Below, in pieces: positions 1-64,000 of a stretch of 64,000 bases of DNA. The notes under the pieces are model-generated. The model was not told the DNA's origin. It did not search any database and saw only the letters and a list, made by a program, of their open reading frames with translations. Location of the stretch: positions 1 through 64,000 of the forward strand of contig JAJDZX010000037.1 in NCBI GenBank assembly GCA_022824395.1, read 5' to 3'. The DNA is from Alphaproteobacteria bacterium (GTDB lineage: Bacteria; Pseudomonadota; Alphaproteobacteria; TMED109). The position numbers and the translations under genes are program-made. The stretch's first letter is position 1, and each line of letters begins with the position of its first letter.

Positions 1-488
1 CTGCCGGCGCCGGAACCGGCTGCCGGACCGACCATGACAGAAGACCCTTCGAAAGCCGCTCGCCGAACGAGAACCGGTCAAGCCCCCGGTCCGCGGCTGG
101 CCGCAGATTCACATCAATGCCGGCCGTTGGGTATCGAGGCTAGGCGCACCGATGCTTCGGCGTGCCGCCTCACGAAGGTTTCGGCAGGCACTGTCCAGTT
201 CGGCATAACATTTCGTCCAATTCGGAATGAATGGTCGTCCATTCCGGAATATATGTCCGTCCAACTCGGAATATATCACTGTTCTGATCGACCGACATCG
301 TTGAATTCGATACTTGCAACAGGACTTAGGGACGGCCCGGCTCGCCTGCGGATCAGGACACTTTCCGCGTTTACGAGCCGACATTTCCGTCCACAAGACC
401 AAATGGAATGAGCATCTTGCCGAACCAGCCGCACCGCTGCGTATGGTGAGCAGGCGCTACTTGAGCATCGTGGGGCCGGAGGCGGGCC
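1..488. other. Gene-free left edge of the window
   Basis: No convincing gene is seen. Open frames here have no recognisable domain and overlap each other on both strands. The stretch holds the 22-bp tandem repeats described separately and ends with the GGAGG ribosome site of the next gene. Confidence 0.5.
192..279. repeat. Four tandem imperfect 22-bp repeats
   Basis: Units begin at 192, 214, 236 and 258, an exact 22-bp spacing. The shared core reads roughly CGTCCAAYTCGGAATRWAT; the first copy is the most diverged and starts with TG. Arrays like this serve as binding sites for regulators or for transposases at the ends of Mu/Tn7/IS21-like elements. No transposase gene and no inverted copy of the array was recognised in the window, so the role is open. 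Confidence 0.75.
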
Positions 489-1388
489 ATGTTTCCAGGA
501 TTTGCACAAACTCGCATCGATGCCGACGGCTGCGGTATCCATGTCCGGCATGGCGGGTCAGGCCCGGCGGTGCTGCTGCTCCACGGATATCCCCAAAGCC
601 ATGTCGAATGGCACAAGGTGGCGCCGCGGCTGGCAGAGCACTTCACCGTCGTCTGCCCGGATCTCCGTGGCTACGGCGACAGCGACAAGCCGCCGTCCTC
701 CAACGTCGACCATTCCGCATACTGCAAGCGGACTTCCGCCGACGATCAGGTGGGCGTAATGCGGGCGCTCGGCTTCGAGCGCTTTCATCTTGTCGGTCAC
801 GACCGGGGGGTTCGAGTTGGGCTCCGGATGGCGCTGGACCACCCGGACAAGATCCTGAGCCTGACCAATCTGGATGTCGTGCCCTCCAAGGACGCATTCG
901 AGCACATGGACGCATCCCTGGCGTTTTCCTGGTTTCACTGGCATCTCATGCGCCAGCCCTACCCCTTCCCGGAAACCCTGATCGCCAACAACGCCAAGCT
1001 GTTTCTGGACTTCCTGCTTGACCAGTGGACTGCGGTGCCGGACGCTTTCGACGAGCCCGCCTACGCGGAATACCTGCGCTGCTTTTCCGATCCCGACACC
1101 ATCAGGGCCATGTGTGCAGACTATCGAGCCATCGAGCTCGACCTTGAGCACGACCGCGACGACAGCGAGGCCAAGCTCTCCTGCCCGGTTCTTGTCCTGT
1201 GGGCCGGAAAGATGTCGAAACGGCCGGGCTGGCAAACCGGCGCCTCGCTGGACATTCTGGGCGTCTGGCGCGCCCAGGCACATGACGTTCGGGGGCGCGC
1301 GCTGGATTGCGGGCATTTCATTCCGGAAGAGGCACCGGACGAACTGCTCGCCGAGTTGCTCCCGTTCCTCGCAAACGCCCGGCCGTGA
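489..1388 (+). CDS. Fluoroacetate/haloacetate dehalogenase-type alpha/beta hydrolase
   Basis: This 299-residue enzyme has the alpha/beta hydrolase fold with an aspartate nucleophile. It is predicted to displace halide from 2-haloacetates, possibly fluoride from fluoroacetate, giving glycolate in the cytoplasm. The oxyanion region is LHGYPQS (31-37). The nucleophile lies in GHDRG (D105), with R106 and R109 in place to bind carboxylate, D129 as the acid and H276 as the base. H150, W151 and Y212 match the halide-pocket residues of known fluoroacetate dehalogenases at a constant small offset. The ATG at 489 has a GGAGG site 7 bases upstream. It stands alone between the 22-bp repeats and a convergent macrodomain gene. 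Epoxide hydrolase activity is the main alternative, because the folds are related, but the His-Trp-Tyr set argues for dehalogenase. Confidence 0.85.
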   Translation: MFPGFAQTRIDADGCGIHVRHGGSGPAVLLLHGYPQSHVEWHKVAPRLAEHFTVVCPDLRGYGDSDKPPSSNVDHSAYCKRTSADDQVGVMRALGFERFHLVGHDRGVRVGLRMALDHPDKILSLTNLDVVPSKDAFEHMDASLAFSWFHWHLMRQPYPFPETLIANNAKLFLDFLLDQWTAVPDAFDEPAYAEYLRCFSDPDTIRAMCADYRAIELDLEHDRDDSEAKLSCPVLVLWAGKMSKRPGWQTGASLDILGVWRAQAHDVRGRALDCGHFIPEEAPDELLAELLPFLANARP

Positions 1389-1428
1389 CGATCAAGCCAG
1401 CCACTACCTGTCGGCCAATGCGTGCCGT

Positions 1429-1989
1429 TCATCGGCAAGCGGCATTGAGCGTGCTGAAGGAGACGGAATCCGGACCCAGAACGGCACCAAATGTCTCCGC
1501 GTACTTGTCCATTGCCTCTTCGCCAAAACAGGCGAACACGATCCTCGTGAGATTGCTGCCACAGTCCAGCTGATGCCTTGTCTGGACTGCGGCGATCCGC
1601 GTCGCTGCCTGCAGGGGATAACCGTAGGCACCGGCGCTGATTGCCGGAAACGCGATCGACGTAACTCTGTTTTCGCCTGCAATCTCGAAGCAGCGGCGAT
1701 AGCACCGGGCCAGAAGTTCAGCCTCGCCTCGTTCGCCTCCCTGCCAGACCGGGCCAACGGTGTGGATGACCAAACGGGCCTGAAGGTCATACCCGCCGGT
1801 GACCTTGGCATCTCCTGTTCGGCAACCGCCCAACGTTTCGCACTCTTCCCGAAGGCGCGGCCCCGCCGCACGGTGAATGGCGCCGTCGACTCCGCCGCCC
1901 CCCAGTAACGTGGAGTTGGCGGCGTTGACGATGGCGTCAACCGGTAGCGTCGTGATGTCGCCTGCGTAAATCTCGACACGCGTGTGCAT
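1429..1989 (-). CDS. Macrodomain protein (O-acetyl-ADP-ribose deacetylase / ADP-ribosyl hydrolase type)
   Basis: This 186-residue, single-domain MacroD-like protein is predicted to bind ADP-ribose and remove it, or its acetyl group, from proteins or metabolites in the cytosol. The signatures visible are GD at 10-11, NAANS at 22-26, the glycine loop GGGGVDGAI at 30-38 and the distal loop SAGAYGYP at 118-125. A longer frame runs upstream to 2127, but the ATG at 1989 is preceded by GGGAGG at good spacing and opens directly on the macrodomain, so it is chosen. It is convergent with the dehalogenase and has no obvious operon partner. Confidence 0.9.
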
Positions 1990-2193
1990 TCGTGCCTCCC
2001 GTTGGTACATGGTGACGTCCGTCGCATAAACTTGGCCGGGACGCGCCGCCGCGGGACAGCAGGAAGCACTCCCTGGGCTGCAAGCCGCTCGCGCCACTCC
2101 CAAGCGCTCTCCGACGGCCTCAAACACATCTCCGGGCCGGTCCGGCCAAAAGCACGGCGACCGGGAAGGGGTGCTCCTGATGCGAAAGCCGCG

Positions 2194-3738
2194 TCAACGG
2201 CTGCTCGGCTCGTTGCCCACCCGATAGATCGAAACCGTGCCGCTGACCTCGTTGGCGACCACCAGCAACGGTTCGCCGGTTGGGCTATCGGGCGCCGCGA
2301 TGAACAACAGGCCCTCCGGTCCGAGGTCTCCAGTCCCCGCCTCGGCGAGCGCTTCCGACTTCGGCCGGTTGTGCGCGTACCCGACGTACTTCGGTGACGA
2401 GGGCACCGTCACGTCGAACGCCACGATCCCGCTGGTGCGTTCCAATCCGACGAAGAGCAAGTGGACGTCCCCCACGCGGCCGACCGCCAGGCCCTCCGGT
2501 TCGGGTCCCTTGTCATCGCTTCGCGTGTCCCGCGAGTCCGCTTCGTCGTTGTCGGCATTGAACCCACCCGGGTGTTCCGCGGCCACGATCTGTTCCAGGA
2601 GTTCACCGCTTTCCCAAAGGATCTGTCCGCGTGCGTCGAGGATGGCAATCGAACGACCGCCAAACGCGTAGAGAGCATCCTGATCCCCGTCGCCGTCGGT
2701 ATCACCCATCGCATTGGTGATCTTCAGGCGGCCAAGGGCGTGTTCGGCTTGCAAAGCGTCAGCGTCCGGGAACGCCACAGGATCGAGGACAACCTTTCCG
2801 ACCCGCGTTTCCTCGGAAAATCCGGCGTAGTCGCGCGCATCCCCTTCATTGGCCGTGGCCAAGTGGGTGGTGCCGCCGACTTCAAATGCGATCACCGCAT
2901 CAGGCTGGTACATGCCCCACACCGGCCAGGTTCGAATCCGGATCGCCCCGTCCCGATCGGATGCATCGAGCCCATGCAGCCGGTGGTCCTTGTAGCCAAG
3001 CGGTATCACCGCGTCGACCTTGGCCCGCTCCACGTCGATCACGGCGAGTGCGTTGTTCTCCTGCAGCGTGACCCAAGCACGGGTGCCGTCGTTGGACACC
3101 GCGACGTACTCGGGTTCCAGATCCCGGGCGAACGTGGCATCGGGCCCGAACTGTCGCACCCCTTCAGGCGCTGGTATCGCTGCGAACCGGACGGTCCGTA
3201 CCCCGGCGCTGGCGACACCGTTCGAGAGCTCGATCACGCTGACACTGCCTTCCGGGTCGATCCTGTAGTCATCGGACGGTTCACCCTCGTTAGCCACCAG
3301 CACGCGGCGGCCGTCAGGGGCGAACATCAGCATGTCGGGATGCCGGCCCACCGGCACCGCACCCAGCGCCTCACCTTCCGGATCGAAGAACGCCACCCTT
3401 CCGGCAGCGCCAGTCACGCCGGCAAGCGCCACCGCAACGAGGTCGCCGTGCACCGCGACGCTGGTGGCCGTCATGTTCGCGGGGACGGCGATCGCTTCCA
3501 GCGCGCCGGGACGCTCCGGATCCGAGAGATCGATCCGCCATACGGTGTCCCCGCCGGTGACGAAGAGAGTGCGGGACGGGGGGTGGTAGGACGGAATCTC
3601 CGCTGCGCCGGCGTCAAACACCCCGGTCTCAAAGCGTCCGACCAAGGAAAGTATCGGCTCGCTCGTTCCGGAAGACGGCCAGCCGGCCAGCGTCAGCGCG
3701 AGAGCCAGCGAGACCCCCAGCGCCTTGTGTCCCCGCAT
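2194..3738 (-). CDS. Secreted choice-of-anchor I / LVIVD-type beta-propeller protein
   Basis: This 514-residue protein has an N-terminal signal peptide (about residues 1-26, hydrophobic, ending near the SGTSEP stretch), so it should be exported. The rest resembles the choice-of-anchor I family: repeated blades such as GRHPDMLMFAPDGRRVLVAN, followed by GEPSDDY and SVSVIEL, and later a DxDGDxD calcium-binding-like stretch (DTDGDGDQD) and GPEGLLFI. Members are often found with extracellular phosphatases, but no catalytic residue can be assigned here. The last residues show no clear anchor motif. It is transcribed alone, with a gap of about 400 bases upstream. Confidence 0.8.
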   Translation of the reverse strand: MRGHKALGVSLALALTLAGWPSSGTSEPILSLVGRFETGVFDAGAAEIPSYHPPSRTLFVTGGDTVWRIDLSDPERPGALEAIAVPANMTATSVAVHGDLVAVALAGVTGAAGRVAFFDPEGEALGAVPVGRHPDMLMFAPDGRRVLVANEGEPSDDYRIDPEGSVSVIELSNGVASAGVRTVRFAAIPAPEGVRQFGPDATFARDLEPEYVAVSNDGTRAWVTLQENNALAVIDVERAKVDAVIPLGYKDHRLHGLDASDRDGAIRIRTWPVWGMYQPDAVIAFEVGGTTHLATANEGDARDYAGFSEETRVGKVVLDPVAFPDADALQAEHALGRLKITNAMGDTDGDGDQDALYAFGGRSIAILDARGQILWESGELLEQIVAAEHPGGFNADNDEADSRDTRSDDKGPEPEGLAVGRVGDVHLLFVGLERTSGIVAFDVTVPSSPKYVGYAHNRPKSEALAEAGTGDLGPEGLLFIAAPDSPTGEPLLVVANEVSGTVSIYRVGNEPSSR

Positions 3739-4143
3739 CGCGCAGCGCCTCTCTCTGCCTGCTTCTCAATGCGCGCAATTCTCTCCAGGAAATGTGACAA
3801 AGGTGTGTGCGCGTGCGCCCAGTCTCGAGGCGGTTTTCGTCCCCATGTGTGTGCCCGGACGGTGGCGCTCGCCCGCATACGGTCGTCATCGAGCTGGAAC
3901 CGACGGTATCCAAGACGCATCAATCACGGAGTTCCATGGAGCGCTCGCGCGCCCGGGCCAGCACTGTGTTTCGCGAGCAATTGCGAGGGGCGAGCGCGGC
4001 GGGCCACTGAGCATCGCAGATGCGACAACGGTGCGACGATTCAGCGGAATGCACGGCACTCGCGTCGTTGCCTACGGCCGGGAACGCCTTATCCTGACTG
4101 CACTCAGGACATCTCCCACAGGCTCCCGGTAAGGAGTGTTTCC
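3739..4143. other. Intergenic region between divergent genes
   Basis: No gene is supported. The right half carries the candidate promoter for the DUF1244 gene and a small hairpin (CCTGA/TCAGG, 4093-4108). Long open frames crossing it are antisense shadows of the secreted protein gene. Confidence 0.5.
4068..4095 (+). promoter_or_regulatory. Candidate sigma-70-type promoter of the DUF1244 gene
   Basis: TTGCCT (4068-4073) and TATCCT (4090-4095) are separated by 16 bases. They lie about 50 bases upstream of the AAGGAG ribosome site and the ATG at 4144. Read by eye only. Confidence 0.4.
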
Positions 4144-4443
4144 ATGGACGCAGGAACCCGTACAGAGATCGAAGCAGCCGTGTTTCGCCGCCTTGTCGAG
4201 CACCTTCGGGAGAATCCCGACGTGCAGAACATCGACCTCATGGAACTGGCCGGTTTTTGCCGGAACTGCCTTTCCAAGTGGTACAGCGCGGCGGCAGAAG
4301 AACGTGGAGAGGACGTAGCTTACGAGCACGCCCGCGAGACCGTGTACGGCATGCCGTACCCGGAGTGGAAATCGAAGTATCAGAAGGAGCAGCCCGCGGA
4401 GCGTGTCGACGCCTTGAAGGACCAATTTCACAATCACAGCTGA
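4144..4443 (+). CDS. DUF1244 family protein
   Basis: This 99-residue cytosolic protein matches the DUF1244 family, found mainly in Proteobacteria; its function is not known to me. The signature is the central stretch NIDLMELAGFCRNCLSKWY (about 35-53), with two cysteines three apart, followed by YGMPYPEWK. The open frame extends far upstream, but the ATG at 4144 has an AAGGAG site and begins exactly at the family start. It stands alone, with its own candidate promoter. Confidence 0.9.
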   Translation: MDAGTRTEIEAAVFRRLVEHLRENPDVQNIDLMELAGFCRNCLSKWYSAAAEERGEDVAYEHARETVYGMPYPEWKSKYQKEQPAERVDALKDQFHNHS

Positions 4444-4681
4444 CGATTGGCGGGGCCTTGCAGCCGGATTCGATCAGGTGAGCGCCTGCACGGCTACCAT
4501 AGCGCTGGCGGACGGCCTGCGGCGGTGCACGAGGGGGGCCTACCTCGGGAGCCGCTCGCGCACCGCCATGGCGTACCGGTGAGATTTCAATCCGGGCGGT
4601 AGCGACAAAGGGATAGCTGTTCGCTATCGGCTGCATCGAGCGGTTCGTTGAATCAGGACCCCCGACATGATTCGGCTCGCA

Positions 4682-5245
4682 TCATTCGACCGTGTCATCA
4701 GACACCCTGGTCCGGCCGGAGCGAGTCAAAATGCGGTTGAATTCTTCAAGCAGGTCCGTAGTGCCCAGCGCCTGATCGAATTCCGTCAGCCGGGCCCGGA
4801 TCCAATCAAGATCAAGTTGGTCGTGGGCTTCCAGTATGCCCTCGATGTCCGCGATGTCTCGGGCTCTCCCGGCAATCGCCTTCATGACCACGATTGCTTC
4901 CGGGGCCGGGAGAACAACCGGGACGCCGGCAATATCAACCCTTCTGGCACCACGGACGATCTCGTCTTCCAACGACAGCGCGCCCAACACGACATCGACC
5001 GGGACCCCGCTCGGTTCGTGCAGGATCAGGAGGACCCGGCTTTCCTCGGCGAAGTCCAGCGCATCGTCAATGCGGGGAGCGAAACCGAATTCCCGTCCGG
5101 CCGCCAGAAACGCAGGCCACTGCTGGCGCCCCACCAGCACCAGGACATCGATGTCTTCAGTGAATCGCGGCCGCCCGAGAACTGAGGCGGCAACTCCACC
5201 GATGATCGCGCCGGGTACTGCGAACGACTCGAGCCATTTCGACAC
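4682..5245 (-). CDS. Nucleotidyltransferase of the AbiEii/MNT-like pol-beta superfamily
   Basis: The 187-residue protein shows the polymerase-beta-type nucleotidyltransferase pattern: GG at 16-17, then D31 and D33 in TEDID, and a third acid at D84 in PVDVVLG. Such proteins transfer NMP groups to RNA or protein and often act as toxins or as antitoxins. The start is uncertain. The GTG at 5245 lacks a strong ribosome site, and the frame stays open upstream with a basic, plausible N-terminus to a CTG at 5312-5314, inside the stop region of the upstream gene. The two genes are therefore probably translationally coupled, forming a two-gene unit. Confidence 0.7.
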   Translation of the reverse strand: MSKWLESFAVPGAIIGGVAASVLGRPRFTEDIDVLVLVGRQQWPAFLAAGREFGFAPRIDDALDFAEESRVLLILHEPSGVPVDVVLGALSLEDEIVRGARRVDIAGVPVVLPAPEAIVVMKAIAGRARDIADIEGILEAHDQLDLDWIRARLTEFDQALGTTDLLEEFNRILTRSGRTRVSDDTVE

Positions 5246-5300
5246 CGCGCCGAGCGCCTGAAAGAGCGGCGCCCGTCTGCCTGGTCGTCGGCCGGCAGGC

Positions 5301-5555
5301 TTACGCTTCGTCAGTCTTCGCCTTTCTGAGCGCCATCCACCTTGCGCGTACTGCGTCGTCTTCCTCGCTAAGCGATTGGGACCATCCCATCATGCTCGTT
5401 GACTGCATCAGGTCGGCCAGCCGACGCAGCTTCGTATCCATCGAAGTGGCTCGAAGCTCCTGGTTAAGCCGCTCCCGCGTGATTGCCCAGCGCTTCCGGT
5501 ACCGGGCAGCGGCGCGCGGGGAAATCGGCTGCTGGGTTGCCACCATATGTGTCAT
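5301..5555 (-). CDS. Small helical protein paired with the nucleotidyltransferase
   Basis: This 84-residue, charged, predicted all-helical protein has no signal peptide. The pattern KLRRLADLMQS in the middle and VRARWMALRKA near the end resembles small uncharacterised proteins that I recall being encoded just before nucleotidyltransferases in many proteobacteria. Its stop lies 55 bases before the GTG of the partner and overlaps a possible earlier start. A role as antitoxin or adaptor is inference from position. The start may be the ATG at 5555 or the one at 5546. Confidence 0.6.
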   Translation of the reverse strand: MTHMVATQQPISPRAAARYRKRWAITRERLNQELRATSMDTKLRRLADLMQSTSMMGWSQSLSEEDDAVRARWMALRKAKTDEA

Positions 5556-5931
5556 TGTATCGCGGTGGTTGGTTCAGGCGACAGCCGTCCACGGGCGCCG
5601 GGCTGCATCTCTTGCCAGACGGAACTCGCAAGTATCAACTTCGTTGCCGTGCCACTGGGCTGCATTCCGACCGACCGTGCCGAGGCAGACCGATTGCTTC
5701 GCAGCGATCGCGAGGAGCAGAGCGAAACCGCGCCCCAGCCCCGCCTGCCGGCGGAGCGTGTCGCTGTGCATGATCTCATGCACGGCCAGCGTGGTCGCGC
5801 CTCCCGGTAGACCGCCTCGATGCTCGGCGAAGATTCGAGAGCGCCCGGCGCCATCGGTGCCCGTCATCACGTCCGCTCCCGTCCCCGGCGCAGGCACCGT
5901 GTCGGCAAATCGGCCCGCCAACTTGCCGAGT
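5556..5931. other. Gap between ferredoxin and small-protein genes
   Basis: A minus-strand open frame (5574-5921, TTG start, 115 residues) fills most of the gap and follows the ferredoxin by 10 bases, but no domain is recognised in it. It could be a small unknown gene or a decayed remnant. Nothing else is seen. Confidence 0.35.
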
Positions 5932-6261
5932 TCAGCCCCGAGCGTCGCGCGAGTTGCTGGGCACGCTGAGCACCAGGCCGTCGAGTTGCTCGGTCAACTC
6001 GACCTGACAGCCCAGGCGCGACGTCTGGGTGACACCCCACGCCAGATCCAACATGTCCTCCTCGTCATCGGTCGGCGGGGGCAGGCGGTCGTGCCAGTCA
6101 GGGTGGACAATCACGTGGCAGGTCGAGCACGCGAGCGACGCTTCGCAGGCCCCTTCGATGTCGATGCCGTGCTTGTGGGCAATGTCGAGGATCGACTGCC
6201 CTGCCGACTCGTTTACATCAAGCACCGATCCGTCGGGCTGGCGGAAAATCACGCGCGGCAC
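5932..6261 (-). CDS. fdx: Adrenodoxin/ISC-type [2Fe-2S] ferredoxin
   Basis: This 109-residue electron carrier probably supplies electrons for Fe-S cluster assembly. Cluster ligands are C39, C45 and C48 in CEASLACSTC and C85 in LGCQ, the C-x5-C-x2-C...C spacing of the adrenodoxin/Fdx group. The acidic stretch DDEEDMLD (65-72) is the usual partner-docking helix. The start is GTG at 6261, with AGGAG 12 bases upstream; the longer open frame runs through the upstream gene and is discarded. It lies 13 bases after the cysteine desulfurase, so the two form an operon. Confidence 0.92.
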   Translation of the reverse strand: MPRVIFRQPDGSVLDVNESAGQSILDIAHKHGIDIEGACEASLACSTCHVIVHPDWHDRLPPPTDDEEDMLDLAWGVTQTSRLGCQVELTEQLDGLVLSVPSNSRDARG

Positions 6262-6274
6262 AGGCAAGAGACTC

Positions 6275-7441
6275 CTACGCGGGTTGTGCGCGGATCGCGT
6301 CCACGCCGTCGGCAATGGCCGTGGCTGCAAGGTCGATCTCGGATTCGGTCGTAAAGCGGCCAGGCGAGATCCGGAACGTGCCCGCGGCGAGCGACTCCGA
6401 TACCCCGAGGGCCCGCAGCACGTAGCTGGTCTCGACGGAGGTATCCGAACACGCGGACCCGGTCGACAACGCGACGTCGCCGAGCTCCCGAACGAGGCGA
6501 TGCGCCTCGATCCCGTCATAGGCGACGCTCAGGTTTCCGGGCAGCCGTGCATCCATCTCGCCGTGGACCACCACGTCCGGATGCCGGGCCTGCAACCGGG
6601 AAAGCATGCGGTCCCGCAGCATCATGGTGCGCTCCGCCTCCTCGGCCAGCCTTTCGCGGGCTATGCGCGCGGCGGCCCCGAGGCCCACGACCAGGGGCAC
6701 CGGCACGGTCCCGGAGCGCAGCGTGCGCTCCTGTCCGCCGCCGTCAAAGAGCGGTTCGATGCGCACGCGCGGACGGCGGCGGACGTAGAGTGCGCCCACG
6801 CCCTTGGGGCCGTACAGCTTGTGCCCCGACAGGCTGGCAAGGTCAACGTTGAGGGCCTGGACATCGAAAGGGATCTTGCCCGCCGCCTGCGCGGCGTCGG
6901 TGTGCAGCACCACGGAGCGTTCCCGGCAGAGCCTGCCCAGCTTGTGCAGGGGCTGCACCGTACCGATCTCGTTGTTCGCGGCCATGACGGAAACGAGTGC
7001 GGTGCCTTCCTCCAGCACAGCCTCCACCCGCTCGAGATCGACAAGACCCGAGGGCTCAACCGGCAGGACTGACGACCGGAAGCCTTCGCGCTGGAGGCGC
7101 GCGAACGACTCGAGCACGCACTTGTGTTCCGTCGCGACCGTGACGACATGATCGGAGCCATGCCGCTCGCGGCGGAACCTGGCGGCACCCTTGATGGCGA
7201 GATTGTTGGACTCGGTCGCCCCGGAAGTGAACACGATCTCGCGGGGATCGGCATGGATCAATTCCGCTACTTGGGCGCGCGCAGTCTCGACGGCTGTGGC
7301 GGCGGCCCGTCCGTAAGCGTGAGCATCGACATGCGGGTTCCCGAACTGCTCACGGAAGTAGGGCAGCATTGCCTCGAGCACCTCAGGGTCGAGCGGCGTC
7401 GTGGCCTGGCAATCGAGATAAATCGGATGCTGTAACGCCAT
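6275..7441 (-). CDS. iscS: Cysteine desulfurase, IscS/NifS type
   Basis: This 388-residue, PLP-dependent enzyme takes sulfur from cysteine for Fe-S clusters and other thio-cofactors. The PLP lysine is K208 in SGHKLYGPKG. The persulfide cysteine is C331 in STGSACSDTSVETS, in the long flexible loop typical of class I (IscS/NifS) rather than SufS. TEHK (105-108) and the GATESNN block (74-80) bind PLP. The ATG at 7441 has GGAAGG upstream and opens on the family N-terminus. It is co-transcribed with the ferredoxin. The usual scaffold (iscU), iscA and chaperone genes are absent from both sides. Confidence 0.92.
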   Translation of the reverse strand: MALQHPIYLDCQATTPLDPEVLEAMLPYFREQFGNPHVDAHAYGRAAATAVETARAQVAELIHADPREIVFTSGATESNNLAIKGAARFRRERHGSDHVVTVATEHKCVLESFARLQREGFRSSVLPVEPSGLVDLERVEAVLEEGTALVSVMAANNEIGTVQPLHKLGRLCRERSVVLHTDAAQAAGKIPFDVQALNVDLASLSGHKLYGPKGVGALYVRRRPRVRIEPLFDGGGQERTLRSGTVPVPLVVGLGAAARIARERLAEEAERTMMLRDRMLSRLQARHPDVVVHGEMDARLPGNLSVAYDGIEAHRLVRELGDVALSTGSACSDTSVETSYVLRALGVSESLAAGTFRISPGRFTTESEIDLAATAIADGVDAIRAQPA

Positions 7442-7927
7442 CAGTCGTATGACCTTCCGTGGCCTGTCAGCCGGGGCAGCGGTCGCCCGAGAAGCGCTGC
7501 CTGCGTCCAACCTGACGCGACGCCGGCGCGCCTGCGGATCCGTACTCCAGAGCCCGTCCGCATCGACCCGTACCTGCCCGTGGCCCGATCATCGCGGCGT
7601 ACCGGCCGACTGACGACCGGCGCCGGGGATCCGCCGTTGCGGCACTTCCGGTGTCCGCATGGGGCACCCGTCAGCTGATGGCTCAACGGAGCGAAGCTCG
7701 CTTCACACCGCGCTGCAGCGGCAGATCGTCTCGTTCCATCATACCGTTTTGCGTGCTGCGCCCGTAGGTACGATCGGCCTGGCTCGCACGGCGCGGGCTC
7801 ATGATCGTCGCCTGCCGGCCGTGCGCGCCAGCACCCGCGGCAACCACGGCGCTGGGAACTGTTCTGCGCCCGGGGCGATGGTGAGGAGCAGTCTCTCCGC
7901 GCCCGGCGCCCTGCCGACCCCCTCCGC
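7442..7927. other. Intergenic region, porin to cysteine desulfurase
   Basis: No gene is seen. A TATGAT box at 7738-7743 on the minus strand could be the -10 of a promoter for the desulfurase-ferredoxin operon, but no good -35 precedes it. A small imperfect hairpin (AGCGA/TCGCT) lies near 7690-7704. Confidence 0.4.
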
Positions 7928-9511
7928 TCAGAAGAAGATCTCGACGCGCGCCACGTATTCGTCGACGCTCGCTTCCCGCGTGCCCAAGCTCCCGCCTTCC
8001 GCCGTCGGATACTCCACGTTGATGCGGCCGGCATTGAAGATGGCGCGCGTGAAGGCGTTGAAATACCAGTTGAGCCCGACCGTGAAGCCGCTGGCTTCGC
8101 CGCCAGTGACACCGGTAACGTTGCCGTCGACGACACCCAGCCGGTCGTTCAGGTCGATCGTCTGCCAGCGCGCTCGCAGTTCAAATGCGCCGAGCCCCCC
8201 CTGTCCGAGATCGTTCTTCGGCTTGAGGCGCCAGAACTGACCGAAGTACGGGTTGTAGTTCCGGCTCTCGCCGGTCAGGAAATACCCGACATCGACGTAT
8301 CCGCCGCTGAATTCGTAGTCGCCGTCCGACTTCGTGTTGACCCGCGCGACGCCCCATTCTCCCTGGAGAGAAACCGGTCCCCGGGAGATGGCGCCCTCGG
8401 CAACGACGTAGGTGTAGTCTTCGACCCCGCAGAACTTGCCGGTATTCACCAGGTTCGTGCCGTCGATCGCGGAAATGCCGAAGGCCTTGAAGCGGAATCC
8501 GTTGCCGATCGAACCGTCCGGACACGACACATGATCGCGCACATAGTCGTCGCCCTCGCCTCTCTTCACCGCCGTTTCTTCGACCTCAGGCTTGCGCCAG
8601 TACCCGCTCACGCCGATCTGGGAACTCAGCCTGCGCTCCTTGTGCGGCTGGAGCAGGAAACGGCCGTGGAGGCCCCACCCCTCGTCGAAGTCGCCGTCCA
8701 CGCCGGAGTTCTTCCCGAACACGCCGAACCGGGAGTAGGTCAACTTCCCGCGATGCGAGGCAATGATTGCCACCACCGGCGCGCCAGGTGCATAGGCGAA
8801 CGCATTGGACATCATCGGGCGTTCCGCCATGCCCAGGAAGCTGTTGAACGTGGACGATTCCAGCCCGACCGAGTTGCCGAACTGTCCCGCCATCAACCAC
8901 CACGGCTTGATGCCCCGGTACACGATGGCTGCCGCCCGAAGCCCGCTGTCAACCTGCTCGCCGCCGTCCGCCAGGTTGTATGACATGAAGACGATCCAGT
9001 CCTCCTCGACGACGCTCGCGATGCCGAAACTGACCCTCCGCATCCTGCCGCCGCCGCTGAAGTCGGTATCGCCTTTCCCGATGTTGTATTCGTCCCCGAA
9101 AACGCCGTCCCAATCCCCGCTCTCACTGTACGCCGCCAGATCTGTCTGCAGATTTCCGTAAAGAAACGTCTTGAAACGCCCGTCGCTTGACGACAAGGGC
9201 CCGATCGGGCCGAAAAACGCCTTGTCGTAGTTGTACGCGCCCGCCTGTCCGGTGATGTCCGATCGGTTGTTTCCATTCGGAGCCGGCTCCGCCTGCGCTA
9301 CCGGGGGTGCACTCTCGGCCGCTGGTGGTGCTTCAGCGCTCTCGATCCCCAGCGCCTCCGCCAGTGCCTTCTCCAACTGCTGAACGCGCAGTTCGAGCGC
9401 CTGAATCCGCGCATCTGTCTCAGCAGAACCGCTTTCCTGAGCGAATGCCTGGGTTCCCATTCCAACGACAAGAGACACGGCGCACGCATACGTGAGCAAG
9501 CGAAGGATCAT
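7928..9511 (-). CDS. Outer-membrane porin, OprO/OprP (phosphate-selective) family
   Basis: This 527-residue outer-membrane beta-barrel has a signal peptide that should be cut after about residue 24 (...TQAFA). A short coiled coil follows (about 30-55, ARIQALELRVQQLEKAL), as in trimeric OprP-like porins, then a Pro/Ala-rich spacer and the barrel. Barrel features include the GQFGNSVGLE segment and the C-terminal VARVEIFF, whose last Phe is the BAM recognition signal. Phosphate or polyphosphate is the family substrate, but selectivity cannot be read from sequence. The ATG at 9511 is chosen because the signal peptide begins there. A good promoter and an inverted repeat lie upstream. Confidence 0.82.
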   Translation of the reverse strand: MILRLLTYACAVSLVVGMGTQAFAQESGSAETDARIQALELRVQQLEKALAEALGIESAEAPPAAESAPPVAQAEPAPNGNNRSDITGQAGAYNYDKAFFGPIGPLSSSDGRFKTFLYGNLQTDLAAYSESGDWDGVFGDEYNIGKGDTDFSGGGRMRRVSFGIASVVEEDWIVFMSYNLADGGEQVDSGLRAAAIVYRGIKPWWLMAGQFGNSVGLESSTFNSFLGMAERPMMSNAFAYAPGAPVVAIIASHRGKLTYSRFGVFGKNSGVDGDFDEGWGLHGRFLLQPHKERRLSSQIGVSGYWRKPEVEETAVKRGEGDDYVRDHVSCPDGSIGNGFRFKAFGISAIDGTNLVNTGKFCGVEDYTYVVAEGAISRGPVSLQGEWGVARVNTKSDGDYEFSGGYVDVGYFLTGESRNYNPYFGQFWRLKPKNDLGQGGLGAFELRARWQTIDLNDRLGVVDGNVTGVTGGEASGFTVGLNWYFNAFTRAIFNAGRINVEYPTAEGGSLGTREASVDEYVARVEIFF

Positions 9512-9612
9512 CGGTAGTTCCAGCGAACATGAGGGCGGACAACGGACGGTGACGCTCGGAGCTGACCGGAAAACCCACCTATCTGCGAGCGACGTCCACG
9601 GCACCGCATCAA

Positions 9613-9640
9613 ACTATAGCGATGCACATGGTATCGACAA
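9613..9640 (-). promoter_or_regulatory. Probable promoter of the porin gene
   Basis: On the minus strand TTGTCG (9635-9640) and TATAGT (9613-9618) are spaced by 16 bases, close to the sigma-70 consensus. The implied leader before the ATG at 9511 is about 95 bases. Confidence 0.55.
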
Positions 9641-9657
9641 CCATGTTTACGATTCCG

Positions 9658-9678
9658 ATGACAAGTAGCTGTTGTCAT
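9658..9678. promoter_or_regulatory. Inverted repeat ATGACAA-N7-TTGTCAT, possible operator
   Basis: The 7-base arms are perfect and the spacer is 7 bases. It ends 18 bases upstream of the porin -35 box, a position typical for an activator. A further half-site (ACAACAT on the minus strand) lies at about 9683-9689. The arms resemble half of a PHO box, but here they are inverted rather than direct repeats, so PhoB is not supported. Confidence 0.5.
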
Positions 9679-10057
9679 AAGCATGTTGTCTTTGAATCCT
9701 CCCCGGCAGGCAGCCAGTCGCGGTGGGCGCTTCTTGCCGGGCTCGGCAGCCCGCCGACCGCCGTTTCAGTACTGGCCACGGTCATATCCTGGCGCGGAAC
9801 GGAACAGGGCCGATGACCAAGGGGTTGGGCATGGCTGACGGCGGCTTGCCCGCCACCCGTCGGCAGAATCCGGACATCGGAGCGTACCCTTGGCCAACCG
9901 GTGGCCAGGCCACCGACGCGGTCAGGCCATGACTGACGTCCGTTCATAAAGTTCGACAACACCTCCTCCGTCACCCTGGCCGGCGCCCGATGTCGATTGA
10001 GAATCCGGCGGGCACCGGCCATCATCCCGGGCAGCACACGGGCGCGGACATCAGGGC

Positions 10058-10984
10058 ATGAAATTCATCGTGATGGGGGCGGGCGGCGTCGGCGGCTACT
10101 TCGGCGCACGACTTGCAGCGTCGGGACACGAAGTCGGGTTCGTCGCCCGCGGACGCCACTTGCAGGCGATGCAGGAGGACGGCCTCACGGTTCGCAGTGT
10201 CCTGGGCGACATCGTGCTGAAGCCGGTGCGCGCGAGCAATGATCCGACCGTGTTTGCGTCGCCTGATTTTGTCCTTTTCACGGTCAAGAGCTACGACTGC
10301 GAAGAAGCAGCCGCCCGCGTCCGCTCCGCGCTTTCAAGCGAGACCGGCGTCGTGCCGCTGCTCAATGGTATCGAACACATGGACATTCTCCGCGGGATGC
10401 TGGGGCCTCGGCGGGTGCTGGGCGGTGTCGCGCAGATCAGCGCCGTAATCGAAGCCCCCGGTGTGATTCGACATTTTGACCAGATGCAGATGCTTCGGAT
10501 TGGCGAAATGGACAATTCACCGAGCGGGCGTGTGCAGATGCTGCGAAATGCCTGCACCGAGGCCGGAATCGACTGCCCGCCGCCCGGCGACATCGAGTGC
10601 GAGCTTTGGCAAAAGGCAGCGATGATCTGCACGCTGGCGGGCGCCAACTGCCTCACCCGCCTGCCGCTCGGGCCTTGCCGGACCAATCCGTCGACGCGGG
10701 CAATGATGGCACGCCTGACAGCCGAAACCGTTGCCGTGGCAGAGGCGCTCGGCGTCTCCATGCCCGACGATCAGGAAGCTCGGACTCAGGAACTCCTGGA
10801 CCGGTTGCCCGCTTCAATGAAGGCATCTCTGCTCGTCGCACTGGAGCGGCGCGAGCGGTTGGAGATTTCCGCGCTGAGCGGCGCGATCGAGCGCATCGGC
10901 CGGCGCGTCGGGGTCGACACGCCGACCCATCGCACCGTGTACGCGGCCCTGGCGCCGCACGAGCACGGCATGCGCGCCGCCTGA
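10058..10984 (+). CDS. panE: 2-dehydropantoate 2-reductase
   Basis: This 308-residue cytosolic enzyme reduces ketopantoate to pantoate with NADPH in coenzyme A and phosphopantetheine synthesis. The Rossmann motif GAGGVGGYFG is at 7-16, and FTVKSYD (74-80) contains the conserved K77. The catalytic lysine is K186 in LWQKAAMICTL, followed by an Asn about ten residues later, as in the family. The C-terminal helical domain is complete. It stands alone; the ychF remnant follows it. Paralogues of this family can act on other ketoacids, so the exact substrate is inferred. Confidence 0.85.
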   Translation: MKFIVMGAGGVGGYFGARLAASGHEVGFVARGRHLQAMQEDGLTVRSVLGDIVLKPVRASNDPTVFASPDFVLFTVKSYDCEEAAARVRSALSSETGVVPLLNGIEHMDILRGMLGPRRVLGGVAQISAVIEAPGVIRHFDQMQMLRIGEMDNSPSGRVQMLRNACTEAGIDCPPPGDIECELWQKAAMICTLAGANCLTRLPLGPCRTNPSTRAMMARLTAETVAVAEALGVSMPDDQEARTQELLDRLPASMKASLLVALERRERLEISALSGAIERIGRRVGVDTPTHRTVYAALAPHEHGMRAA

Positions 10985-11058
10985 GGCCAACCTACCGGCG
11001 GCCCCCGTGGATGCCCGGAGTTACGAACGGGACGGCTTCGCAATCGGGGCAGAGACAC

Positions 11059-11600
11059 AAGCTTGCGGAGACGATCGCGGCTGAACAGAACCTCTTGGTG
11101 CGCACGATAGCGCCTGTGCTTGCGGCGCTGAAGGCCGGCCGCCCAGCGCGCGCACCGTCGCTTTCGACCTCGACGACGACCGGGTGGCCTTCAGGAGCCT
11201 GCAGTTGCTTACCGCCACGTCAGTGCTCGATGTGGGCGATGTCAGCGACGCGGATGCGGCAGCCGGCAATGCCCATTCCCGGCAGGCCGTCGCCCGCGCG
11301 GCCCGTGAGGGCGCCGAATGCGTCACCGTGTCGGCTGCCGTCGAAGCGGAGACCGCCTTGCTCGCCGAAACGGAAGAGCATGCCCCGTTACTGGAGTCGG
11401 TGGGCCCACAGGAGCCGGGTCTCGACCGGGCGATCCGCGCCCGGCCACCGGCTGCTCGGCCTCATCACCTTCAATACCGCCGGCGCCACCGGGCCCGAGG
11501 CGGCGAGCGCGGCGCACAGGAGGCCGGGCGCATTCGCGTCGAGGGTGGCGACTATTCGGTGCAGGGCGGCGACGTGACGCTCTTCCGCTTCAACCTTTAG
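11059..11600 (+). pseudogene. ychF: Truncated, frameshifted ychF (Obg-like ATPase) remnant
   Basis: Only the C-terminal half of a YchF/OLA1-type ATPase can be pieced together, and from several frames. Frame 1 gives VLAALKAGRPAR. Frame 3 then gives RSLQLLTATSVL, VTVSAAVEAETA and EPGLDRAIRA. Frame 1 returns with LLGLITFNTAG, and frame 3 ends with GRIRVEGGDYSVQGGDVT and LFRFNL before the stop at 11600. These match, in order, the helical, TGS-preceding and C-terminal TGS parts of YchF. The GTP/ATP-binding N-terminal domain is missing; panE ends just upstream. At least three frameshifts are needed, which is too many for one sequencing error. Confidence 0.8.
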
Positions 11601-11682
11601 CGGCGGTTTTCGCCATTCACCCCGGGGTATTTGAGCCTGATGCTCGATGCGTTTGCAACACACATCGTTCGGAGGGCCGGCC

Positions 11683-11943
11683 ATGCGCACCACGCTCAAT
11701 ATCGACGACGACCTGCTGCTTGCGGTCAAGGAAATCGCGAGGCGCGACTGCCAATCCATCGGCGGGGCGGTGTCCGACCTGCTCCGCCGGGCTCTGGCGG
11801 GCGGCGAGCCCTGCGAAACGGAGATGGCGGAGAAACAGGCGCCTTTCAGGACGGCTGAGTTCGGCTTCCGTCCGTTTCCGCCGCGCGGCGGCGTCGTCAC
11901 CAACGAGCTGATCGACCGGCTGAGGGATGAGAGCGGCGGCTGA
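11683..11943 (+). CDS. VapB-type antitoxin
   Basis: This 86-residue protein starts with a ribbon-helix-helix-like segment (RTTLNIDDDLL, then VKEIARRDCQSIGGAVSDLL), the DNA-binding part of this antitoxin class. The C-terminal half, with GFRPFPPRGGVVTNELID, is the usual toxin-wrapping tail. The ATG at 11683 has a GGAGG site 7 bases upstream. Its stop overlaps the start of the toxin gene (TGATG), so the two are translationally coupled. It is predicted to repress its own operon and neutralise the PIN toxin. Confidence 0.85.
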   Translation: MRTTLNIDDDLLLAVKEIARRDCQSIGGAVSDLLRRALAGGEPCETEMAEKQAPFRTAEFGFRPFPPRGGVVTNELIDRLRDESGG

Positions 11944-12371
11944 TGCGCGCCCTGCTGGACATCAATGTGCTGATCACGCGGCTCGACGCCCAGCACCTCC
12001 ACCACGAACCGGCCTGGCGCTGGTTCCGGGACAATGCCCGGCACGGCTGGGCCACCTGTTCGCTGACGCGCAACGGATGTGTCCGGGTCATGTCGCAGCC
12101 GGCCTATCCGGGCAACCTGCCGCCGCGCACCGTCGCCGCCCGGCTGCGCACCGCGGTCGCCGGAGACCACCACCGCGCGTGGACGGACGATGTGGACCTT
12201 CTCGACCCGGGCACGATCGACTGGCGTCATGTCTTCGGCCCCCGGCAAATCGCGGATTTCCACCTGCTGGCGCTGGCCGTCGCCAATGGGGGACGGTTCG
12301 TCACCTTCGACACCCGTATTTCGCCCGACGCCGTGATCGGCGCGCACGACCGCCACTTCTGCGTGAGCTGA
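11943..12371 (+). CDS. VapC-type PIN-domain toxin
   Basis: This 142-residue predicted ribonuclease has PIN-domain acidic residues D6 (LLDINVL), D105 (QIADFHLLALA) and D123 (TFDTR). The second usual acid, in the LTxNG segment near residue 44, is asparagine, as is common in the subfamily with CSLTRNGCVRV. RNA cleavage in the cytosol is expected when the antitoxin is degraded. It starts inside the antitoxin stop codon. Confidence 0.85.
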   Translation: MRALLDINVLITRLDAQHLHHEPAWRWFRDNARHGWATCSLTRNGCVRVMSQPAYPGNLPPRTVAARLRTAVAGDHHRAWTDDVDLLDPGTIDWRHVFGPRQIADFHLLALAVANGGRFVTFDTRISPDAVIGAHDRHFCVS

Positions 12372-12577
12372 CCGCTCACGAACCCTACGCCGCGGCGCGT
12401 TCTCCCCTCAGCGCCTCTGCCGCCGGAACGATCTCCTCCACCGAGCGGCGGGTCTTGGCCATGATCTCCGCGTCGTCGCAGCCCCCTGCCGCAATGGACT
12501 CGGCGGAAATCTCCTGCCTACAATCCGGTTCACACCTGCGCTGATGTGTTTCCTGAATTGTCCCGGGCAGTAATCCG

Positions 12578-13417
12578 TTGCGTTTATGGGCGCTCTCTGA
12601 CCTTCATGTCTCCCATCCGGCGAACCGGGAAGCGCTGGAGAGCTGCCCAGTATTTCACGACGACTGGCTGATTCTCGCAGGCGACGTGACCGACGGGCCC
12701 AAGCGGCTTGACTGGTGTTTTCAGCAACTGACCGGGAAATTCCGCCAAGTCGTCTGGGTTCCCGGCAACCACGAGCTCTGGACCGTTCCCGGCACCGCGC
12801 CCGGACTGCGCGGCGTCGCGCTCTACGAGAGGCTGGTCGCACTCGCTCGCAGCCACGGTGTCCTCACCCCGGAAGATCCCTATCCGGTGATCCAGCTGCG
12901 GGACCGTGCGGTTCTGATCGCGCCACTGTTTCTGCTCTACGACTACAGTTTTCGGCCCCGGCACGTTCGGCGTCACGAGGTGATCCGGTGGGCTCGCGAA
13001 ACCGGCGCCGTCGCCTCTGACGAGGTGGTTCTGCATCCCGACCCGTTTCCGGATCGGGAATCATGGTGCGCGGCGCGCTGCCAGGAGGCCGCCCAACGGC
13101 TTGCGTCGTGCCCTGCCAGCGTTCCAAAGGTTCTGATCAACCACTTTCCGCTTGAAGAACAGCATGCCGTGCTGCCGCGGGTTCCCCGCTTCACGCCGTG
13201 GTGCGGAACGCGCCGAACGCGCGGATGGCACCGGCGCTTCAACGCGTGCGCGGTGGTCTACGGCCACCTCCACATCCGGGGTACGCAGTGGCTGGACGGC
13301 GTGCCGTTCCAGGAAGTGTCGCTGGGATATCCGCCGCAATGGGACCGGCAGCTTGGGGTCGGCGCCTACCTGCACGAAGTGACCCTGACCCCGTCGCCGA
13401 GTGCCGCTCCCCAATGA
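12578..13417 (+). CDS. Calcineurin-like metallophosphoesterase
   Basis: This 279-residue protein has the full metal-binding set: D8 and H10 in SDLH, GD at 35-36, GNHE at 63-66, NHFPL in the middle, and YGHLH near the C-terminus. The substrate is unknown. The start is TTG at 12578, the first codon giving the conserved RLWALSDLH opening; no ATG is available near it. The stop overlaps the ATG of the phosphopantetheinyl transferase by ATGA, so the two are made together. I recall this type of phosphoesterase beside Sfp-like transferases in other polyketide loci; a role in carrier-protein turnover (removing phosphopantetheine) is a guess. Confidence 0.85.
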   Translation: MRLWALSDLHVSHPANREALESCPVFHDDWLILAGDVTDGPKRLDWCFQQLTGKFRQVVWVPGNHELWTVPGTAPGLRGVALYERLVALARSHGVLTPEDPYPVIQLRDRAVLIAPLFLLYDYSFRPRHVRRHEVIRWARETGAVASDEVVLHPDPFPDRESWCAARCQEAAQRLASCPASVPKVLINHFPLEEQHAVLPRVPRFTPWCGTRRTRGWHRRFNACAVVYGHLHIRGTQWLDGVPFQEVSLGYPPQWDRQLGVGAYLHEVTLTPSPSAAPQ

Positions 13418-14157
13418 ACGGCGGCGGCGACACCTGGTGGAGCACCTGGCGCGAGACGGAAGGCTCACTCATCCTCCACGTCGATCTCAGGCCCGACCCG
13501 GACCGCGAACAACAGGCCCTCGCGGTCCTCGACCGCGACGAGCAGGCCCGGTGGAAGCGCTTCCTCGCCAAGGGTGCCCAGCGGCAGTATGCACTTTGCC
13601 GCGCGGCGCTCAGGTTGAACCTTTGCGAACGGCTGGGTTGTGCCAACCAGACACTGTCGTTCGGTTATCGCGAACATGGCAAGCCATTCGCGAAGGTGAA
13701 CGGAGCGCCGGCCGACGTGCGCTTCAACGTGAGCCACAGCGGTCAGCACGGCCTGATCGGCTTCACGCGACAGGACGAATTCGGGCTGGATCTGGAAGTG
13801 CGCACGCCGGGCAGGGATTTCGACGGTATCGGGAGCACCGTCTACGGGCCGCGGGAGCGCCGCGCCTTGTCCGCGGCCACTGGAAGCGCGAAAGCGCACT
13901 TGTTCTACCGGCTCTGGGGCCTCAAAGAGGCCCTGATCAAGGCATTGGGCACCGGCTTCTCCCTGAGCCCGGCCCGGTTCGAAGTCCCGGAGCCGATACT
14001 TGACGGGGCACGAGGCGCGGTGTTCCACTTTCCGCACCGGCCGGCCGACCCGTTCTGGCTGGAAGATTTGGGAGAGCCTCGATTTGCGGCCGCATATGCC
14101 TGCCGGATGAAGGCTGGAGACAGTGTGCCAAGAACAGGACATCCCCTCCGCGGCTAG
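13414..14157 (+). CDS. Sfp-type 4'-phosphopantetheinyl transferase
   Basis: This 247-residue enzyme moves phosphopantetheine from CoA onto the serine of carrier proteins. The motifs are FNVSHSG (104-110), G-L-D-L-E (124-128, with metal-binding D126 and E128) and WGLKEALIKALG (168-179, K171 and E172). The two-lobe size marks it as the Sfp/AcpT-long type that serves polyketide or peptide synthases rather than the short AcpS. The ATG at 13414 overlaps the phosphoesterase stop. It probably activates the ACP of the large synthase and perhaps the free ACP-like protein next door. Confidence 0.92.
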   Translation: MNGGGDTWWSTWRETEGSLILHVDLRPDPDREQQALAVLDRDEQARWKRFLAKGAQRQYALCRAALRLNLCERLGCANQTLSFGYREHGKPFAKVNGAPADVRFNVSHSGQHGLIGFTRQDEFGLDLEVRTPGRDFDGIGSTVYGPRERRALSAATGSAKAHLFYRLWGLKEALIKALGTGFSLSPARFEVPEPILDGARGAVFHFPHRPADPFWLEDLGEPRFAAAYACRMKAGDSVPRTGHPLRG

Positions 14158-14553
14158 CAGAGACCGGAGCTTTCATCCGGGCAGAGGCCGTTCTCGCAAC
14201 ACCGGGTCGGGAGAACGCAAGCGGTCTGGATGTGGCCCATGGTCGGAGAGAATTCCACAGTTGTTTCTCGGTGTTCGGGGACCTACCGGATCCGTTCGGA
14301 ATCAGCGTCAAGAGGGCGGGCCCGCGCACGGCATTTGACGCACCGTCGCTCCTGCCTGCTACGGTCAGCATTAGGTCCGTTGCCGACGAAATCCTGCCTG
14401 CGGGCAGCCTTACCTTGCGATAACCTGCGGAGGGCTCAAGCGCATGAGGCACGGTGATTCAGGCGATTGAATCCCCTGTACCATGGTGGAGCGATGAAGC
14501 TCACGCCACCGGCGAGTCCCCGGCCGAACCCACTGGAAGAGGAACCCATAGCC
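14158..14553. other. Intergenic region before the ACP-like gene
   Basis: No gene is seen. A weak candidate promoter is listed at 14335-14365. Near the right end are two possible earlier starts for the ACP-like gene (TTG 14467, ATG 14494). Confidence 0.45.
14335..14365 (+). promoter_or_regulatory. Weak candidate promoter of the ACP-like gene
   Basis: TTGACG (14335-14340) is followed after a long 19-base spacer by TACGGT (14360-14365), the same pair of boxes seen before rpsL. The spacer is longer than ideal and the leader would be near 180 bases. Confidence 0.25.
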
Positions 14554-14784
14554 ATGGCGTCGACAGAAGAACGTTTGAGGCAGCCCGGCCGAGGCAACCT
14601 TGGTCTAGATCACGAGCCGGACTCTGACCGGACGTTCAGCAATTCCGGGGTCTCGTCCGTCGAATCGGTGGCGTCTTTCAAAGTGGCGAATGACGAATTT
14701 CAGCTGAACCCCGTGGCAGGGGAAGGCGCAGAGTTTGAGACTCTGCGCAACCTTACGACCCACATAGATTCCCGCGCCGGCTGA
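14554..14784 (+). CDS. Diverged stand-alone acyl-carrier-like protein
   Basis: This 76-residue protein aligns by eye end to end with free acyl carrier proteins: MASTEERLRQ at the start, then GVSSVESVASFKVANDEF at 32-49 in place of the usual GADSLDxVELVMALEEEF, and FETLRNLTTHI in the last helix. S35 falls where phosphopantetheine is attached. Departures are S34 for the usual Asp, and P11-G-R-G14 inside helix I, which should disturb it. The start at 14554 gives normal ACP length and has AGAGGA upstream; ATG 14494 would add 20 residues. It lies between the transferase and the hydrolase, opposite a synthase that ends without an ACP. Whether it folds and is modified is untested. Confidence 0.6.
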   Translation: MASTEERLRQPGRGNLGLDHEPDSDRTFSNSGVSSVESVASFKVANDEFQLNPVAGEGAEFETLRNLTTHIDSRAG

Positions 14785-14951
14785 TCAATTTCAGGAGTTT
14801 CGGGCCTCTTGCAGCCGGCAGCTCAAACTTCCGTAACACAGACCGGGCGTCTCCGAATTCGGGGGCAGTCGGTTTTGTTGTCGCGACACCAACAGGTCAC
14901 CAGATCGTGTCGCTGTGAGGCTACCATCGCCGAAGAAACCCGCCTTTCACG

Positions 14952-15854
14952 ATGACGGCAAGAACGATGTGGGACATTCCAAAACCCGTTTCCGTTTGCG
15001 ACGTAGGCCTCGACGAAAACACCGTCACCACCGTCCGCCGACATGGCGACCCGAATGCCGATATACGCCTTGTCGTGAGCCACGGCAGCGGGCTTGCCGT
15101 CGATCTCTACTATCCGTTCTGGTCTGAACTGGCTGACGATTTCGAGCTGGTCATCTACGACGTCAGAAACCACGGCTGGAATAGCGTGGGTCCTCAGCAG
15201 AAACACAATATTCCCACCCTGATTAACGATCACGATGTCATTTTCGACGCCGTCGAGCGCAGCTATGGGACTAAACCAACGGTAGGCGTGTTCCATTCGC
15301 TGACCGCACTCGTGGCACTGTTGTCTCTGACCGAACGATATTCGGCCTTGGTCCTGTTCGACCCGCCATTGTGCAAGTCTGGCGCGAACCAGCTGGAGCT
15401 ACATGAAGCCGCTGAACGCGCGGCCACCCTGATCCGGAAGCGGGGTCAGCATTTCAGGACGCGGGCGGAGTTCGCGCAGTTCCTGCAGGTGCTTCCAACG
15501 TTCGCGCGGTTTGTCCCCGGCGTGACGGAACTGATGGCGGAAACCACGCTTCGACCGGTCTTAAAGGGCGAAGGCTATGAACTGCGCTGTCCACGAGAAT
15601 ACGAGGCCCAGTTGATGGAGTACACTCGGAGCTTCTTTCCCCTGCTGAATCTGGACATCCTCTACTGCCCGACAAAGATCATCGGAGGCGACCCAACCAT
15701 TCGCAACGCCTACCTCCCGAGCCTGGACCTGGGACAGGTTTCCGCCCTGGACTATGATTTTCTGCCCAACTCCACGCACTTTCTTCAGTTGGAGCAGCCG
15801 GCCGAGTGCGCAGCTATCACACGCGCGTTCCTGACCGAACTGGCACTCGGATAA
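14952..15854 (+). CDS. Alpha/beta hydrolase, possible chain-release enzyme
   Basis: This 300-residue hydrolase has HGSG (44-47) as the oxyanion loop, a serine nucleophile at S116 in GVFHSLTAL, and a catalytic histidine at H276 in NSTHFLQLEQP. The nucleophile elbow is H-S-L-T rather than the usual G-x-S-x-G, so an assignment by motif alone would miss it. No signal peptide is present. It follows the ACP-like gene by 167 bases on the same strand and is convergent with the polyketide synthase, which has no thioesterase. Release or editing of the acyl chain is therefore a reasonable but unproven role. Confidence 0.75.
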   Translation: MTARTMWDIPKPVSVCDVGLDENTVTTVRRHGDPNADIRLVVSHGSGLAVDLYYPFWSELADDFELVIYDVRNHGWNSVGPQQKHNIPTLINDHDVIFDAVERSYGTKPTVGVFHSLTALVALLSLTERYSALVLFDPPLCKSGANQLELHEAAERAATLIRKRGQHFRTRAEFAQFLQVLPTFARFVPGVTELMAETTLRPVLKGEGYELRCPREYEAQLMEYTRSFFPLLNLDILYCPTKIIGGDPTIRNAYLPSLDLGQVSALDYDFLPNSTHFLQLEQPAECAAITRAFLTELALG

Positions 15855-15918
15855 GGATCACGCAGCAGGCATCGATTGGCGTCGCTTCCTCGCCGCGACC
15901 GCCAGTCGGCGTACCGGC

Positions 15919-18900
15919 TTAGCCCGAATCTTTCTGAAGCCAGAAGCGTTGCCGCTGGAACGGATAGTCGGGCAGCGAAATCCTGCGTCGTTGTTCACCC
16001 GCAAATAACCCCGCGAAGGAAACCGGCAGTCCGGCCTCGTAGGCCCCGCCAACCGCCTGCAGGAAACCGGTATCGAAGTGTCTCGTCCCGTTAGCAGACG
16101 CGGACAGGACGCTTGGCAGCAGTGTCGGCGTTCCGAGATCAGTCGTCGATACCGGCCACTCACGAGCTAACTTGGGCCCCAGCGCCGCTTCCGAGCCGAT
16201 CTCTATGATCAACCGAACCTCCAGCTCGGCCAACGTGCCAGCGCAGCGCTCGATCGGCGACCGCGCTCGAAATTGCTGATCCCAATACGCTGCATCCAGC
16301 TCCTTGCCCGGCTCAACCAGTCGGCCAGTCAAGCTGTTCACGAGACTGATGGAGGGTGCGGCAAGCATGGTCCCCTCCAGCACAGATTTGAGTTCGTCGC
16401 CAGCATCCGGAGCGGTCGCACCGTTCGAGCGCCTTCCGAGCAGCACCCCGCGTGTCGCAGCGAGCCGAAGCCCGTCCTCCAACCCGAACACGCCGGCGGC
16501 CTGCGCGGCGGCGATTTCTCCCACGCCCTGCCCGCCCACGACGCTGGGCCTGATGCCTACACTTGACCACAGGGCGGTAAGCGCGCAGGCCAGCGCATAC
16601 AACGCGGGCTCGCGCCACGCCGGTTGTTCGAGCGTTCCGTCCGACCCTGGCCGATCGAAGATCGAGTCCAGCAGCGACATCTCCCGCTCTTCGCGCAGTA
16701 CTTCCTCGCAGCGGTCCAAGACCCTTCGTGCCACGGGCTCGCTCTCGTACAGATCTTCGCTGAGATCCATCCACCGCCCGATCTCGTCCGAGTACGCGAA
16801 CGCGACTTTCGCAACGCTTGCCGGCTTCATGTCGTGGTTGGCGGCAGCGACCGTCGTCAATTGCTGTCGCAGCGAGGCAACATCACGAAACACCATGCCG
16901 GCACGGCATGCGAGATGACTCCGCCCCACGCCGGCGGTCCAGGCCATGTCGGAGAGACGCGGATCGGACGCTTCCAGATCCGGCCCTAGTGCGCGACCGG
17001 TTTCGTCAAGCCACGCCAAGTACCGCGCCGCCAGAGACTGCAGCGCTTCGCTTGACTTGGCGGAGAGAGGCAGCAAGCGCGCCCCGCGCAGGCCATCCGC
17101 TTCGCGGGTTTCCGCGAGTTCCCCAACGCCCTCCGGCAAGTCGGTACGGACACTTAGCGCGGACCCCTTGGGCGACCACGGCTCCTCTCCATCGCGACCG
17201 CTGTCCGCTCCGTGTCCCTCCAGCACGACGTGTGCGTTCACGCCCGAAATTCCGAACGCACTGACGCTTGCCCGGGGCGGACGATCCGGCGTGGCAGGCC
17301 ATCCCGTCGTCGATATCGGCACTTGCACCGGCAGTTGGTCCCACTCGACGAGAGGACTTGGCTCGTGGAAGTTCAGGTGCGGCGGGATCACCCGCCGCTG
17401 CATCGCCAGCACTGCCTTGATCAAACCTGCAATGCCTGCGGCCGATTCCAAGTGTCCGATGTTGGTCTTGACTGAACCGATCAGCAGCGGGCGACCCTCT
17501 GCGCGCCCTCTGCCGTAGATGTTGGCGGCGGCCTGCACTTCAATTGAATCGCCGAAGGCGGAACCAGCCCCGTGCGCCTCAAGATAGTCCACCTCCGATG
17601 GGTCGATGCACGCTTGCAGGAGGGCCTGCTCGATCACCTGCTCCTGCGCCAGGCCGTTCGGAACCGTCGGTCCAGCGCTCGCACCGTTCTGATTGACCGC
17701 CGAGCCGCGGATCACCCCCCAGATGCGATCACCATCAGCCTCTGCTTCCGGGAGTCTTTTGAGGACGACCATGCCGCAACCCTCGCCGCGCACGAAGCCA
17801 TCCGCAGAAGCATCGAAAGTCATGCACCGGCCGTTCCGCGACAACAATCCCAGGTCTGCCATCTCTCGGGTGACCGGTGCCGACAGCACGGCGCTTGCTC
17901 CTCCAGCCAGGGTCAGGTCCGCTTCGCGCAGACGCAGAGCGTTGACCGCTTGGTGGACTGCCACCAGCGACGAGGCGCAGTTCAGCTCGACCGGCATCGT
18001 CGGCCCGGACAGTCCGAAGTAGAAGGCGAGGCGCCCCACCGCCATGCTTGCAGCGGTGCTCAAGTAGCCGATGCCGTAGTCGCTGTTCTTCATGAGGTCC
18101 CGGTACTCGCTTGTGGCGATACCCGCATACACCCCGGTGCGACTCCCCTTCAGCTGGTCCGGATCGATTCCCGCGTCTTCGAATGCCTGCCACCCCACCT
18201 CCAGCAGGATTCGCTGCTGAGGATCCATCAAACGTGCCTCGATCGGTTTTATCCCGAAGAATCTCGCATCGAACTGGTCGATACCGTCGATGAACCCGGC
18301 TCGGCCGTACGCAGCGTACTGAGGCGGGAGATTGTCGAGAAAATCGCTCCAGGGGCGCGCTTCGCCGCGTGCGTCCGTCACCGCGTCGGCACCGGAGTCG
18401 AGCTGCTGCCAGAACTCCCGGAGGTTTGACGCTCCGGGGAACCGGCAGGCCATGCCCACGATTGCGACGGCCTCCGCCGTGTCGTCGGGATCTCGACGAG
18501 ATGCTGGCCTCGGCGCCGGTTCGGCCGGTTTTACCGGAGCGGCCGCTCCCACCGCCTCGGCGAGTTCTTCGGCCAGGTGAGCGGCAAGGGCCTCGATAGT
18601 CGGGTAGTCGAACACCGCCGTGTTGGACACCGTGTGCGCGTCTGCCAGTGCCCGGTTCAGGCGATTGCGCAGCTCCACCGCCATCAGGGAATCCATCCCC
18701 AGGTCAAAGTAGCCCACCGTGGCGGGCGGTGTGCTCGGAAGCCTCAGGACTGCCTTGACCTCTTCCTGCAGAAACGACACGAGCACTTCCTCACGCGTGC
18801 CCGCAGGTGCATCCCGCAGCCTGGACAACAGGTCCTGGGACGAGGAGGTTTGCACGTCGTCCTCCGAATCGTCGGACAGCACTTCCTCCAGGAACGGCGG

Positions 18901-21900
18901 GCGGACCTCGAGCGATTCGCCGAACGTCTCCCAATCCCGGGCCAGCACCACACCAGTCGCAACGTCCTCGCGCACCAGCCGATCGAAGGCTCGAAGACCC
19001 TGATGCGGGGTGATCCACTCGATTCCGCTGGTTGCCGAACGCTGGGTCATCCGCTCGCGCTGCTCCTCGGCCTCGCCGATGTCGGACCAGGCACCCCAGG
19101 CAATGGCCTGGCCGGGAAGACCGAGTGCGCGCCGGTGGGCGGCCAGCACATCCAGAAACGCGTTGGCCGCCGCATGATTGGACTGACCGGGGTTGCCGAG
19201 CACGCCGGCGACGCTGGAGAACAGAACAAACATGTCCAGGTCGCGTTCGGCCGTCGCGCGGTGCAGGTGCCATGCGCCCAGCAATTTCGGCCACAGCACC
19301 TTCTCGAACGTCTCCCAGCGCTGATTTCCGATCGCAGCGTCGGCCAGGACGCCCACGCTGTGGATGACGCCCCCGAGCGGCGGCAATGCCTCATCCATCC
19401 GGCCCAGCATGGCGTCGATCGCACCCGCATCTGTCACGTCCGCAAGTTCCACGCGAACGGTTGCGCCGCGCCGGCGAAGTGCCTCGATCTCCTCCTCGAC
19501 TTCAGGATCCGGCGGGCGCCGGCCGTTGAGCACGATCGAGCCGGCGCCGCGTTCGGCCAGCCAGCCTGCGACCGCACAGCCGATGCCCCCGAGTCCGCCG
19601 GTCACGAGGTAGGTCCGGTCCTCGCGGAGCCGGCCGCGCGCGAGCGGCGTGTTCGTGAAGACGATCTTGCCCATGTGCCGGCCCGCCTGCATGCACGCCA
19701 TCGCCGGGCCCGCCTCCGCCAGCGGCCATCTCGCGTGGGGAAGAGGCGTCAACGTTCCGGCTGCCAGCATCCCGAGCACCCGCTGCAAGATCGCCCCCGC
19801 CCGTACCGGGTCCTCTTCCTTCAGGGCATCGATCGCGAGGATGTCGTAGCCGACATCCGGCCGAACGGCCGTCATCTCCTCTTCGCTGAGGATGTCGACA
19901 CGGGCCATCTCGACGAAACGGCCGCCTTCCGCCAGACAGGAAAGGCTCGCGTCGATGAACCCTACGCCGGTCAGGCTGTTGAGCACCATGGTGACCCCGG
20001 CGCCGTCCGTGGCATCCAGGATTTCCTTGCCGAACGAGGTCGAGCGGCTGTCGAACACGTGCTCCACGCCGCAAGCGCGCAGGAAGTCCCGCTTCCGCTC
20101 GCTCGCCGTGGCAAACACTTCGGCGCCCGCCGCCCGGGCCAACTGGATCGCCGCAAGCCCGACACCACCGGCGCCAGCGTGAATCAGCACGCGGTCCTCG
20201 GCACGCAGTCCCGAGAGTTCGAATGACAATGCGGCCGACACGAACGCCGTCGGAATCGTCGCCAGCTCGGTAACCGAGAACCCGTCCGGTGCGGGCGCCA
20301 CCATCTCTTCCAGCGTCACCGTTTCGGACCCAAAGGCGCGGAAGGTCAACCCGACGACGCGGTCGCCGGCGGCGACCCGCGTGACCCCGGGCCCGACGGC
20401 CAGCACCCGGCCGCAGAACTCACCCCCCATGAAGTCGTCGACGAGCCCGATGGCGATGAAGACGTCCCGGAAATTGAGGCCAAACGCATCGATCGTGGCC
20501 CGGATCTCGCCCGGCTCAAGGGCGCGTTCCGGCAGCGCCTCCACGCGAATCTGGTCAAGCGCGCCACCAGCATCCGGTGCCAGCGCCCAGCCCGGCTCTT
20601 CCGGCAAGGCCATTCGATCGGTCACCGCGGCAGCGGGGACCAGCCGGGCGCACTGGCGACGGCCGAAACGGTAGGCGACGTGGGTCTCGAGATCGGGGTA
20701 CAGCAGTTCGTTCACGAGCGCGGCACCCGGTGTCGGCCCGGCCGGATCCAGGTCCAGCATCCTCGGCCGCAGCTGTGGCGACTCGCGGGCCATCACCTTG
20801 CCGAGGCCCCACAGCGTGGCGCCGGCCGGTTCTCCACCGCGTTCCATCTCCAGCACCTGGGCCCCGCGCGTGACGAACCACGACCCCCTGGACGGTTCCA
20901 CATCGGCTTCCAGCGCGCCCTGCGCCAGCGCGAGGGCGCTCGCTGTCGTCCGCTGCACGTCCTCCGCCATCTGGCGCGTGGTCGCCTGGGGCCCGCGCCC
21001 GTCCAGCCCGAGGCCATGCACGATGCCGGCCAGCGGGGCGTCTCCCGGCAGGTCCTGCAGCAAGGATGTCCACGCCGCCCGCTGTTCCGTATCCACGGAC
21101 CGCTTGACCACGCCGGCGGGGCACGGCGCCGCCTCGTCCGCGGCGGCGCTCTCCGGGCGGACCAGCACGACGGTCTGATTGTGCATGGCCAGCTCCCCGG
21201 CCAGATCGTCGACGATGCCGCCGCGGCTGCCGGCCAGCACCCACACGCCGGGCGCCTCGGTCACCGCGGCCGGTCCCTGCGCCACGATGACGCCCCGGTC
21301 GGGGTTCGCCTTGGGATCGGTCTCGTCGAATCCCAGGATCGCGATGTCCCCGAAGCCCGCATCGCTCAGCGCCTGGCGCCACACGGCGGGCCTCGCCAGG
21401 GCGTGGTGCGGACGGTAGCGGTCGGCGAACCGCCACCAGCCATCCAGTTGTCCGAAGGTCAGGTCGAGCCACCCCTGGGAGCGCAGGTTCTCCAGCGCCA
21501 TCAGCTGACCCGCCGGCGCCAGGAGCAGGCGACAGTGTGCGAGGGTCTCGTCCAGATACTTCGTGGCGTGCAGCACATTGGACGCGATCAGGAGGTCATA
21601 CCCGTGTCGGTCGAAGCCCTGGTCGACCGGGTCCTTCTCGATATCGAGCACGCGATAGTCGATGGAGGCTTCGCGCCCTCCGAAACGGGCCTCGGCTTCT
21701 GCGAAGAAGCCTGCCGATATGTCGGTGTAGACGTAGTCGAAGGCTCCTTCGGGCAGCTCGGGCAGCACGGCGGCAGTCGCCGACCCGGTGCCAGCTCCGA
21801 TCTCCAGGACGCGCAGCCGGCGTCCCGGCGGCACGGTCTTCAGCAGGGTCGCGGTCGCTTCCGCGAGCATGCGGTTCGCCGCTCGCGCCACCGGTGCCTT

Positions 21901-24900
21901 CAGGTACAGGTCTGCGGCGGTCGGCTCGCCACTGCTGAACAGGAGCGTCAGCGGGTCCGCTTGCCCGCGAAGGACGTCGGGCAGGGCGGCGGCGCTGCGG
22001 CGGAACAGCCCGATCTCGTTCGAACCGTGCGCGTACCGCTCGGCCATCCCGGCGGCAAGCGCGTCGGGATTTTCCGCCACCGCCGCCGGGAGCGGCTGCC
22101 CCGACGCGGTGACAACGCGAAAGCCGTCACCGGCCTCTTCCAGGACCCCGACGCGCGCGAGCATCTCCAGCAGACGACGGAACAGCCGCTCGTGCTCCTC
22201 GCCCACCTCCAGGTGCTGCCGCAGCACCGAGGACTCCACCGCGGCCCCGGCGACGCGATCCCAGCCCAACCCGTCGAGCGCCGCGACCGCGTTGACGTGC
22301 GCCAGGCGTTCCAGGTCGGTGAGCAGGGCCGCCCGATCGTCCGCACCGACGCCTTCGTTTTCGAGATAGGCCGTAAAGAGACCGGTGTCGGCAGCAATGT
22401 CCGCGGGCGGGGTCAGGAAGTCCGCGGGCGGCATCCCCGGCGGCAGGACGCTGTCACGCCAGACGACCCGATACAACAGGTCGTCGATCCCCTCGATCGC
22501 CGAGAGCAGGGCCGCGCGAGTGGCCCGCTTCACCGTAAAGCCGCTCAGCTCGCCAACCGGCTGACCATCTCGGTCGTAGAGATACAGGTCCGCTGCCCAG
22601 ACCTCCGGGAGACCGGCATTCTCCGGCTCCGTCGCTGCGCCCTCCGGGCCCGCCCGCATGCGCACGTGGCAGATCAGGCGTTCCGGCAGCCGATCCGGCA
22701 GCCACAGCCGCTCCCACGCGAAGGGCAGGTACGTGGATCCGTCCTCGTCGCCACCCGCGCCCCGGGCCGCCCCCATGACCTGGAAACAGCCGTCGAGCAC
22801 GAGCGGGTGCACATCGAACCGGTTGCCTTCGAGCGCTGCCGGGAGCGCCACCTCCCCGACCGCCTCGCCGGGTCCCGACCACAGCCCCTCCAGGGTGCGG
22901 AAGGACGGCCCTAGATCGATGCCGACGGCGGCCTTGGCCCCGTAATAGGCCGGCAGGTCCACCGGCGAGAGACCGGCCGTGACGCTCTCGAAATCAAGCG
23001 GCGGGGCCGCTTGCGGCGCGGACAGGGAGGTCGAGATTCGCCCTTCCGCATGCAGCGTCCATTTCTCCTCGCCGTCGCCCCGACTGAGCAGGCGAACGCG
23101 GCGCGACAGGTCGTCTTCGGAATCCCCGAGCAGGACCTGCAGGCGCCGGCCGCGCGAATCCGCGGATTCGTCGGCGCCGTCGTCCCGGAAAACCAGCGCC
23201 GTCTGGATCTGGAAATCCTCGACGACGGCCGAGACACTCCCCTCGGCGACGGACGCCGACGCGGCCATGGCCCCGTACAGCGCGCCGGGCGCCACCAGAT
23301 GACCAAACACCTGGTGGTCGCTGAGCCAACCCGGATCGGACGGCAGCACTTCCGTGTCAAACGTGACTTCGCCGCTGGCCGACTCGTGCCGCTCGCCCAG
23401 CAGCGGATGACCAGCAACGCGCCGTCGTCGCTTCGGGGCCTCGATCCAATGACGCTCCCGCTGGAACGGGTAGCCGGGCAGCGATATCCGGCGCCTCTGT
23501 TCGCCGGCGAAGAGGCCTGCAAAATCGATCGGCACGCCAGCCTCGTAGGCACCGGCGACCGCCTCCGTGAACCCGCCGCCGGAGCCCGGAGTAGGCGGCT
23601 CCTCGTCCTTCGACGGCCGCCGCAGGCTGGCCAGCACCGTGGGCGCGGCGTTGGCCGCCGTCTCCGGCCAGGCGAGGGTCGTCATGGGACCGAGCACGCC
23701 GTGCGGGCCAATCTCGACGACCATGTCCACGCCTTCGGCGGCCAGGGTCTCGACGCATGCGCGGAACGCGACCGGCTCGCGGGCCTGGCGCAACCAGTAG
23801 GCCGAATCGAGAGCGTCGGCTGCCTCGATGACCTGGCCTGTCAGGTTGCTGACGAAGGTCAGCGACGGCCGTGCGAACGTGATCTGGGAAAGAACCGCGG
23901 CCAGATCGTCCAGCGCGGGTTCCACCATGGCGCTGTGATAGGCGGGGCTCTTCCGCAGCCGGGCCACGCGGACATCCTGTGACGCGAGATGCTCGAGGTG
24001 GGCCTCGATCTCGTCCAGCGGACCGCTGATGACCTGATGCGCACCGTTGTCAGCGGCGATGCATAGCCCCATGCCCGGTGAGGACGCATTGTGTTCGTCC
24101 AGCATGGCGGCGACCCGTTCGGGCGGAGCGAATACCGCCCCCATCGCACCGTCCCCCGGCAAGGCCCCGATCAGCGCACCCCGCGCCGCCGCGAAACGCA
24201 GCCCTTCCTCGAGACCGAATACGCCCGCGGTATGCGCGGCCGCGATTTCCCCAAGGCTGTGCCCGATCACGACGTCCGGCCGAATTCCGATGCTTGACCA
24301 CAATGCCGTCAGCGCGCACTCCAGCGCATAGATCGCGGGCTGCTTCCACTGCGGATCGTCCAGGTCTCCCGTGGTGCCGGGACGGCCGAACATCACGTCC
24401 AGCAACGACCCGCCGCGCCGCTCTTCCCTGAGCAGCGCATCGCAGCGGTCGAGGACCGAGCGCACGACGGGTTCGGATTCATAGAGTGCGGCGCCCATCC
24501 CGACCCACTGGCTGGCCTGGCCGGTATAGGCGAACGCCACCTTCTCGGGCGGGCGCCGGTCCCCGCCGGTTTCGACCCCGGCAAGCGCCTGCACGCCTTC
24601 GCGCAATGACCCGGCATCGTGGAACACCACGCCGGCGCGGAAGCCGAAGTGACTTCGCCCGACGCCTGCCGTCCAGGCCAGGTCAGCGAGCGTTTCGGCG
24701 TCCTGGCCGTCGGCAGCCAGCGCATTCGTCCGCTCGTCCAGCCACGCAAGATGCTGTGTCGCCGCCGCGCTGAGCGCCGCGACGGACTTGCCGGACAGCG
24801 GCAACAGGCGGGCGGTCCGCCGGGCCAGCGATACTTCCGCCTCCTGCTCCCCCGCCATGGGAAGCGGCACGGTCACCCGCTTCGCCGCGCCTGCCGCCCA

Positions 24901-26313
24901 GGCTTCGGGACCTCCGGCAGCCGCGCCGTCCGGCCTGCCGTATCCCTCCAGGATGATGTGGGCGTTCGTGCCCGACCAGCCGAAACCGCTGACGCCTGCC
25001 CGCGGCGAGCGCGTACCGGTGCCTGGCCATTCGGTCGGCGTCGCCGTGACCTGTAGCGGAAGTCGGTCCCAGTCCATCGCCGGATTCGGCGTCCGGAAGT
25101 GGAGATGCCTGGGAATGATCCCCCGGTTCATCGCCAGGATGACCTTGATCACGCCGGCCACGCCGGCAGCGGCCTCCAGATGGCCGATGTTGGTCTTCAC
25201 CGAGCCGATCAGCAGCGGCCGGTCCGCCTCCCGTCCGTGGCCGTACGCCGTTCCCGTCGCCTGCACCTCGATCGGGTCTCCGACCTCGGTGCCCGTGCCG
25301 TGCGCCTCGACATAGTCGACCTGCATGGGCGGAATCCCGGCCCGCTGCAATGCCGCCGCAATGACCTTCTCCTGGGCGGGCCCGCTCGGCACGGTCAGCC
25401 CGGGACTCGCTCCATCCTGGTTGAGCGCGGAGCCCCGGACCACGCCCCAGATCCGGTCGCCGTCGGCCTCGGCGTCGGCAAGGCGCTTGAGCACCACGAT
25501 TCCGCAGCCCTCGCCCCGCACGTAGCCGTTCGCCTCCGCATCGAAGGTCGCACAGCGTCCGTCCGGCGAGAGCATCCCCGCCTTGGCGCGCAATTCCAGC
25601 AGGCGCCCGGACAGGATCGTATGCACCCCTCCCGCCATCGCGAGATCGGCCTCGCCGCGCTGCAGACCTGACACGGCCTGGTGAATCGCCACCAGTGACG
25701 ACGAGCAGGCCGTGTCGACCGCAAGCGCCGGCCCCTCCAGCCCGAGCGCGTAGGCGACCCGCCCAATGGCCGTGTTGAAGGACGTTCCAGTCACTGCGTA
25801 CAGGCTGGAAGCCGGCTCGGCGGTCTCGCCCATATCCATGATCAGGCCGCGGTACTCGTTGTTGCTGATCCCCGCATAGACGCCGGTGCGACTGCCCTTG
25901 AGGCGGTCGGGATCCATGCCCGCGTCTTCCAGCGCCCGCCAGCACGTTTCCAGCATCAGCCGCTGCTGCGGATCCAGCATCTGGGCCTCGACCGGCGAGA
26001 TGCGGAAAAAGGCGGCGTCAAACTGGTCAAGCTCCTCGAGATACGCACCGAAGCGGCATGCGCGGGGCTCCACATCTGCGTCGGGGAACAGTTCGCCGAT
26101 GCGGCCGACACCGGAGCCGGGAATCCCTTCCGTCACCGCGTTCACGCCGCCGTCCAACAGGCGCCAGAAGGCGGGAAGATCGTCTGCTCCCGGGAAGCGG
26201 CAGGCCATACCGACGATTGCGATCGGTTCGCAATCCCCAGAGATTCCTCGTTCCGGCGCGTGGGAGGCGCCTGACGAAGCTCGCGAAGGCTGGCGGGAAA
26301 CGTCTCGGTTCAT
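15919..26313 (-). CDS. Type I polyketide synthase: KS-AT-DH-MT-ER-KR-ACP-KS-AT(inactive)
   Basis: This 3464-residue cytosolic megasynthase has nine recognisable domains. KS1 spans 28-457 (C203 in DTACSSS, H338, H378). AT1 spans about 590-885 (S686 in GHSLGE, H793 in PAYH, closest to the malonyl-type HAFH). DH spans about 965-1265 (H1000 and P1009 in HxxxGxxxxP, D1174). The C-methyltransferase spans about 1350-1680 (LEIGAGTG 1503-1510). A degenerate linker precedes ER, about 1912-2222 (HAGAGGVG 2045-2052). KR spans about 2231-2460 (TGGLGGIG 2238-2245, D2325 of an LxD motif, B-type; the usual catalytic Tyr is H2380). ACP spans about 2500-2585 (S2542 in GMDSL). KS2 spans 2613-3035 (C2779 in NCASSL, H2914, H2954). 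AT2 spans about 3168-3390 and has GQGVG in place of GHSxG, with about 74 residues deleted. The protein ends after the post-AT linker, with no second ACP and no thioesterase. Module 1 predicts a fully reduced, methyl-branched chain. The order is that of fungal highly reducing synthases and, from memory, of the mono-modular Sup-type synthases of sponge symbionts. The phosphopantetheinyl transferase, free ACP-like protein and hydrolase lie on the facing strand. Confidence 0.95.
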
Positions 26314-26745
26314 AGCCTCCGGGTCCTTGTCCGCCGCTGGGCCGCGCGCACCCTATCAACGGGTATTGACGGCGTCTGCTGCGCGCGAGGTCACTGCTGA
26401 AGACTATAGTCCCCGGCAGGGGCCAGCGTCAGCCCGCGGCACAGTGGCCGGGGTCGGCGGGCGCAAGGTATCGACAACTTGACACCCCGCGCGATGCCCC
26501 TACGGCGCGCGTGTGCAACACCTTTCCATGCGACCTCACGCGCCCAGGTAGTTGTGAAGGTCGGGCCCGCCGAGCGGCCGACGGCAACGCGATCCGCTTC
26601 ACGGGTTCCTGATATCAAGCCGTCCAGTTTCTGGCGATGGCCCCCCGGCGCCGCGCGAGCCGGCCTCCTGCCTGGTCGTGCGTGCAATGCCGAGCAGCAC
26701 CGCTGGCACGGGAGTGCGCCGCCACCGAGGCGGCGCAGCATTGGC
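26314..26745. other. Intergenic region upstream of the polyketide synthase
   Basis: No gene is seen. It contains the 10-base palindrome GACTATAGTC (26402-26411), whose centre doubles as a candidate -10 box for the synthase. Confidence 0.45.
26403..26432 (-). promoter_or_regulatory. Candidate promoter of the polyketide synthase
   Basis: On the minus strand CTGACG (26427-26432) and TATAGT (26403-26408) are 18 bases apart. The -10 is the same hexamer as at the porin promoter and sits in a perfect palindrome. The leader to the ATG at 26313 would be about 80 bases. Confidence 0.35.
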
Positions 26746-27243
26746 CTACTTCCGGATCAAAATCGGCGTACCAACCGGCACCAGCGCCACCAGTTCCCGA
26801 ATTTCCCGGTTGGTGACCGCGATGCAGCCGTTGGTCCAATCCTCCTGCCCGTGGCCCACTTCCTCGGCAGAGCTCCCGTTGGGAAGACCGTGGATCATGA
26901 TCTGCCCCCCGGGGTCGTAGCCCGAATCCGATGCGCGGCGGCGGTCCCAGGCGTTCGGATAGCTGATGTGCAGCGCGCGATGGAAGGCACTCTCGGCCAC
27001 GTACCCGTCAATCCGGTAGAAGCCTTCCGGGGTCTGCCCGTCACCCTCGCGGGATTTGTGGCCCTCCGGATTGAAGCCGAGCGCGATCCGATAGGTCCGA
27101 ACGGTCTTTCCCCCCCGCATCAGGCGGAGCGAGCGCCGGCTCTTGTCCACGACCACGAGGTCCACGGACCCCGCCGCAGCCGTGGCCGCGCCAAAGACGA
27201 CGGGGGCTGCCAGCAATGTGCAAAGAAACGACCTTCGGATCAT
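26746..27243 (-). CDS. L,D-transpeptidase (YkuD domain)
   Basis: This 165-residue exported enzyme cross-links peptidoglycan, or attaches proteins to it, through a cysteine. The N-terminus MIRRSFLC...GAATAAAG is a signal peptide with a Tat-like RRxFL motif, cut near residue 25. The YkuD signature is complete: H118-G119 in IMIHG and C140 in TNGCIAV, with the acceptor pocket between. There is no LysM or other binding domain, so this is the minimal form. Its ATG overlaps the stop of the HemY-like gene by 4 bases, making it the last gene of the mic60-hemY operon. Confidence 0.9.
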   Translation of the reverse strand: MIRRSFLCTLLAAPVVFGAATAAAGSVDLVVVDKSRRSLRLMRGGKTVRTYRIALGFNPEGHKSREGDGQTPEGFYRIDGYVAESAFHRALHISYPNAWDRRRASDSGYDPGGQIMIHGLPNGSSAEEVGHGQEDWTNGCIAVTNREIRELVALVPVGTPILIRK

Positions 27244-28604
27244 GGGGTCGCCCCGGCCAAGGCGGCGGGCTCAAGCGGCAAGTGCTGGAGCTGCGCAATG
27301 GGGGCCCGCAGGTTCACCTGGTTCGCCGCTCCCCAGGCAACGCGGTCGAACGAACCGCACCGGTCGCAGACCGCCTGCCAGCGCAAGTAGCCTTCGGCGC
27401 AGGCGCTGCATGTCCAGGTCGGTGCCGGCTGGGCATCGAGTGCCGCCGAAAGCCATTTCGATGCCGCTTCGGGATCATTGCCGCTCAGGCGCTCGAGGTC
27501 GGCCAGCATGCGATACACGCGCTCATCATGGTGGCCACCCCGCACGAGATCCAGATACTTGCGGGCAACTCCGAACAGCTTGGCGCGGAGCGCCACCTCT
27601 GCCAGCGCAAGGTGCCCCTCCATCGTGTTCGGAGTCAACTTGGTCAGTTCCTCCAGCGGCCCCACGCCGGCGAGCGGGCCGTCCGCCCCGCTTGCCCGCA
27701 GCAGCAGGAACGCCAGATCCGGGTGTGGTTGCGTCTTCCAGGCGGCGCGGATGACCCGGGCGGCCTCGCTGGACCGCCCGGCATCAAGCCACACTTCCGC
27801 CGCGATGGCGGCGGCCGGGGCAAAGTCGGGCAACAGGGAGACGGCTTCCGACGCCGCGCGCTGCGCCTGCGCGGCGTTGCGGTCGGCCCGGCAGGCCCTC
27901 GCGACCTCGACCGCAATGATCCCTCGGGCCCGGCGCGCTGCGTCTTCCGCCATGTGCCCGCTCCGCCGCATTGTGGCGACGATCTGATTCGCCCGGTCCC
28001 AGCGGTGGAGCCGCAGGGTCAGGTCGAGACACTCCTGCAGCGCCCAACGCGGCGAGGGAACCTGCTCAATGGCGCGTTCGGCAAGCTCGAGAGCGTCCTC
28101 TAGCCGACCCTGCTGTCGTACCTCGGCGACCAGACCTCGCAGGGCGGCGAGCCTCGTCCGGCCGCCGTGTTCCATGCGTTCGAACACGGCGTGAGCTTCC
28201 GCCGAATCCTCCGCCAGCATGGCGGCCTGCGCTTCGAGCAGCAGCCGCAGCGGGGCGTCGGACGGCAGCACGCGAACGCCCTTCAGGGCACTGCGCACGC
28301 CACGTTCATCGCCGCCGGCCGCGGCCGTGAGGCCGGTTTCGAGGGAGCGCCAGCCGCGCCGCACGCGTTGATTCCGCCATGCTGCGGCAGCGCGCCGCGG
28401 CAGGCTCCACATGAACCGGACCACGAGCAGTCCGCACAGGATCAGTCCGGCCGCAACCAGGAGCGTCGCGACGAGCAGACCCGGCGCGGCACGCACCTCC
28501 CAACCCTGCCATTCGAGGCGGAACTGTCCGGGCACTTCGGCCAACCACGCGGCTCCGAACCCGGCGCCCGCCAACACGCCCAACAGGATCAGCAGCCGTA
28601 TCAT
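27240..28604 (-). CDS. hemY: HemY-like TPR membrane protein with C-terminal zinc ribbon
   Basis: This 454-residue inner-membrane protein has two N-terminal membrane helices (about 1-20 and 41-66) with a short loop (HemY_N domain), then a long tetratricopeptide-like array facing the cytosol. Near the C-terminus (about 410-435) are two Cys pairs, CSAC and CDRC, a rubredoxin-like ribbon as in LapB. The family was named from its position near heme genes in enterobacteria and its biochemical role is unsettled; it is not the oxidase of the same name in Bacillus. It overlaps mic60 upstream and the transpeptidase downstream by 4 bases each. Confidence 0.85.
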   Translation of the reverse strand: MIRLLILLGVLAGAGFGAAWLAEVPGQFRLEWQGWEVRAAPGLLVATLLVAAGLILCGLLVVRFMWSLPRRAAAAWRNQRVRRGWRSLETGLTAAAGGDERGVRSALKGVRVLPSDAPLRLLLEAQAAMLAEDSAEAHAVFERMEHGGRTRLAALRGLVAEVRQQGRLEDALELAERAIEQVPSPRWALQECLDLTLRLHRWDRANQIVATMRRSGHMAEDAARRARGIIAVEVARACRADRNAAQAQRAASEAVSLLPDFAPAAAIAAEVWLDAGRSSEAARVIRAAWKTQPHPDLAFLLLRASGADGPLAGVGPLEELTKLTPNTMEGHLALAEVALRAKLFGVARKYLDLVRGGHHDERVYRMLADLERLSGNDPEAASKWLSAALDAQPAPTWTCSACAEGYLRWQAVCDRCGSFDRVAWGAANQVNLRAPIAQLQHLPLEPAALAGATP

Positions 28605-29857
28605 CGCCGCTCCGCCACGGGTGACCCGTCCGCTGTCTGCACGAGTTCCGCGATCCGCCGGTCCGAGTAGCTCTCCAGGTCCTGCACGGCAGCGTATGCC
28701 GCCAGCACCCGCCCAGTCCCGTCTCGCCAGTCGGCCAGCTCGGCCTGGACCGCCTTGGGCAGCGTCCCGCTTTCCTCCCAGGCCTCGCGCAGATCGCCGG
28801 TGTCCACGAGGAAACCTACGCGCGCCAGTACCGCTTCGGCCGATTCACCTTCCGGAATCTGCGTCCGACGGACCTCGACCAGGCCGGTCACGCGCTCCAG
28901 CAGCCGATCCAGGCCGCCGGCGGCGGGATTGCGCAGTGCCGCACGAGCCGCAGGCTCGGCGATCGAGAACTGCCGGGCCAGTTCCGCTGGCGTCGTGACC
29001 CCCGACAGCGCGTAGCGCGCAAGCTCCGTCATTGCGGCGGTAGCCTCGGCGTCTCCTCCGACCAATTCGCGGAGCAACTCCAGCGATTCCGCGATGGGAT
29101 GACCGCGGACCGTTTCGACACCGACTCGCTGAACCACCCGCGCGGTGGCGAGGGCCCGGAGACCGGCCTGCACCCGCTCGAGGTCTGCCGAAACTGCCCG
29201 GGAGAGCTCAGCGAACCGGCCCGTCATCGCTACCGCGTCGGCCTCGGAACCAGGAACCAGCACCAGTGCTCCCAACCGGTCTTCGACCGCACGGAGCTGT
29301 CGGCCCAGCGAGGCACCGAGCGCATCCACCTCGCTCCGGAAGGCCAGCCCATCCTGGCCGGCTGCGACCCGCTCCACCCGGGCGGCCAGATCCTGCAGGT
29401 CTGCTTCGGTCAGCGCACGGGATGCATTGGCCGACACCTGCTGCTCAAGTTCGGCAATCCGAGCCTCCAGGGTCTGGGCTTCGCCACGCGCGGCCGCGAC
29501 GTCGCGCCGAAATTCCCAGACCACGAGTCCGGCTGTGACGGCAAGTGCCGCGGCAAGGCCCACCCCGAGCAAGAGCACGTACGGTCGGGTCCGGCGGTGT
29601 TCCCTGGCCTTCCCCGAGGCGCTGCCCCGGCTGCCCGGAACGTCCGGGGCTGGGGGCGATGAGGGCACGGACGGTTGGCCGGAACGTTTCCCGCCCGCTG
29701 CCTTCGCGGCGCCCGCTTCGGTGCCGGCAGACGGCTTTGCCCCGGGAGAGGCAGATTCGTTCTTGGCCGGTCCCGCCGAACCCGGGGTGCCGGCAGGATC
29801 CGACGTGGCGGAGGACGCCGCGCGCCCGGCCTCCGGCGCGTCTCGTGAGGCAATCAT
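28601..29857 (-). CDS. Mitofilin (Mic60-like) inner-membrane protein, COG4223
   Basis: This 418-residue protein has a Pro/Ala/Ser/Gly-rich cytosolic N-terminus (about 1-85), one membrane helix (YVLLLGVGLAAALAVTAGLV), a heptad-rich coiled coil (about 120-240), and a C-terminal mitofilin-signature region ending in the motif around DLREAWEESGTLP. This is the layout of alphaproteobacterial Mic60, the bacterial relative of the mitochondrial cristae organiser, which is known to sit beside hemY. The ATG at 29857 has no strong ribosome site; ATG 29935 and longer forms remain possible because the frame is open to 30055. The stop overlaps the hemY start by ATGA. No hemD-like gene is found upstream. Confidence 0.8.
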   Translation of the reverse strand: MIASRDAPEAGRAASSATSDPAGTPGSAGPAKNESASPGAKPSAGTEAGAAKAAGGKRSGQPSVPSSPPAPDVPGSRGSASGKAREHRRTRPYVLLLGVGLAAALAVTAGLVVWEFRRDVAAARGEAQTLEARIAELEQQVSANASRALTEADLQDLAARVERVAAGQDGLAFRSEVDALGASLGRQLRAVEDRLGALVLVPGSEADAVAMTGRFAELSRAVSADLERVQAGLRALATARVVQRVGVETVRGHPIAESLELLRELVGGDAEATAAMTELARYALSGVTTPAELARQFSIAEPAARAALRNPAAGGLDRLLERVTGLVEVRRTQIPEGESAEAVLARVGFLVDTGDLREAWEESGTLPKAVQAELADWRDGTGRVLAAYAAVQDLESYSDRRIAELVQTADGSPVAERR

Positions 29858-30123
29858 CAGAGTGCTCGCATCCGGGCGTCCGGTGGCATGGGCCGAAGAT
29901 ACCACCAGATGCTCAGACCAGCCGGGCAGGAGCATTCCGGAGGCAAGCCCCGGGGAGCCCCGGCCGGTCCGGCAGCCCGGGACGGTCCTCTGCCAGTACG
30001 TCCGGGTCGGCGAACCCGGGCGCCCGTCCCACGGACGCGCTCTCGACCGGATCACGCCAGCCGGCCTGGAGAGCGATCCCCTCCCGCATCGTCACCGGCC
30101 GTGCGACGCCTCCGGCGTCCCGC

Positions 30124-30972
30124 TCACAGCCGCCGATCACATTTGATTACGACCTCGTCGACTTCGGCGCCCGACCCAACATCGACCTCGACCCGAACCG
30201 TCCGATACCCCTCCCGGTGGCCCTGGAACACGTAGATCCCCGGCGGCAGCAGCACGGTGGTTCGGTCGATCCGCCCGAGCGCTCGAATCCCGCGAATCAG
30301 CACCAGCGTGGCCTGGTCGGACACCACGGTCACCGGAACCGGCCGGCCCACCTCGTCGGACAAGGTAGCGGTCTCGAGCGATTCGTCGTGGGTTTTCCGG
30401 CGCACATGCCCGCTGCCGGACTCCCCGGTGTCAATCGCGGGTCCCGGGCTCGCCGCTGGTGTCGAACGGGCCGGCGCCGCGGTGCCGGGGCCGGTCGCAA
30501 GCTCGCTCGAGACCGCCAGGGCTTCGGCGATGCTTCTTGCGGTGCGTAGTTCCTCGATCGCCTCGTCGAACGCCCAACGACGGACCGCGAGGCCAGCCCG
30601 TCGCTCCGCGTTCGCCGTCACCGACGCCGCCCCGGAATCCGTCGACACGCCGCCCGTGGAAGACCAATACCGGGCACGCCAGGCCTCGTAGTCGGCCGCG
30701 AAAGCCTCGTATCGTTCACATGGCTCGCGCGGAACCAGCGCACAATTCACCCGCGCGAGCGCCCTCGACCCTGGGTGCCCGGCGTGCGGTCCTTCCCGGA
30801 CGGGCTCCAGCCCCCCGCCCGGGCGGGGGACATCGGAACCATCCATCCCGTCCTGCCTGCCCACCACGACGTAGACCGCCACGAGGAAGGCTGCCAATAC
30901 CAGCAGCGGTCTGGCGATTCGGCGAAGCGTCCAGATCGCGAGCCGACCGGCCATCGTCAACAATGGACGCAT
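30124..30972 (-). CDS. Single-pass membrane protein with PEGA-like C-terminal domain
   Basis: This 282-residue protein begins with a membrane helix (about 18-37, RPLLVLAAFLVAVYVVVG), then a Pro/Gly-rich periplasmic spacer. A short helical part follows around FDEAIEELRTARSIAEAL, with a low-complexity linker after it. The C-terminal strand-rich segment PPGIYVFQGHREGYRTVRVEVDVG has the shape of a PEGA domain. The function is unknown. The frame is open further upstream (to 31122), but ATG 30972 puts the membrane helix at the N-terminus. A gap of 266 bases separates it from mic60. Confidence 0.6.
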   Translation of the reverse strand: MRPLLTMAGRLAIWTLRRIARPLLVLAAFLVAVYVVVGRQDGMDGSDVPRPGGGLEPVREGPHAGHPGSRALARVNCALVPREPCERYEAFAADYEAWRARYWSSTGGVSTDSGAASVTANAERRAGLAVRRWAFDEAIEELRTARSIAEALAVSSELATGPGTAAPARSTPAASPGPAIDTGESGSGHVRRKTHDESLETATLSDEVGRPVPVTVVSDQATLVLIRGIRALGRIDRTTVLLPPGIYVFQGHREGYRTVRVEVDVGSGAEVDEVVIKCDRRL

Positions 30973-31203
30973 GCCTGCACCCGAACGTCCGGCGGCAGTC
31001 CCTCTCCGGGGCGCGCCCGGAGCTTGGCGCCACTGCGCCGCGAACCGACGCTCCACACGGTCCCGTGCGGTTTCCCCGGACGTACCGCATACTGCCGAGG
31101 CGCCCGTGCGCTCTGCTGCCACGATGCCGGGCGCTCGGAGCCCTGTGTCGCGGGAACCGTCAAGGCGCAGGCGGATGCCACTCGGGAAGATTGTGTCCGA
31201 CGC

Positions 31204-31584
31204 ATGGCCACGTTCCTAGCAGTTGCCGTCGGCGGTGCGATCGGCGCCGCACTCCGACACGCCGTGAGCATGGGAATGTACAGCTGGCTGGGCACGGGCT
31301 TTCCGTGGGGCACGCTCACCGTCAACGTGCTGGGATCGTTCGTCCTCGGTGTCGTGGTGGAAGCCGGCGCCTCGACGTTCAAGCTCACACCCGAACTGCG
31401 CGCGCTGATCGCCACCGGTCTCCTCGGAGCGTTCACGACGTTCTCGACCTTTGCGCTTGACACCGCCAGCCTGTTCGATCGGCAGGCGACGGTCTACGGC
31501 CTCCTCTATGTCGGCGCTTCCGTGACGCTTTGCATCGGCGGGTTCTACCTTGGCGCCGGCGGCGCTCGATGGGCCCTGTCTTGA
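31204..31584 (+). CDS. crcB: Fluoride channel CrcB/Fluc
   Basis: This 126-residue, four-helix inner-membrane protein works as a dual-topology dimer that lets fluoride leave the cell. Family signatures are GGAIGAALRH (10-19), the GTLTVNVLGSF stretch (36-46, with the conserved Asn) and GAFTTFSTF (75-83), with the two Phe positions that line the pore. The ATG at 31204 starts exactly on the family N-terminus. No fluoride riboswitch pattern was found upstream. The pseudouridine synthase gene follows on the same strand within 11 bases or overlapping. Confidence 0.93.
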   Translation: MATFLAVAVGGAIGAALRHAVSMGMYSWLGTGFPWGTLTVNVLGSFVLGVVVEAGASTFKLTPELRALIATGLLGAFTTFSTFALDTASLFDRQATVYGLLYVGASVTLCIGGFYLGAGGARWALS

Positions 31585-31595
31585 CGGGCAGCCGG

Positions 31596-32528
31596 ATGCC
31601 GGACACGGTCCGTGACGACGACGACGGCATCCGGCTCGACCGCTGGCTGCGCCAGCAGCTGCCCGAACTCCCGTTCGGACTTATCCAGAGACTCATCCGT
31701 ACCGGCCAGGTCCGCGTGAACGGTCGCCGCGCCAGGGCCCACCATCGCCTGGAAGCTGGACAAATGGTGCGCGTCCCGCCGGTGGAGCGCCAGGTCCGCA
31801 GGCCGTCCGCCTCCCTTCCGACCGACGCGCAAATCGCGTTGCTGTCGGAGCGCACGCTCTACCGGGACGATCACTTCATCGCGATCAACAAGCCCGCGGG
31901 CCTCGCCGTCCAGGGGGGCCCGGGGATCTCCGTTCACCTGGACGGCATGCTCGATGCCCTGCGCTGGGGTGCAGATGAGCGCCCGCGCCTGGTCCACCGG
32001 CTCGACCGGGACACGACTGGCGTTCTGTTGCTGGCGCGCTCACGCCGGGCAGCCCAGCATTGCAGCCGGATCTTTCGGGAGGGCCTCGCCGACAAGGTGT
32101 ACTGGGCCCTGGTCACCGGGGTTCCGAACCCGCGCGCGGGTCAGATTGCGGGCCATTTGCGGAAGATCACCGCGGGCGGGGAGCGGCGGATGGTCGGGGG
32201 GCCGACCGGGCGGGCTGCCGCTACCAGCTACCGGACGAGAGGGGCCTCAGGCGACGTCGCTTGGCTTGAGCTTCGGCCGGAGACCGGGCGAACGCACCAA
32301 CTGCGGGTGCATTGCGCCACGATCGGATGCCCCATTCAGGGGGATGCCAAGTACGGCGGGGACGGAGCCAACTCGGGCGGACCATTGCAGCTCCATGCCC
32401 GGGAGATCGCCGTGCCGGATCTGGAAGGATGTACGCTCCGGATCGAGGCACCGGTGCCCGAGACGATGCGATCCGCGTTCGCGCAGGCAGGGTTCAGGAT
32501 TCCGGAGACACCGGGCGGGGCGTCGTGA
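31596..32528 (+). CDS. rluC: RluC/RluD-family 23S rRNA pseudouridine synthase
   Basis: This 310-residue enzyme isomerises uridines in large-subunit rRNA. An S4 RNA-binding domain (about 12-70, DGIRLDRWLRQQLP...) precedes the catalytic domain, which carries the family motif RLVHRLDRDTTGVLLLAR with its catalytic Asp, and the later GRTHQLRVH motif. RluC is more likely than RluD from the overall layout, but the exact target sites cannot be read. ATG 31596 is preferred; ATG 31569 would overlap crcB by 16 bases and is also possible. Confidence 0.85.
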   Translation: MPDTVRDDDDGIRLDRWLRQQLPELPFGLIQRLIRTGQVRVNGRRARAHHRLEAGQMVRVPPVERQVRRPSASLPTDAQIALLSERTLYRDDHFIAINKPAGLAVQGGPGISVHLDGMLDALRWGADERPRLVHRLDRDTTGVLLLARSRRAAQHCSRIFREGLADKVYWALVTGVPNPRAGQIAGHLRKITAGGERRMVGGPTGRAAATSYRTRGASGDVAWLELRPETGRTHQLRVHCATIGCPIQGDAKYGGDGANSGGPLQLHAREIAVPDLEGCTLRIEAPVPETMRSAFAQAGFRIPETPGGAS

Positions 32529-32594
32529 CGTCCGCGGCGGGGCGGCATCACTTGACCTGCCCCGCCCCGGACTGCTCCACGACCGCGCGTGCGA

Positions 32595-32792
32595 TCACGC
32601 GTGGCGGGATGCTCCCGTGCCGATCGGCAGACCCTGTCCGCCGTTGCCCAGCCAGCGGACGATGCGAACGAGCGCTTCCCGAACTGCCCTGCCCTGCAGG
32701 GCGCGGCCCGCCCGGGCCAAACCGGGGTAGTCGGTGCCGGCGGGGCCCGTAACCTGGGTACCGCCAGAGGGTCGGTAGAAGAGGGTGTTCAT
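32595..32792 (-). CDS. Possible small basic protein
   Basis: The 65-residue frame starts at ATG 32792 behind AAAGGAACAAGG, a good ribosome site. The protein begins MNTLFYRPSGG and has a basic amphipathic helix (RAGRALQGRAVREALVRIVRWL) in its C-terminal half, a shape shared with short uncharacterised proteobacterial proteins. No family can be named. It sits alone between convergent genes, with a palindrome that could hold its promoter upstream. Confidence 0.4.
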   Translation of the reverse strand: MNTLFYRPSGGTQVTGPAGTDYPGLARAGRALQGRAVREALVRIVRWLGNGGQGLPIGTGASRHA

Positions 32793-32858
32793 CGCCTTGT
32801 TCCTTTCAAGCACGCGACCGGCGTGCCTGCTGAACCATGTAGGTGTGCGATGAACGTC

Positions 32859-32870
32859 TGCCTATAGGCA
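32859..32870. promoter_or_regulatory. Perfect 12-base palindrome TGCCTATAGGCA
   Basis: It lies 67 bases upstream of the small basic protein start. The central TATAGG could act as a -10 box, or the palindrome could be an operator. Confidence 0.3.
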
Positions 32871-33074
32871 ATCTCACGCCTCAGCTATGCGCCTTTCGCA
32901 TGGCTCGGGACATCGGCAGGCCCGAGTTCCCACCTCGAACGGAGAGGGCGCGAGTGCAGCACGACATCGTTGCCACCCGGTCAGCGGCGGCGATGGACCG
33001 CAACGTTACCGACTGACATGCGGTTTCTGCATGTCTGTGCAATGGCTGGCGGGTCCGCGGACGTCCCGGTGCGA

Positions 33075-33896
33075 TCAGTCCAGAAAGATGTCCTGCTGCA
33101 GCTGAGCGGCGGGGTTGACCGCATAGGACGCCAGGCTCACGACCCCGGCTTCACGCAGGACGTCCTCGTCGATGAAGGTGTTCCCGGTACAGGAGCGCGC
33201 AGGACGGGTCACGATGGCGTGGGCGGCGTCCGCCATGATGTCGGGTTTCCGGCTCCGCTCCATCAGCTCCGCTCCGACGACGAACTCGACGGCGGCGGTC
33301 GCGATCGTGGTGCGCGGCCACAACGCGTTCGATGCGATGCCGGCTTCCGCCAGTTCCCCGGCCATGCCGATGGCGAGCATTGCCATCGCGTACTTTGACG
33401 CCGTGTAGGCGGCGTGCGGCGCAAACCAGTCGGGGTTGAGATTCAGTGGTGGTGCCAGGGTCAGTATGTGCGGGTTCGAGGCCTGCCGGAGGTGCGGGAT
33501 AGCGTGGTGCGACACCACGTGCGTGCCACGCGCATTGATTCCGAACATCAGGTCGAACCGCTTGGTCGGGGTTGCCTCCACGCCGGCCAGGTGAATGGCG
33601 CTCGCGTTGTTGACCAGCACGTCCAGACCGCCGAAGGTCTCGACGGTCCGCCGGATGCAGTCCGCCACCTGCTCCTCGGCCCTGACGTCGAGCGCGACGG
33701 CAAGGGCTTTCCCTCCCGCCTGCTCCACCTCTTCCGCCGCCGAATGGATCGTGCCCGGCAATTTCGGGTGCGGGTCCTCGGTTTTGCCCGTCACCACGAC
33801 GTTGGCTCCGTCGCGCGCGCACCTGAGCGCGATGGCCTTCCCGATCCCGCGGCTTGCGCCGGTGACCAGAACCGTCTTTCCAGATAGTGCCGGCAT
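33075..33896 (-). CDS. Short-chain dehydrogenase, HSDL2-like
   Basis: This 273-residue SDR is like the N-terminal part of hydroxysteroid dehydrogenase-like 2. The cofactor motif is TGASRGIG (about 12-19), NNAS marks the fourth strand, and the active site is YTASKYAM. The insert GKTEDPHPKLPGTIHSAAE (about 37-55) is a hallmark of the HSDL2 subgroup and suggests NADP use. Acyl or lipid substrates are likely; the exact one is unknown. It starts 9 bases after the next SDR gene ends, so the two form an operon. Confidence 0.82.
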   Translation of the reverse strand: MPALSGKTVLVTGASRGIGKAIALRCARDGANVVVTGKTEDPHPKLPGTIHSAAEEVEQAGGKALAVALDVRAEEQVADCIRRTVETFGGLDVLVNNASAIHLAGVEATPTKRFDLMFGINARGTHVVSHHAIPHLRQASNPHILTLAPPLNLNPDWFAPHAAYTASKYAMAMLAIGMAGELAEAGIASNALWPRTTIATAAVEFVVGAELMERSRKPDIMADAAHAIVTRPARSCTGNTFIDEDVLREAGVVSLASYAVNPAAQLQQDIFLD

Positions 33897-33905
33897 GGGC
33901 TTCCT

Positions 33906-34670
33906 CTACCGGGGTGCCAGGCGGACGGTGCCGTCGAGCCGAATGGTTTCGCCGTTGATCATCGGGTTTTCGTAGATATGCCGGACCAGCGACGCGTATT
34001 CCTCGGAACGCCCCAGCCGCGCCGGGTGCAGCGTGGACGCGATCAGCGATTCCTTGGCCGCTTCGGGAAGGCCTGCCAGCATCGGCGTCTCGAACAGCCC
34101 GGGCGCGATGGTCACGACACGGATCGCGGAGCGCGCCAGCTCACGGGCCGCGGGCAGGGTCAGCGCCACCACACCGCCCTTGGACGAGGCATACGCTCCC
34201 TGGCCGATCTGGCCATCGAATGCGGCCACCGATGCGGTGTTGACGATCAGGCCCCGGTCCTCTCCGTCCGGCTCGTTTTCCTGCATGGCCGCCGCGGCCG
34301 CCTTCATGACGTTGAACGTCCCCACCAGGTTGATCTGGATCACGCGGACATACGCGTCGAGCGGCAACGGGCCGTCGCGGCCGACCACTCTCCCTGGGGT
34401 GGCGACGCCCGCACAGTTGACCACGAGGTTGAGCGGACCGAACGCCTGCACGCTGGCGGCAACGGCATCAGCCACCGCGCTCTCGTCGGCCACGTCGAGG
34501 GCCACCGCCCGGCTGCGCGCTCCCAATCGCGCCGCCAGCGCCTCGGCGCGGGCGCCGTCAATGTCCACGATGCTCGCGTGGCCACCGGCATCGAGCACAG
34601 CCTCCACCGTGGCGGCCCCCAATCCGGACGCGCCGCCCGTTACGAACGCATGGGCTCTGCTGAAATTCAT
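33906..34670 (-). CDS. SDR-type 3-hydroxyacyl-CoA dehydrogenase (HSD10-like)
   Basis: This 254-residue SDR resembles type II 3-hydroxyacyl-CoA dehydrogenase (HSD17B10). It has TGGASGLG (11-18), an acidic residue after the second strand (IVDIDG) favouring NAD, NCAG, and the active site YASSKGG. The long insert NEPDGEDRGLIVNTASVAAFDGQ before the active site is typical of this subgroup. It should oxidise 3-hydroxyacyl-CoA in beta-oxidation of straight, branched or 2-methyl acyl chains. It is the first gene of a pair with the HSDL2-like gene. Confidence 0.85.
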   Translation of the reverse strand: MNFSRAHAFVTGGASGLGAATVEAVLDAGGHASIVDIDGARAEALAARLGARSRAVALDVADESAVADAVAASVQAFGPLNLVVNCAGVATPGRVVGRDGPLPLDAYVRVIQINLVGTFNVMKAAAAAMQENEPDGEDRGLIVNTASVAAFDGQIGQGAYASSKGGVVALTLPAARELARSAIRVVTIAPGLFETPMLAGLPEAAKESLIASTLHPARLGRSEEYASLVRHIYENPMINGETIRLDGTVRLAPR

Positions 34671-34713
34671 GCACTGGCTCCTGAGCTATCGGATCGCCGC
34701 CACGGGCGCCCGT

Positions 34714-37164
34714 TCAATGACGCGTAACGTCGTCGCTGACCGGTTTCACGGGCGGGCCCGCCGGAATGTTGAGCTGGCCCATGTCATCGCTCCATTCACG
34801 GGTCGAGAGGCCCGGCAGGACGTGCGAAAGGATCTCATCGACTTCGTTGACCGGCACGATCTCGAGGCCGTCCTTCACCTCGTCCGGAACGTCCGCGAGA
34901 TCCTTCTCGTTGTCTTTCGGGATGAGCACGGTTCGAATACTGCCCCGAAGCGCTGCCAGGAGCTTTTCCTTCAGCCCGCCGATCGGGAGCACCCGCCCGC
35001 GCAGGGTCACCTCTCCGGTCATGGCCACCCGTGCCGAGGCCGGGATTCCCGTGAGCGCCGACAGGATGGACGTGACGATCGCGAGCCCCGCGGACGGGCC
35101 GTCCTTTGGCGTCGCACCCTCGGGCACGTGGAGGTGAATGTCCCGCGTGTCAAATGTTTCGGGATCGATGCTGAGCAACGGAGCCCGCGAACGCAGGTAC
35201 GAGACCGCCGCCTTGACCGACTCCTGCATCACGTCGCCCAGCTGGCCGGTGATCTGGCGGCGGCCCTTGCCGGGCATCGTCACCGCCTCGATCGTCAGCA
35301 GGTCACCGCCCACTTCGGTGTACGCGAGCCCGGTCGCGACCCCCACCATCTGCTCGCTCTCGATTTCGCCGTAGCGGAAACGCGGCGGCCCGAGATATTC
35401 GGGCAGGTCATCGGGCGCCACCACGACCGTCTCGATTTCCTCCCCCACGATCTTGCGGACGGCCTTCCGGCACAGCTTCGCGATCTCGCGCTCGAGGTTC
35501 CGAACGCCGGCTTCACGCGTATAGCGCTGGATGATCGTCTCCAGCGCATCGTCCCGGAGCGTCCACTCCTGCGCGCGGAGTCCGTTGCGCTTCATCTGCT
35601 TGGTGATCAGGTGCGACTTGGCAATCTCGATCTTCTCGCGCTCGGTGTAGCCCGGCAAGGGGATAATCTCCATCCGGTCCAGCAGCGGCTGCGGCATGTT
35701 GCGCGTATTCGCCGTGGTCAGGAAAAAGACCCCCGACAGGTCGTAGTCAACTTCGAGGTAGTGGTCGTTGAAGGTGATGTTCTGCTCCGGGTCCAGCACC
35801 TCCAGTAGGGCCGACGTGGGGTCCCCCCGCCAGTCAGCACCCAGCTTGACGATCTCATCCAGCAGGAAGAGCGGGTTGGACACCTTGGCCTTCTTCATGC
35901 CCTGGATGATGCGCCCCGGCATCGAGCCGACGTAGGTACGACGATGACCGCGGATCTCCGCTTCGTCGCGAATGCCGCCAAGTGCCACACGAACGAACTT
36001 CCGGCCCGTCGCCCGGGCGACGGATTCTCCCAGCGACGTTTTCCCCACGCCGGGCGGGCCGACAAGACAAAGGATCTGACCGTGCCCGCGCTTGGTGCGC
36101 TGCTGGACCGCGAGGTGTTCGAGAATACGCTCCTTGACCTTCTCCAGACCGTAATGGTCCTCGTTCAGGATCGTCTCCGCCCTCTTGAGATCACGGTTGA
36201 CGCGGCTGGGCTTCTTCCAGGGAACGTCCAGCAGCCACTCGATGTAGCTGCGAACCACCGTCGACTCGGCGGACATGGGACTCATCGAACGCAGCTTCCG
36301 CAGTTCTCCGAGGGCCTTCGCCTTGGCCTCCTTCGAAAACTTGGTCGCCATGATCCGCGAGCGGAAGTTGTCGGCGTCATCCTCCTCGCGGTCGCTGCCT
36401 TCGCCCAGCTCGCGCTGGATCGCCTTCATCTGCTCGTTGAGGTAGTACTCGCGCTGCGAGCGCTCCATCTGGGTCTTGACGCGCGTGCGGATCTTGCGCT
36501 CGACCTTCAGCACCTCGATCTCCGCTTCGATCGACGCGTGGATCAGGTCAAGCCGCTTGCGGATGTCACTGGTCTCGAGCAGCGTCTGCCGCTCCGAGAT
36601 CTTGCTCCCGATCTGGGCGGCCACCGCATCGGCGATCCGGCCAGGGTCGGTGAAGTCGATCTGCGCGATCGACGCGACCATCTCCTGCCCGATCTTCTTG
36701 CTCAGCTTGGCGTACGTCTCGAACCGCGCGTGCACGGCGCGCAGCAACGCCTCGAGCGTGCTGTCGAGGGCCGGCGTTTCGTCGGGAAGGTCGGAAATCC
36801 TGGCCTGAAGGAACGTGTCGGTGACGGTGAACTCTTCGATTGACGCCCGCACCACGCCTTCGACCAACACCTTCACGGTGTTGTCGGGGAGCTTGAGCAA
36901 CTGGACGATCTTTCCGACCGTGCCGACCGGATAGATGTCCTTCGGTCCCGGGTCGTCTTCAGTGGATTCCCGTTGGGCGACGAGCAGGATCCGCTTGTCG
37001 CCCCCCATGGCCTCCTCCAGGGCACGCACCGTCTTCTCCCGCCCCACGAACAGTGGGACAATCATGTGGGGGAAGACGACAATGTCCCGGAGCGGCAACA
37101 CCGGCAAGAGCGTCGTCTCGCGTTCCGGCACCGTGGGGACGGCCTTCTCACTATCGTCTGGCAT
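34714..37164 (-). CDS. lon: ATP-dependent protease Lon
   Basis: This 816-residue cytosolic protease has the N-terminal substrate-binding LON domain (about 18-215), a coiled-coil linker, the AAA+ module with Walker A GPPGVGKTS (K375) and FLLDEIVKLG as Walker B, and the C-terminal Ser-Lys protease domain with the catalytic serine in KDGPSAGLAI. Length is normal for bacterial LonA. The ATG at 37164 has AAGGAC upstream. It follows clpX by 72 bases on the same strand, the usual order. Confidence 0.96.
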   Translation of the reverse strand: MPDDSEKAVPTVPERETTLLPVLPLRDIVVFPHMIVPLFVGREKTVRALEEAMGGDKRILLVAQRESTEDDPGPKDIYPVGTVGKIVQLLKLPDNTVKVLVEGVVRASIEEFTVTDTFLQARISDLPDETPALDSTLEALLRAVHARFETYAKLSKKIGQEMVASIAQIDFTDPGRIADAVAAQIGSKISERQTLLETSDIRKRLDLIHASIEAEIEVLKVERKIRTRVKTQMERSQREYYLNEQMKAIQRELGEGSDREEDDADNFRSRIMATKFSKEAKAKALGELRKLRSMSPMSAESTVVRSYIEWLLDVPWKKPSRVNRDLKRAETILNEDHYGLEKVKERILEHLAVQQRTKRGHGQILCLVGPPGVGKTSLGESVARATGRKFVRVALGGIRDEAEIRGHRRTYVGSMPGRIIQGMKKAKVSNPLFLLDEIVKLGADWRGDPTSALLEVLDPEQNITFNDHYLEVDYDLSGVFFLTTANTRNMPQPLLDRMEIIPLPGYTEREKIEIAKSHLITKQMKRNGLRAQEWTLRDDALETIIQRYTREAGVRNLEREIAKLCRKAVRKIVGEEIETVVVAPDDLPEYLGPPRFRYGEIESEQMVGVATGLAYTEVGGDLLTIEAVTMPGKGRRQITGQLGDVMQESVKAAVSYLRSRAPLLSIDPETFDTRDIHLHVPEGATPKDGPSAGLAIVTSILSALTGIPASARVAMTGEVTLRGRVLPIGGLKEKLLAALRGSIRTVLIPKDNEKDLADVPDEVKDGLEIVPVNEVDEILSHVLPGLSTREWSDDMGQLNIPAGPPVKPVSDDVTRH

Positions 37165-37236
37165 GCTGCTTTGTCCTTAGTGGCTCCGGAAACGGCTGGC
37201 GCCACCACGCACAGTTGTGATGTCCGGAGCCCTATT

Positions 37237-38541
<1,305 letters not shown>

Positions 38542-38857
38542 GGACCGTCCGCACGCGTGATCGAACCGTTTGTCACGGCTCCCGCAACGCGAGAAATCTA
38601 ACCCTTCGCGGGCCGTCGACGCAAGCAAATTGGCGCGGCTCGAAGGGTATTCCGCTCGACACGTCCGATTTAGGGCGGAAACCGGACAGGCCGGCGGGTC
38701 TCCCGCACGGCGATTCCCGACCGGGCCGACGAAGCCGTGGACCCAAGTGGCCGACCGGTGTGCGGCTCGGGTCCGTCCCTTCGGTGCTACTATTGCCGCC
38801 TCATCCTTTGACGACATCAGCGCCAAGTCCGCCATGCCTGGCCGGACGTGAGAACGT
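38542..38857. other. Divergent promoter region, clpX and aminopeptidase P
   Basis: No gene is seen. On the minus strand TTGCGT and TAGATT, 18 bases apart at about 38599-38628, are a weak candidate for a clpX promoter. On the plus strand TACTAT near 38787 could be the -10 for the aminopeptidase. Neither is strong. Confidence 0.35.
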
Positions 38858-40678
38858 ATGACAGGGAAGCGCCTTCGGCTCGTCCGGAACCGGCTGATGG
38901 AATGCGGCCTACAGGGCCTCGTTCAGCCGCATGAAGACGAGTTCCTCGGCGAGTTCATCCCCGCCGCTGCTGAACGCTTGGCATGGCTGACCGGGTTCAC
39001 CGGATCGGCCGGCACGGCGGTGGTGCTGGCCGACCGCGCGGCACTGTTCGTCGACGGGCGATACACCATCCAGGCGCGTTCGCAAGTCGACCCCGGCAGC
39101 TACGAAGTGTTCAACAGCGGCGCCTGCCCGCCCGGCCGCTGGCTGGCCGACACGATGGACGGCGACGCCAGGATCGGCTTCGATCCCAGGCTGTTCAGCG
39201 TGGCCCGCCTCGAGTACCTGACCCGGGCCGTGGAGCGGGCCGGCGGACAACTGGCTCCGGTGCACCCGAACCCGATCGACCAGTGCTGGACCGACCGGCC
39301 TCCTCCCCCGGCGGGGAGCATTCTCGCCCACCCGCTGGAGTACGCCGGTGAATCGAGCGCAAGCAAGCGGAGCCGGTTGGCAGAGGCACTGAGGCAGCAC
39401 GAGGTCGACGCAGTCGTGCTCGCATCATGTGAATCGGTCGCGTGGCTCCTCAATATTCGCGGAACGGACTTGCCCTATTCGCCGGTGGCGCTGAGCACCG
39501 CCATCCTGCTGCGCGACGGATCCGCGCAACTGTTCGCGAACCCCGTCAGCCTCACGGAAGCGGTGCGGGACCATCTGGGGGACTCGGTATCCGTGGAGCC
39601 GAGTTCGGCGCTCCGGGACAGCCTGTCGACGCTCGGTGCGGAGCAGGCGACCGTGCAGCTGGATCCGGGCTCAACGCCAGTGTGGATCCGGACGCTCCTG
39701 AGCGAATCGGGAGCCGAGGTCAGGCACGCCTCCGACCCTGTCGAGCTGCCAAGAGCCGTCAAGAATCCTGTCGAGCTGCAGGGCATGCGAACAGTCCACG
39801 AGATTGACGGCCTGGCGCTGGTCAAGTTCCTGCGCTGGCTCGAGGAGCATGCCCCCGCCGGTGAGGTCAGCGAATGCAGCGCCGCCGCGCAGCTGGAGAC
39901 ATACCGACGCGAGAGTCCGGACTTCAGGTCCCCGAGTTTTCCGACGATTTCCGGCACGGGGCCGCACGGCGCCATCGTGCACTACCGGGCCACGCCCGAA
40001 ACCGATCGACCGCTCCGCCCGGGCGACCTCTACCTGGTCGACAGCGGCGGCCAGTACCTTGGCGGCACGACCGACGTCACCCGCACGGTTGTCGTGGGTC
40101 AGCCACAGCCGGACATGTGCGACCGCTTCACGCGCGTGCTCAAGGGACACATCGCGCTGGCCTCGGTCCGCTTTCCCAGCGGCACGCCCGGTGGCCAGCT
40201 GGACATCCTGGCGCGCGCGCCGCTGTGGCAGGCGGGACTTTCGTACGATCACGGCACCGGCCACGGCGTCGGTAGCTTTCTGAACGTGCACGAGGGGCCC
40301 CAATCGATCTCCTTTCGGGTCGACCGCACCGGCCCGCCCGCCGTCTCGAAGAGTGCGCTCGTGCCGCTTGCGGCCGGGATGGTGATCTCCAACGAGCCCG
40401 GGTACTACCTTGAAGACGGGTACGGGATCCGCATCGAGAACCTTGTCGCCGTGCGCGAGGAGCCCGCGCCGGACGGCGCCGAATTCCCCCTGCTGGGCTT
40501 CGAAACCCTGACGTTGGCGCCAATTGACCGGCGCCTCATCGTCCCCGACATGCTCAATCCCGACGAACTGCGTTGGCTCGACGCCTACCACGAGCGGGTT
40601 GCGAAGACCCTTGCTCCCCGGCTCGACCCGGACACGCGCACCTGGCTGGCCGAAGCATGCGCACCGCTGCGCGCGTGA
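38858..40678 (+). CDS. Xaa-Pro aminopeptidase (aminopeptidase P family, M24B)
   Basis: This 606-residue cytosolic metallopeptidase removes the first residue from peptides with proline second. Two creatinase-like N-terminal domains (about 1-310) precede the pita-bread catalytic domain. Metal ligands are visible in [18 protein letters not shown] (two Asp), GTGHGVGSF (His), NEPGYY (Glu) and GIRIENL (Glu). The length and the extra C-terminal segment match the long, three-domain APP form like eukaryotic XPNPEP1. It is monocistronic and convergent with adk. Confidence 0.92.
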
Positions 40679-40903
40679 GACCCCTGCGCACCGTCGAATC
40701 GTCCACCGTCGTTCCCGAGGATTCCGGCCCCGGGGGTTCCGGGTGCCTGCATCGGGGCGCGCGATCCAAGTCCGCAGTGAAACCGGGACGCATCGCGTAC
40801 CTGGAGCAGGTCTCTCCGGTCAGGAATGCTGCTCGACCTCCGGGAACCGCCGTTGTCTGGCCCGGGACGGTCCGACACCGCAGCTCGACGATCAACTCGG
40901 CCC

Positions 40904-40931
40904 GCGGCCCCCATCAGATCGCCGGGGCCGC
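40904..40931. terminator. GC-rich hairpin between convergent genes
   Basis: GCGGCCCC (40904-40911) and GGGGCCGC (40924-40931) form a perfect 8-base stem with a 12-base loop, about 30 bases after the adk stop. No T-run follows on either strand, so its strength as a terminator is uncertain. Confidence 0.4.
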
Positions 40932-40961
40932 CATCGGAGACCGGAAGCCTTCAGGATCGTC

Positions 40962-41606
40962 TCAGGCGAGCGTTCCAAGCAATTCGGCTGTGACCTTGGC
41001 CGTGGCCTGGCTGCCGTCGATCTGCGTGAGCAGCCCCTTGTCCTCGTAATAGGGAACCAGCGGCGCTGTTTCCTCCCGATAGGCGGCCATGCGCTCCGCC
41101 ACGGTGTCCACGCGGTCATCCTCGCGGCGGCGGAACGAGCTGCCGCCGCAAACGTCACAGATATTCTTCCGCTGGGTCGGTTTAGAATGCTCGTTGTAGA
41201 CCGCATCGCAGTTGGTGCAGACATACCGCCCGGTAATTCGGCGGACCAGCTCGTCTTCGGAAATCGTGAACTCGACCACCCGGTCCAGCGCCTGGCCCGC
41301 CCGCGCAAGCATCTGCTGTAGGGCATTGGCTTGCGCAACGGTGCGCGGGAAACCGTCGAGGATGTAACCCCGTGCACAATCCTCAAGGCTCAACCGCAGT
41401 GCCACGATTCCCTGCACCACCTCGTCGGGAACCAGGGCACCGCGACTCATGATCGAGGCGGCGCGGCGCCCGATCTCCGTGTCGGCCTCCACCGCAGAGC
41501 GCAGCATCGCTCCCGTCGAGAGATGCGGGATCCCGAACCGGTCTCGGAGCACGGCTGCCTGAGTCCCCTTGCCACATCCAGGCGGCCCCAGCAGCACCAG
41601 GCGCAT
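40962..41606 (-). CDS. adk: Adenylate kinase, zinc-lid form
   Basis: This 214-residue enzyme interconverts ATP + AMP and 2 ADP. The P-loop is GPPGCGKGTQ (7-16), with Cys in place of the usual Ala. DGFPRT lies at 84-89. The LID holds four cysteines (C130, C133, C150, C153), giving a structural zinc site. The ATG at 41606 overlaps the secY stop by one base (TAATG), so it is translationally coupled to secY. It is the last gene of the ribosomal block here; rpsM does not follow. Confidence 0.96.
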   Translation of the reverse strand: MRLVLLGPPGCGKGTQAAVLRDRFGIPHLSTGAMLRSAVEADTEIGRRAASIMSRGALVPDEVVQGIVALRLSLEDCARGYILDGFPRTVAQANALQQMLARAGQALDRVVEFTISEDELVRRITGRYVCTNCDAVYNEHSKPTQRKNICDVCGGSSFRRREDDRVDTVAERMAAYREETAPLVPYYEDKGLLTQIDGSQATAKVTAELLGTLA

Positions 41607-42949
41607 TACGATCGGCCCCGGAGCTTCGCCTTCTTGATGAGTCCCTCGAATTGACGCGCGACCAGGTGCGAATGGATCTGCGCCACGGTGTCCATCGTCA
41701 CGTTGACCACGATCAACAGACTGGTGCCGCCGAAGTAGAACGGTACCGCGTACTGGGAAATCAGCATCTCGGGCAGCAGGCACACCAATGCCAGGTACGC
41801 CGCGCCGGCGGTGGTGAGGCGGGTCAGAATGCGATCGATGTAGGCGGCCGTGTTGGCACCGGGGCGCACGCCCGGAACGAATCCGCCGTACTTCTTCAGA
41901 TTGTCAGCCGTGTCCGCGGGATTGAACACGACTGACGTGTAGAAGAACGCAAAGAACACGATTCCTGCCACGTACAGGGCCAGATAGGCGGGCTGACCCC
42001 GCCCCAGCGCGGCCGTGACATCGAGCAGCCACGAAGGTCCCTGCCCGGCATTGAAGCTGAGCGCCGTCACCGGCAGCAGGAGGATCGAACTGGCGAAGAT
42101 CGGCGGAATCACGCCCGACGTGTTGAGTTTGAGCGGCAGGTAGCTGCTCGTGTCACCGCCGAATGACTTGGTGCCCAGCTGCCGTTTCGGGTACTGGATG
42201 AGAATGCGGCGCTGTGCACGCTCGATGAAGACGATGAATGCGATGACCCCAACCGCCAGGATCATCAACAAGATGATCAAGGCGCCCGACAGGGCGCCCG
42301 TGCGGCCAAGCTCCAGCGTGGCCACCAGCGCCGCTGGAAGCTCGGCCACGATGCCGGCCATGATGATCAGGGAGATCCCGTTCCCGATCCCGCGCGACGT
42401 GATCTGCTCGCCGAGCCACATCAGGAACACCGTGCCCCCCGTGAGCGTGATCACGGTCACGAACCGGAAGAACAGTCCCGGGTCCCGAACTGCCGGCCCC
42501 TGCGAGCCGCTGAGACTCTCCAGTCCGACGGCAATCCCGAGCGCCTGCATGGCCGCCAGGACGACGGTGCCGTAGCGCGTGTACTGGGTGATCCGCTGCC
42601 GGCCGGATTCGCCTTCCTTCTTCAGCTGTGCGAGATGCGCCGATACCGTCGTCATCAACTGAATGATGATCGAGGCCGAGATGTACGGCATGATGTTCAG
42701 CGCAAAAATCGTCATTCTGCCGAGCGCGCCGCCGGCAAACATGTCGAACATCCCGAGGATGCCGCCTGAATTCTGCTGAAACACGTCGGCGACCGCGCTG
42801 GTCTCGATCCCCGGCAGTGGGATGTAGGTACCGATGCGATAAACGATCAGGGCGCCCAGCGTGAACCAGATCCGTCGCTTGAGCTCGGTGGCCTGGGCGA
42901 TCGCACCAAAGTTGATGTTGGCAGCGAGTTGTTCGGCGGCAGATGCCAT
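41606..42949 (-). CDS. secY: Protein translocase subunit SecY
   Basis: This 447-residue channel of the Sec translocon has ten predicted membrane helices. Recognisable parts are the plug-proximal GIETSAVADVF segment, GMFDMFAGGALGRMTIFALNIMPYISASIIIQL, spanning the end of the plug region and helix 2, and the C5 cytosolic loop with PGVRPGANTAAYID. It belongs to the spc operon, between rplO and adk. Confidence 0.96.
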   Translation of the reverse strand: MASAAEQLAANINFGAIAQATELKRRIWFTLGALIVYRIGTYIPLPGIETSAVADVFQQNSGGILGMFDMFAGGALGRMTIFALNIMPYISASIIIQLMTTVSAHLAQLKKEGESGRQRITQYTRYGTVVLAAMQALGIAVGLESLSGSQGPAVRDPGLFFRFVTVITLTGGTVFLMWLGEQITSRGIGNGISLIIMAGIVAELPAALVATLELGRTGALSGALIILLMILAVGVIAFIVFIERAQRRILIQYPKRQLGTKSFGGDTSSYLPLKLNTSGVIPPIFASSILLLPVTALSFNAGQGPSWLLDVTAALGRGQPAYLALYVAGIVFFAFFYTSVVFNPADTADNLKKYGGFVPGVRPGANTAAYIDRILTRLTTAGAAYLALVCLLPEMLISQYAVPFYFGGTSLLIVVNVTMDTVAQIHSHLVARQFEGLIKKAKLRGRS

Positions 42950-43013
42950 CAGCCGGCACTCCCCGGGGAATTCCCGCCGTCATCCGGCCGGGAACCGCAA
43001 TGGTTGACGGCGC

Positions 43014-43532
43014 TCATGTCTCAGCCGGTTCGGCGGGCGCCGCATCGGACGGGGCGTCTCCGCCCGAGTTGCCGGAAGACAGCACGCGAACGCTGCCACC
43101 CGCCTTTTCCACGGCAGCGACCGCCGACCGGGAAGCTCCGGCCACCTCAAATGTCATGGGCGTGGACAGGGCACCCGAGCCGAGCAGGCGCACACCGTCC
43201 CGCTCGCGGCGGACGACCCCTGCTTCTACCAACACCTTGGCGTTCACGACCGTGGCGGCGTCCAGCCGGCCTGCGTCAACTGCCGCCTGGATGCGACCCA
43301 GGTTGACCTCGGCGAAATGCCGTGGATTGGGAGGCCGAAACCCCCGCTTGGGGAGCCGCCGGTAGAGCGGCATCTGGCCACCCTCGAAACCCGACGTACT
43401 GGAACCGGAGCGGGCCTTCAGCCCCTTGTGGCCCCGCCCCGAGGTCTTCCCCTTGCCGGAGCCGATGCCGCGACCGACACGCTTGCGGCCGTGCTGGCCT
43501 CCGCTCGTGGGCCCGAGTTCATGGAGCTTCAT
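43014..43532 (-). CDS. rplO: 50S ribosomal protein L15
   Basis: This 172-residue protein has the glycine- and lysine-rich N-terminus ([20 protein letters not shown]) and the [14 protein letters not shown] motif of L15. The end (about 150-172) is an Ala/Pro/Asp-rich tail not found in typical L15. The start overlaps the rpmD stop by 4 bases. Confidence 0.95.
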
Positions 43533-43744
43533 TCGGTGGGCTCCCCGGCTGTAATCGCTTCCATCGAGACGAGATGCCGTACCCGCTCAACCATTCCGCG
43601 GACGGCCGGCGTGTCTTCGAGTTCGGACACTCGGCCGACCCGATTCAGGCCAAGCCCGATCAGTGTCTTGCGTTGCACGGGCTTGCGCCCGATCGGACTC
43701 TTGATCTGGGTGACGCGAATGCGTCCAGAAGATGGTGTCGCCAT
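43529..43744 (-). CDS. rpmD: 50S ribosomal protein L30
   Basis: This 71-residue protein has the core [20 protein letters not shown] and the GLGLNRVGR turn of bacterial L30, plus a slightly extended N-terminus (MATPSSG) and C-terminus. It lies 6 bases after rpsE and overlaps rplO. Confidence 0.94.
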
Positions 43745-43750
43745 GACGAA

Positions 43751-44443
43751 TTACGCGGGAGCCGCGCCTTCCGTGAGATTCTTGCCGGCGTCTTCGGTGG
43801 CATCCGGTACCGCCGCGGGGCGCTCATCGCGCGGCGATTCCGTGCCCTCGTTCGCGCTGCTGCCGGCAGCATCCGCTTCGGACTTGGCCGCAGTGCCGTC
43901 GCCCCGGCCCGCCCGGCGCCTGCGGTCAGTCCGATTGAGGATTTCGGACACCTTGCGGCCGCGGCGGGCAGCGACGTCGGCCGGTGACTGCACGTTCTGC
44001 AGCGCGTCGAACGTCGCCCGCACCATGTTGATCGCGTTGCCGCTTCCCACCGACTTTCCGACGGCGTCCTGGACACCAAGGCGTTCCAGCACGGCGCGCA
44101 CCGGGCCGCCTGCAATGATGCCTGTCCCCGGCGGGGCAGCGCGCAGAATCACCCGAGCCGAACCGAGCCTGCCGCTGGTGTCATGGTGCAGCGTACGTCC
44201 CTCCCGAAGGGGGACGCGAATGAGTCTACCCTTGGCGTTTTCCGTCGCCTTGCGGATCGCCTCGGGGACTTCCTTGGCTTTCCCTGAGCCAAATCCTACC
44301 CGCCCCTGGCCGTCGCCGACGACGACGATAGCGGCGAATCCGAAGCGACGGCCGCCTTTCACCACCTTGGCCACCCGGCGAATTTTCACCAGGTTATCGG
44401 TGAGTTCCTGACGTTCCTCGGGATTACGTTGTCTGCGCGCCAT
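43751..44443 (-). CDS. rpsE: 30S ribosomal protein S5
   Basis: This 230-residue protein has the double-stranded-RNA-binding-like N-domain ([29 protein letters not shown]) and the C-domain motifs GTGIIAGG and [15 protein letters not shown]. Core S5 ends near residue 170; the remaining 60 residues are Ala/Asp/Glu-rich and probably disordered. The ATG at 44443 is chosen over an in-frame start at 44542 because the protein then starts like other S5 proteins. Confidence 0.95.
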
Positions 44444-44462
44444 ACCGTTTCTCGATCCGGGG

Positions 44463-44822
44463 TCAGAACCCGAGACCGCCCTCCCGTGCCGCCTCGGCCA
44501 ACGCCCGCACACGACCGTGATAAAGATAGCTGCCGCGGTCAAAGACTACGGTGTCGATGCCCGCCTCCTTCGAACGCTGGGCAACGAGAGCCCCGACGGC
44601 CCGCGCCGCCTCGATGCCGCGCCCGCTCTCAGATCTCAGGGCGGGGTCCAAGGTCGATGCGCTGGCCACCGTCCGACCGGACGCGTCATCGATCACCTGG
44701 GCGTAAATGTGGCAATTCGAACGAAAAATCGACAGCCGGGGTCGACCGTTGGCGGCGACCCGGACCCGGCGGTGATTGCGGCGCCGGCGCCGAAGCATGC
44801 GTTCGCGCGGAGAGACTGCCAT
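44463..44822 (-). CDS. rplR: 50S ribosomal protein L18
   Basis: This 119-residue 5S-rRNA-binding protein has the basic N-terminus ([11 protein letters not shown]), [18 protein letters not shown] and the closing [24 protein letters not shown] of L18. It lies 3 bases after rplF. Confidence 0.95.
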
Positions 44823-44825
44823 GGC

Positions 44826-45359
44826 CTACTTCCTTTTGCCTTCCTTGCGTCGCACGAATTCGCCCCGGTAGCGAACTCCCTTGCCCTTATAGGGCTCGGG
44901 CGGGCGAAAGGCCCGGATCTCCGCTGCAAGTTGCCCCACCCGTTGCCGGCTCGCTCCCGAAATCTCGATCTCCGTCGGCCGCGGACAGGCCACCTTCAGG
45001 TCGTCGGGCACGGCGATCTGCACGTCGTGGCTGTAGCCGAGTTGCAGGTTGAGAACGCCTTCCTTGAACGCCGCCCGGTAGCCGACCCCCTCGATGTCGA
45101 GATAGCGCTTGAAGCCGCTGCTGACGCCGGTCACCATGTTCGCGATCAATGCGCGGGTCATGCCCCAGGCAGCACGCGAATCGTCACTCGTCGAGCGTGG
45201 CGCCACTTCGATGGCCTGATCCGCGTGCCGGATCTCCACGCTCGCCGGAAAGGTCTGGGTCAGCGTCCCGAGCTTTCCTTCGACCGTCACGCGAAGTCCC
45301 TCGACCGTGACGCTAACCCCCTCCGGGACCGCGACGGGATGCTTGCCGACTCGCGACAT
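44826..45359 (-). CDS. rplF: 50S ribosomal protein L6
   Basis: This 177-residue, two-domain protein has the opening SRVGKHPVAVPEGV and the C-terminal signature PEPYKGKGVRY. It is separated from rpsH by 2 bases. Confidence 0.96.
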   Translation of the reverse strand: MSRVGKHPVAVPEGVSVTVEGLRVTVEGKLGTLTQTFPASVEIRHADQAIEVAPRSTSDDSRAAWGMTRALIANMVTGVSSGFKRYLDIEGVGYRAAFKEGVLNLQLGYSHDVQIAVPDDLKVACPRPTEIEISGASRQRVGQLAAEIRAFRPPEPYKGKGVRYRGEFVRRKEGKRK

Positions 45360-45361
45360 CG

Positions 45362-45760
45362 TCAGAACACCCGGCAGAGGATTTCGCCGCCGACATTGGC
45401 CTCGCGGGCGGCCCGATCAGACATGACCCCCGCTGGCGTCGACAGCACGTGCACGCCGAGACCGCCGTAGAAACGCGGAATCTCACGCGCCGGCGAATAG
45501 ATACGCCGACACGGGCTGGAGACGCGCTTGATTTCCCGGATGGCCGGCGCTCCCTTGTGGTATTTCAGCTCGATCACGAGTTCGCGCTTGGGGCCGCCGA
45601 CCTCTTCCACGCTCCACGCCCGGATATATCCTTCCTGCCGAAGCACCTCGAGCACGGCTCGGCGCAGGCGGGAATCGGGGCACCGGACCGTCTGCCGCTC
45701 GGCCATCAGGCCGTTCCGGATCCGGGTGAGCATGTCCGCGAGCGGGTCCGTCATCGTCAT
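45362..45760 (-). CDS. rpsH: 30S ribosomal protein S8
   Basis: This 132-residue protein opens TDPLADMLTRIRNG and ends with the GVMSDRAAREANVGGEILCRVF segment typical of S8 (STxxGVM...GGE). ATG 45760 has GGAGG at 7 bases; a second ATG two codons on is less likely. Confidence 0.96.
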   Translation of the reverse strand: MTMTDPLADMLTRIRNGLMAERQTVRCPDSRLRRAVLEVLRQEGYIRAWSVEEVGGPKRELVIELKYHKGAPAIREIKRVSSPCRRIYSPAREIPRFYGGLGVHVLSTPAGVMSDRAAREANVGGEILCRVF

Positions 45761-45773
45761 CGTCCGTCGCCTC

Positions 45774-46079
45774 CTACCAGCTCGCCTTGGTCATACCGGG
45801 GATCTGGCCCATGGAGGCAAGCTCCCGGAGCGCGATCCGCGATATCCGCATCTTCCGGTAGTACCCGCGCGGCCGGCCGGTCAGCTCGCAACGGTTGCGG
45901 ATTCGTACCGGAGATGCGTTCCGCGGGAGTTTGGCCAGGCTCAGCACCGCCTGAAACCGCTCTTCGGGCGGAGCGGTGCGATCGCGCACCTTGGCCTTGA
46001 GAGCAAGACGGACCGCACGTCCGCGCTCGGCCATCTGCCGGCGCCGACGGTTCTTCATGATGGCACTCACCTTGGCCAT
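45774..46079 (-). CDS. rpsN: 30S ribosomal protein S14, non-zinc form
   Basis: This 101-residue protein has the motif [21 protein letters not shown]. It has one Cys in the motif rather than two CxxC pairs, so it is the zinc-independent long type. ATG 46079 opens [14 protein letters not shown]; the longer frame upstream is discarded. Confidence 0.95.
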
Positions 46080-46084
46080 GGCAA

Positions 46085-46666
46085 TCAGGCTCCCTGCCCG
46101 CGGAAGGGCATGTTGAATTTGAGCAGCAGCGCCCGCGCCCAATCGTCGTTGGACGTGGTCGTGCCAATGACGACATCGAGGCCGCGCACCTGATCGACGG
46201 TGTCGTAGTCGATCTCCGGAAACACGATCTGTTCACGAAGGCCCAGCGCGAAATTCCCGTTGCCGTCGAACGAATTCGGGTCGACGCCGCGGAAGTCCCG
46301 AACGCGCGGCAGGGCGACGTTGACCAGTCGGTCGAGGAATTCGTACATCCGGGTGGACCGCAGGGTGACCTTGCAGCCGATCTTCATTCCCTGGCGGATC
46401 TTGAACCCGGCAATGGGCTTGCGCGCCTCCGTCGCCACGGGTTTCTGGCCCGCAATCGCCTCGAGGTCACGGAGGGCACCTTCGACTCCCTTGTCGTCCT
46501 CCTTGGCCAGACCGCCGCGAACGGTGGACTGCGACGGCAGCCCGACCCCCATGTTGAGCACGATCTTTTCCAGTCGGGGAACAGCAAACCGGTTGCTGAT
46601 CTCCAGTTCCCGCTGCAGCTCCTCGCGGTAGCGGGTGTCGTACAGTTCACGGAGACGTGCTGCCAT
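46085..46666 (-). CDS. rplE: 50S ribosomal protein L5
   Basis: This 193-residue 5S-rRNA-binding protein has [46 protein letters not shown] and the closing [28 protein letters not shown] 46666 has GAGGG upstream and starts like other L5 proteins. Confidence 0.96.
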
Positions 46667-46673
46667 ATTGCCC

Positions 46674-47000
46674 TCAGTCGTCCAGGAGATCGCCAGACCG
46701 CTTGGCAATCCGCACTTTGCGGCCATCTTCCATCCGCCGGTAGCCGACCTTGGTGGGCTGGCCGTCGGAGGGATCCCGCAACGCCACATTCGAGATGTGG
46801 ATCGGCAGTTCCCGCTCCATGATTCCGCCCGGATTGCTCGGCGACGGGCGCGTATGCCGCCGCGCGATGTTGACCCCGCGCACGGTCACCCGCGCCTGCT
46901 CTCGATCCACCCGGATCACTTCGCCGGTGCGGCCCCGGTCACGACCGGTTCGCACGACCACTTCGTCACCTCGGCGAATCCGAAACTTGCCGCTCGCCAT
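46674..47000 (-). CDS. rplX: 50S ribosomal protein L24
   Basis: This 108-residue protein has the KOW segment [20 protein letters not shown] followed by [21 protein letters not shown] 47000 overlaps the rplN stop (TGATG); a GTG one codon earlier is also in frame. Confidence 0.95.
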
Positions 47001-47368
47001 CACAGGACTTCCGGGGCCAGGCTGATGATTTTCATGAACCGCTTGGCACGCAGCTCACGCGTCACGGGCCCGAAGATCCGGGTGCCGATCGGTTCGTTCT
47101 CGCGGTCGATCAGCACCGCCGCATTGGAATCGAACCGTATTGCGGTGCCGTCGGACCGGCGAATCTCCTTGGCGGTGCGGACGATGACCGCCCGGTGGAT
47201 GTCGCCCTTCTTCACCCGTCCGCGCGGAATCGCTTCCTTGACCGACACCACGATGACGTCGCCGACCCACGCGTAACGCCGTTTGGCGCCGCCCAACACC
47301 TTGATGCACTGGACGCGTCGGGCGCCGGAGTTGTCGGCAACCCCGAGATTGGTCTCAGCTTGAATCAC
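47000..47368 (-). CDS. rplN: 50S ribosomal protein L14
   Basis: This 122-residue protein opens [19 protein letters not shown] and contains [11 protein letters not shown] and [12 protein letters not shown], all conserved in L14. The usual length is kept. Confidence 0.97.
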
Positions 47369-47380
47369 TGTGCCAGCCCC

Positions 47381-47620
47381 TCAGTTGGCGTCCGTGGGCA
47401 ATACTTCCCAGCACTTGAGCTTGGAAAGCGGTCGGCGCTCGCGAATGCGCACGACATCGCCGGGTTGACAGGCGTTGTCCGGGTCGTGGGCATGGTACTT
47501 GGCCGATCGCCGGATGAACTTCTTGTACAGCGGGTGGCGAACCAGCCGTTCCACCCGGACGACGACGGTCTGTTTGGGCGCGGCACTCACCACGACACCG
47601 CGCATGACGCGTTTGGGCAT
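47381..47620 (-). CDS. rpsQ: 30S ribosomal protein S17
   Basis: This 79-residue OB-fold protein opens [21 protein letters not shown] and has the [19 protein letters not shown] signature. It lies 3 bases after rpmC. Confidence 0.96.
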
Positions 47621-47623
47621 GGC

Positions 47624-47824
47624 TCAGGAACCTTTCACGCGTTCGTTCAACACGGTCTTGATGCGCGCGATCTCGCGCCGCGCCTCGCGGGCCCGGGCAG
47701 TGTTCTCGAGCTCTCCGGTGGCCTGCCGGAATCTCAGATTCAGGCGCTCGCGGGCCCGTTCTTCCAGCATCGTGGCGAGCTCGTCGTCGGTCTTCTGCCG
47801 CACTTCAGCGATTCGCAACGCCAC
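47624..47824 (-). CDS. rpmC: 50S ribosomal protein L29
   Basis: This 66-residue two-helix protein has RIAEVRQKTDDELATML and LNLRFRQATGELENTARAREARREIARIKTVL, the L29 pattern. The frame is open far upstream through rplP; the start is taken as GTG 47824, two bases after the rplP stop, giving normal length. Confidence 0.92.
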   Translation of the reverse strand: MALRIAEVRQKTDDELATMLEERARERLNLRFRQATGELENTARAREARREIARIKTVLNERVKGS

Positions 47825-47826
47825 CT

Positions 47827-48240
47827 CTACTGCTCCAACCGGGTGACGAAGCGGGTCCGCACCGGAAGCTTCGCAGATGCGAGCTCGAACGCCCGGCGCG
47901 CCGTCTCGGCCGTGACGCCGTCCAACTCGAAGAGAACCCGCCCCGGCTTGACGCGACAGACCCAGTACTCGGGCGAACCCTTTCCCTTGCCCATCCGCAC
48001 TTCCGTCGGCTTGGTCGAAACCGGGACGTCGGGAAAGATCCGGATCCACACGCGCCCCTGACGGCGGATGTGGCGCGTCACGGCCCGCCTGGCGGCTTCG
48101 ATCTGCCGCGCCGTCACCCGTTCCGCCTGCAGACTCTTGATGCCGAAGGACCCGAAATTGAGGGTCGTCCCGCCCTTGGCGTTCCCGTGGATGCGGCCCT
48201 TGTGGGCCTTCCGGAACTTGGTCCGTTTCGGGCTCATCAT
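47827..48240 (-). CDS. rplP: 50S ribosomal protein L16
   Basis: This 137-residue protein has [40 protein letters not shown] and [22 protein letters not shown], all characteristic. It begins with tandem ATGs (48240, 48237) overlapping the rpsC stop. Confidence 0.96.
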
Positions 48241-49301
48241 GGCTCGGTACCTTCCTCTGCCTGATCGGATGCAGCCTGCTCGACCGCATTCGCGTTGGGC
48301 TCTTCGACGTTGGGCTCTTCCGCCGTGTCAGCCGTCGCCGCTGCGGCCTCCACCGTGACGTCCGGTTCCACCGTGCTCGAAGGTTCTGCGGCCGCCTCGG
48401 TGTCGGCCCCTGCATCCGCCGGAGCTTCGGCCTTGGCCTCAGGCTCCGCGGCCATCGACGGGTCCGCTGCGGCCTTCGGTTCGGTCTCCGTCGCCGGTCG
48501 GGGGGCGGCGGCAGGCTCCGACGGCTTCGCGTCCACCGGCGCGGCCTCTGCAGCGGCGGCCCGCGCGGCGCGGCCACCGCGGCCCGACGAACCGGAGCGT
48601 CCGCCCTGGGCCCCGCTTCCCGCCAAGGGCCGTTGCTGCTGCTCGCTGCGCGTGCGTTCCATGGCCGAAGGGTCGTGCGCCAGGATCTCGCCCCGGAACA
48701 CCCAGACCTTGACCCCGCAGGTTCCGTACGCGGTCCGGGCGGTGGCCACGCCGTAATCGATGTCCGCGCGGAGTGTATGGAGCGGTACGCGGCCCTCGCG
48801 GTACCATTCCACCCGGGCGATCTCCGCCCCGCCGAGCCGTCCACCGACCGTAATGCGAATCCCGAGCGCGCCGAGCCGCATCGATGCCTGCACGGCGCGC
48901 TTCATGGCCCGGCGAAAGGCCACGCGCCGTTCCAGTTGCTCCGCAACGTTCTCGGCCACCAGCTGGGCTTCGATTTCCGGTTTGCGGATCTCGACAATGT
49001 TCAGCTGGATCTGGCTTTCGGTCATGGTCGCGAGCTTCTTGCGAATCCGCTCGATGTCGGCGCCCTTCTTGCCGATCACCATGCCGGGCCGGGCCGTGTG
49101 GATGATGACCCGTGCCTTCTTCGGCGGTCGCTCAATCGTGATCCGGCTGATACCCGCGCCCTTCAGGTCGGACTGGATGTACCGGCGGATCCGCAGATCT
49201 TCGTGCAGCAGGTCCGCGTAGTCGGCATTCGCATACCAGCGGGAGTCCCACGTCCGATTGATGCCCAACCGCAAACCGATTGGATTGACCTTGTGCCCCA
49301 T
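48237..49301 (-). CDS. rpsC: 30S ribosomal protein S3 with long acidic C-terminal tail
   Basis: This 354-residue protein has a normal S3 core to about residue 220: [20 protein letters not shown], the KH loop VIGKKGADI, and [11 protein letters not shown] near the end. A further 134 residues follow, first Gly/Arg/Ser-rich and then strongly Ala/Glu/Pro/Asp-rich with degenerate repeats ([10 protein letters not shown] and similar). Bacterial S3 is usually 210-240 residues. The frame and stop are clear, and the stop overlaps rplP, so the tail is translated. Confidence 0.94.
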
Positions 49302-49307
49302 GCCTGC

Positions 49308-49676
49308 CTAATCCTCTTCACGCACGATGATCGTCAGTCGGCTGAATGCGCGCCGGTAACGCCCCATCCGGCCCCGGGCGCGAGCCCGAAAGCGCCGCAT
49401 GACCAGCGACTTCCCGACCGAGGCGTCCGCAACGACCAGCTTGCCCGCATCCAGCCGGTTGCCTTCCGCGTTGGCCACGGCCGACAGCAGGACCTTGCGC
49501 ACATCGTCGGCGATCCGCCGGCGCGAGAACTCGAGGGCCCGGGCGGCATCGCTGACCGAGAGGCCGCGAATGAGCCCAACCACCAGGTTCAGCTTCTGCG
49601 GGCTGACCCTGACCGCTCGGGCCATGGCCATCGCTTCGTTCGGGCGGAGGCGGCTGGGAGCGGAACGTTTACCCAT
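49308..49676 (-). CDS. rplV: 50S ribosomal protein L22
   Basis: This 122-residue protein has [23 protein letters not shown] and the extended hairpin region ([26 protein letters not shown]) that lines the exit tunnel. It lies 6 bases both from rpsS and from rpsC. Confidence 0.96.
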
Positions 49677-49682
49677 GGCCGC

Positions 49683-49961
49683 TCAACGCCTCGTCGCCTT
49701 GCGGTCACCCGCATGCCCATAGAAGGTCCGCGTCGGAGCAAACTCGCCGAACTTGTGTCCAACCATGTCCTCCGACACCAGCACAGGAATGAACTTCCGG
49801 CCGTTGTGGACGGCGAAGGTGAGGCCGACGAACTGCGGCATGATGGTGGACCGGCGCGACCACGTCCGAATGGGTGCCCGGGACCCGCTTTCGACCGCTT
49901 TCTGCGCCTTGCGGAGCAGATAGCCGTCGACGAAGGGCCCCTTCCATACTGACCGTGCCAT
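49683..49961 (-). CDS. rpsS: 30S ribosomal protein S19
   Basis: This 92-residue protein has [38 protein letters not shown] and [18 protein letters not shown] 49961 starts at the family N-terminus; the longer upstream frame is discarded. Confidence 0.96.
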
Positions 49962-49972
49962 CGTACGGACTC

Positions 49973-50800
49973 CTACTTCTTCCGCCGACGGCGGATAATC
50001 CAGCGGTCGGTCGACTTGTTGCTGCGGGTCCGGTGCCCCTTGGTCGACACGCCCCACGGGGTCACGGGATGCCGCCCGCCGGACGTGCGGCCCTCGCCGC
50101 CGCCATGCGGGTGGTCCACCGGGTTCATGACCACGCCGCGCACGTGCGGCCGCCGCCCCAGCCAGCGGCTGCGGCCCGCCTTCCCCAGCTTCGCGTTCTG
50201 GTGATCCGGATTCGAGACCGATCCGACCGTCGCCCGGCAGTCCGCCCGCACCAGGCGTTGTTCCCCCGAAACCAGCCGGATCACCACCCGATCCGCATCC
50301 TTGCCGAGCAGCTGCGCGTAGCTCCCCGCCGACCGGGCCAGCTGACCGCCGGCCCCGGGCTTGAGTTCGATGTTGTGCACGATGGACCCGACCGGCATGT
50401 TGCGAAGCGGCATGCAGTTGCCGGGCTTGATGTCGGTCCGGTCGCCGGAAACAACCGTGTCCCCGGGCGCCAGCCGTTGCGGCGCCAGGATGTAGGAAAG
50501 CGCGCCGTCCGGGTATCGGACCAGGGCGATGAAGGCGCTTCGGTTGGGGTCGTACTCGAGCCGCTCGACCGTGGCGGGCTCGTCATCGCGGCGGCGGCGG
50601 AAGTCGATGAGCCGGTAACGCCGCTTGTGGCCGCCGCCACGGTGCCACACCGTGATGCGTCCCTGGTTGTTGCGTCCGCCGGTGCTGGACAGCCCCTCGG
50701 TAAGGGCCTTCTCCGGCTTTCCCCGGTGCAGGGCCGAACGGTCGACCAGCACCAGCTGGCGGCGGCCGGGAGTAACCGGGCGGTGCTGCTTGAGAGCCAT
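49973..50800 (-). CDS. rplB: 50S ribosomal protein L2
   Basis: This 275-residue protein opens [16 protein letters not shown] and ends with [28 protein letters not shown], containing the conserved His next to the peptidyl transferase centre. Normal length. Confidence 0.97.
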
Positions 50801-50802
50801 GG

Positions 50803-51096
50803 TCAGACCTCGCTTCCGAGATCGATCGACTGACCCGACGCCAGCGTCACGAACGCCTTCTTCTGGTCGCTTCGCCGACCCTTGATCCCGCGCAGCCGCT
50901 TCGTCTTGCCCTTGGCCACCAGCGTGTTCACCGCCGTCACCTTGACCTTGAAAAGTCGCTCGACGGCTTCGCGAATCTGCCGCTTCGTGGCCTGCCGGCT
51001 GACCCGGAATACGACCTGATTGTGCTCCAGCGCCGCCGACGATTTCTCGGTCACCAGGGGCCGGAGCACGATCTCACAGGACCGCGAGACGTTCAT
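50803..51096 (-). CDS. rplW: 50S ribosomal protein L23
   Basis: This 97-residue protein has [24 protein letters not shown] and [20 protein letters not shown], the L23 pattern. It overlaps rplD by 4 bases and precedes rplB by 2. Confidence 0.96.
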
Positions 51097-51713
51097 GACA
51101 GTCGCTCCTCGAGTGCGCGAATGGCTTCGGGGACGAGTACCAACTTCTCATGCCGAAGAATGTCGTAGACATTCGCTCCCTGCACCGGTAAGCAATCGAT
51201 GCCCGGCAGATTCGCGGCGGCGCGGCGGAAAGCCGGATCCACCTCGCCGCCCGCGACGACCAGCGCGCGCCGGACATCCAGCGCATGGAGCTTCGCCGCG
51301 AGGACCTTCGTCTGCGGCGTAGGCAGCGCCAATGAGTCCAGGACGATCACCTGTTGCTCCGCCACCTTCGCCGAGAGCGCGCAACGGAGCGCCATCCGCC
51401 GTACCTTCTTCGGCAGCGAGTGGGCGTGGCTCCTGGGGCGGGGACCGTGCACGGCGCCGCCGCCCCGGAAAATCACCGCCTTCCGGGAGCTGTGCCGCGC
51501 CCGGCCGGTTCCCTTCTGCCGCCACATCTTCGCGGTCGTTCCCGTGACCTCTCCCCGCTCGCGGGCCTTCCGCGTGCCCCGGCGGCGGCGCGCGAGCTGG
51601 TAGTTCACCATCCGGTGGAGGATGTCCTTGCGCACCTCCACCGCGAACACGGCATCCGCGAGCTCGGTCTCGCCGGTCTTCTCGTTGTCGAGCGTGCGAA
51701 CGTCGAGCTTCAC
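51093..51713 (-). CDS. rplD: 50S ribosomal protein L4
   Basis: This 206-residue protein has [18 protein letters not shown] and the tunnel loop [25 protein letters not shown]. The start is GTG 51713, four bases after the rplC stop; no ATG fits, and the in-frame extension to 51905 lies inside rplC. L4 normally also represses the S10 operon in enterobacteria; that is not assumed here. Confidence 0.95.
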
Positions 51714-51717
51714 TGCA

Positions 51718-52482
51718 TCACTCCTCGTTCGTCGCCTCGGCCGTATCCGGCGGCGCCACGCTTTCCTCCGGCTGGTCCGCTGCATCGTCCGCGGCCGGCG
51801 CGGCGGCCTGCTCCTCGATCCCGGCCGGAAACGGCACGCCAGGGGGTAGTGCCCGCTTGACCGCGTCCGACAGCGCCAGCCAGCTCCCCGGCGCACCGGG
51901 CACACCGCCCTTCACCAGGATCACGCCGTGTTCCTCGTCCGTCGACACCACCTCGAGGTTCTGGACGGTCCGTTGCCGGGCGCCCATCTGCCCCGCCATC
52001 TTCTTGCCCTTGAAGACCCGGCCAGGGTCCTGGCTGTTGCCAGTGGAACCGTGGCTTCGATGCGAGATCGACACGCCGTGCGAAGCGCGCAGACCGCCGA
52101 AGTTGTGGCGCTTCATGGCGCCGGCGAAACCCTTGCCGATGGTCACACCGCGCGCATCCACGTACTGGCCGACCACAAAGTGGCTGGACCGGAAGCGGCT
52201 GCCCGGCTCGAGCAGGTTCTCGGCCGAAACCCGGAACTCGCGGACATGACGCTTCAGCGCCACCCCGCCCTTCTCGGCTGCCGCGCGCTGCGGCTTGGCC
52301 ACGTTGCGGGGAGCGACGCTGCCTGCACCCACCTGGACCGCGCTGTAGCCGTCCCGTTCCGGGGTGCGCTGTCCGACCACCTCGCAGCCTTCCAGCGAGA
52401 GCACCGTGACGGGACAGTGCCGACCATCGTCGAGGAAGAGGCGGGTCATGCCCAGCTTGCGTACGAGAACTCCGGATCGCAT
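51718..52482 (-). CDS. rplC: 50S ribosomal protein L3
   Basis: This 254-residue protein has [43 protein letters not shown] with the methylatable Q151 region, and [12 protein letters not shown]. The last 30 residues (about 225-254) are an Ala/Asp/Glu/Pro-rich tail beyond normal L3. Confidence 0.96.
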
Positions 52483-52486
52483 CGCT

Positions 52487-52798
<312 letters not shown>

Positions 52799-52821
52799 CG
52801 TCCTCTCCGCCCCGACCTCGC

Positions 52822-54006
52822 CTAAGCGAGGATTTTGGTCACGACCCCGGAGGCGACCGTTCGGCCACCCTCGCGAATCGCGAACCGGAGCCCCTCCTCC
52901 ATCGCAATGGGCGCAATCAGTTCGCCCTGCAGCTCCACGTTGTCGCCGGGCATGACCATCTCGGTCCCTTCCGGCAGGCCCACGTTCCCCGTGACGTCGG
53001 TCGTCCGGAAATAGAACTGCGGCCGGTAGTTCTTGAAGAACGGCGTGTGCCGCCCCCCCTCCTCCTTGGTGAGCACGTAGGTCTCGGCGAGGAACCTGGT
53101 GTGCGGCGTGATGGACCCGGGCCTCGACAGCACCTGCCCGCGCTCCACGCCTGTGCGCTCGACACCGCGGAGAAGCACGCCGATGTTGTCGCCAGCCTGG
53201 CCCTGATCGAGCAGCTTGCGGAACATCTCGACGCCCGTGCAGGTGGTCTTCTCGGTTTCCCTGACGCCGACGATCTCGACCTCATCGCCGACCTTGACGA
53301 TGCCGCGTTCCACCCGGCCCGTGACGACGGTGCCACGGCCGGAGATCGAGAAGACGTCCTCGATCGGCATCAGGAACGCGCCGTCGATGGGACGGTCCGG
53401 CTCCGGCACGTACTCGTCGACCGCCTGCATCAGCTCCAGCACGGACGCCTCGCCCGCCTCGTCGCCTTCCAGCGCCTGCAGGGCGGAGCCCCGCAGCACG
53501 GGAATGTCGTCGCCGGGGAAGTCGTACTCGGACAGCAGTTCGCGGACCTCGAGTTCCACGAGGTCGAGCAGCTCCTCGTCGTCCACCTGGTCAACCTTGT
53601 TGAGGTACACCACCAGCGCCGGCACGCCGACCTGCCGCGCGAGCAGGATGTGCTCGCGCGTCTGCGGCATGGGCCCGTCGGCCGCGGACACGACCAGGAT
53701 GGCCCCGTCCATCTGCGCTGCGCCGGTGATCATGTTCTTCACGTAGTCGGCATGCCCGGGGCAGTCGACGTGCGCGTAATGCCGGGCGTCGGTCTCGTAC
53801 TCCACGTGGGCCGTGTTGATCGTGATGCCGCGTTCTTTTTCTTCCGGCGCCCGATCGATTTCCTCGTATCCGACGAACTCCGCGCCGCCGCGCGCCGCCA
53901 GCACGCGGGTGATGGCTGCGGTCAGCGTGGTCTTGCCGTGGTCAACATGGCCAATCGTGCCCACGTTGACGTGCGGCTTGGTCCGTTCGAATTTCTCTTT
54001 GGCCAT
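52822..54006 (-). CDS. tuf: Elongation factor Tu
   Basis: This 394-residue GTPase delivers aminoacyl-tRNA to the ribosome. G1 is GHVDHGKTT (about 19-27), switch II is [26 protein letters not shown], and the base-specific motif is NKVD. Domains 2 and 3 are complete ([20 protein letters not shown]). A good AAGGAG site precedes the ATG. Only one copy is in the window. Confidence 0.97.
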
Positions 54007-54032
54007 TGCCTACTTCTCCTTCATTCGCGCGC

Positions 54033-56108
<2,076 letters not shown>

Positions 56109-56124
56109 GTTTCTTCTCCGGCCG

Positions 56125-56595
56125 CTACCAGCGGTAATGCGAGAACGCGCGGTTCGCGCGAGCCATGCTGTGGGTGTTTTCGCGCTTCTTGTAGGCCGCA
56201 CCGCGAGCGGACGCGGCGTCGGCAAACTCGCTGGCCAGGCGGTCGCGCATGGTGCGCTCGGAGCGCGCCCGCGCCGCCTCAATCAGCCATCGAATGGCGA
56301 GCGCCTGGCGTCGGGCCGGACGGACTTCGACCGGAATCTGGTAGGTCGAACCGCCGACCCGGCGGGATCGCGTCTCGACGTCCGGCTTGATGTTTTCAAC
56401 CGCCTGACGGAACACGGTCAGCGGGTCTTGATTGGTGCGCTCCGCGACACGATCGAAGGCGCCGTACAGCACCCGCTCGGCCACCGACTTGGCGCCGCCG
56501 CGCATTAGCGCGTGGGTGAACTTCGTGACCATGACGTCGCCGTAACGCGGGTCCGGCAGGACCTCGCGTGGGCTCGCGCGATGCCGTCGTGACAT
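56125..56595 (-). CDS. rpsG: 30S ribosomal protein S7
   Basis: This 156-residue protein opens [20 protein letters not shown] and has [26 protein letters not shown], the 16S-binding signature. Normal length. It lies 19 bases after rpsL. Confidence 0.96.
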
Positions 56596-56614
56596 GAGAA
56601 AGGGCTCCGCTCGA

Positions 56615-56986
<372 letters not shown>

Positions 56987-57138
56987 AGATGCCTCAATTC
57001 CGAACCCGTGGGGGTTCATGCGAAAACGGACCGATCCGGGTCACGCTGTCGGCGTGACGCGGCGGTCCACCCAACGTTTGCTTCGACTGAACCACGGGCG
57101 TGCGCCAGCGAAGGCATTCACCCCGCGTGGTGGGCCGC

Positions 57139-57167
57139 ACCGTAAGCCGTTAGTCCCTTCGCGTCAA
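57139..57167 (-). promoter_or_regulatory. Probable promoter of the rpsL-rpsG-fusA-tuf operon
   Basis: On the minus strand TTGACG (57162-57167) and TACGGT (57139-57144) are separated by 17 bases. The implied leader before rpsL is about 145 bases. The boxes lie downstream of the rpoC terminator hairpin, as expected for a fresh start of transcription. Confidence 0.5.
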
Positions 57168-57200
57168 GCGTTTTCTTGGGATGTGCGGTCGCGGCACGAG

Positions 57201-57233
57201 CATCCCGGCGGCCCGGATTCGGCCGCCGGGATG
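57201..57233 (-). terminator. Terminator-like hairpin after rpoC
   Basis: CATCCCGGCGGCC (57201-57213) and its exact complement (57221-57233) form a 13-base perfect stem with a 7-base loop, starting about 16 bases after the rpoC stop. There is no T-run behind it on the minus strand, so it may need Rho or act as an RNA-end stabiliser. Confidence 0.65.
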
Positions 57234-57249
57234 GCGTGGTCAGGTGCCC

Positions 57250-61504
<4,255 letters not shown>

Positions 61505-61512
<8 letters not shown>

Positions 61513-64000
61513 GGTGAACTTCCTGCACATCGAGGCCAAGCGCCTGCAGCTCCTTGACCAGCACGTTGAACGACTCCGGGACGCCGGCTTCGAAGGTGTC
61601 CTCGCCCCGGACGATCGCCTCGTACATCTTGGTCCGTCCGGACACATCGTCCGACTTGACGGTCAGAATCTCCTGCAGCGTGTAGGCGGCCCCGTAGGCC
61701 TGGAGCGCCCACACCTCCATCTCGCCGAAGCGCTGCCCCCCGAACCGCGCCTTGCCGCCGAGCGGCTGCTGGGTCACAAGGCTGTAGGGCCCGGTCGAGC
61801 GGGCGTGCATCTTGTCATCCACCAGATGGTGGAGCTTGAGCATGTAGATGTAGCCGACCGTCACTGGGCGGGCGAACGGCTCTCCGGTCCGCCCGTCAAT
61901 CAGCGTGACCTGACCGGATTCGGAGCACCCGGCCGCCTTCAGCATCGCCCGGATATCCGTCTCGGCCGCGCCATCGAACACCGGCGTTGCGATCGGAACG
62001 CCGCGCACGAGGTTAGCCCCCAGTTCAAGGACCGATGGATCGTCGAGCTCCCGGCGCACCTGTTTCCACGTGGGCGCCCCGTAGATGCCCCGCATGACGG
62101 AAGCGGCCTTGCGCGCCTTCTCGGCGGCCGTCCGCCCGGCCTCCAACGCGGCGCCGATCTGGCGCCCCAGACCGGCGGACGCCCAGCCGAGGTGGGTTTC
62201 CAGGATCTGGCCCACGTTCATGCGTGACGGCACGCCCAGGGGGTTGAGCACGATGTCCACCGGGGTCCCGTCTTCGGTGTGCGGCATGTCCTCGATCGGG
62301 TTGATCTTGGAAATGACGCCCTTGTTCCCGTGCCGGCCGGCCATCTTGTCGCCCGGCGACAGCTTGCGTTTGACGGCGATGTAGACCTTGACGATCTTGA
62401 GCACGCCGGGGAGGAGCTCGTCGCCTGCGCGCACCTTCTCCACCTTGTCCGCATAGCTCTGCTCGAGGCCCTTCTGCGCGCGCTTGAGATCCTTGTGGAG
62501 GGCCTCCACGCGCGCCGTGACATCGGAATCATCAAGCCGGAAGCGCCACCAGCGCGCCCGCGGCGTGCCGTCGAGGTCGGCCGCGGCAATCGTTCCGGTG
62601 GTCGGCCCGTCGATCGCCGTCTGCCCGATGAGCAGGGTGCGCAAACGGTCGTAGATATTGCCCTCGATGATCGCGAGCTCGTCGTCGCGGTCCTTGGTCA
62701 GGCGCGCGATCTCCTCGCGTTCCAGCGAGATCGCGCGTGCATCCTTCTCCAGCCCCCGTCGGGAGAAGATCCGCACGTCGACCACCGTCCCCGACACGCC
62801 CGGCGGCACCCTGAGCGAGGTGTCGCGCACATCCGCGGCCTTCTCGCCGAACACGGCGCGGAGGAGCTTCTCCTCGGGCGTGGACGGGGTCTCGCCCTTC
62901 GGCGTCACCTTGCCGACCAGGATGTCCCGGGGCCCCACTTCGGCCCCGATGTGCACGATGCCCGTCTCGTCGAGGTGCCGGAGCGCCTCCTCCCCGACAT
63001 TGAGGATGTCCCGGGTGATTTCCTCGGGCCACAGCTTCGTGTCGCGGGCCATGACCTCGTATTCCTCGATGTGAATCGAGGTGAACACGTCGTCCCGCAC
63101 CAGGCGCTCGGACACCAGGATGGAGTCCTCGTAGTTGTATCCCTGCCACGGCATGAAGGCGACCAGGACGTTCCGGCCCAGGGCGAGCTCGCCGAGATCG
63201 GTACTCGACCCGTCGGCGATCACGTCGCCCTCCTGCACCCGGTCGCCGACCTTGACCAGCGGCCGCTGGTTGATGCAGGTGCTCTGGTTGGACCGCTCGA
63301 ATTTCCGCAGGTTGTAGATGTCGACCCCGATCGTGCGTTCCTCGTCGCCGACCGTCTGGACCACCCGCACCACGATCCGGCGCGCGTCCACCTGATCCAC
63401 CACGCCGGCGCGGGCGGCGGTCTGCACCGCCCGGGAATCCCGGGCCACGTCGGCCTCCATGCCGGTGCCCACCAGCGGCGCCTCCGCCTGCAGCAGCGGC
63501 ACGGCCTGGCGCTGCATGTTCGACCCCATGAGCGCCCGGTTCGCGTCGTCGTTCTCCAGGAACGGAATCAGCGCCGCCGAAACGGACACCAGCTGCCGCG
63601 GCGACACGTCGACGTAGTCGATGGATTCGCGCGGGGCCAGGATGAAGTTGTCACCCCGCCGGCAATTCACGATGTCGCGCTCGAACCGGCCGTCCTTCGT
63701 AATCGGCGTGCTGGCCTGCGCGATGGTGTGCCCCTGCTCGTCCAGTGCCGTCATGTATTCGATCGTGTCGGTGACGCGCCCTTCCTCCACTCTCCGGTAG
63801 GGCGACTCGATGAAGCCGTGCCGGTTGATCCGGGCAAACGTGGCCAGCGAACTGATCAGTCCGATGTTCGGGCCCTCCGGCGTCTCCACGGGACACAGGC
63901 GACCGTAGTGCGTCGGGTGCACGTCGCGGGCCTCGAGGTTCGCCCACTCGCGGGTCAGACCGCCCGGCCCCAGCGCGGACAGCCGCCGCTTGTGCGTGAC
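61505..64000 (-). CDS. rpoB: RNA polymerase subunit beta, 5' part outside the window
   Basis: The last 831 residues of RpoB are present; the reading frame runs uninterrupted to the window edge. The first residues [18 protein letters not shown] lie in rifampicin-resistance cluster I; positions equivalent to H526 and S531 are wild-type, and 530 is Leu. [24 protein letters not shown] follows, then [30 protein letters not shown], and the closing [33 protein letters not shown]. It ends inside the rpoC start, so the two are translationally coupled. Confidence 0.97.

What the first reader, a model, noticed from the sequence alone, without database searches (positions are those of the whole stretch)
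14554..26313. Polyketide synthase ending in KS-AT(inactive), facing a free ACP-like protein and a hydrolase
The synthase has one complete, fully reducing C-methylating module followed by a second KS and a dead AT, then stops with no ACP and no release domain. On the opposite strand, within 2.5 kb of its 3' end, lie a diverged free carrier protein, an alpha/beta hydrolase, a phosphopantetheinyl transferase and a phosphoesterase. Together they could form a split system: module 1 acting iteratively, KS2 passing the chain to the free carrier, and the hydrolase releasing it. I know of no described system with exactly this set.
Basis: partly seen in the sequence, partly recalled or inferred. Interest (0 to 1): 0.85.

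Follow-up and report, generated by a model that had tools for sequence, protein, structure and literature searches.

The report
Sponge-symbiont polyketide synthase with split ending
This gene belongs to a family of lipid-making enzymes found in many unrelated bacteria, apparently of marine sponges, and its odd ending (a spare condensing unit with a dead loading domain, accompanied by a separate carrier protein and a separate hydrolase) is a fixed feature of the family rather than a broken gene.

Summary
Window 15919-26313 (-) encodes KS-AT-DH-MT-ER-KR-ACP-KS-AT and stops at the post-AT linker; a diverged free ACP, an alpha/beta hydrolase (HYD) and a PPTase point at its 3' end. It is not a one-off. 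Of 393 HYD relatives in GTDB genomes I examined the best 79 loci: 68 carry the synthase in the flank, and the other 11 genomes hold a family synthase. A free ACP is in the flank of 69 and in the genome of 9 of the other 10. Of 61 closed KS2 ORFs, 60 stop right after the linker; one is frameshifted. By motif AT2 is dead in 61 of 61, while KS2 keeps Cys in 70 of 70 and both His in 66. In 385 Alphaproteobacteria genomes, strong matches to synthase, HYD and ACP fall in the same 8. KS2 is an old duplicate of KS1. I read it as the known sponge 'Sup' PKS family (inferred; SupA sequences not held) with a split release step: KS2 passes the chain to a free ACP, HYD frees it. The mechanism is inferred. 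Corrections: the window ACP looks decayed and an intact copy lies on contig C13; the phosphoesterase is a bystander.

The parts
15919..26313 (-). Type I PKS, 3464 aa, KS-AT-DH-MT-ER-KR-ACP-KS-AT(0)
   Evidence: full-length orthologues of 3524 aa (G001) and 3442 aa (G002); frames of 3484 (G003) and 3488 aa (G005)
24946..26229 (-). KS1, DTACSSS/HGTGT/KTNIGH, DPQQ present
23620..24534 (-). AT1, GHSLGE and PAYHS; active by motif
   Evidence: second-His motif in 64 of 64 AT1
22507..23409 (-). DH
21214..22317 (-). C-methyltransferase
19654..20565 (-). ER
19081..19614 (-). KR with catalytic Tyr replaced by His (66 of 67 aligned family KRs; 1 gapped)
18574..18771 (-). ACP1 (DSL)
17089..18483 (-). KS2: Cys and both His kept, unusual NCASS and HGAGS motifs
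16114..16833 (-). AT2, dead by motif: Ser replaced, second-His motif absent
15922..16113 (-). post-AT linker ...YPFQRQRFW... then stop
14554..14784 (+). free ACP, degraded copy (Ser codon near 14656 kept; 11 of 43 conserved positions changed)
14952..15854 (+). alpha/beta hydrolase (HYD), triad S116-D247-H276 inferred
13414..14157 (+). phosphopantetheinyl transferase (start inferred)
   Evidence: a PPTase lies within 2.5 kb upstream of HYD in 21 of 79 loci

Best explanation
A Sup-type (sponge symbiont ubiquitous) lipid-making type I PKS with a split release step. SHOWN by sequence: one complete, fully reducing, C-methylating module; a terminal KS2 with conserved catalytic residues; an AT2 dead by motif; no ACP or TE after it; a free ACP and a serine hydrolase that travel with the synthase. 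INFERRED: module 1 acts iteratively with malonyl units and SAM to build a methyl-branched saturated acyl chain on ACP1. KS2 takes the finished chain onto its Cys and passes it to a free, PPTase-activated ACP, either by one last condensation with malonyl-ACP (loaded by AT1 or FabD in trans) or by plain transacylation. HYD then hydrolyses or otherwise takes the acyl group off that ACP. KS2-AT2 is an old duplicate of KS1-AT1 whose AT was lost. In this genome the working ACP is probably the intact copy on contig C13, not the degraded one in the window.
For: Layout conserved across loci whose record titles name Alpha- and Gammaproteobacteria, Acidobacteriota groups, Nitrospirales, Gemmatimonadales and Latescibacterota. 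Ending fixed: 59 of 61 closed KS2 ORFs end 10-23 residues from the start of the YPFxR linker motif, L146 likewise with YPFQH, L115 frameshifted; three more closed ends in L153, L157 and L158 are alike. KS2 Cys 70/70, first His 66/70, second His 70/70. AT2 Ser in 2 of 61, second-His motif in 0 of 61, against 64 of 64 for AT1. Free ACP Ser 76/76; HYD Ser, His, Asp 82/82. Strong matches to synthase, HYD and ACP in the same 8 of 385 Alphaproteobacteria genomes. ACP in the genome of 9 of 10 loci lacking it in the flank; family PKS in 11 of 11. KS1 and KS2 are separate clades. Multimodular synthases of L105's genome end in KS-AT(0) with a HYD paralogue 0.4 and 2.2 kb beyond. Top Foldseek hit of the HYD model is the curacin TE, 3qit.
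Against: No biochemistry. KS2's first His is lost in L131, L132, L136 and L156, and the terminal KS of L229 lost both, so condensation cannot be general. No free ACP was found in L107's genome. Among the 8 co-occurring genomes, the G381 KS2-AT2 match has an internal TGA and the G304 KS1 match a TAG: decay or sequence error. PPTase is near HYD in only 21 of 79. The alpha/beta fold is very common (1144 matches at E<=0.001), so 3qit is weak evidence. HYD family members also exist without a nearby PKS (paralogues at 33-39%). Sup membership rests on traits, not on a comparison with SupA sequences.
Confidence: 0.58

Rival explanations
1. KS2-AT2 is a non-catalytic structural remnant (dimer or scaffold end); module 1 alone makes the product and HYD releases it directly from ACP1.
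For: AT2 is dead by motif in 61 of 61 and in some loci much shortened (144-212 aa from KS2 end to stop in L095, L096, L097, L155, L145, L141 and L115, the last frameshifted). The first KS2 His is lost in 4 of 70.
Against: KS2 Cys 70/70 and second His 70/70 while AT2 decays beside it; a scaffold needs no Cys. A free ACP would have no role, yet it co-occurs.
Confidence: 0.15
2. The free ACP and HYD act at the start or in editing: the ACP brings a starter acyl group to KS1, or HYD clears stalled chains; KS2 works with another carrier such as the housekeeping ACP.
For: ACP and HYD are separate genes and unlinked from the synthase in some genomes: in G003 and G005 the ACP-HYD pair is beside prs, away from the PKS, and in several of the 79 loci no PKS domain is in the flank.
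Against: The commonest arrangement has HYD at the synthase's 3' end (53 of 79 convergent); G003 and G005 keep an ACP at the 3' end, and L153, L157 and L158 have one just after the PKS stop. A synthase ending in KS lacks a carrier, which a free ACP would supply.
Confidence: 0.2
3. In this genome the locus is decaying and the ACP beside it is non-functional, so the window is a half-dead copy.
For: Window ACP has 11 of 43 conserved positions changed against 0-4 (of 40-43) in 12 others. Family loci do decay: KS fragments beside ACP at four prs loci, a second G006 copy with a TAG.
Against: PKS and HYD frames are intact with catalytic motifs, and an intact ACP is on C13.
Confidence: 0.07

Closest known systems
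Sup (sponge symbiont ubiquitous) type I PKS family, Fieseler et al. 2007
   Same: Passages seen: small monomodular PKS of bacteria-rich sponges, proposed for branched fatty acids (PMC4245539; PMC9864124 states the role as fact), found in MAGs of several phyla (PMC9426513). KS1 here has DPQQ and HGTGT, the motifs of the primers whose identified KS amplicons were over 99% supA in P. halichondrioides.
   Different: The passages seen do not mention a terminal KS-AT(0), free ACP, PPTase or hydrolase. Fieseler 2007 and Hochmuth 2010 are not held, so they may already describe them.
Swf (sponge widespread FAS) cluster
   Same: Sponge-linked monomodular type I PKS; a PKS with its signatures is in this same genome at G000:C2.
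   Different: KS-AT-DH-ER-KR-ACP with swfB and swfC, DPQ[IV] and HATGT motifs; the window PKS has DPQQ, HGTGT, an MT and a second KS-AT.
Mycobacterial MAS/Pks2-type iterative PKS
   Same: Single fully reducing module making branched acyl chains (recalled); MAS is the best PDB match to the KR.
   Different: No terminal KS-AT (recalled); NCBIfam Pks2 model 1433.3 bits against a cut-off of 2400.
Split modules and non-elongating KS0 of trans-AT PKS (recalled)
   Same: KS and its ACP on different proteins; some KS only transfer chains.
   Different: AT1 here is intact in cis, and KS2 keeps its first His in 66 of 70.

Membership tests
Sup PKS family | Type I PKS found across phyla of sponge symbionts | tested here: inconclusive
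   79 loci from many phyla by record title. Several bin-name series I recall as sponge projects; the source of the jk18 and p16 bins was not verified.
Sup PKS family | One complete module, able to make methyl-branched chains | tested here: met
   KS-AT-DH-MT-ER-KR-ACP.
Sup PKS family | KS carries the DPQQ and HGTGT motifs of the published primers | tested here: met
   KS1 has DPQQR and HGTGT.
Sup PKS family | KS falls in the published SupA clade | not testable with these tools
   No SupA sequence at hand; founding papers not held.
Sup PKS family | Permease neighbour (SupE on pAPKS18, named in PMC3908369) | tested here: inconclusive
   A permease (EmrB-like by my reading, no family search run) is beside ACP-HYD in L081-L083; not in the window; identity to SupE not testable.
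Swf cluster | DPQ[IV]R and HATGT motifs, no MT | tested here: not met
   Window PKS has DPQQ, HGTGT and MT. G000:C2 PKS has DPQVR, HATGT, GHSSGE, CALVEL.
Trans-AT PKS | No active AT in cis | tested here: not met
   AT1 GHSLGE and PAYHS intact; second-His motif in 64 of 64 AT1.
Type I PKS, NCBIfam NF045894 | Score over curated cut-off | tested here: met
   2032.6 against 1740 bits, summed over 5 stretches.
Sulfolipid-1 Pks2 (NF041183) | Score over curated cut-off | tested here: not met
   1433.3 against 2400 bits.

The most novel reading that the evidence does not exclude
Sponge symbionts share a transferable chain-ending device: a duplicated KS-AT whose AT died early became a dedicated off-loading KS that hands the finished chain to a free ACP for a trans hydrolase. 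The device is independent of the number and type of modules (one in most loci seen, several in a Bryobacterales genome) and of gene order, and has spread across phyla as a synthase/ACP/hydrolase set.
Probability: 0.4. Interest if true: 0.75.

Novelty: new member of a known kind. Interest (0 to 1): 0.55.

Why it matters
Sup PKSs are reported to dominate the PKS genes of bacteria-rich sponges, and most passages I saw call the product only proposed (one states it as fact). That the synthase ends in KS-AT(0) and travels with a free ACP and a hydrolase says what would be missing from an attempt to express the synthase alone, and makes product and release step testable in a small reconstitution (synthase, PPTase, free ACP, hydrolase).

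Tried and rejected
Recent truncation: rejected. Inversion as the cause of the different gene order in G001, G002 and G006: not an inversion, since relative to the flanking genes ACP-HYD keeps its strand while its position relative to the PKS changes. Phosphoesterase as part of the set: rejected (1 of 79 loci, L109). KR Tyr-to-His as unique: rejected, a Nostoc PKS has it too. Fusion of the ACP to AT2 in a relative: none found among the closed ORFs. Transporter as a fixed part: not supported (that clustering left out frames within 600 bases of a PKS domain hit, so its counts are lower bounds and a small gene there could be missed). A weak KS hit beside ACP in G005 looked like chance, but KS fragments recur at all four prs loci, E from 3e-9 to 0.004. 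A TGA reported inside two ACP frames looked like decay; for G426 it is the ACP's own stop, for G425 not checked. Literature for the terminal KS, free ACP and hydrolase set in Sup: searches listed no paper in which I saw it described; I saw listings and passages only, and the founding papers are not held.
Full report
What is there. The PKS at 15919-26313 (-) is one 3464-aa frame with Pfam order KS-AT-DH-MT-ER-KR-ACP-KS-AT. It stops after the post-AT linker. On the + strand, pointing at its 3' end, lie a PPTase (about 13414-14157), a free ACP (14554-14784) and an alpha/beta hydrolase, HYD (14952-15854); a metallophosphoesterase is further upstream. The window is part of contig C31 of a 3.75-Mb draft genome, which has four KS-family matches: KS1, KS2, a second PKS on C2, and a partial match on C7.

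The same genus. HYD orthologues (68-74% identity) are in 5 of 6 other same-genus genomes and in none of the 21 other-genus genomes of the family searched. PKS orthologues are in the same five. G004 has neither: no HYD match and only a 34%-identity KS match. The PKS is full length and ends in KS-AT in G001 (3524 aa) and G002 (3442 aa); G003 and G005 have 3484- and 3488-aa frames in the same order; G006 is split by contig ends and has a second copy of the end with a TAG. Gene order differs. In G001, G002 and G006 the PKS is divergent from ACP-HYD with two genes between that I read by eye as an EmrAB-like pair. In G003 and G005 an ACP sits at the PKS 3' end, at the same chromosomal site as in the window (HemY-YkuD on one side, ApbA-porin on the other), and a second ACP with HYD lies beside prs. 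At four prs loci (L028, L029, L042, L043; prs 99-100% identical) KS fragments stand on the strand opposite to the ACP, E from 3e-9 to 0.004, so a PKS probably stood there too.

Beyond the genus. One scan of GTDB genomes with the HYD alignment confirmed 393 relatives; the best 80 were kept as 79 distinct loci, and only these were examined. In 68 of 79 the PKS is in the flank: 53 convergent downstream of HYD as in the window, 6 same strand downstream, 5 divergent upstream, 4 same strand upstream. Of the other 11, L104, L105, L108 and L150 hold only AT2 or linker pieces beside HYD, and seven hold no AT2 or linker match (one of them, L088, has a KS fragment). All 11 of those genomes hold a family PKS at E<=1e-120. 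In G430, G432, G434 and G419 the best match there is at the 55-57% identity that KS1-AT1 would give, so a KS2 is not proven for those four by that call; for G430 a terminal KS of KS2 type is shown. A free ACP is on the same strand within 1.6 kb upstream of HYD in 64 of 79 and anywhere in the flank in 69 (6 of the 79 have less than 1.6 kb upstream); a PPTase is within 2.5 kb upstream in 21. For the 10 loci without an ACP, 9 genomes hold one: L085 and 8 of 9; the exception is L107's genome. For L153, L157 and L158 that ACP lies just beyond the fetched flank on the same contig (contig lengths agree) and just after the PKS stop, and those three PKS end at the same linker. Clustering other frames near HYD found PKS, ACP, HYD and PPTase frames recurring in 27 or more loci, besides antisense or out-of-frame readings; the next real genes reach 9 (ABC transporter) and 8 (Rieske type, by eye). 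That clustering masked frames within 600 bases of PKS domain hits, so counts are lower bounds.

Co-occurrence control. In one even draw of 385 Alphaproteobacteria genomes, the KS2-AT2 region matches at E<=1e-259 in 8 genomes, HYD at E<=1e-140 in the same 8, and ACP at E<=2e-23 in the same 8. I set these cut-offs after seeing the gap. Weaker matches lie outside the eight: two genomes for the PKS (best E 1.2e-148, limit 1e-120), six for HYD (best 7.6e-56, limit 1e-40), one for ACP (9.3e-9, limit 1e-8). The eight lie in four families, so they are not eight independent events, and some of their sequences are in the query alignments (A1: G000, G003, G006; A2: several). Two of the eight carry an internal stop in a PKS match (G381, G304). 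In 72,556 plasmid records HYD has two matches at about 30% identity, and the 12 listed of 744 KS2-AT2 matches are at 38-43%.

The ending. Of 61 closed ORFs bearing KS2 (window, G001 and G002 included), 59 end 10-23 residues from the start of the YPFxR linker motif; L146 does the same with YPFQH; L115 is frameshifted. No ACP match lies after KS2. AT2: the Ser position is Ser in 2 of 61, another residue in 52, gapped in 7; the second-His motif is in 0 of 61, against 64 of 64 AT1. KS2: Cys 70/70, second His 70/70, first His 66/70; motifs are mostly [NTQA]CA[SA]S and H-x-x-x-S. Free ACP: Ser 76/76 (69 loci, window included). HYD: Ser, His and Asp 82/82 (80 loci).

Origin. In a midpoint-rooted FastTree of KS domains, KS1 (19 of sufficient length) and KS2 (70) are separate clades (support 1.0 and 0.952), joined (0.996) apart from 9 outgroup KS. 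With shorter KS1 pieces and five G430 domains added, KS1 (57) stays a clade (0.895); KS2 with the two G430 terminal KS forms a clade (0.987), though KS2 alone is then unsupported (0.083) and the tie of the two internal KS of L228 to KS1 is weak (0.107). So KS2 most likely came from one old duplication. The genome of L105 (Bryobacterales by title) has longer synthases: ACP-[KS-AT-DH-MT-ER-KR-ACP]x2-KS-AT (5' end cut by the stretch fetched) and ...KR-ACP-KS-AT-DH-KR-ACP-KS-AT (cut by the contig end). HYD paralogues (41-42%) lie 2.2 kb and 0.4 kb beyond their 3' ends. Their three internal ATs have both motifs; the first terminal AT has GHG and no His motif, and neither motif was found in the second. 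The terminal KS of the second keeps Cys but lost both His. So the ending does not depend on module number.

The window's ACP. It differs at 11 of 43 positions shared by at least 11 of the 12 others; those 12 differ at 0-4 of 40-43. An intact ACP is on contig C13 of the same genome, so the working carrier is probably that one.

HYD. AlphaFold2 model, mean pLDDT 83.4; Foldseek's first hits are the curacin thioesterase 3qit, but 1144 matches pass E<=0.001. By sequence profile there are three weak PDB matches, the best at 8.9e-5.

Mechanism. The anatomy supports iterative chain building by module 1, capture by KS2, transfer to a free ACP, and removal by HYD. Against a general condensing role stand the losses of the KS2 His in a few lineages; for it, the retention in 66 of 70. 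I leave condensation versus transfer open.

What is known. Passages of PMC4245539, PMC3908369, PMC9864124, PMC9426513, PMC10308959 and PMC4210886 treat Sup, or a sponge-specific KS clade likened to it, as a sponge-linked PKS family; among them they report dominance among KS amplicons, several phyla, and methyl- or mid-chain-branched fatty acids as proposed product (stated as fact in PMC9864124). The window PKS fits by module, KS1 motifs and distribution. The founding papers are not held, so I cannot say whether the terminal KS-AT, free ACP and hydrolase were already noted there. The second PKS of this genome carries the printed Swf signatures, so it is likely the other sponge family.

Noticed in passing
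L044:5313-12482 (G000:C2): Second PKS of the same genome, 2390-aa frame, with Swf signatures DPQVR, HATGT, GHSSGE, CALVEL, followed by 589- and 881-aa frames where swfC- and swfB-like genes would be expected (their identity was not tested).
   Followed up: partly
L217:5881-6108 (G000:C13, -): Intact second copy of the free ACP, with matches to the EmrA/EmrB-like genes about 4.6 kb away.
   Followed up: yes
L028, L029, L042, L043 (prs loci): Decayed KS fragments on the strand opposite to ACP (HYD shortened in L042 and L043), probably a former PKS site.
   Followed up: partly
L228, L229, L230 (G430): Multimodular relatives ending in KS-AT(0) with HYD paralogues (41-42%) 2.2 and 0.4 kb beyond the 3' ends.
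   Followed up: partly
L231, L232, L233: In three Latescibacterota records (by title) the free ACP follows the PKS stop within about 0.1 kb by coordinates, on the same strand; read out for L233.
   Followed up: partly
window 19162-19182: KR catalytic Tyr is His in 66 of 67 aligned family KRs (1 gapped); also in a Nostoc PKS.
   Followed up: partly
window 11647-12371: Small gene plus PIN-domain gene (PIN match below the Pfam cut-off), a VapBC-like pair by my reading; matched in G001 at the same place, no match listed in G002.
   Followed up: no
G006:C75:970-3468: Second copy of the PKS end in G006 with one internal TAG.
   Followed up: no
G000:C83:132545-133423 and L030-L038: HYD paralogues (33-39%) in same-genus genomes; no PKS domain matched within the fetched 20 kb.
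   Followed up: partly
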